Shown piece by piece: positions 1-35,824 of a DNA stretch of 35,824 nucleotides. The DNA comes from Saccoglossus kowalevskii. Lineage: Eukaryota; Hemichordata; Enteropneusta; Harrimaniidae. Every line of letters begins with the position of its first letter. Position 1 is the first letter of the stretch. The translations under genes and the position numbers were made by a program. The notes beneath the pieces were generated by a model. It did no database searches. It was not told the origin of the DNA and saw nothing but the letters and a program-made list of their open reading frames with translations. The stretch is from NCBI RefSeq assembly GCF_000003605.2, contig NW_003135342.1:209906-245729 (forward strand), in the 5' to 3' direction.

Positions 1-546
1 AAATACCTTGGAATATGCAACATATCATGAGCGACATTATTGAGATAAATCCTTGGGATATGAAACAATGGTAAAATTCCGTAAAACAGAAAAACCATGC
101 TATTTCATTCCATTTGTTATGTCAATTTTCTTCGAACTGAGTAAGGTGACTAATTTTCCTCATCTTTGTAACCTATATATCAAATAGGTAAAGAATAAAG
201 AAAATATTTTTACTTTTTGTGTGGCGTTCAAACTTAACAAATACATAATTTTATATTCGAAAAGTAATTTGTGATGATAATAATATTTTAATAATATTTT
301 ATGTTGATTCTCGCCAAGTATTTGGTAGCAACATGTGCATAGATCCACCACTAATTCTAAACCAAGTGAGTCGTGATCGCAAATACACCAGCCAGTTTTA
401 AGTAGATCAATTCGTTCCCAAGACCTTGTACGTATGGCACGGATGAAGTTATTATTATTTAGGGCTGGTGCCCCCATCACCATCGTGGCCATATATCAAC
501 CGATCTCGGTGTTAAAAATAAAACAAAAGAAACACGCCCATTGCCG

Positions 547-800
547 TTATGCCTGCGTATAATTAGATGTTTCGTTTTTACGATCTTCAATACATTCTAG
601 TCTGCGTACCTGTGATGTATGTGTTGTGCTATATGCATGTGGAATGCCATTCAACCCAGCTGTTTCACATGAAGGCCGCAGCCTGCCGTAGCATTGCGTT
701 AAACCACCAGCCCATGTAGATATCGACTCTTTTTCGCCTGAGCAAGTCGATCGATAGAAATAAAACGGTGCAGTAACTTCTGACAAGCCTGTGTTTCTTT
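547..800 (-). CDS. Possible Cys-containing exon, unrecognised
   Basis: On the complement, an AG at a possible acceptor (AAGAAACACAG) is followed by an open frame reading SEVTAPFYFYRSTCSGEKES, then AGGLTQCYGRLRPSCETAG and further, with a donor-like CAG/GTACGC after HTSQ. Composition looks more coding-like than its surroundings. However, the acceptor lacks a pyrimidine tract and the phases (1 in, 0 out) give no check. No family is recognised, and it may be part of a repeat. Confidence 0.15.
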
Positions 801-1062
801 TTATACTAAAACGTGAGAGTTAATCCTTACTGTGTCCGTCGTTGACTGCCTGGGGGCTTGTCCAGTTTTTTCATTGTGTATAGGTTGATTTGCATATTGC
901 GGCATGTCATCTGCTTTCAGGCATTAGTACTGTTGCTTCCATTGTCAGGTTTACTTTCTGTTTTGAGGAGTGGGTAATTTTTTTTGGTGTTCACACAACT
1001 GGTCTTGTTTCATTGTCCTATTTAGGTCCATTATCGTATTTTTTTAATGAAAAATGAATTTT

Positions 1063-1089
1063 ATCAATCAATCAATCAATCAATCAATA
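1063..1089. repeat. ATCA tetranucleotide microsatellite
   Basis: About 6.5 uninterrupted copies of ATCA/CAAT lie in a non-coding stretch. Confidence 0.95.
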
Positions 1090-1397
1090 ATACAGACGAG
1101 CCAAAATGTCATTATTATTATTTATCACCAGTGTGTCCTATAACATGACTAAGTCAAAATGGACCCCCCCCCCTCTCTCTCTCCCCCAAAAGTCAAATTG
1201 AGTTAATAGCTTGACTGCTGGGAAGCTCAGATTTTAAGAAAATATATTGTATATGACTATATACGTAAACTCGAAGCACAAACAAAAAATATTGTGTCCC
1301 CTGATTCCCTTAAGTATTTACTTATTTTGTTTATAAAATGTGAATTTAATTTCACCAAATTCTAAATGCGATAACAATAGTAGGGTGTTTTTCAAGA

Positions 1398-1609
1398 TAC
1401 TGTAAAAGGATTAATTATTCACTGGGTTTTAATTTTGTTTATTTCGCTGTCTGGAAAATGCGCTGAAATTAAAACCCAGTGAATATGTAAAATTTAGCAT
1501 AGAAAACATTATATAAATGACAAAACCGTGAATTTAAAACCCACTGAATATGTCTGAAATGGTAAATCAGCAAAATTTAAACTCAGTAAAAATTAGTCAT
1601 TTTACAGTA
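1398..1609. mobile_element. TACTGTA-ended miniature element (i)
   Basis: This 212-bp element starts TACTGTAAAA and ends with its inverse, TTTTACAGTA. The imperfect inverted ends extend to about 40 bases (both then read GAnTAATT, ACTG, GTTT). Inside, the word ACCCAGTGAAT or its variant occurs on both strands. It has no coding capacity, so it is a non-autonomous inverted-repeat element; the superfamily is not determined. Confidence 0.65.
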
Positions 1610-1642
1610 TCGACGTATGATTCCCTGTTGCCAGCTATGAAG

Positions 1643-1809
1643 TTAAATCGGGAGGGTCATCACCTGCGCACACGCGGGAATTGAGTCTCAAGCGATGATA
1701 ACAACACACGCTAAAAATGCAAAGGCTCATGGGTAGACGTTTGTTTGTAAACAATGACACACTATGGCCATCAGACGCATGCGCAGGTAATGACCCCCCC
1801 CCCCCTTAA
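1643..1809 (-). mobile_element. TTAA-bounded miniature transposon, family 2, copy 1
   Basis: This 167-bp element is bounded by TTAA on both sides. Its sequence matches, in reverse orientation, the copy at 31782-31944 along most of its length (shared CGGGAATTGAGTC, AAGGCTCATGGGTAGACG). One end has degraded into a run of 12 C (1794-1805). TTAA bounds are characteristic of piggyBac-type insertion; no transposase is encoded. Confidence 0.75.
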
Positions 1810-3856
1810 CTTATGTTTAAACTATACTGTAATAGCCCCACCCCCACCCCCACCCCCACCCACACCTTCCGGTCAAAATAAAGAAGACAAAAAACAATAT
1901 TTACACCTGCAATTTTTGTTATATAGTGTATACATGTAGTATATAAAAGTTGACCCTTTGAAATCCGAATTCACTTTTGCCACCTTACACAAAATAAACC
2001 TGTTTTTAAAACCATTTTGTTTAAACACTGTGACAATGGGAAATTGTATGTACTTCCATTTTCTTCAAAATTAACAAAACAGAAATACTTAAATACTTTT
2101 AAACATTTGAAAAATCAACGGAATTGTTTTACCACCTGTGTGTTTAGCGCAATGCCAGTTCATTTCGTTCACCACAAATTGATTGACTGTGTTTTAACAT
2201 ACAAAGTAGTAACATGACTTTTCTAATGTTTTAAATCAACAACTACACCCCCCCAGCCAACCCCACCCATTGTAGTATAGTAATAACAACAATTCTGCAT
2301 TGTCTGTGAATATAAACTACATAATATATTCCATTAATTAATGAAATTAGATTGAATTACATGTATGTATCTGCATTCCATGGGATTAAATCAAGGTTCC
2401 CGATCAAACCAAGGACCAGCATTAGTGGCATACCCCTGGTACGGATAAAGCCTGCAGCAGCTTGCAATTCAGTCATGGAGTACAGACAGACTTCAAGGCC
2501 CCTTTTGCACCTGCTGCAAACAAAAGCTACAGTGAAAACCAACGAGTCATGCTGTGATTCAATTTTCAGAATGGTCGAGCATAATTCTGCAAAATTAGTG
2601 TCGAAAAATGTTGATGCAATATAAAAACTTCATTCAGGCTGAATTTTTAGTTTATTTTTACAAATAGAAATGACATGTTTTAACGATAAGCGGCAAATTT
2701 GTAACATGATGTTACCAAGCAACAGGCTGTGTCAAAGTAAAACTGAATGATGTTAACAATATTCGTTTTCATGGAAATGAACAAAACTTTTTATTTTCTC
2801 CCAAAATTTTAATTACTTGTCTCATTTCTGCTGAAACATATATCTTGAAAAAGGGCAATCTAATAATGTACTTTCTTATGGTTTTGACACAATTGGACCA
2901 CTTGTCTCCATATCGCTCTCGTGCCGCATTAAATAGTTTCCACTGTAACAATAACATCCATCGTTGTCAAGTTTCAACCTGAAATAGTATTGGAAATATT
3001 ATCACATTGTTGCAGGTGTATTGCGTGATAGTTACAAAGCCACCTGGTGCCGAACTCACCAGAACGTTTTAACTCAAATTCAATACGTATTGCCAGATCG
3101 AAACTCGAAACTCAATCTGCCCCAGACTTCTAGTGGGGCTTGTTAAAACGACAACTGGAAACTCAATCTTTTCACTGATATAAGCTGAATCATGAAGCTT
3201 AAGTTTCGTCTTATTCAAAGTTGGCATTTTAGTTTTCAAGTGTGCTGAAGCACTAAGACACTCGTGAAGTGTTTGGGGTAAAACAAGTTGAGGGTGCATT
3301 GAAACCAAGCAGGTGTGTGGCCGACTCCATTTTGGTAATTCAGAGTTTTATTCACAACCAATCTCATTGTTTGTTTCATTCTATAACAACACAGTTTCAT
3401 CAAATTCATGAAAATAATGATTAAAAATGTAATTTTTGTTGAAACTGATGTTATATCAAATTACAGAGCTAAAAACATGTGCACGATTTAGATAAACGCT
3501 GCAATAAAGCAGTTAACAAAACAAAAACATAGTAAATGGGCGCGATACATTAGTTGGTTAGGGCAAATATGGGAGTGATCCTGACAGTGTTTGTCACTGT
3601 TCTCTGTCGTCGCAAAAAAAAAATCCTAAAATGTTTATCGTTTTTTCTCAAATTTCCCATTTTCTCTTTCAATAAATCAATTTTTTACTAAAATATAAGT
3701 TTGGTTCAAATTGAAATTTGCACCCAATTGATGATGAAGCATTCATTTGTAAGTGATATGTTTCCTCAAGGGCATCTTTATTTTGTCTGAATACAGTTCT
3801 AATTAGCAGGGTGAAACAGACACCAAACCAAAACCTACAGTACATGCCTCACTGGC
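1810..3856. other. No gene recognised
   Basis: AT-rich sequence with several open frames of 60-90 codons (for example 2352-2624) that show no recognisable domain or convincing splice context. Part of 2380-2540 is richer in GC and might be an old repeat. Confidence 0.5.
1835..1866. repeat. CCCCCA tandem tract
   Basis: Four to five copies of a CCCCCA hexamer, C-rich on the + strand, lie next to the C-run end of the adjacent transposon. Confidence 0.85.
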
Positions 3857-4331
3857 TTAAGGTGGAATGCAACACAAAAAAGTGTTCTTTATTTTTACAA
3901 ATTTGATATACCACGTATAAATATAGTGAAAATAGCATGCATTTTCTGTTTTAGGGCATTTTACCATTGTTTCCTGTGTCAAGGATTTATCTCAAAATTT
4001 TGCTCAGTGACATATGGTGAAAAAATGATATATCGTGTCTTACAAGGTACTTTTTGATGTCTCGAATTTTTAAAAAATTTACAATTTCTTTGATGGATTT
4101 TCAAGGAGGAAACATGTTTTCAATCGAAACCACTGCTAAAATGGCATGTTATTTGTATTTTACCATTTTTCTCAAAAATCAGATTAACAGTGAATCAAGA
4201 AAGTTCACATACTGTTGACTAAAATTGAAACGAATAATTTTAGACATAATTTGTCAAAAAATATTGCTACTGCTACCGTATATGCGCTAAAATATACTGG
4301 CAAGTAAAAAAAAAAAAAAGTTCTACCTTAA
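3857..4331. mobile_element. 475-bp TTAA-bounded non-autonomous element
   Basis: It begins TTAAGGTGGAA and ends TTCTACCTTAA, an inverted repeat including the TTAA. The interior is AT-rich and non-coding and ends in a long A run. A second copy of the end (TTCTACCTTT) follows immediately. This fits a short transposon with TTAA targets; no transposase is seen. Confidence 0.55.
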
Positions 4332-6363
4332 AAAAAATTCTACCTTTAAAAACTAAAATGTTGTGTATTGTGTGGTACAGCTACAATTTTTTAATGAATG
4401 AGAAAAAGGTTTCATTTTGGCATTGTTATAGTGATGGAAGTTCTTCCTAAACATTAATTCCCAGCTTTATTTTAGCTAAATAAAGTCACTCTTGTTGATA
4501 ATGTCAAAAATAATTTACAATCACCTATATATACTGCAAATCAAAATGGCTGCTATGCAGATTTAGGTTACAATTTTGTAATGGTTTTTGGAGAGCAATA
4601 AAATGGCTATATATTTTTTACTGCAACGTGACTAATTTGTTGTGAAATGGAAGAACAAAAGCCTATACTCGTACTAACCACGTTGTACGAAAAAACAGAT
4701 AAAATTATATGGTGCTAGAAATATTTCACAGATCATCAAAGCTATCTATACCTGTGTTTCCATGGTAACAAAAAATTTTGCAGCCATTTTGAATTGTTAA
4801 AATTAGAATACTTTCAAGCAAATAAGAAATTAGCGATACCTTCTTCTTCTTATATTTTGTTTTGTTCCTGATTTTAAGTCATGATGTGTCTTTACACTTA
4901 CTAAATATTTGAGTTGATTTCAGTGTTCTCATGCTACCTGATAGAACACAATTGGTATCGAACATTGTGTTCTATTTGATACTATATTTTCATCTACTCT
5001 ATGATGCCAAAGCAGAGGATCCTTCGAAATTGAACACTAGCTAGAAAAAAATTAAAAGATTTATGGATATAAATTTGCCAAAAAAAAAGTAACTTTCATG
5101 CGTTGCATTTTATGTTGCCTGCTTGAATTCAAATGGGGCGGTTGTGCATACACGTGAGAAACCATCACGGTTGGTGTAGGTTTCGATTTTGTGCCATTCC
5201 CAGATCAGCTCCGTTGATTACTTTCAATACTGCCTTTTGTTTATTGACCGAAAAAAAAGTTTTAAACCATCTCTCTTCAAGCCCCTATAAGCACCAAGTA
5301 ACAAATTCTTGCAATACCCATTGGACCGATGCCAAATCTACGGAGACAGGCACGTCTTAAGTTGGAAGGTGATTTTACTCACTTTATCGAAAAACAAAAA
5401 ATGTGAAATGGAACTTTGTTCGTCAACAGCAATAACAAACAAACAAAAAGTCATGAAATAGCACATCCCCTCAAGGGATAGAACTTTTCTCAACGCTCAT
5501 TGAAGTGAGATATTAGTGCCTAATTGCGACACTAAAAGTTAGTTATTTGTAATCCCTTTAGATGGACATCGACACAAAAGAAGAACCGCTTAATTTTTAA
5601 CTGTTTTCATTGCGTGTAATGAAGAGGAACAAAACAGTGAATATGAAAGAAGTTTGAGTTGATTCCTTCTTGTTTTGTGAAAAACATGAGAAAGTGATTT
5701 GGACGTTGGGTGTAGGGTGACTCTGTTAGAAATGTTGAAAAAGTTGTCACAAATTTGTTCTTTGAAGTTAGATAGCGATTTTAATATAGAGATGTCCGTC
5801 GTCATGCGGGAGGGAAGGACACATCTGGCTTCTGTGATTTGTACGATTAGCACTGTAAATCAGAAGAACGAACAGTTACATTCAGTGTACCAGAACGTAC
5901 AAATATAATGAACTGACAATTGGTAGCAGTGGTCAAAAAAGTTCGGTCAGTGACCATCTGTCTCATATTGAGTCGGTGAGTCTACACCACTGTGTGTGAG
6001 TTCTAACTGACATGACGTTGAACTTAAGCTTATCTATAAGCCTACCTTTTACAGGCCATTAGTCAGGTGGCTCTCAAGACAGAAGGACAATCTACTCTCA
6101 CGATTTAGTATCCTTCAAGTTTATCCCCTTGCGTTGTTTTTGTTGTATTCAGAGACAATGTTCGTTTCAGTTGCGGGGACATTGTTGTAAATGAAGCCAT
6201 TATCAATGTTACTTTAATGGCTAGGAGTGATTTACACTCATGGTATCAACTGCTACTAGTGTGTACTGTGTAATTAAAAAAGGTAATCTGGCTCTTCTCC
6301 GTTTGCTAAGCATACCTGCACCTGTTAAAACTGTTTGTGGCATTGCTGGCTTGTCTTGCTGGG
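4332..6363. other. No gene recognised
   Basis: AT-rich, with a short CTT tract near 4841. Open frames at 5133-5360 and 5590-5908 (both strands) have no recognisable features. Confidence 0.5.
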
Positions 6364-6549
6364 TACTGTAGAATACTTTATTTTAGCTGGAATTAATTTT
6401 TGCTGAAAAGACTTTTTGTGTGTTTTGTATGGAATTTATTTTCACTGATTTTAGACGAGTTGAATGTGAACTATGGGAAAAAAGGTATATTCACTGGATT
6501 TTATTTTCACTGAATTATTCCTTCAGCGAAAAGAAAGTATTCTACAGTA
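6364..6549. mobile_element. TACTGTA-ended miniature element (ii)
   Basis: This 186-bp element has near-perfect inverted ends: TACTGTAGAATACTTT at the left and AAAGTATTCTACAGTA at the right, followed by TTTTnGCTG on both. The interior repeats words such as TTTCACTG and is non-coding. Confidence 0.8.
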
Positions 6550-6639
6550 TATGAATGAGACAAAAAAGGGTTGTATTAAAGTTGCAACAAGCAACATGGT
6601 GATGTCACTTGAACTACAGATCACAAATTTTAAACTTGC

Positions 6640-6785
6640 ATGAGTTTTTTTCCATAATTTTTCAAAAGTTTTTTCAGAAATTTCGATCAAGACTTGTACC
6701 TACTAGGAAGTTATGTTCATTTGGTCCAAAATTATCAACAAAAAAATAGAAAAATAGATAAAAACAGGTGAAATATTGCAATTTT
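6640..6785 (-). repeat. Diverged copy of the CCCTTTGA-type element interior
   Basis: On this strand the stretch around ATTTGGTCCAAAAT, with the following AAAAACAGG and the preceding CATAATTTTT, matches the reverse complement of the interior of the element at 13293-13521. Clear ends are not visible, so this is a decayed relative. Confidence 0.55.
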
Positions 6786-7211
6786 TGACAATTCTTATAC
6801 ATTTTCCTGTAATTTCTTTAATTTTGAATTAAATATATAATAATTACCAGTTGCCAAAAAGTCTTTATTACAATTTTCAGAAAAAAAGTCTAGAAAACAT
6901 TGCGATTTATTTTTAGGAAGTTTAGTTTGGCCTTGGTGTCTGGAAGGTTTGTGCAAAAAACTTGGTAGGAGCTAAAGGTCATTGCACAGTGAATAATTGA
7001 ATCTCACAAGTGGGATGGATAAAATCATATACAAGTAAAATATTAAAACCTGCTACCAGAATTAATCACTTTAGATATGCACTGAGGTCATAATTAATAA
7101 TAAGTCATTTATTATGCATGCAAAGTATATCAGCCGTTGCTATGTAACCAGGTATCATGGTCACTTAGCGGCCGTACTGTGCTGGTATAAATTATTAGAG
7201 ATTCAAGGATA

Positions 7212-7376
7212 TACTGTAAATCTTCTATTAAAATGATACAATGCAACAGAGGGGATGCGGCTTCTATTAGAGCATCTACACATATGAGAAATGGTGATTT
7301 TTTGGATCTCAATTGTTCCAAACGAATGGGTGTGGCTTCTATTAGGAATGCGGTTTCTAATACAGATTTTACGGTA
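7212..7376. mobile_element. TACTGTA-ended miniature element (iii)
   Basis: The left end is TACTGTAAATCT and the right end AGATTTTACGGTA, 165 bp apart. Inside, GGCTTCTATTAG and variants occur several times. The long minus-strand open frame across it (7130-7525) results from this repeated, stop-poor composition. Confidence 0.6.
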
Positions 7377-7970
7377 ATACCATTTTCCCTATTAGTAGCG
7401 CATGCACTATTGTAAACACCAGGGGTCTGGATAGTGATACAGTACCGGTAGTTAGCGTGTGTGATTCTCACAGCTAACTGACTTAGTTTAAATTCAAGTA
7501 TTTTTTTTTTTATTTTCAAGCACACTATATTGTAGGTTTGGGAGTTTCATTTGCATGTGTATTTGCAATTAACAGATTATCTGCTAAAAGCCTTCGAAAT
7601 GGCGTCAGGAGGCAATGTGTTAATACTAATTACGATAAAAATATGACATGGGAGACAAGTGACTTCAAAGTCTGGAAATGCTAATGTTACTACCTAGCAC
7701 AAAAACATTTAAAAAACAAATGGTCATATTTAAAGTCGTATTTTAATGATTAATTATAAAATAAATGCATTTTATTGATGTATGTGCGATGCATTATTCT
7801 AAATTCAAATGCTGTACTTCACAGCGTTATTGAACCGTAACAACTATCCAATATCACAAGCATTGTTATAATTACTATAAACTACAGTATTAAAATTTGG
7901 GTTACTAGAAATTTTGTGAAAGTCGTTGCTGTGCAATTTTCACTAAATTTTGTAATTCATGTACCGTACT

Positions 7971-8046
7971 TTCCTGAGTATAAGTCCAGGGGCCTGAACA
8001 TGTAAAATCGGAAAAATTAGGGGGGGGCTTATACTCGAGGACCACC
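7971..8046. repeat. Inverted GAGTATAAGTCC / GGGCTTATACTC repeat
   Basis: GAGTATAAGTCC near 7976 and GGGCTTATACTC near 8026 face each other across a G-rich centre. They may be ends of a very short or decayed inverted-repeat transposon. Confidence 0.5.
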
Positions 8047-8317
8047 TCATAATACATAAAAATCTTAAAAGTTTGTCTCTCCTGAAATTATACTTCACTC
8101 TGTAATCTACTGTATAACTCTGCTCTTGGAACTTTGATGTGAAATTTACAATGGTATGAATATATAAAAATTGTGTGTAATATGCAATGGTTTTCTCGGC
8201 TTTTCAAGTGTTCCTTAGTATTATGAAATCCAAACATTTTGAAACACTCAATTGGGAGCTAAAACGATCAGGAGCAGTTCAGATGTGCTAAGTCTGTGCT
8301 TTTTTCACAAATCACTT

Positions 8318-8542
8318 TACTGTAAAACATGCCTTTGTAGCGAGCATTTTAGTTTAGCTAATTTAGCTAATCTGTAATTTCGCTAATCTGTAATTTCGCT
8401 AATTCAAGATGTCACTAATTTAAAATATTCTTACTATGTGATTGTTAGATTGGCACTTTAGCTAAATTAAGATTCAGTTAATTCATGCATGGAGTTAGAT
8501 TCGCTAAAATGGCATGCAGCTATTTAAACATGTTTTGCAGTA
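8318..8542. mobile_element. TACTGTA-ended miniature element (iv)
   Basis: This 225-bp element runs from TACTGTAAAACATG to CATGTTTTGCAGTA. The interior repeats TAGCTAATTT and ATTTCGCTAAT. It lies about 165 bases before the acceptor of gene A's last exon, so it is probably inside the preceding intron. Confidence 0.65.
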
Positions 8543-8707
8543 TATTCATCAGACTTATAAATATGTTGAGTATTAACCCATAAACCCCCAATAAATCATC
8601 GAATCAAGAATGATCTTTGCAGCTTGTAATCTATATCATATTATGCCATGCAGAACTAGTTTAATCTATAAAATAATTAAATATTTCTTGTTTTATTCAA
8701 TCAACAG

Positions 8708-9120
8708 AACCACCATCACATGTTGAAATCATCGACCGTGGTCATAACGAACAGGTGGGAGTCAACTCGATGGGAGAGATTCTGCTTGAGTGTTGTGTCT
8801 ACGACAGTAAGCCAGCATCGCCGATTGCGTGGTACATAGACAATCAGAAAATCCATAGAAGTATTAGGAACACTGTGGTAAAAAGCGAAAATGGCACGTG
8901 GACGACACATAGTTTTTTAACGTACGTTCCATCGCTTGAGGACAATGATAGTATTATTCGTTGCATTTACGAATCAAATACTCCAGAGGACCGTTACACA
9001 GATCAAGTACAGATCTCGTTAGTTTCGAGGCTTGTCAGCGCAGGACAACAAAAAGTTTTTTCAAGCCCAGTTACAATTATTTTTTCAACGCTTTTTCTTT
9101 TTCTTTTAAAGCATTTATAG
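8708..9120 (+). CDS. Gene A, terminal exon: C2-type Ig domain with GPI-anchor-like tail (5' part missing)
   Basis: The exon follows a 3' splice site (TTTTATTCAATCAACAG, AG at 8706-8707). It opens with two bases of a split codon (phase 1, usual for Ig-domain exons), then 136 codons to TAG at 9118-9120. Counting from 8710, the Ig core is Cys28 or Cys29 (LLECC), Trp41 (PIAWYIDN) and Cys85 (EDNDSIIRC). The 56-57 residue Cys-Cys spacing and the SKPASPIAWY stretch resemble C2/CD80-like or nectin/nephrin-type domains. An N-glycosylation sequon (NGT) is at residue 61. The C-terminus has small residues (SAG, ~110-112), a short spacer, then hydrophobic VTIIFSTLFLFLL, a typical GPI-attachment layout; a very short transmembrane end is the alternative. 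An AATAAA lies at 9223-9228. I found no signal-peptide or upstream Ig exon in 1-8700, so the gene is partial. An extracellular recognition or adhesion role is inferred from domain type only. Confidence 0.75.
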
Positions 9121-9222
9121 TGCAGCCAGATTTGATAATTTATGCAAATTTTTATCGATATATTACAGATTTTACTTTTATAGTCTACATTACATCATTT
9201 AGAATTTTAGATTTGTGCAACC

Positions 9223-9228
9223 AATAAA
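9223..9228 (+). promoter_or_regulatory. Polyadenylation signal of gene A
   Basis: A canonical AATAAA lies 103 bases after the gene A stop codon, which suits a short 3' untranslated region. No cleavage site can be proven from sequence alone. Confidence 0.55.
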
Positions 9229-9360
9229 AGGTCAAAGGTCAACATCGTGGTATTTTCAGGGATTCAATTTTCTTTAAAAAAAGATAATTAATAATTCATT
9301 TTTTAGACGAAATTTTAATTGAAATATACCAGGATGAATAGCCTTTTAAGGTCTCGTAAG

Positions 9361-9602
9361 ACAGATTATGTATGCAAATGAGATCACATGATCATACATA
9401 TTTAATTGGCTTGAATTTACAGGATATGTATGCAAATGAATCGCATGATAATTCAGTACATCTCATTGGCTTAGCTTTACAGGTCTTGTATGCAAATGAG
9501 ATCATGTGTTTCATATTGTGTATCTCATTGGCTTAGCTATACAGGTTGTGTATGCAAATGAGATCATGTGATTCATCTTGCACATCTCATTGGTTGAGAT
9601 TT
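9361..9602. repeat. Four ~60-bp tandem units with octamer and inverted CCAAT
   Basis: Units run 9361-9418, 9419-9478, 9479-9540 and 9541-9602 (58, 60, 62, 62 bp). Each starts ACAG, carries an exact ATGCAAAT octamer (9372, 9430, 9490, 9552) and 33-37 bases later an ATTGG (9405, 9465, 9527, 9589). The two words are better conserved than the sequence between them. It lies about 130 bases after gene A's polyadenylation signal. Confidence 0.85.
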
Positions 9603-12600
9603 ACAGATGTGAAAAGAGGACAGTTTCAGGTGAAATGAATTGATAAACTGATCACACTAAACATGACAAGCAAATCTGACTAAACTTGCATGAACAAACA
9701 TTTCCAGGTGATCCGAATTGAGGCGGTTTGCAGTTGACCGTTTCACCCCATTGTTAACTTAAGTTCAGTTCAGTTAATAACAACACATATTGTGTGATGT
9801 TTGCTTGTTTTGATCTATGCTAAATACAAGTTCAGTGTGAGTTTGCAGCTCAGACTATTTTGCATACAAATATTTTGGTTGGTTGAGGTATCCAAAAATA
9901 GGACAAACATGTCTGTACCTTATGGCTTTAGAACCATTCTTGATTTTCAATGCAGAATTCTCAGTATCATAGGGGGTTCACATTGCAAAATTCATATTAT
10001 GTTAGAGGGTCCATAAATCCATGTCATGTGATTGCATTTGTCAACTATTTTCAAAAAACTACATTCCTCATAAGACTAGTATAATCCAGATATTCACATA
10101 TTTTAAAAATCATAAAAACACATTATTGATTAAAAAACACCTGTGAATGACACTAATATTCTGCCTTTCCAAGACAATATAAAATTTTGTGTTTAAAACT
10201 GTAAAATCATTGTTACATGTAAATAAAATTTACACTTTATTTAGATCGAGGGAAATTGACAATTTTTGGGGGGGGCGTGGAGGGAGGTGGGGGTGTTCAT
10301 GCTACTCAGAAGTCCTCAAGTTTTTCGTTCTATTATGTACATAACTGACTAGAAATGTGCTGATTGGTTAATGTGAGAAGTCAACAAGTCTCTTGATTGG
10401 TTATAACTGAATAGAGTAGAAATATGCTAATTGGGTGTTTCTGTTCAATTTTAATAAACCTGCCATTGGTAATGTGATTATTTAGGTGAGATTACAAGGA
10501 ACCTTTTACAACATGACAAAATCATTCCAGATTTTCAATGGTAGCAGTACTGTGATGACTGCTTCATTTGGTGGTGTATAATCAAGAGTCTGATCAGTTC
10601 CATGACCAGAGTTGAAAGTTTACTTTGACTGAAACCATGGTAATGGATTTGTTGACAATAACTGAGATTTAGTTTTTCATTGTACAAACAAAAATAATCA
10701 TTTCAAGTCGCATTGATAGGACTGAACTCTTTCCTGTACAAACTTCTGAGAACAAGTTGCTATGACAATGCATTATGGGAATTAAGGCTGTCTTTAGTGA
10801 TATATTTGTAGACACATTACATTTAAGGCTAAATATTGAAGAAAGTCATGAAAATAAATTTATTTTATAAAGTTTTTGTTAGGATTTGTGGGTAATATGG
10901 CTGCCTTTAGTACTGGACGACTGCTGGGAGCCAAGTAAGTTTGGTTTGAGGATCCAAAAAAGGCACCGAGAGAGATTTATTTATGTATTTCAACATTCTG
11001 TATTAGGATCAACGATTCCTGCCCTGGGACACTATTGTGTTATGACACTATATATTTCTATACAGTGGTGTTTTTTGTAAATATTTGTCTTTCAGCCTTA
11101 ACAGAAATTCAGTTAATTTTTGTGATAAAGAGGAATTGTAAATTTCTTTTAAATTTTTTTTTTTTTTGCTAAAAGGTTTGAAAACATTTATTTGTATATA
11201 TTCAGGAAAAAAAATCACAAAAGTGATGATGTCATTGATGATGTAAATATTTGCTATTCGTGGTGTAAATGTTCTCTCAAAGAGAAGAATATTTTATACC
11301 TATTTTCAGTCATTTTAAATAAAAATTAGATTTTAAAGATGTGTTTGCTCCATGTATATGCTAGACTTGTAGTTGCTGTGTCCAACATCCACCCCCTCCC
11401 CCATATCCCTACCCTCCCTGAAAATACTAGGATACACGACTACTGGTACTGTTGAAGTCATTATAATTACACAAGAAACGAGATAAAATTTCACTCGGGT
11501 CACAGCGATCGGCGTCAAATCAAAAAAAAATCATGGAAAATAAAAATGTTTATAGTAGTGTTCTTATGGTACATGTACTTTGAATTAATGTCACATTCCC
11601 ATGTTTCTATCGTATCCAAACACCTACCACAGGATTATTGTGATTACCATGGAAATGGTAAAATCAGTTGGTTTGCAAAGAAATTCTGGAGCACTAAAGC
11701 TTGCCTGCACTTGACAGAAACAAGGGTGTGGTGTCTAATTGCGAAACGAACATTATTTTCATTGTTTTAATCAGACCATTTTATTTTAAGAAATTCAATT
11801 TCAACTTGACAAAATCTATAGCAGTGATGATGCTTACCGGGTTTGCAAGGTTTTCTACAGAATGAATTTTATGATAATTTTACTTTTATGATATAATACA
11901 TATCAAAAAGTTAAGTGATAGGTACTTAATAATTCTTAATCCTTTTTTGTTTCAAAAACACACAATATTAAACCAAAAGCGCGAAAGTGGCAGATTTAGA
12001 GAGTACATCGCTAAGCATACACACATATCCCACAATGTAACGCAGCAATTACGTCATTGTAGTGGTGCGTACCTTAACCATAGACGGGAACTTATCGACG
12101 AGTATTCGAATGAGTTAAATAGTTTGTAAAGTATGAAAACCACCAAAATATCTACCAGCCCTCACTGAATATTTCTAGGCCTACCAACACATGACTAATT
12201 CGTATACAAGTATTTATGACATGGACTATGACTATACGATCTGGAATGTAATGCTTTATGTATCATGCTTTCGGTCGTATGTACCCCCCCCTCTCTCTCT
12301 CTTTCTCGTGAAACTTCTAAAACCCGATGATAAGCCTCGTCTCTGGGGCAATGGTCGCAAGGTGGTGCAACACTGACGATATTCTACAGCACGCCCGTCA
12401 TTACGTTTTCGGAACAGCGAAAATGATTACACAATTTACCCAATTTTGTTGAACATTTACACGGGATTACAGATTCCTTGCTATCTTGTATTGTATTCAT
12501 TGTATTATACGAACCGTTTTCGATTTTTTAAAGTTGAAGAACGCTTTTTGTTTTTTTCCTCCGCTGAAAAGAACGTTTTGTGTTGATTTTCAGAAGTTAT

Positions 12601-13164
12601 TTTAAAATGATTATAGACGCTGAATGTAAACCCCTTTTCAAACTGTGACTGAAAAAGTGCTATTGTGAGCCACTTTTACGGATTCAAGCCATTTGGCGAC
12701 CCGCTGCCGAATGCCCGTTTAATGGAAGTGTACCTCACAGGAGATGGACAAAGGTTTCCGACATAAGCAATGTAATGCGGGCTTTAAGGCCGCAATACGG
12801 GAGACATTCACAATGATAGTGTGAACGTGGTTATACACACCGCAAGTAAAACAATAGTCCTATCCTATCCTTCATTCAAATTCCGGAATGTTAGGAATCT
12901 GCGAATTACACATTTTTCGTCATTTTCAATTAATCGCTGATTAACTTCTAAAACGAATGGGTCTTTGTTTTGACGCATTTTAAGCGTGGGTTGTTAACTA
13001 AGGTCGCGTTATTCACACGTTTTCGACATACCATAATTGCGTTATTCCATTCTAAAGTATGTTGCAATAATTAAATCTAGGAGTGGGACGCTTTTGCAGC
13101 AGGATATGCCGAATTTTCTAGTTCACTGCAGCTATCAAACTCTGTCTCAAACAAAATGTAGAGT
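9603..13164. other. No gene recognised
   Basis: Non-coding AT-rich DNA. Near 10345-10440 two loosely related stretches (ATAACTGA ... TAGAAAT ... ATTGG) form a weak duplication with further inverted CCAAT words. Short frames at 10886, 11546, 11947 and 12191 lack recognisable features. Confidence 0.5.
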
Positions 13165-13296
13165 TTAAAAGACGGCAGTCGTCGTGCCGCGTCCTGTTCA
13201 TATGGGACTCATAGCGACGTATACAACGCGTGTAAAATACATTGTTTATTTACATGAAATTCGAACACGCGCTGCACGACGACCACCGCGCTTTAA
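13165..13296 (+). mobile_element. TTAA-bounded miniature transposon, family 1, copy 1
   Basis: A 132-bp element bounded by TTAA, with inverted ends of about 27 bases resembling TTAAAGCGCGGCAGTCGTCG. The central sequence (GGGACTCATAGCGACG, AAATACATTGTTTATTTAC) is shared with the copies at 24437 and 32164. The apparent protein MGLIATYTTR at each copy is simply this element read through. Confidence 0.85.
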
Positions 13297-13521
13297 CCCT
13301 TTGAACGCTATCATTTTTTTCCACCAAAACCTTGGTGCAACATTTTGCCTGTTTTTATACATTTTTCGTCAATTTCTTCGATTATTTTGGACCAAATAGA
13401 CATAATATTCTACTTGCTACAATTCTTGATCAAAATGTAAGAGAAATTTGAAGAAAAAAAAATTATGGGCTTAAATTTTTAGAATGGTGACAAAAGTTGA
13501 CTTTGGCGCTCGAAGGGTTAA
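13293..13521. mobile_element. CCCTTTGA-ended TTAA element abutting the previous one
   Basis: It starts TTAACCCTTTGAACGC and ends GCGCTCGAAGGGTTAA, 229 bp in all. TTAA followed by CCC(T/A) is the usual piggyBac-type end. Its left TTAA is also the right TTAA of the family 1 element, so one probably inserted at the other's target site. The interior is AT-rich and non-coding. Confidence 0.75.
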
Positions 13522-15966
13522 CGATACTTTCTAATGACGTAATCTGATTAGTTCTGTGACCGTCCTGTGTCTGCTTGTTGGCGCTCAGACCATTAGTGGT
13601 CTCAACTTGAATGAGGTTTGCGTAACTCGGTTAGAGAAGACCGTGTTACGACACAACTACTAGTACTACTAGCTCGTATCATGGAAACGAGAAAAATCGG
13701 ACGAATCTTGTGCATAAATGAAAAAAAAATGATAGCAGCTCACATCACACGCATTCATTAATTCTGACAACCGTTGGAGACAACGAACAGTTAGATAACT
13801 GTTAGTCGCTCCATGGTCACAGCCATTCATAAAGATATCGTTTTTTGTAGAAACTACAAAATTGTTCTAAATCTTCCATGACGTAATGGCGTGTAATTGT
13901 TTTAAACCAAACTTTCGTGAACACTTATTATCATGTTTACGAGTAAGGTAACTGAATTCCTGAAAGGACCATTTTATCATGATGGAGGGTCGGCAAGAGG
14001 TATTTTCGTGAGCTGTAGTCAATTGTTTTTATTTTCGTAATGTAATTTAAATAAATACAAAACGTACATTTGTAGACATGGGCAAGGTGTAAAATGTAAT
14101 CACCTATTTTATTCGTCCGTAATTTGTACAAAGATACTATTTTTTGTAAGCGTATAAAACATTTCCCACATTATGAATGTCGTAATTCGAACGCAATTTC
14201 CAATTTTGTTTCTTAAACGCAAATTATCAAAAATATTATAAAAATGTAAAATGTAATTAAGAATTTGCTTTACCTGTAAAGTGTAAAAACCTATTTTTTA
14301 CTGTAAATGGAACTTTCATTTTATTTCCTGTAAAAACGTAAAATGCCGTTCGTATTTCCTGTAATCTGTACCAGCTATCCCCCGCCCCCTCTCATGATGA
14401 TATACTTGTAGTCTAGAAATAATACGCGGAGACTAGTACATGTACCAGCAACACACCGTTGTTAGATAGCAGAAGATGTTGCCAACACGAAGGTTGCGAG
14501 ATAATACAATTTCCACGGAAACATTGACAAAGTTATTTATTACCCTATCGCCGGTTTTGGCCAATTAGGGTGATTTTAAGAGAGAAAATGTATTGTGTTC
14601 CTAAACAAGGTTGTTTTATTCCCAAGACAGTTTTTTCTTAATAACTGTTAAATTAAAATTTCACTGGATCAATGTTGGGTGGCTAATAGGTGACTGCGGC
14701 GTTTAAGATGACGGGCAGCGATGTTTCGCTTTATCACCACAGTCACGGTGTACGTGGCCGTGAAAAAAAAACAATAAGCTACAGGACCATTCAGTGGGGG
14801 AGTGCCGAGGGACAATTGAAGAGCTGTCAGAAAACAATCCAATTGAATGATTAATATGAGCTATTCTTTTATTTTATTTAAACAAAGTGCCCGGTAGTCT
14901 CATTTTTAGATGTCAAGATGTCAAGTCCGTGGAAGGACCGGGACAACGACGTTATATTCAAATGAGTTCGCTAAATTCCGTTTGGATTGTTGTCTATACA
15001 GCAACTTCAGTCGTCATGGTCTGACTCGATTGGAGAACTTGAAGTTTACTCAAACTTCGGCAGTTGAATTGTGCGTGTAACTTTATAAGGTCACCGCGGG
15101 CCACATGAGTTTATCGACTCAGTTCCAATGTGTATTTAACGTTCGCCTGACAGTCTTATGTCAACGTACAGTCCGCCAGTGATTGAGAACCGTTGTCTAA
15201 GCGGCCCAAGCAAGCTCGGTCCGTGTAACTTGATCGCATAGAAAAGAACTGTCACGTCATACATCAAGTCCAGGTGTGCGCTGAATAGAGGAATAGTTGC
15301 CGTGTCGCTTAGAAAAGCGCTTTTAAAACACAATAAAAGTTTGGAAGCGATAAACAAAATATTGACGAACGTACCGGTGATAAAAGTGCAGTTGAACGTT
15401 TTGCTGTTTTATGAACTTATGATACGATGTTTGTTGTCGGTATGGTGGAGCTTATAATTCTGCTTGAATGAGGTCTTTTTCGTCTTTTCTGACATTTCTG
15501 TGATATTTGTGACTCATTGTCGCGTCATTTTGGGGTTTTTGTCGCTGAAAAGTCACGAACAGTTGCACATACCGCAGGGGAAAAGACGAACATGTTCTCA
15601 AGTTATGGAATCACAGTAACGTAACGGTTTTTAAGGGGAACAAGGTTCAATACAATACAGGCAATTTTTGCACTGCAATTATTTTTTATAATACTAGTAT
15701 TGCAATTGAATGTTTTAATGGCGAGCGGACGCCATCTAGAATAAAAGCAATATTTAGTTCAATACTGTCAACACAACACACCCATTCTCTTGATTTTTAT
15801 AAATGTTTATACATTTAAATAAGCATGGTGGTAGCAGTATCAGTCAATACAGTCAAAATAGATACAGCGGTATAGCACCTGTTAGTTCATGCAAACCATT
15901 CATTTTAAGTCAGTCTAAAATTTGCTGTACCACTGTAACTTTATAAATGGCAGTTGAATCCAACTG
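13522..15966. other. No gene recognised
   Basis: Mixed composition; 14700-15400 is richer in GC and CpG. A minus-strand frame at 15136-15357 (73 codons, no proper ATG) has no recognisable domain. No promoter or exon can be supported. Confidence 0.45.
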
Positions 15967-16086
15967 GCCAATCAACGAGAGCAGTGCGCAATGACGTCAT
16001 TTGCAAATGTTATTCCATAGGCCAATAAAGACCTCTCGTTTTAGTTTGAAAACATTTATAATATTTATACGAAGTTAGAGGAAAGG
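15967..16086. repeat. CCAAT / CRE / octamer-like module, copy 1
   Basis: GCCAAT (15967) is followed by a full CRE palindrome TGACGTCA (15992-15999), an octamer-like ATTTGCAAAT, a second GCCAAT (16021) and a TATA-like ACATTTATAATATTTATA. It could pass for a promoter, but the block recurs inverted at 25763-25875, so it is a dispersed repeat carrying such motifs. No transcript start is demonstrated. Confidence 0.6.
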
Positions 16087-16225
16087 GTTTGTTGTGTCGT
16101 CGGTGGTTAGTTTTCTTTATATTCGCCACATTCTTTCTAGATTGACAATATTTATGACGGATAAATGAACCTAGACTTTTTCAAACCTGTCTTCATCTCC
16201 GTTTCATTTGTTGGTTACCGTGACG

Positions 16226-16353
16226 TTTTATGCTGTCGTTCAGCGCGCGTTCCGTTTCCGGACAACCAACAATTTACTGATTTCACACGCGTTGTACTCA
16301 TCGCGTGGGACCCATGTCGAACACGACGCGGCGGGACGATCGATACGCTTTAT
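16226..16353 (-). mobile_element. Degenerate family 1 TTAA transposon, copy 2
   Basis: In the same orientation as the 24437 copy, this retains GCGTTGTA, a GGGACCCATGT block, GACGCGGCG and ACGCTTTA. The middle third has diverged and the outer TTAA sites are damaged. It is the oldest-looking copy. Confidence 0.6.
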
Positions 16354-16400
16354 CAACCAAGTTGAAGTTCTCCGTGCGTATCCTAGCAGAATAATGATGA

Positions 16401-16826
16401 ATTTTAGTGCCCGTGGCAACTGATGCAGATAACGCTACAAACAAGAGTTCGGTTCACCCAATGCATGTATTGAAAATCCCCAGGGCGGATTTACGGGGCC
16501 GTACGACGCCCAAAAACATTTGTTACTCGTACACGCATCAGTCAGAAATCCACCAGCCGACCCTATCCCCATTGCGGTCAATGTGGCAAATAGTTTATGG
16601 TGACAGACTAAGCATAAACGGGACGGATAAAACACAGAGATACAAAATCACAAGAAATTCCTATTTCATATTGACGTGTATGCCACCGCATTCCAGTTTT
16701 TTTTTTGTAAACTCACGCCACGCCGCTTTACAATGGCCAAACACGATTAACAGTGGAACGTATAGCAACCACAAAATCACCGATGCATTCCACGTGAATT
16801 TGGGCAACGGTGCCAAAAGTCAATAA
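16401..16826 (+). pseudogene. Open frame with weak V-domain-like spacing
   Basis: This frame stays open for about 141 codons (the TGA just upstream is at 16398-16400) and ends in TAA at 16824-16826. It has no well-placed early ATG. It reads ICYSY, then MWQIVYGDRLSINGTDKTQ, then AALQWPNTINSGTYSN. The C...W...L...SGTY order and spacing resemble a V-type Ig domain, but the final Cys position holds Asn and there is a run of three Phe from an internal T tract. A degenerate TTAA-type transposon copy lies just upstream. I cannot show splice sites or a leader. It could be a decayed Ig exon, another gene's exon or a chance frame. Confidence 0.25.
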
Positions 16827-16841
16827 ACTTTATTTGGCCGT

Positions 16842-16853
16842 GGGGGGGGGGGG
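16842..16853. repeat. G12 homopolymer
   Basis: A run of 12 G. Similar runs of 11-13 G or C occur near 1794, 19449, 28688, 29116 and 32808, and are prone to length errors. Confidence 0.95.
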
Positions 16854-19800
16854 TTCACTTATATAAGACAAATATACGTGACGTGCCGTCGAAATGAGGT
16901 ACTTTTCCAAGATTATTCCCTAAACATGAGTCAATTGTTTTCAGAGATAATTCCTAAACTTGTGAAAGATTTGAAAAAAAAAAAAATAGGGTTTTCAGGG
17001 TAAATTTGCAAAAGAATTGCCGACCTGAAAATAGTGTTTTGTATGTATTTTTTCAGTCCAAATTTTCGCTAGCACAGGGGCGATGTTTTAAGTTCCGTCG
17101 GGTGGAAGACGCCGTCAATTATCTTGAGTGCCCTCTTCTGAGTTGGCCGTTATGTTACGTCTGTTCTCGTCGCCGGATCGTACTATTTGGGTGGCACGGT
17201 CAAGCTGCTGACGGGCTATATGCGTTGGAGATAAAACATTCTTATGATCTTTTTCTGCGTGCACGCACTAGCAGCCTCGCCAGCTGACGGTGGTATCATG
17301 ATATTGTACGCGTTGGTGACAAGGGCCGACGATGACTAGGTCCCAATGAACTTGGATTTGGAAATTAAATCGAAACAGGAAGAGTAACATATCGCCGTAT
17401 TTATCAACTACGAAATACACGCACATTTGATAGAGGAAACAAAGAGTAAAACCACCCTCACCCGGGACCCCGGGACCCTCACCAGGCCAAAACTACGTGA
17501 CAGGAAATTGAAAAAAATGATATTTTCACAATTAGTGTCTCCACCACCTCATCTTCTGTGTTTTCAATGTTCTATTATTATACTTTATTGAGAGTAAATT
17601 CCTGGTGAGACTTTTTCCTTTCTTTCCCAGTTTCTGAAAACGAGTTGCAGTCACTATGATGTCGGGGCATTCTGCCCACGCATGGGAATGTTTGTCAAAT
17701 ACGTATTTTTTTTCGGGTACATCGGCGAATCAGGTGATGTCAGAAGTGCCAGGATGTGCGACCTTCAGGGGTCATTTACAAGACATATTCATGAATTACT
17801 AGTAGTATATTGTCTTGGTCTTTGTAAATCACTTGTTTAAGTATTTACCTACAGGTTCATGCAATTTAGGTCGACACACAGGTCTCTAACGGGCATCTGA
17901 CACAATTTTCACAAAACACATCTTCCTTTGATGTCATCACGTACTCTCGATGTGTGTGCTGGCCCTTTCCTGTTTGAAGCATTATGGACGTCGACTACGT
18001 TTTCAAGACAACTTACAAAGCTGACAAAAGAAATACTATTTGTTTTGCTTTCTAACATTTATTTTTCCCACATCAAAATGCACAATGCGCCTGTGTCAAA
18101 TATAGCTTTAAAATGTATCTGACAAATATGCCGCTATCATGAGAAAACTAAGGTGTCCGATTTGCCACCTCGTTCGACAGCACTATTTGTATTCCCCCCG
18201 CCTGAAGTGAAAAACACACTACTTCGGTCGATCAATTTTGAATATAGGTGACGTATGTCACGCACAGTCAGTTGATGGGGCTCAACTTGAACTACACAGC
18301 ATTCTATGTACAGTCGTTGAATCGTTATATCATTACACATTGCGAAGTATTTTAAAGCAGTAAGTTGGAGCGTGTCCACTTGAATAACAAAGTGGGGGAC
18401 TATATCCAACCTCTTCATGTCTATTAAGTTGCTTCTTCTCACACCTGGCAATCGAACACTGCAAATAGTGGGTCTCATGTGATAACAGTCCCAGGTACAT
18501 TTCTATTATTGGTTTTAGCGAAGTTTTAACAACGTTGGGAATTCTTCAGTTTGAAATCAGTGATTCGGTGTCAGGGTGTGTCCCTCTTTACCCTGAAAAA
18601 TGGTTAATTGTTTTTACTTTACTTTAGGGGTCGACTATTAGAAATTCTAAGGGTAGTAAGCGAGGGGTCTGCGCCGACATATTTGCTAACAAATTTTTAC
18701 AGGGAAAATGACAGTAAAAGCTGTATTTATTTGTTTTAATCCCACTCACATTTAACAAGAAAAATAAAAACAAATACACCATAAAAAAACAAATTTAGTT
18801 CAAAACTACGTGAAGGAAACAGATAATTTTCACAGTTCTCCAAGCCCAGAATGTATAATGGTCATCCCCTTAACTTATCAGGATTTTGTACACGTTCTGT
18901 CCAGATGAAAATGACATATAGGAACGTGTTCGTTGTGATGGAAACTTGCACAGGATCTTGTTTGTTATTTTTTGATATCCGATTCAACCTGTTGATAGCA
19001 AAACACACTTTCTCAAAGTAATGTACACGTTTCTAGCTACATTCTCCACAGTAGTGTATTACAGAGTAAAACTTCCGAAAAAATACGAAAAAGAAACGAG
19101 AATCGAAACTGTGGTAGCGAACACGTGTATGTTCCTTGGCAACACATCAATAAGAAAGTATTTCGGAATCGTCAATTGAAACACAAACACGTTTCTGTAT
19201 TATTGATAGTAGGCATTAAGGTTGGTCTATGTGCGTATCCATTTTAACTGCACAATTCTGTCATCACGCGAACAGTTTATTTTGCGCCGGAGTGTGACGT
19301 GAGAGTTTACCTGAGTCTAGCTCGGCAACTTAAAGGTATGATAAGTCACATATACTGTTTACGCAGCCGCGGTCCCAAGGCTACGGTGATGACAGCGTAT
19401 ATACTTACCTGATAGTACAGGTAATATAATTCTTCGCAATAGCTATACGGGGGGGGGGGTGTAAGTAAGGTAGTATTACACTTGCATACAGTCTCTTGCT
19501 TGTTTTTTGGTGTTTTTTTCAATACAATAAAATATTATTTATGAGTGTATAAATGCGAAAATCGGTAAGAAACAAGAAACTGTATGCAACTGTCTATCAC
19601 GATACGTGAAATAAATAATAATAACCAAATATGTTAATACCACCAATTATTAGTTTATCTCCGAAATGCAAGAAAAACCTCAAAAACTGTGCTCGACGGT
19701 ATCGGCGTTCTTTTTAGTGACAATCAATTTCAATTGTTATTTTTTTTTTAAACCTTTAATTTTTTTTAATTTTTTTAAGTTACTCGAAATAGGTAGTTAC

Positions 19801-22521
19801 AAATAGATTTTGAGATAAAAAAAATGTATATACAGATACCGAATTTCACTTATCTGCGAAATTAAAACCCGGTCAATAATTAATGTCACAGTAATACTAG
19901 TTGTCATGGTGACACTAAGGCCCAGACAAAAAAACTATGCGTTTCTGGTCATCGCGCGCATCATGCGTTACAGCTTCTTTTTATGCCAGTGTGTTTTGTT
20001 CGAATTTTTGTACAAAAACAAAATAAAAAGTACTATTTTAAAGATAAAATGATAAAAATGTGCGTATGCGCATCGATTTAAAAAAAAAAAATGACTAGTA
20101 GAAACCTTTTTCAGGGGCCTGGAAATTTACTGTGAAAATGACATGATCCCAAAACAGATGCATGGGGCTGATATTTCAGTACATTTTGCTTAAAATTAAC
20201 TTAATACTACGGAGTCAAAGATGTTGACAGCATCAAGCTGCCCTTCTCAGTCGGCACCACCGTCGTCAGGGAAAACATCCTAGTAGTGCACCGTAAATTC
20301 CACAGACTCTTTGAGTCGGCCGTTTTACGGTTTGTTCGGTGCAATGGGACAATACACGAACATGCCTCCGCGGCAATGTCAACGATAAACTTGAACAAGA
20401 CTGTTAACTTCTTTGTGTGCTGATTTTATTGGTGTCTCCGGTGTGGTCCTGACGTAGATACGAATTCCTTGCAATGTTGTAATTTTTTCGTAAACGAATC
20501 TACAATCGTTGGATGTCTGTTTCCCGGTCACCTGGCATTCATTCTAGAAAAATGTTCAGCGTTGTCGCGAAACATAAGAACAGATACGGTGAGGACACTG
20601 CAATATTGAACAACTTGAACTCTCTTAGACGGTAAATTCACTAGCGATCTGTGATTCATCGAATGTGACGTCACGTGACTGTTATGAAACGTTACGTGCC
20701 ATGCGTGATTCACACGTAGATCCCGCGAGAACAGAGTATTCAGTGTAGGTATCACACTACAATTAAACTCCCCATAGACGCATTAAAAAAGAAAATGACA
20801 TTAGTTTGTTCATTGAGCCAATGGGTCCAGTACACTAATGTTTAAATATTACAATTATTTTTGAAATTAATCCTTACTTAATAGAAGTCTACTTGTAAAT
20901 AAAAATATCCAGAATTTATTCATTTTGCTCTTGAAGGCAATATAAGGATATTGACTTTAAAAAGTTGAAGCCTTATTTTTGAGAAAATGATGTGTGTATC
21001 ATCAAATTGGTTGATCTCATCTTGTAGGCTGGTCATATGCTGAAGAAATTTTATATTGTGCCTGATGGGGTATTTTATTTAAATTCTGGATATTTTCTGA
21101 TTAGGTTTATACCTCAACGTGAACAAAATGATCCATATACATGCATGTGCCGTGATATAGTACGAAACATATGCATGTAGCCATTTTTTGTCATTAAAAA
21201 TGTGATGCAGATAAATTTGAATATTTTTTTGCATGTTTTTTTCCCCCGACATTGCGTCTGTATGGAAAAAATCATTAAGGTACGAATTTTCATGAAAATT
21301 AAACTCTGTTTTGACAGCCACGGTCTCTTTTTTACATCAGGGAAGATTGCGGCATTGTTATGTAACTGCGTTTTACCCTCGGTAACTAAGTATAATAATA
21401 ATCTGTAAACCAACAACGTTCCAACATATAAAACAGAAAAAAAATGATATGTAGTATAATAAAATAACAAATAAATCAACTTGAAAAAAGTTCACATTAT
21501 TACTATTTCCAGCCTGAGGAACGAGGCTAGAACAACACCCGAACAATTTGAAGAAATTGACATTAAGTTCTAAATTGGCGTGCTTTGGCGAAGTTTGCGG
21601 TGCATCCGTTTTTCTACATCACTTTACTTGACTTCCCGACTTCTTACCCATATCTGGACTCCTGGTTTGTCACGAAATCAAAGCCCACTGATTTTGTAAA
21701 GCAAAAACCGCAGCAGACCGGTAGCTGCAATGACTTTCTGACACACTGCTCACTTTGAAACCGAGTACCGCGTGAAAATGTACCGGACAGCTGAAAGCCA
21801 TGTTCATTTCGTCTCAGTGGTCATATTATCGAACACAAAGTGAGTTAGACCATCGCCGATATTGTGTGCATTGTTACTATAGCAACGGAACTCAAACATT
21901 CAAAACAATTTTGGTTGTTGTGAAATGAAGTCTAACAAGACTCGGCATATGTGGACAATTACAGTAAACCAACAATGGAAGGGATGCGGGAAACAGTTAT
22001 CGTATCTTAGCTAGGCTCTTTGTTTCTGCTTCACTCCTTTGACATGTGTCAGCGAAATGACTTTCTTCCATCCTTTGTTCATTCATCCCATCATCTAACC
22101 GACCCACCATCCCCCCAATCTGCTCAACGGTTTGGTATATCCCTATTATAGTTCTTCAAGATGGGCGATACTATTCGCTTCACGGGTCAGGCAGCTATAT
22201 AATATTGGTCAAGCTGACACCGGCTGTTGGGCGGGTTCTCGCTAGAGTTGCTATAAAGTGATCTCATATTCCCACGGAGCCGTCGCGCACGTTAAATGGC
22301 AAGCATGCGGTGTGTTATGTCCTGTTCCTATGGCAATAACTAAAGTCATCGCCACACCACGATTCAATGCGCGCGTCATCTCCATTCGCTGTTTCTTGCC
22401 GTCGTTTAAAGTAATTTAAACTAACTTTTCATTGGTCTAAATAGTTGTCAAAACATACAAGGACAGATTATCCGGATGACTGGCTGATGGTAATTGGACA
22501 TTCTGTGCAAGTGATGTCATC
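16854..22521. other. No gene firmly recognised
   Basis: Apart from the minus-strand frame at 18137-18478, this holds only weak frames: 17006-17287 (+), and 20205-20423 (+) overlapping 20207-20398 (-). The last is CpG-rich and open on both strands for about 65-70 codons, but has no start, splice or domain evidence. A small CCCGGGAC duplication sits near 17462. Confidence 0.4.
18137..18478 (-). CDS. Unrecognised ORF, 113 codons
   Basis: This starts at a true ATG (18476-18478 on the complement) and stays open to a stop near 18137. The middle reads LQLTALKYFAMCNDITIQRL, a pattern like an amphipathic helix-rich protein, followed by a basic region and a Gly/Ser/Asn-rich end. I recognise no domain. 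It may be an exon, a relic or chance: in a window this long one or two frames of this size are expected at random. Confidence 0.15.
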   Translation of the reverse strand: MRPTICSVRLPGVRRSNLIDMKRLDIVPHFVIQVDTLQLTALKYFAMCNDITIQRLYIECCVVQVEPHQLTVRDIRHLYSKLIDRSSVFFTSGGGNTNSAVERGGKSDTLVFS

Positions 22522-22689
22522 TTTTTGTCTGCGCATCCTCAGTAGTGTTCAACCACAAAGATATATGCCCAAATAAGTCTCACAATGCCTTATTTGGAAA
22601 TGCAGTTTTTGTCTGCGCATCCTCAGTAATGTTCAACCACAAAGATATATGCCCAAATAAGTCTCGCAATGCCTTATTTGGAAATGCAG
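22522..22689. repeat. 84-bp perfect-period tandem duplication with CArG boxes
   Basis: Two head-to-tail copies (22522-22605, 22606-22689) differ at two positions. Each contains CCAAATAAG facing CTTATTTGG across about 10 bases, and the second arm forms CCTTATTTGG, which fits the SRF CArG consensus CC(A/T)6GG (22588-22597 and 22672-22681). The open frame reading MFNHKDICPNKS twice is a by-product. Confidence 0.9.
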
Positions 22690-24436
22690 TTTACGTGCAA
22701 GCACATCTCGATCTTATCAGCATTTCCTTTGCATGTTTCCCGCTCAAATTTCGTTTTTGTCATAATTGGTGAATACAGCCACACTCTTGTGGTGTTGTGT
22801 TATGTTGTGTTATTTTAGTCTATTTCCACTGTCAGTGGCTGCTTTACTCGTTTAGTCAACATTTCCCCCAACGTTTACAAATAAATTCGCCTTGTTTTTT
22901 TCAAAAATGTTATAAGCAATGAATAATTAAGTCCACTTGGGCCAAAATTATTAAAAAAAAAATATTGAAAGATATATAAATATGTGCAAAAAGTTGCATT
23001 GAAGTGGTTTGTCTCAAACTACCACTGGACGTCATCAAACCTACAAAATATCTTGACGGACAATTTAGCGGTAAAATAGGGTATACCCCCGAGGGATTAA
23101 AGCCTATTTCCCCCCAAAAAAATATTTGCGCAGCAACTATTATGAACGTTTCACTGCATATTTTATTATTGTTTTCAGACCAAACGTAATTTATTATTGG
23201 CTATAGGTCTTGATCAAAATTGTCCCAAAAAAACTTAGTTTTTTGTGAAATATGATAAAATTGAGGTAATTCGGCGTTCATCAGAAATCATGATTTTCCA
23301 CTCCTAAATCCCAATTTCGGAAGTCATTATTCGACTAAGTCGTGACCTGATTGGCTACTCAACCCTAAGGCCTATTAATCTGACCAATCAGGGAGCAGCT
23401 TGTTTATTGACAGGTTTTTTTCGAAGTATCAAACTCTGGCTTGTATATATGCTATACAACTAATGTGATATCATGCTACTAAAGACAACGGCAGGGAAAT
23501 CGTTTTTTTTTTCTTATGGGACTACAACGCACCATGTGCTTTCAAAGTCACGTACAATGTCAGACAACGTCCCTAAATGATTGAACTTCAGTGGTGATGC
23601 TACAGCATCTGTGTTTGATCAGAAAGGACAAAGACGGAACCTGGTCAAGTATTGAACTGAATAAAGCCCACTTAAGGTCAAGTTGGGATGTGAGAACGTT
23701 AACTTGGTCATATGACTTGTGGTACTACTAACAGCGTTTTTGTTTAATGCTGTCGTACCGGGAGGAGGGGTTGCTTGTTTTAATATTCAACGTCAGACCT
23801 GGAAATCATATGTAATTAACTAACGTTTACGTCATTCCTTCCACCAAGAGTGAAGAAATACCATAAAAAACAACACGTGCTGTCCAACCCATCGCTGGTA
23901 ACGAGTGCATTGTGGGTAAAGAATGAGGCGCCAATCGAATTCTTGTTACTTGCATAGATGTTGGGGCATTCAAATTGTTCAAAAAAAAAATGGTTTATCC
24001 GAAGCAGATTTAGTGGCACCACGCTTTGGTCGTGATTTTTCACTTGACTGGAAACCATTTGCATTGTATTTGTTCATGTTGATCGGTGTAATCCGTATTG
24101 TAACTTCTGTAATCTGTTCATTGTTGGTGAAAACGGTCAGTTAGAAGTGACTGTCGTCTGCGAGATATTAATAGTCTTTGAACAATGTGCGGACATATAT
24201 GTTGAATCAAAGTCTTGTTTTTTGTCCCACATCAACTAAAGTTTTTTTTTTTTCATTTAAAATGAACAACCAAAGAAACAAATTTATAAAATCGTGAACT
24301 GAACTGTGTCGAAACGTTAACGAGCTTTTATCGAAATGAAATGAACCATTGTTTCGAATGGCTTACTTCCAAGTTAGTGTCTCCTGTCATCAAATCAACG
24401 CTGCGAGTTGTTGCCGCGCTTAACTGCATGGCACAT
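22690..24436. other. No gene recognised
   Basis: The stretch 22910-22995 (TTGGGCCAAAATTATT and following) resembles the interior of the CCCTTTGA element and may be another decayed copy. CCTGATTGG (23346-23354) and CCAATCAGG (23384-23392) form an inverted pair. Frames near 23816-24144 on both strands are unsupported. Confidence 0.45.
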
Positions 24437-24569
24437 TTAAAGCGCGGTTGTCGTCGCGCAGCGCGTGTTCGTATTTCATGTAAATAAACAATGTATTTTA
24501 CATGCGTTGTATACGTCGCTATGAGTCCCATGTTGAACAGGACGCGGCGCGACGACTGCCACGCTTTAA
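24437..24569 (-). mobile_element. TTAA-bounded miniature transposon, family 1, copy 3
   Basis: A 133-bp element bounded by TTAA on each side, inverted relative to the copies at 13165 and 32164 and very similar to both over its full length. A stray partial end (CCGCGCTTAA) lies just to its left. Confidence 0.85.
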
Positions 24570-25762
24570 CTGATCATACAAGCCGACGATAAAACGGGTC
24601 CAAGCGGCAATAATAAGTGCACGTCTGTTTCAGAAAAGGCCGTCGGGGATTCAACAAGTGGTTCTCAGTTCCTGACCGCTTTAGTATTTCGTCGCTTGAT
24701 GAAAAGCGTTCCAAAGCGCAGCCGCTTATTTCCAAATCTGTGTTAAGTGACAAAACATGTAATTCTGAAATACTATCCCAAGATACAAATATATGGCTTT
24801 TACCCCCCAAGGAAGCTCAATCAAGGAGTCCATCTCGCAACAAAAATGTTTGATTTTCCATCGATAAGCTGCATGGTCGTTAATAAGAAAAGGAGACACT
24901 GGTCGTTCACGTTTTATGGGAGTAGGGTTTCAACGCTTTTAGCTAGCCCGTCACTGATACAGTTTAAGTTTTCATTCCGTAGATCAACTGAACATGAGTG
25001 GCTATTCTCGGTACGGTGTAGTTAGTAATCGGCTCCAATAGAAGGGCGTGATCTCGAGAGCACTTTAACGACCTCTACCATTCAGTTTTAGAATAGTCCC
25101 CCTCAACACCTGGAAATCTTATCCTAAGCCGTTTTTTTTCGGCAGACGTCTAACTCCGTTTTCAGCTAATGGGGTATTTAGTTTGTTAAAAAGGTCACGA
25201 TTCTGGCATTCTTGTGTGAAAGCAGTTGAGTATCAGACCCAGTCAATCGCTGGATTTTCTGGAGTGTATAGAATTTGGAATTTCGAATATCTCTTAAGCA
25301 CTGGCGGCCAACGGAACGATGTTTTTTTTTTGTTTCGAGTTGAATGACTCATAATTGAAAACGCCCTCAGTGTTACGAATCGTCCAATGATATCGTATAG
25401 CTAATGATTTATTGGTACTCCATGCTTTTCTAATTTGGAAAAAAATACTAGATAATAATAGATATGCATTACGGTGCCCTCTTCTTGTTTGCGTCCTGTA
25501 AATAGAAACTGGTGTGTTTACTCGTTTTACACAACATCTAGTCGACACAAGTTCATACTCGCTCGCAAATCAACAAACGTCCCCCACCCATTCTGCATTC
25601 AGCACGGTTTCAAATCGATATCCATTCATACGACAAAAAATCTACCAATCAGTTGATTGCAGAAACGATATGTTTTTCTGTAACCGGTGAATAATTTTGA
25701 ATCTATTTTGGTCCCGACATCTCATAAAATAAAATAATTTACTCTCAGCGCAACAAAAGCAT
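24570..25762. other. No gene recognised
   Basis: Both strands at 24574-24853 are open for 78 codons, but no domain is recognised. Nothing else is supported. Confidence 0.4.
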
Positions 25763-25875
25763 TCCTTTCCTCATTATAAATATTTATAAATGTTATGAAC
25801 TGAAATTGAAACAAGACTGGAAGACCGAATAACATTTTCAAATGACGTGGTTACACACGACGTCCATTGATTGGC
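25763..25875. repeat. CCAAT / CRE-half-site module, copy 2 (inverted)
   Basis: Read on the complement it gives GCCAATCAA, then ACGTCATTTG and AAATGTTATTC, then ACATTTATAAATATTTATA and GAGGAAAGG. This matches the 15967 copy over about 110 bases. The CRE here is reduced to the ACGTCA half. Confidence 0.6.
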
Positions 25876-25930
25876 TTAACTGCTGTCGAATTTCATAAAA
25901 ATGTATAAAAAATAAGAGAATGTTTTTGTT

Positions 25931-25950
25931 GTACAGTACAGTACAGTACA
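25931..25950. repeat. (GTACA)4 microsatellite
   Basis: Four exact copies of a pentamer in AT-rich non-coding sequence. Confidence 0.95.
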
Positions 25951-28414
25951 ATGAAATCGAGCACAAAATTCAATATAAATACACTGGTAAGTTGTATACT
26001 TGGTTCGACAAATCAAGTGCGAGATCACCGTACGTACCAGTCAGTGGTCACGTGGCTTGCTTCTAGTGCAAAGTTGCTTGTTTTTGACTACATGGGACAA
26101 TAAACTCGTGATTGTACAACATCGATACTGAAGTGGTTACGTTTCTTCCCGTCGTCGAGTGCAAACACAGACTCGAACTGGTGATGACTGACATGAGGCC
26201 AATGAACAACACTCGACACCGGCAAACCGTCGTAACTCAATACTCGCCAGACGAACAACAAAAGAAAGCGATGTTTTCATTTTCGCTGTTGGTTTTCACT
26301 TTTTTTTTGTTTACATCGCAATTGTTATCGTGTCCCCTCCAGGAAAGTTTTGAGAGCACTATAAAGTTCCTTTCGTGTCACGATACTGCACTAGATGTCT
26401 GAATATAGTGATTTTGACATCAACTGTTTTTTCCCAGGACGAAATTTTGCAGTTTTTTGGGAAATATTTTTAACCGGAATTCACATGTGACTATTACTCA
26501 TTGTACTTATATTTAACATATTTTAAAATCCGTTTCTTCACCAGACTTTACCATTTGTTGAATGTTTATTTATTGTAAAAAAAAAAAGAAAGAATGGCAA
26601 CGAAGACAACAACACGGCAGACGGACTCTAAACAGACGTCAGTTTACTGGAAATGAACGAGGCGTGGGAGTAGGCGATCAATCACGTAATAATACGAGGA
26701 ATTCTTAGTGCCATAACAAGCATAATTTGTGTGTCACCTGAGTGTTATGTAACACGGAGCAGATAAAAACCCATACCACCACAGTGTTACGTCATATACT
26801 GCCGAACATTTTTTACGCGCTGCCTGGAGCCGAGGTTCTCCTGAAATTTCGGGGTTATATACGACGGTCCGATAGCTAAGGATTGTGAGGTAGCAACGGT
26901 TCATTTTGACAAGTTCACGTGTGTATTTTCGGAATTTATATTCAGTCCCTCCAAAAAAACCGACTGAGATAAAAAATCCTGACAAATTGGAGCAAATGAT
27001 AAGGCGGTGTCAACAAAATTAGCATACGAGGCGCGTGCGATGATTATTTGCGTACGGTGTTTAGCGCCAGAGTAGCATACATTTTGCGACTGCGGCTCGG
27101 ATTGATACATACATGTAACTCTGACGGTAATTACTCGTGTCCTCTGCTGACGTCAACCTAAGATAAATTATAGCGGGATTATGCATAACATTTCAGATTT
27201 AACAGATTTAAACTAACGTGATCAGGTAGAACTAACGTATTTTTAACTTTTCGAGTAGCAATATTTTTGAAGTAACTGACAACGAATTTTTCAATTGAAA
27301 TTAAACTCGAAAGTAGGTATGTAATAAATATTTTTATAAACAAAATCAAATAAATTCTTATGCTTCGATACACGGATACGTGAGCGACAACTGGCTAATG
27401 ATTCCTTTAATTTTCCGTTGAAAATCGCGGGAATAATATGGGTAAATCGCTAAACTTTTCGAAATTGCGAGAAAAGGATGGCACTATCGCGAAAAAAGCA
27501 AATCAACAAGTGGTTGTGATGCGCCATTACCCACGTGGTTATCTCGCGATCTCGGCACACAGGTCACGTGACTCGGAGTCGTTGTTTTATTTATCCAGGA
27601 CCCAGTCTCTTGTGAACCGGTCTGGCCAGATATCGGAAGGGATAACTTTATAGACAGCTGCACGGAGTAGTTAACAAACTGTTAAAGCTTACCATATGTG
27701 CGCAAATGACATTCGACTCTAATCCAATTATTTCGATGTTTACAAATAATATTCGCTTTGGTGGAAATAGAGAAACGGCGTCAAGCTCTATTCAGAAAAC
27801 GCATGCACGGTTCGTGTGTTTTAACACAGATCCTAGTGGCCTGTATTTGTCAGCCCATGGAGCTCTAAGGTCAACTGAACGGTACAAAATATCCGACAAT
27901 GACTGGAACAGAACGGCTTGTCCGGCGTTCAGGAGCTATCTTCACGTTATTTTGTTTTTTATTCAACGTAAGCTTATTGTTATCGGCCATTCTCTAAGTT
28001 TTATTGATTTTCTTTCATTGATGCAGTATTAACGCTTTTTACACGAATTCTTGTGCAGGTGGTGTAAGTTCAGTGTGGTTTTCTTAGAGTATATACAATG
28101 TACGTCATAACTTCGAAACCAATTTGAAATCGGAAAGACCGTGTGTCAATATACACATACATGGAAAGAAGGATAAACACAGGGTTATTTTAGACAGTCG
28201 AACAAAAGATGACCCGATACCCCTGCTAGGCCCTATGTACATTGTAAGACGGGCAAGCGTTCTTTTAGAATAATGCTGTATATAGTGGTATTAACATATT
28301 TTGAGCCAACTCCGGCAATACGGACACCAGCAAGCTTCGCGAATGATCATTTCCCCCGCATTGAATAAATTGACAAAACAACAACAAAAATCAACTCATG
28401 TTTGTCAATCCGAA
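25951..28414. other. No gene firmly recognised
   Basis: A frame at 26112-26402 (+) ends with a leader-like stretch, MFSFSLLVFTFFLFTSQLLS, but has no credible donor site after it and stops 30 codons later. Frames at 26734-27110 (-), 27438-27653 (+) and 27706-28032 (+) show no domain. Confidence 0.4.
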
Positions 28415-28519
28415 TGTTTTCGGCAACACCTTGTGTCATCCGATCATGTTCGACAACATCGTGGGCCATCTAAAGAGTGTTCGGCGGGCAACATCGTTGG
28501 CCACTCGAAGCGTGTTCGT
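28415..28519. repeat. Degenerate ~32-bp tandem repeat
   Basis: Units beginning TGTTTTCGGCAACA (28415), TGTTCGACAACATCG (28447), TGTTCGGCGGGCAACATCG (28478) and TGTTCG (28513) give spacings of 32, 31 and 35. The overlapping open frames reflect this. Confidence 0.6.
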
Positions 28520-29922
28520 TTTTTTTCTTTTAAATATATTTCTTTATATGACGAAGACGATTATTATTATAATTTTAGCAAGTCTACAATGATATCACAC
28601 CCTTTTTTTTATATTTAATTATTAAAGTGACATATAATAGAGCAACACACTATTTCCCCAACACGGCAAATCTTTAGGTGTTCTACACCCCCCCCCCCAC
28701 GTTGCTTCGTGAAGGACACTAGCAATATGTCACCGTATAAATTTCGCAGTCGATTTACCGGCTGATATATTCTGATTAAATTCAAATACTCATTTTGGAT
28801 TATAAATGACACATCAAAAAACAAGCCTACCCGAGCTGACGTGCGTTATTCTGTACCAATCGGGCTGTTTGATATTCGCGTTTTGATTTTACCGCCGAGT
28901 ATCCGGCCCATGTCAGTAAGCTTGGTCACGTGGTGCTGAGTTAAGATGCGTCACATTTTCGTTACGTCACATACTTAACGTGCACAGTATTTGAAGCGCA
29001 TTATTCGGTCAAGATATTCTTTTTAGTACCATTATTCGAAACATGATGCCAAGCGATCATTATAATCAGTCCTCAAAGAAGTGTATGTTTAAATAGTAGG
29101 GTACCTTTTGATATTGGGGGGGGGGGGTTGAAAATGTTTTATTTATGACTTTTGCCCAATTTGCATTATCCTGTGGCCGTGCATATTTTTCCTTCATTCA
29201 CTCATAACATTTTAAACCCCCCTCCCCCCACTTGATGTAGAGGAATTCCTAATACTAGTAATGCTCTTTACAAACGTAGTAAGGGAGACGCTTTACTTCC
29301 GGTGTCACAATTGGAAAAAAAAGTATTTCATTTGTTTTGTTTTTTCTGGCCAGTGGTTTTTTCAAGTTGCCGGTGTTTTGTTTTGTTGCTAAAATCGGCA
29401 TTTAATCACAAGCCTAACAAAAAGCCGAGTGGTCTGACGACCAGAATCGGGCATGCGGAAAGTATGCAACCAAGCTACGTGCACCCACGGCACCCATTTG
29501 ATGTAAAGCGCCACCTATCTACCATACGCTGAAATGTTTGTCTCATTAACTATTCATCGCCCCCGCCCCGTCATCAATATTCACGAAGCATTCAAATACG
29601 GGGTCAAACTGGAAAGAATACCCGGATGAACGCGCAGTAATTTCGCAAACCAGGTGAATAGCGACGCGGTTTTTGACGTTTTGAATATGTATTGGAATCG
29701 GGGGTCTCGCTTTGATAATAGACATGTAAACAGAGTGGCGTTCCGGGTTGACAGTTCGTGTAGCAAAATCATCGTATCGAATGACAAGCGTAGAAGTTGT
29801 AGGCGATCTACGCAGGCAATTGTTCGAGGTAGTTTGTGCAAAAGCTCTGCTCGGAGTATGTCACGGGCTCGGAAATCACAAACCTAACGTGCAACAAGTT
29901 GTCAGTTCAACATCACCGCGAA
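28520..29922. other. Upstream region of gene B, no gene recognised
   Basis: This holds runs of C (28688) and G (29116). A GC-box-like GCCCCCGCCCCG at 29559-29570 lies about 360 bases before the gene B start codon and may belong to its promoter. No clear TATA box is seen. Confidence 0.35.
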
Positions 29923-29983
29923 ATGACGCTCAAATGTAACATTGGAAGGAAACTGATCGTCGTACTATTGATGTTTTTGCATG
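29923..29983 (+). CDS. Gene B exon 1: signal peptide
   Basis: ATG at 29923 is the first ATG in a frame that stays open upstream. It codes MTLKCNIGRKLIVVLLMFLH plus the first base of an Ala codon, ending at a consensus donor (ATG/GTAAGT). The intron is phase 1, as is usual between a leader and an Ig domain. A non-coding first exon farther upstream cannot be excluded. Confidence 0.8.
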
Positions 29984-32900
29984 GTAAGTATCTTGTCGAT
30001 CCGTTATTTACCAACGGGGTTGCGTTGAACTGAACTTGTTTTGTTATATCCAATACACCCAATATCAACTTCAAACGGCCTGAATGACAAAACAGACTAT
30101 TTTGGGAATACGTTTTAATGAAGAAGCTATCAACACTCGCTAAAAGCTAGAAATTCGAAACATTCGCTCTAAAAAATTATTCGACTTTTTCGAAGCCGAA
30201 AAGTTCCCTATTAACACACCTAACCATTGTGTAGCTGGTGTTTAACACACACGGGTTACGCAGTTCGAATAACAACTCAATAACGTCATTTAATAACCGA
30301 GGTGGTTTCGCATTGCATCTTTCACCGCTACAGTCATGATTGATGTTTCGATTTCACACTATGAAAACAACATCAAGCTAACGTGAAAAGAGATCACTTT
30401 AAAGGCAACACTCGAAGTTTTTCTCCCAAAACGCTAGATGTCGCCCACTTTCAAGTTAAACGTTAGGTTACAGAGATTTGTTTTTTCAGCACTCCCCGTC
30501 GTGCGTGATGTGACCTCAAATCACCTTGTCGCAACCTTTGACCCCTAGACGTCAAGATGCAGGTGATTTCTGAATTAAGTCGAGACGTGGTCTATTATTG
30601 CACAGTCAGTGAATTTGCGGACGTGCGGTGACACAACGAATAAATGCGATGACGCAACATTTTCTCCCGCAGCCAATGAGCTTAGATGATGAAAGGATTC
30701 AAGTTGTGTACGCTGTGCGACGACCGTGGCGTACCAATATTCATTCCAGTGGAAGAGCTATTCGACGTCACGCAAATATTAAAAAAAAATATCACAGTGT
30801 AAAATTACAATAACAAATTTCGACCGACGTGTATAACAACAATGGCGTTGTTGTCTACGCAGTTTGTCCAGTATAACTCCCAATTCTTCAAATACCCACA
30901 CACACACATAATAACGTAAACAGGCACGTTTCTTTGCAAGTTTCTTTATCTCGGGTTTCTGTTATTATAGTTGCGTGGCAAATAACATAGACATACATCC
31001 GCTAAATATTTCATTTTAAACTCTCGTGAAAAAATGCCAGAATCAGTCTGTTTTCACAGGTGTCGTGGTGAAATAAAATAAAGCTGTCACCGTGGCAACA
31101 GCAGGGTGTGATACTCCGAGCTCGTTTGCTTGAATTAACGCACCACAGATACACAGAAAAGCACGCAAAACTTAACGCGTATAAATTCGTACAACTAGTC
31201 TTAATATGCCGTTGCGTGGGTCCAGTTTGCAAACAACTTGACTCTCCATATAGGCGGAAAGGTTTCCTTGAAAACGAGCAAACACGACATGCAAAATAGA
31301 TAAACTTCTCACGGGCAAATTTCTAATATCCCTTTGAGCATGTGCAGTAGCAAACAACAAGAAACATATTGTAACTTTTAGACTTGCTAAAGAAACACTT
31401 CGCCTATATTAGACAATAATTGTGAACCAAGCTCTATGCGATGTATAATGTAACTGACAGACCGAACAAAGAAGTAAATAAAGAACGCACACACATACGA
31501 TCAGACAGGCTTGATGTACGTAGTCGAATACGCGTGACCTTAGTGACCGACCATGGTTCTGTTATTAGGCGGATTAGACATCGTCTTTGTCCCGTGCTCC
31601 ATTGCACATTTGGCCACAAATGACCGTTATTGTCGGGCCCACCCCAAATGGTAAATTAAACAAACCATATCGACGTCTTCGAGTACAGACAGGCTACAGG
31701 ACCGTTTTTTTCAGACTCATAGCCGTTGATTTAAATACGCGTTTTTTGTATTAGAGGCGAGACGGGGAGGGGGAGGGAGGGTTAAAGCGGGGGTGTCGTC
31801 ACCTACGCATGCGTTAGGTGTCCGTAGCGTGTCATTTTTACAAACATGCGTCTACCCATGAGCCTTTGCGTTTTTAGCGCGTGTTGTTATCGTCGTTTGG
31901 ACTCAATTCCCGCGCGTGCGCAGGTGACGACCCTCCCGCTTTAAATTATTGCACTGTAATTCATTTGTATAATTAAAGGCACATCATTTTATTTAGGTAG
32001 ATTTTTGGAGTTTCAGTTTAATTTTTACTATAAGCATACATTCGAACCGACTTCGGCACGTACGTTGGTATATCCATCCGCCTGAGTGCGTTGGTCCAGC
32101 ATATAGACGGTAGTATGTAAACACATGTTATGATGAAATCGAATATATTTCAAGTGAATCCGGTTAAAGGGCGGTAGTCGTCGCGCCGCGTCCTGTTCGA
32201 TATGGGACTCATAGCGACGTATACAACGCGTGGAAAATACATTGTTTATTTACATGAAATTCGAACACGCGCTGCGCGACGACTGCCGCGCTTTAATTCC
32301 AAGGTCGGTCATGGCAATGAACCATTTCAATATATCACTGTCTGCATATATTATATCAAAGTCATTTTTGACCACCAATTTACTATGTGTTTTTTTTTCT
32401 CAAACAAAAACAACCTTTCAAACTCAATTCATCTTTTTTCACAGCTTCACTGTCGTTATCCGAGGTAACAGTTTTCACAAACTCAGTTCTAACGACCGAA
32501 GATGGAAACGACGAACAACTTCTTTTCTGTGGTTACGAAATCTCACCGCTAATAGAGGGCGCAGTTATATCAGTTGATTGGAAGAACGGAGTGCATCTTC
32601 TTGCTCGAAAGACAGTCGGCGGTCCGTCGGCCGGGCATATGACGACCAACTATCGCAAGTACGTGGATAGTCTATGTAGCGAAGGACTGTGCCTTTTAAT
32701 GTCGTTTATTGGGAGTGACGACGGTGATACTTACGATGATATTATAATGAGGTTGAACGAAATGAAGATGAAACAGTGGCACTCAATGTTTTTTTCTTGG
32801 CGGCGGCGGGGGGGGGGGGGTCGTTAAGACATCAATATACCAATATTATTTGGAGCATCCGTATTACATTAGTAATGCGTGTAATCACAAAGTACTAGTA

Positions 32901-33390
32901 ATTGTACGGGAAGAGCGGGCAACGAGCCTGAATGTGGCGGTCCATCATCATGATAAATCATCTTCTGTGGTATCATGACCATTACGAAATATTTTTTCAG
33001 GGGCGATGTTCTGCAATTTCTGTAACCTGTACCGCAGTATTTTATAGCTGTATTAATACGAATTGTTTTTATTTATTTCATTCTAGGTATAATATCGTTA
33101 ATGACGCTACACTGCAGATTATCAACATCCGACCGACTGATACCGGTACATACACGTGCCTCGTGGTTGTATCCACGCCGGCTGGGGCTTCGTTCACCGA
33201 CACGGCTACCACACAACTCACGGTGGTCGACGATATCACGGACAGTGGTAACGCTAACCCAAATGGGGAGAACACCAATTCGACGAGGTCAGTCGCGGAT
33301 GCCGGCGGTACAGCCGCTCATGTGCGAGTACGAACTATGAGCAAGATTTTTATCCTCGGGTGTTTGTTGTTACGGAGTATCATGTTTTGA
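29923..33390 (+). CDS. Gene B: secreted/GPI-anchored single V-type Ig-domain protein, 3 exons
   Basis: Exons 29923-29983, 32445-32658 and 33087-33390 join to 579 nt: 192 residues plus TGA. Both introns are GT-AG, and the phases (1, then 2) keep one open frame. Residues 1-21 form a signal peptide with a basic N-region and a LIVVLLMFLHA core; cleavage before SLSLSEV is likely. The V-type Ig domain has Cys49 (LLFC), Trp66 (ISVDW), then DTGTYTC with Asp110, Tyr114 and Cys116. The 67-residue Cys-Cys spacing fits a V-set fold, and TTQLTVVDD is a typical G strand. A Ser/Thr/Asn-rich stalk with a sequon (NST, Asn156) leads to DAGG (163-166), a basic spacer and a hydrophobic end (IFILGCLLL, 179-187), consistent with GPI attachment, though the tail is short and contains an Arg. 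Intron 2 splits the V domain. Gene A lies 20.8 kb upstream on the same strand. The ligand is unknown. Confidence 0.85.
30490..30631 (+). pseudogene. Possible decayed V-type Ig exon inside gene B intron 1
   Basis: A strong acceptor (GATTTGTTTTTTCAG, AG at 30488-30489) precedes a stretch that would splice to gene B exon 1 in the same phase as exon 2. That frame reads Ala-LPVVRDVTSNHLVATFDP before a TAG at 30546-30548. In another frame (30542-30631) the same region reads KMQVISELSRDVVYYC then TVSEFADVR and stop, with its Cys codon at 30599-30601. This matches the E-F strand pattern of V domains (compare TLQIINIRPTDTGTYTC in exon 3). The expected middle of a V domain, with the first Cys and the Trp, is absent and the two parts are in different frames, so a broken exon or chance resemblance is more likely than a working alternative exon. 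Confidence 0.35.
31782..31944 (+). mobile_element. TTAA-bounded miniature transposon, family 2, copy 2
   Basis: A 163-bp element in gene B intron 1. It starts TTAAAGCGGGGGTGTCGTC and ends with the inverse pattern GACGACCCTCCCGCTTTAA, giving inverted ends of about 30 bases. It is the reverse-orientation partner of 1643-1809 and the better preserved of the two. Confidence 0.85.
32164..32296 (+). mobile_element. TTAA-bounded miniature transposon, family 1, copy 4
   Basis: A 133-bp element in gene B intron 1, 148 bases before exon 2. The ends TTAAAGGGCGGTAGTCGTCG and CGACGACTGCCGCGCTTTAA are inverted. It is nearly identical in the centre to the 13165 copy. Confidence 0.85.
32445..32658 (+). CDS. 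Gene B exon 2: N-terminal half of V-type Ig domain
   Basis: The exon follows a strong polypyrimidine acceptor (CATCTTTTTTCACAG). It has two bases completing Ala21, 70 whole codons and two bases (AA) of Lys92, ending at AA/GTACGT. It carries Cys49 and Trp66. The frame stays open beyond this donor to 32827, but that extension runs into low-complexity Arg/Gly codons, and only splicing here joins in phase with the DTGTYTC exon. Confidence 0.85.
33087..33390 (+). CDS. Gene B exon 3: C-terminal half of V domain, stalk and GPI-like tail
   Basis: The acceptor is TTATTTATTTCATTCTAG; the first base G completes Lys92, followed by 100 codons and TGA at 33388-33390. It codes the E, F and G strands (ATLQI...DTGTYTC...TTQLTVV), a polar stalk and a hydrophobic C-terminus. 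CpG and GC content appear higher than in the flanking introns, as expected of constrained coding sequence. Confidence 0.85.
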
Positions 33391-35824
33391 ACATGTGTAA
33401 ATGCGAGACTAAGATATCACAAGCTCTCCTCCACTGAGAAGAGTTGTGCCACCAAGGCGGGGCCAGGGGATGGGCACATTGGGTCGACAGTTTATATTCG
33501 CAGTGACTTTATAAGTCTACCTAAGCTAGTGACAAATCGCAATACCAGCCATTTTAACTTAAAGGAGCTAGTTTGTCATTTAGAAGAGTGAAACATGTAT
33601 GTGATTTATATTGTCGCGTGTCAGCTAGTGTTTTTAGGTGAGATTAGGTCTACTAGTATTTATTGCGAAATTAAGCGTACCTATTATTTGTGGATATATA
33701 TAATTTGACGTTGGTGGCGCTATTACAACTAGGAGCCAACCGGTACATATATATATAAATATATTGCATGGCTTTTGAAGTTGTTTGCTAATAAATTACA
33801 ATGTGTAATTGCTACATTTCTTTTTCAATGAGTAGTATTTAGTCTTTACATTTGCCGTTACATGTGAGATTCGGACGCGTTGTTGTTATACCGACTCGGG
33901 AGTATAAACAAGGTATCTCGGGAGAGGCCCCGCTACTACCCGCTACGATCCTGTGATTTCATGGGCGCCCGATGAGAACTTGCAAGCGAAAGTCAGCTGG
34001 CATTGAATACTAAACTAAATGGCACTACTGAAATATACACCATTGAGTCGGTCATTTTGAATCAGTCCGAACCCAAAAATGGTAAAAAACAAATCTCACA
34101 GCCACAGTGGCGTTAAGCCATCCGTCAATGAAATTCAACTCATGAGCCAATAAGCGACGGCCTTACAGATGCACGGTAATATTTCGGTTTCACCTGGGGG
34201 GATTGTTCCAGGATCTGTACCACCCGTATTTTTGTGGTAATAACTTCGACTTAAAAATGAAATAGAAACGAACTGTTCTGAATTAATTACCCAGGCAACC
34301 TCGAAGAGTGCAACAGCGCGTGTGATTTGGTTGCCTAGGAGAATGAAATCAACACGGTGCAATATTGTACAAATTGGATAGTTGTCTGACTCTTTTAGCT
34401 TGCTAGGGGTGTACCATTATTTATGGGGTGTGATGCGGCAGAGTGTGAGGGGCAGAATTTGAATCCCTTTATTTTGAAAACAACTTGCAAAAGTTGGCTT
34501 GCAGTTTCACTAATTTAGGTTGTGCCATACTGGACCTAGTTCATGACCGCTCCTATTAAGTTGAGCGCTGTTGTGCGATTTATTACTTTCTATAGTGGTA
34601 GTGTATTCATTTGCCGATTTTTTAAAACTCCAACACGGAATGTGAGAGACCAAAATACAAATAAAGGTGATTATGTATTGTACTTATTTGTGTTAGTGCA
34701 TCTGTGAATACATCTCAATTTTTAATATTATGTACACTGTTGTGTAACAAAAGAAATCGGAATATTTGTACGAGCTCGGTTATACTAACTCTAATTATAA
34801 TTGGAGTAACTAAGGTTAGCAAAAGAGTTGGAAAACAACGATGACAAATTGCATATCGTCTGTCTTGTCACCGGTGTTGCAGTTATAATAGTTTCATGAA
34901 TAATTCATGTGGCATGATGATGTTCTATTATAAAGAATATAAATAATCTGTTTACTACTTGACATTAGTAGAAACAAAACAAGACAAGCGAATGGCAATC
35001 AAAATGCACAGAATACGTGTAAGAGTAAAACTCTACTTTCAAGTATTTTACACTGTCGTATACAGTGAGTATTTTAGAATGTATTGCACATTTTTTTCGG
35101 TGCGAACGAGACAGAACATTAGTGACGTACTCGGACAATGTTTCCACGTGACACTTAGCGCGCAAGTCGTTTGTGATATGAGCAATTATAGAAACACCAT
35201 AGGCCAACAGAGGGCGCCTACGGACGTAACTGCATGAATTTCGGTCACGGTTGTCTGCTGCATTCAAAGTAATTGACATCGTGATTGGATCGTGACGAAA
35301 TAGACACACCACCATTGAAAGATTGGAAACGCATAACTGTGCTTAAATCATAACATGGGACGGTCATGGACGTTAACACCGTGCGTAAAATTTGAATTTG
35401 TAAATGAAGCACTGCACTTATTTGGCTGGGGAATATTTTGTTTATTATTAAATTAATAACAACCCACTTTTAATGAATTTGACGACGTTATTGCAAAATG
35501 GCGATGTACACACGAAATGGTGACGTATTTACGGTAAACAAAAAACAACATAGTCTATTATCTGTATTCGGAACCGTGCGTCGTTTTTCAACATCGATTC
35601 TGTCGTTTCCCAAAGTCTCCGTTCTCAGTCAAACATACTCAATTCGTGATATGAAGTGACAGACTGCTAATATACACTGAAAATTTGAAGTCAACTTGTT
35701 ACAAACTTATAATACATACATTACCAATATATATAAAGTTTTCAGCCATACACCAGGCAATGTTTTTACATTCACATTTTACATTTTTACACGTCGCGGA
35801 ATTGGCACCATCTTGGGACTTGAT
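33391..35824. other. 3' flank of gene B, no further gene recognised
   Basis: The first 400 bases are probably 3' untranslated region. The rest is AT-rich. Frames at 34135-34362 (-), 34959-35237 (+) and 34965-35315 (-) overlap one another or lack any recognisable feature. Confidence 0.45.
33790..33795 (+). promoter_or_regulatory. Likely polyadenylation signal of gene B
   Basis: AATAAA lies 400 bases after the stop codon of gene B, followed by a T-rich stretch near 33815-33825. A second AATAAA at 34660-34665 could serve a longer transcript form. Confidence 0.5.

Follow-up and report, generated by a model that had tools for sequence, protein, structure and literature searches.

A V-only immunoglobulin gene of Saccoglossus kowalevskii and a tandem sister share an intron inside the V domain

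The gene at 29923-33390 of the window, that is, the whole 35,824-nucleotide stretch of Saccoglossus kowalevskii DNA analysed here (C2723:209906-245729, from a source assembly of 572 Mb in 4830 contigs), is rather likely to be a real gene for a Thy-1-like surface glycoprotein, with a V-type immunoglobulin (Ig) domain assembled from two exons, a probable GPI anchor, and a sister gene with which it would form an offshoot of a V+C2 family. The two, hereafter the V-only gene and its sister, are read as a tandem pair of Thy-1-like recognition proteins, probably GPI-anchored, that come from a local V-C2 family. The exons, the V domain, the shared intron, and the tandem sister are read directly from the sequence. 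While the kind of protein is already known, the gene pair and the shared intron are what is added.

Gene model and V domain

The V-only gene has three exons, followed by a possible polyadenylation signal:

29923..29983, + strand: exon 1, with the start codon and the larger part of the signal peptide (MTLKCNIGRKLIVVLLMFLH), ending in phase 1
29984..32444, + strand: intron 1, 2461 nt, GT/AG, with a repeat copy inside at 32163-32296
32445..32658, + strand: exon 2, rest of the leader and opening half of the V domain, with Cys49 and Trp66, ending in phase 2
32659..33086, + strand: intron 2, 428 nt, GT/AG, in phase 2, splitting the V domain at the D strand
33087..33390, + strand: exon 3, remaining half of the V domain with DTGTYTC and Cys116, then the stalk, a hydrophobic GPI-like end, and the stop codon
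33790..33795, + strand: AATAAA, possible poly(A) signal by consensus match only

When joined (29923-29983 + 32445-32658 + 33087-33390), the exons give 579 nt, corresponding to 192 codons plus the stop codon, without an internal stop, and both introns are of the GT/AG type, in phases 1 and 2. The key residues are encoded at 32528 (Cys49), 32579 (Trp66), and 33157 (Cys116), and the stalk contains one N-S-T sequon. Intron 2 is bounded by CGCAA/GTACGT at the donor and TCTAG/GTATAA on the acceptor side, and this pair (32659/33086) has the top crude splice score among the 33 GT/AG pairs that link the exon 2 frame to the D.G.Y.C motif with the frame open; RNA folding at the exon 2 donor (z -0.18) was of no use. 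For exon 1, all ATG exons 31-97 nt long that end at a GT in phase 1 were scanned on both strands of a partly N contig slice of 275,730 bases, using 9-residue hydropathy and a self-made, crude donor score. At hydropathy >=3.6 and donor score >=5.9, exon 1 is the sole ATG exon passing in this partly N slice (one on the + strand, none on the - strand); given that looser settings (hydropathy 2.2, donor 3.2) let 31 and 32 candidates through, it is the rank of exon 1 that counts. An earlier note, made from the letters of this DNA, had described a complete gene with a leader, joined phases, and strong splice sites. Both parts of this description are borne out, the former by the open joined frame and by the matching structure of a tandem sister, and the latter by the phases, the GT/AG ends, and the first place among the 33 splice pairs. 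On sequence evidence, the three-exon model holds and the gene is real.

The hallmarks of one V domain are placed as the same note had claimed, with Cys49 on the B strand, Trp66 on the C strand, and DTGTYTC at the F strand, and with a Cys-Cys spacing of 67. In a profile search, which the note had proposed as a check, the 192-residue product passes the curated cut-off of the Pfam V-set (PF07686) narrowly, with 26.8 bits against 26, over residues 92-138 only, and has no other Pfam match. Exon 3 alone scores 26.9 bits, the same as the joined product; since the V-set match comes from exon 3 alone, Pfam cannot decide the join between exons 2 and 3. For exon 2 by itself, neither Pfam (E up to 1) nor the PDB sequences (E up to 10) give a match. 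The joined product finds 127 PDB sequences at E up to 1, and among the best 60 of these 127, the best E-values belong to Robo2 and titin repeats, which match most strongly in the F-strand half only; the amphioxus IgVJ-C2 protein (PDB 5xpw) is third, with a chain E of 1.9e-5 (0.0058 for its best stretch alone), and aligns over residues 45-138. The restriction of the Pfam match to exon 3, the lack of a database match for exon 2, and the F-strand bias of the top PDB entries all count against the preferred reading of the gene.

Comparison with two other genes on the same contig, an upstream neighbour and the sister, bears on the join directly. Their exons, with one candidate, are as follows:

C2723:205485-205781, + strand: V exon of the upstream neighbour, uncut, 4.1 kb before the window
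8708..9120 of the window, + strand: last exon of the upstream neighbour, with a C2-set_2 Ig domain (45.2 bits against a cut-off of 21), ending in a GPI-like tail
33595..33637 of the window, + strand: candidate signal-peptide exon (MYVIYIVACQLVFL), phase 1, possibly exon 1 of the sister
C2723:263493-263721, + strand: sister exon 2, phase 1 in and phase 2 out (AACAA/GTAAAT)
C2723:263972-264253, + strand: sister exon 3, starting at TTTAG/GTACGT and ending in TNIFYVTAAILFSIFGFFAS and a stop codon

The uncut V exon of the neighbour can be aligned to the joined product over residues 41-138, with 28% identity and an E of 7e-6. Exon 2 on its own matches this V exon better than all of 2000 shuffles, and for its match to sister exon 2, 8 of 2000 shuffles were as good. 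These comparisons with the neighbour and the sister decide the question in favour of a join between exons 2 and 3.

Tandem sister, V-C2 relatives, and the shared intron

The sister is located outside the window, some 20 kb downstream on this contig and on the same strand, and was found by tblastn on the contig slice (E 2e-4). The two joined products align at 28% identity (E 4e-11) in a stretch of 176 columns that begins close to the start of exon 2 and reaches the tail, and despite this low identity, both keep the key Ig residues. The sister matches the Pfam V-set with 26.9 bits over profile positions 13-108 of 109, across its cut; it scores slightly higher as I-set (27.4), which was counted against the V reading. 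Scanned without joining, in the three + frames, the 10 kb of the sister gave no Pfam match at E 0.01, and hence frame-by-frame Pfam scans miss exons that hold half a V domain. Its first exon could be 33595-33637, which lies directly after the stop codon of the V-only gene and 20 kb from the rest of the sister. Given that such signal-peptide exons arise by chance at about 0.22 per 20 kb in the partly N slice, and that the interval itself is partly N, this exon remains a lead.

From their order, strand, and type, the upstream V exon and the exon at 8708-9120 are taken to form one V+C2 gene (L007). Three further loci, L002, L004, and L005, are read as genes of the same V-C2 type, the C2 domain having been tested with Pfam for the neighbour and assigned by eye for the other three; the V-only gene shares with these four a V domain with a Cys-Trp spacing of 16-18 and a Cys-Cys spacing of 67-76. 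Compared with 10 other V domains, the V-only gene is closest to its sister (z 17.8), followed by the neighbour (8.9), L008 (8.3), L033 (5.7), L002 (5.5), L004 and L005 (4.1 each), L006 (4.0), L003 (2.6), and L001 (0.1). These pairwise scores agree with the searches of the genome. The V-only gene as query returned five matches, of which three are its own exons, one is the sister (E 0.36), and one contains a stop (E 7). The sister returned seven, of which two are its own exons and the others are C3994 (0.045), the V exon of the neighbour (0.14), the V-only gene (0.37), C1233 (0.61), and C4225 (4.8). Besides the neighbour and the V-only gene, these seven include V exons of two other V-C2-like genes. 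No other clear sister emerged from the two 572-Mb genome searches, both of which run near the limit of sensitivity; since their E-values are weak and an equally diverged sister could be missed, two copies are a lower bound.

Elsewhere in the assembly, a V-set profile search gave 62 matches, some of them clustered. The exons on C4225 and C3325 form such clusters, V-C2-like on the former and a row of short V domains on the latter, and the matches on C1466 fall within one open frame of 18304 codons, which presumably resembles titin-like genes. Upstream of the window, on the minus strand of C2723, more Ig-type exons are found near 125758 and at 146347-146607, one of which is like the neighbour's C2 exon (E 6e-6).

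In the sister, the V domain is cut at the same place as in the V-only gene (AA/GTA) and in the same phase 2, and the position of the tail agrees as well. The earlier note had described a phase-2 intron between the C' and E strands; the phase is correct, and the position is right but loose, because a joint alignment, together with a weak AlphaFold model of the neighbour's V exon, places the cut between C'' and E, at the D strand or within it. With a mean pLDDT of 61, this model is too weak for a fold search. The V domain is cut in both V-only genes, and the V exon is uncut in the four genes read as V-C2 (L007, L002, L004, and L005). The presence of the intron can thus be ordered against the duplication, and the simplest reading is that it was gained once, before the V-only genes separated; alternatively, it may have been lost in the V-C2 genes. 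Three V-set matches that cover the second half of the profile only were considered as further cut V domains, and none was demonstrated: C3325:39985 reads as a whole V exon, C3325:201007 runs into N, and C1100:10255 shows a short frame containing a TGA, with an ambiguous flank.

CTX/JAM genes with cut V domains may be a parallel, on which a literature search found no paper. The V domain of Thy-1 is one uncut exon. There are published precedents for introns inside V domains. In bony vertebrates, LAG-3 D1 is described with a phase-2 intron in its V domain and CD4 D1 with a phase-1 intron, such introns being absent in sharks (PMC10768021), and the V domains of amphioxus VCBPs are described as spread over two or three exons (PMC2632668). 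The likeness to LAG-3 and CD4 (PMC10768021) lies in the intron inside the V domain, in phase 2 for LAG-3 and phase 1 for CD4, and the LAG-3 cut is likened by phase. These proteins differ in that their ectodomains usually have four Ig domains, with cytoplasmic motifs; having neither several Ig domains nor a cytoplasmic tail, the V-only gene falls outside the CD4/LAG-3 group. Likewise, VCBPs share V domains built from more than one exon, with splicing in frame 0 according to the account in PMC2632668. The intron shared by the V-only pair bears on repeated intron gain in V domains, as seen in LAG-3, CD4, and VCBP.

Anchoring, function, and alternative readings

The V-only protein is likely to be GPI-anchored, given that three neighbouring Ig genes all stop directly after a hydrophobic stretch. 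Over the best 14 residues, the hydropathy of its tail is 2.36, compared with 2.26 for the sister and 2.36 for the neighbour; over 19 residues, it is 1.39, compared with 1.76 and 1.82, respectively. The tail that the earlier note had called GPI-like is plausible as such insofar as a hydrophobic end, with no cytoplasmic tail after it, precedes the stop codon, but the stretch is short (14 residues) and contains an Arg, and the tails of the sister and the neighbour are cleaner. Both the Arg and the lower 19-residue hydropathy would suit a doubtful alternative, in which the product is secreted or fixed in the membrane by a short transmembrane end, or an alternative donor in exon 3 leads to a larger transmembrane protein. 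However, the sister and the neighbour likewise stop directly after their hydrophobic stretches, and a six-frame Pfam scan of the whole window at E 0.01, run in pieces with a codon or so skipped at the joins and blind to transmembrane exons, found only the C2-set_2 exon and the V exon described here, and hence no further domain for such a protein.

With a GPI-anchored protein as the preferred reading, the leader would send the product into the secretory pathway, one V-type Ig domain would fold from the two half-domain exons, and the short hydrophobic C-terminus would most likely be replaced by a GPI anchor, leaving the V domain on a short stalk at the outer leaflet of the membrane. From there, we infer, the V face may bind another surface protein, on another cell or the same one, in Thy-1-like adhesion or recognition, the protein having no signalling tail of its own. 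The V-only gene and its sister would be offshoots of the V+C2 family that has a member just upstream; they would have kept the V domain, lost the C2 domain, and acquired the intron in V ahead of their separation.

The architecture itself had been presented as unusually minimal, which is overstated, as Thy-1/CD90 is described as one V domain with a GPI anchor (PMC5715320, PMC6497726). The V-only gene resembles it in having a leader, one V domain, and no other domain (PMC5715320); convincing sequence kinship between the two does not follow, as only 42 residues align with the human sequence, at a pair E of 0.003. Within the same genome, the V-C2 genes (the neighbour, L002, L004, and L005) have a similar V domain, and the neighbour also has a GPI-like tail, but their V exon is uncut and is followed by a C2-type exon. 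The V domain of amphioxus IgVJ-C2 aligns with residues 45-138 of the V-only product; this protein has a C2 domain too, and the V-only gene lacks, by eye, the G-x-G of the J-like strand. Since the Thy-1 architecture and introns inside V domains have both been published, neither feature is new alone. No such tandem pair is named in the literature searched, which is weak evidence on what is in print, and the present pair is a well-supported addition to the animal genes that have the Thy-1 architecture.

The similarity to IgVJ-C2, along with the divergence of the tandem copies to 28% identity and the many V-set exons in the genome (62 matches, some clustered), would also fit an immune or allorecognition molecule whose variable V domain would bind microbes or conspecific cells. 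This reading is unlikely, as a diversified family should show more than the two copies found, though the contig slice is partly N. It is a long shot, and one that goes further than the Thy-1-like reading, that a lineage-specific, V-only GPI pair, derived from a V-C2 receptor through C2 loss and the gain of the intron in V, now works as a system of recognition, or of decoys, directed at its own V-C2 relatives; if true, parent and offshoot would be ligand and receptor within one gene cluster. The cluster would allow a direct test of ligand-receptor kinship. A decaying copy or a chance model, to which the marginal Pfam score and the weaker tail could point, is very improbable given the absence of a stop or frame break, the intact splice dinucleotides, and the conservation of the key Ig residues where identity to the sister is down to 28%.

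Sequence surroundings

The window has a G+C content of 37.6%. Rfam (at the gathering score) and ARAGORN gave no matches in it, and a sigma-70-type promoter scan, designed for bacteria, was of no use. Two repeats have a copy in intron 1 of the V-only gene. The first is short and dispersed, with three copies that are 93-96% alike (13200-13296, 24437-24570, and 32163-32296, the last in the intron), and the second forms an inverted pair, 90-92% alike (1640-1751 and 31837-31947). A search with a mobile-repeat pattern gave 0 matches in viral contigs and 0 in the genome contigs searched. Tandem repeats are also found, namely an array of about four 62-base units at 9361-9606, directly after the last exon of the neighbour, and two units of 84 bases, 98% alike, at 22522-22692. 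Near window position 12000, the CpG observed/expected ratio rises from 0.2-0.8 to about 1.3 within about 1.5 kb, and the upstream neighbour lies in the CpG-poor domain and the V-only gene in the CpG-rich one. The flanking slice alternates in CpG likewise, as in genomes with mosaic methylation.
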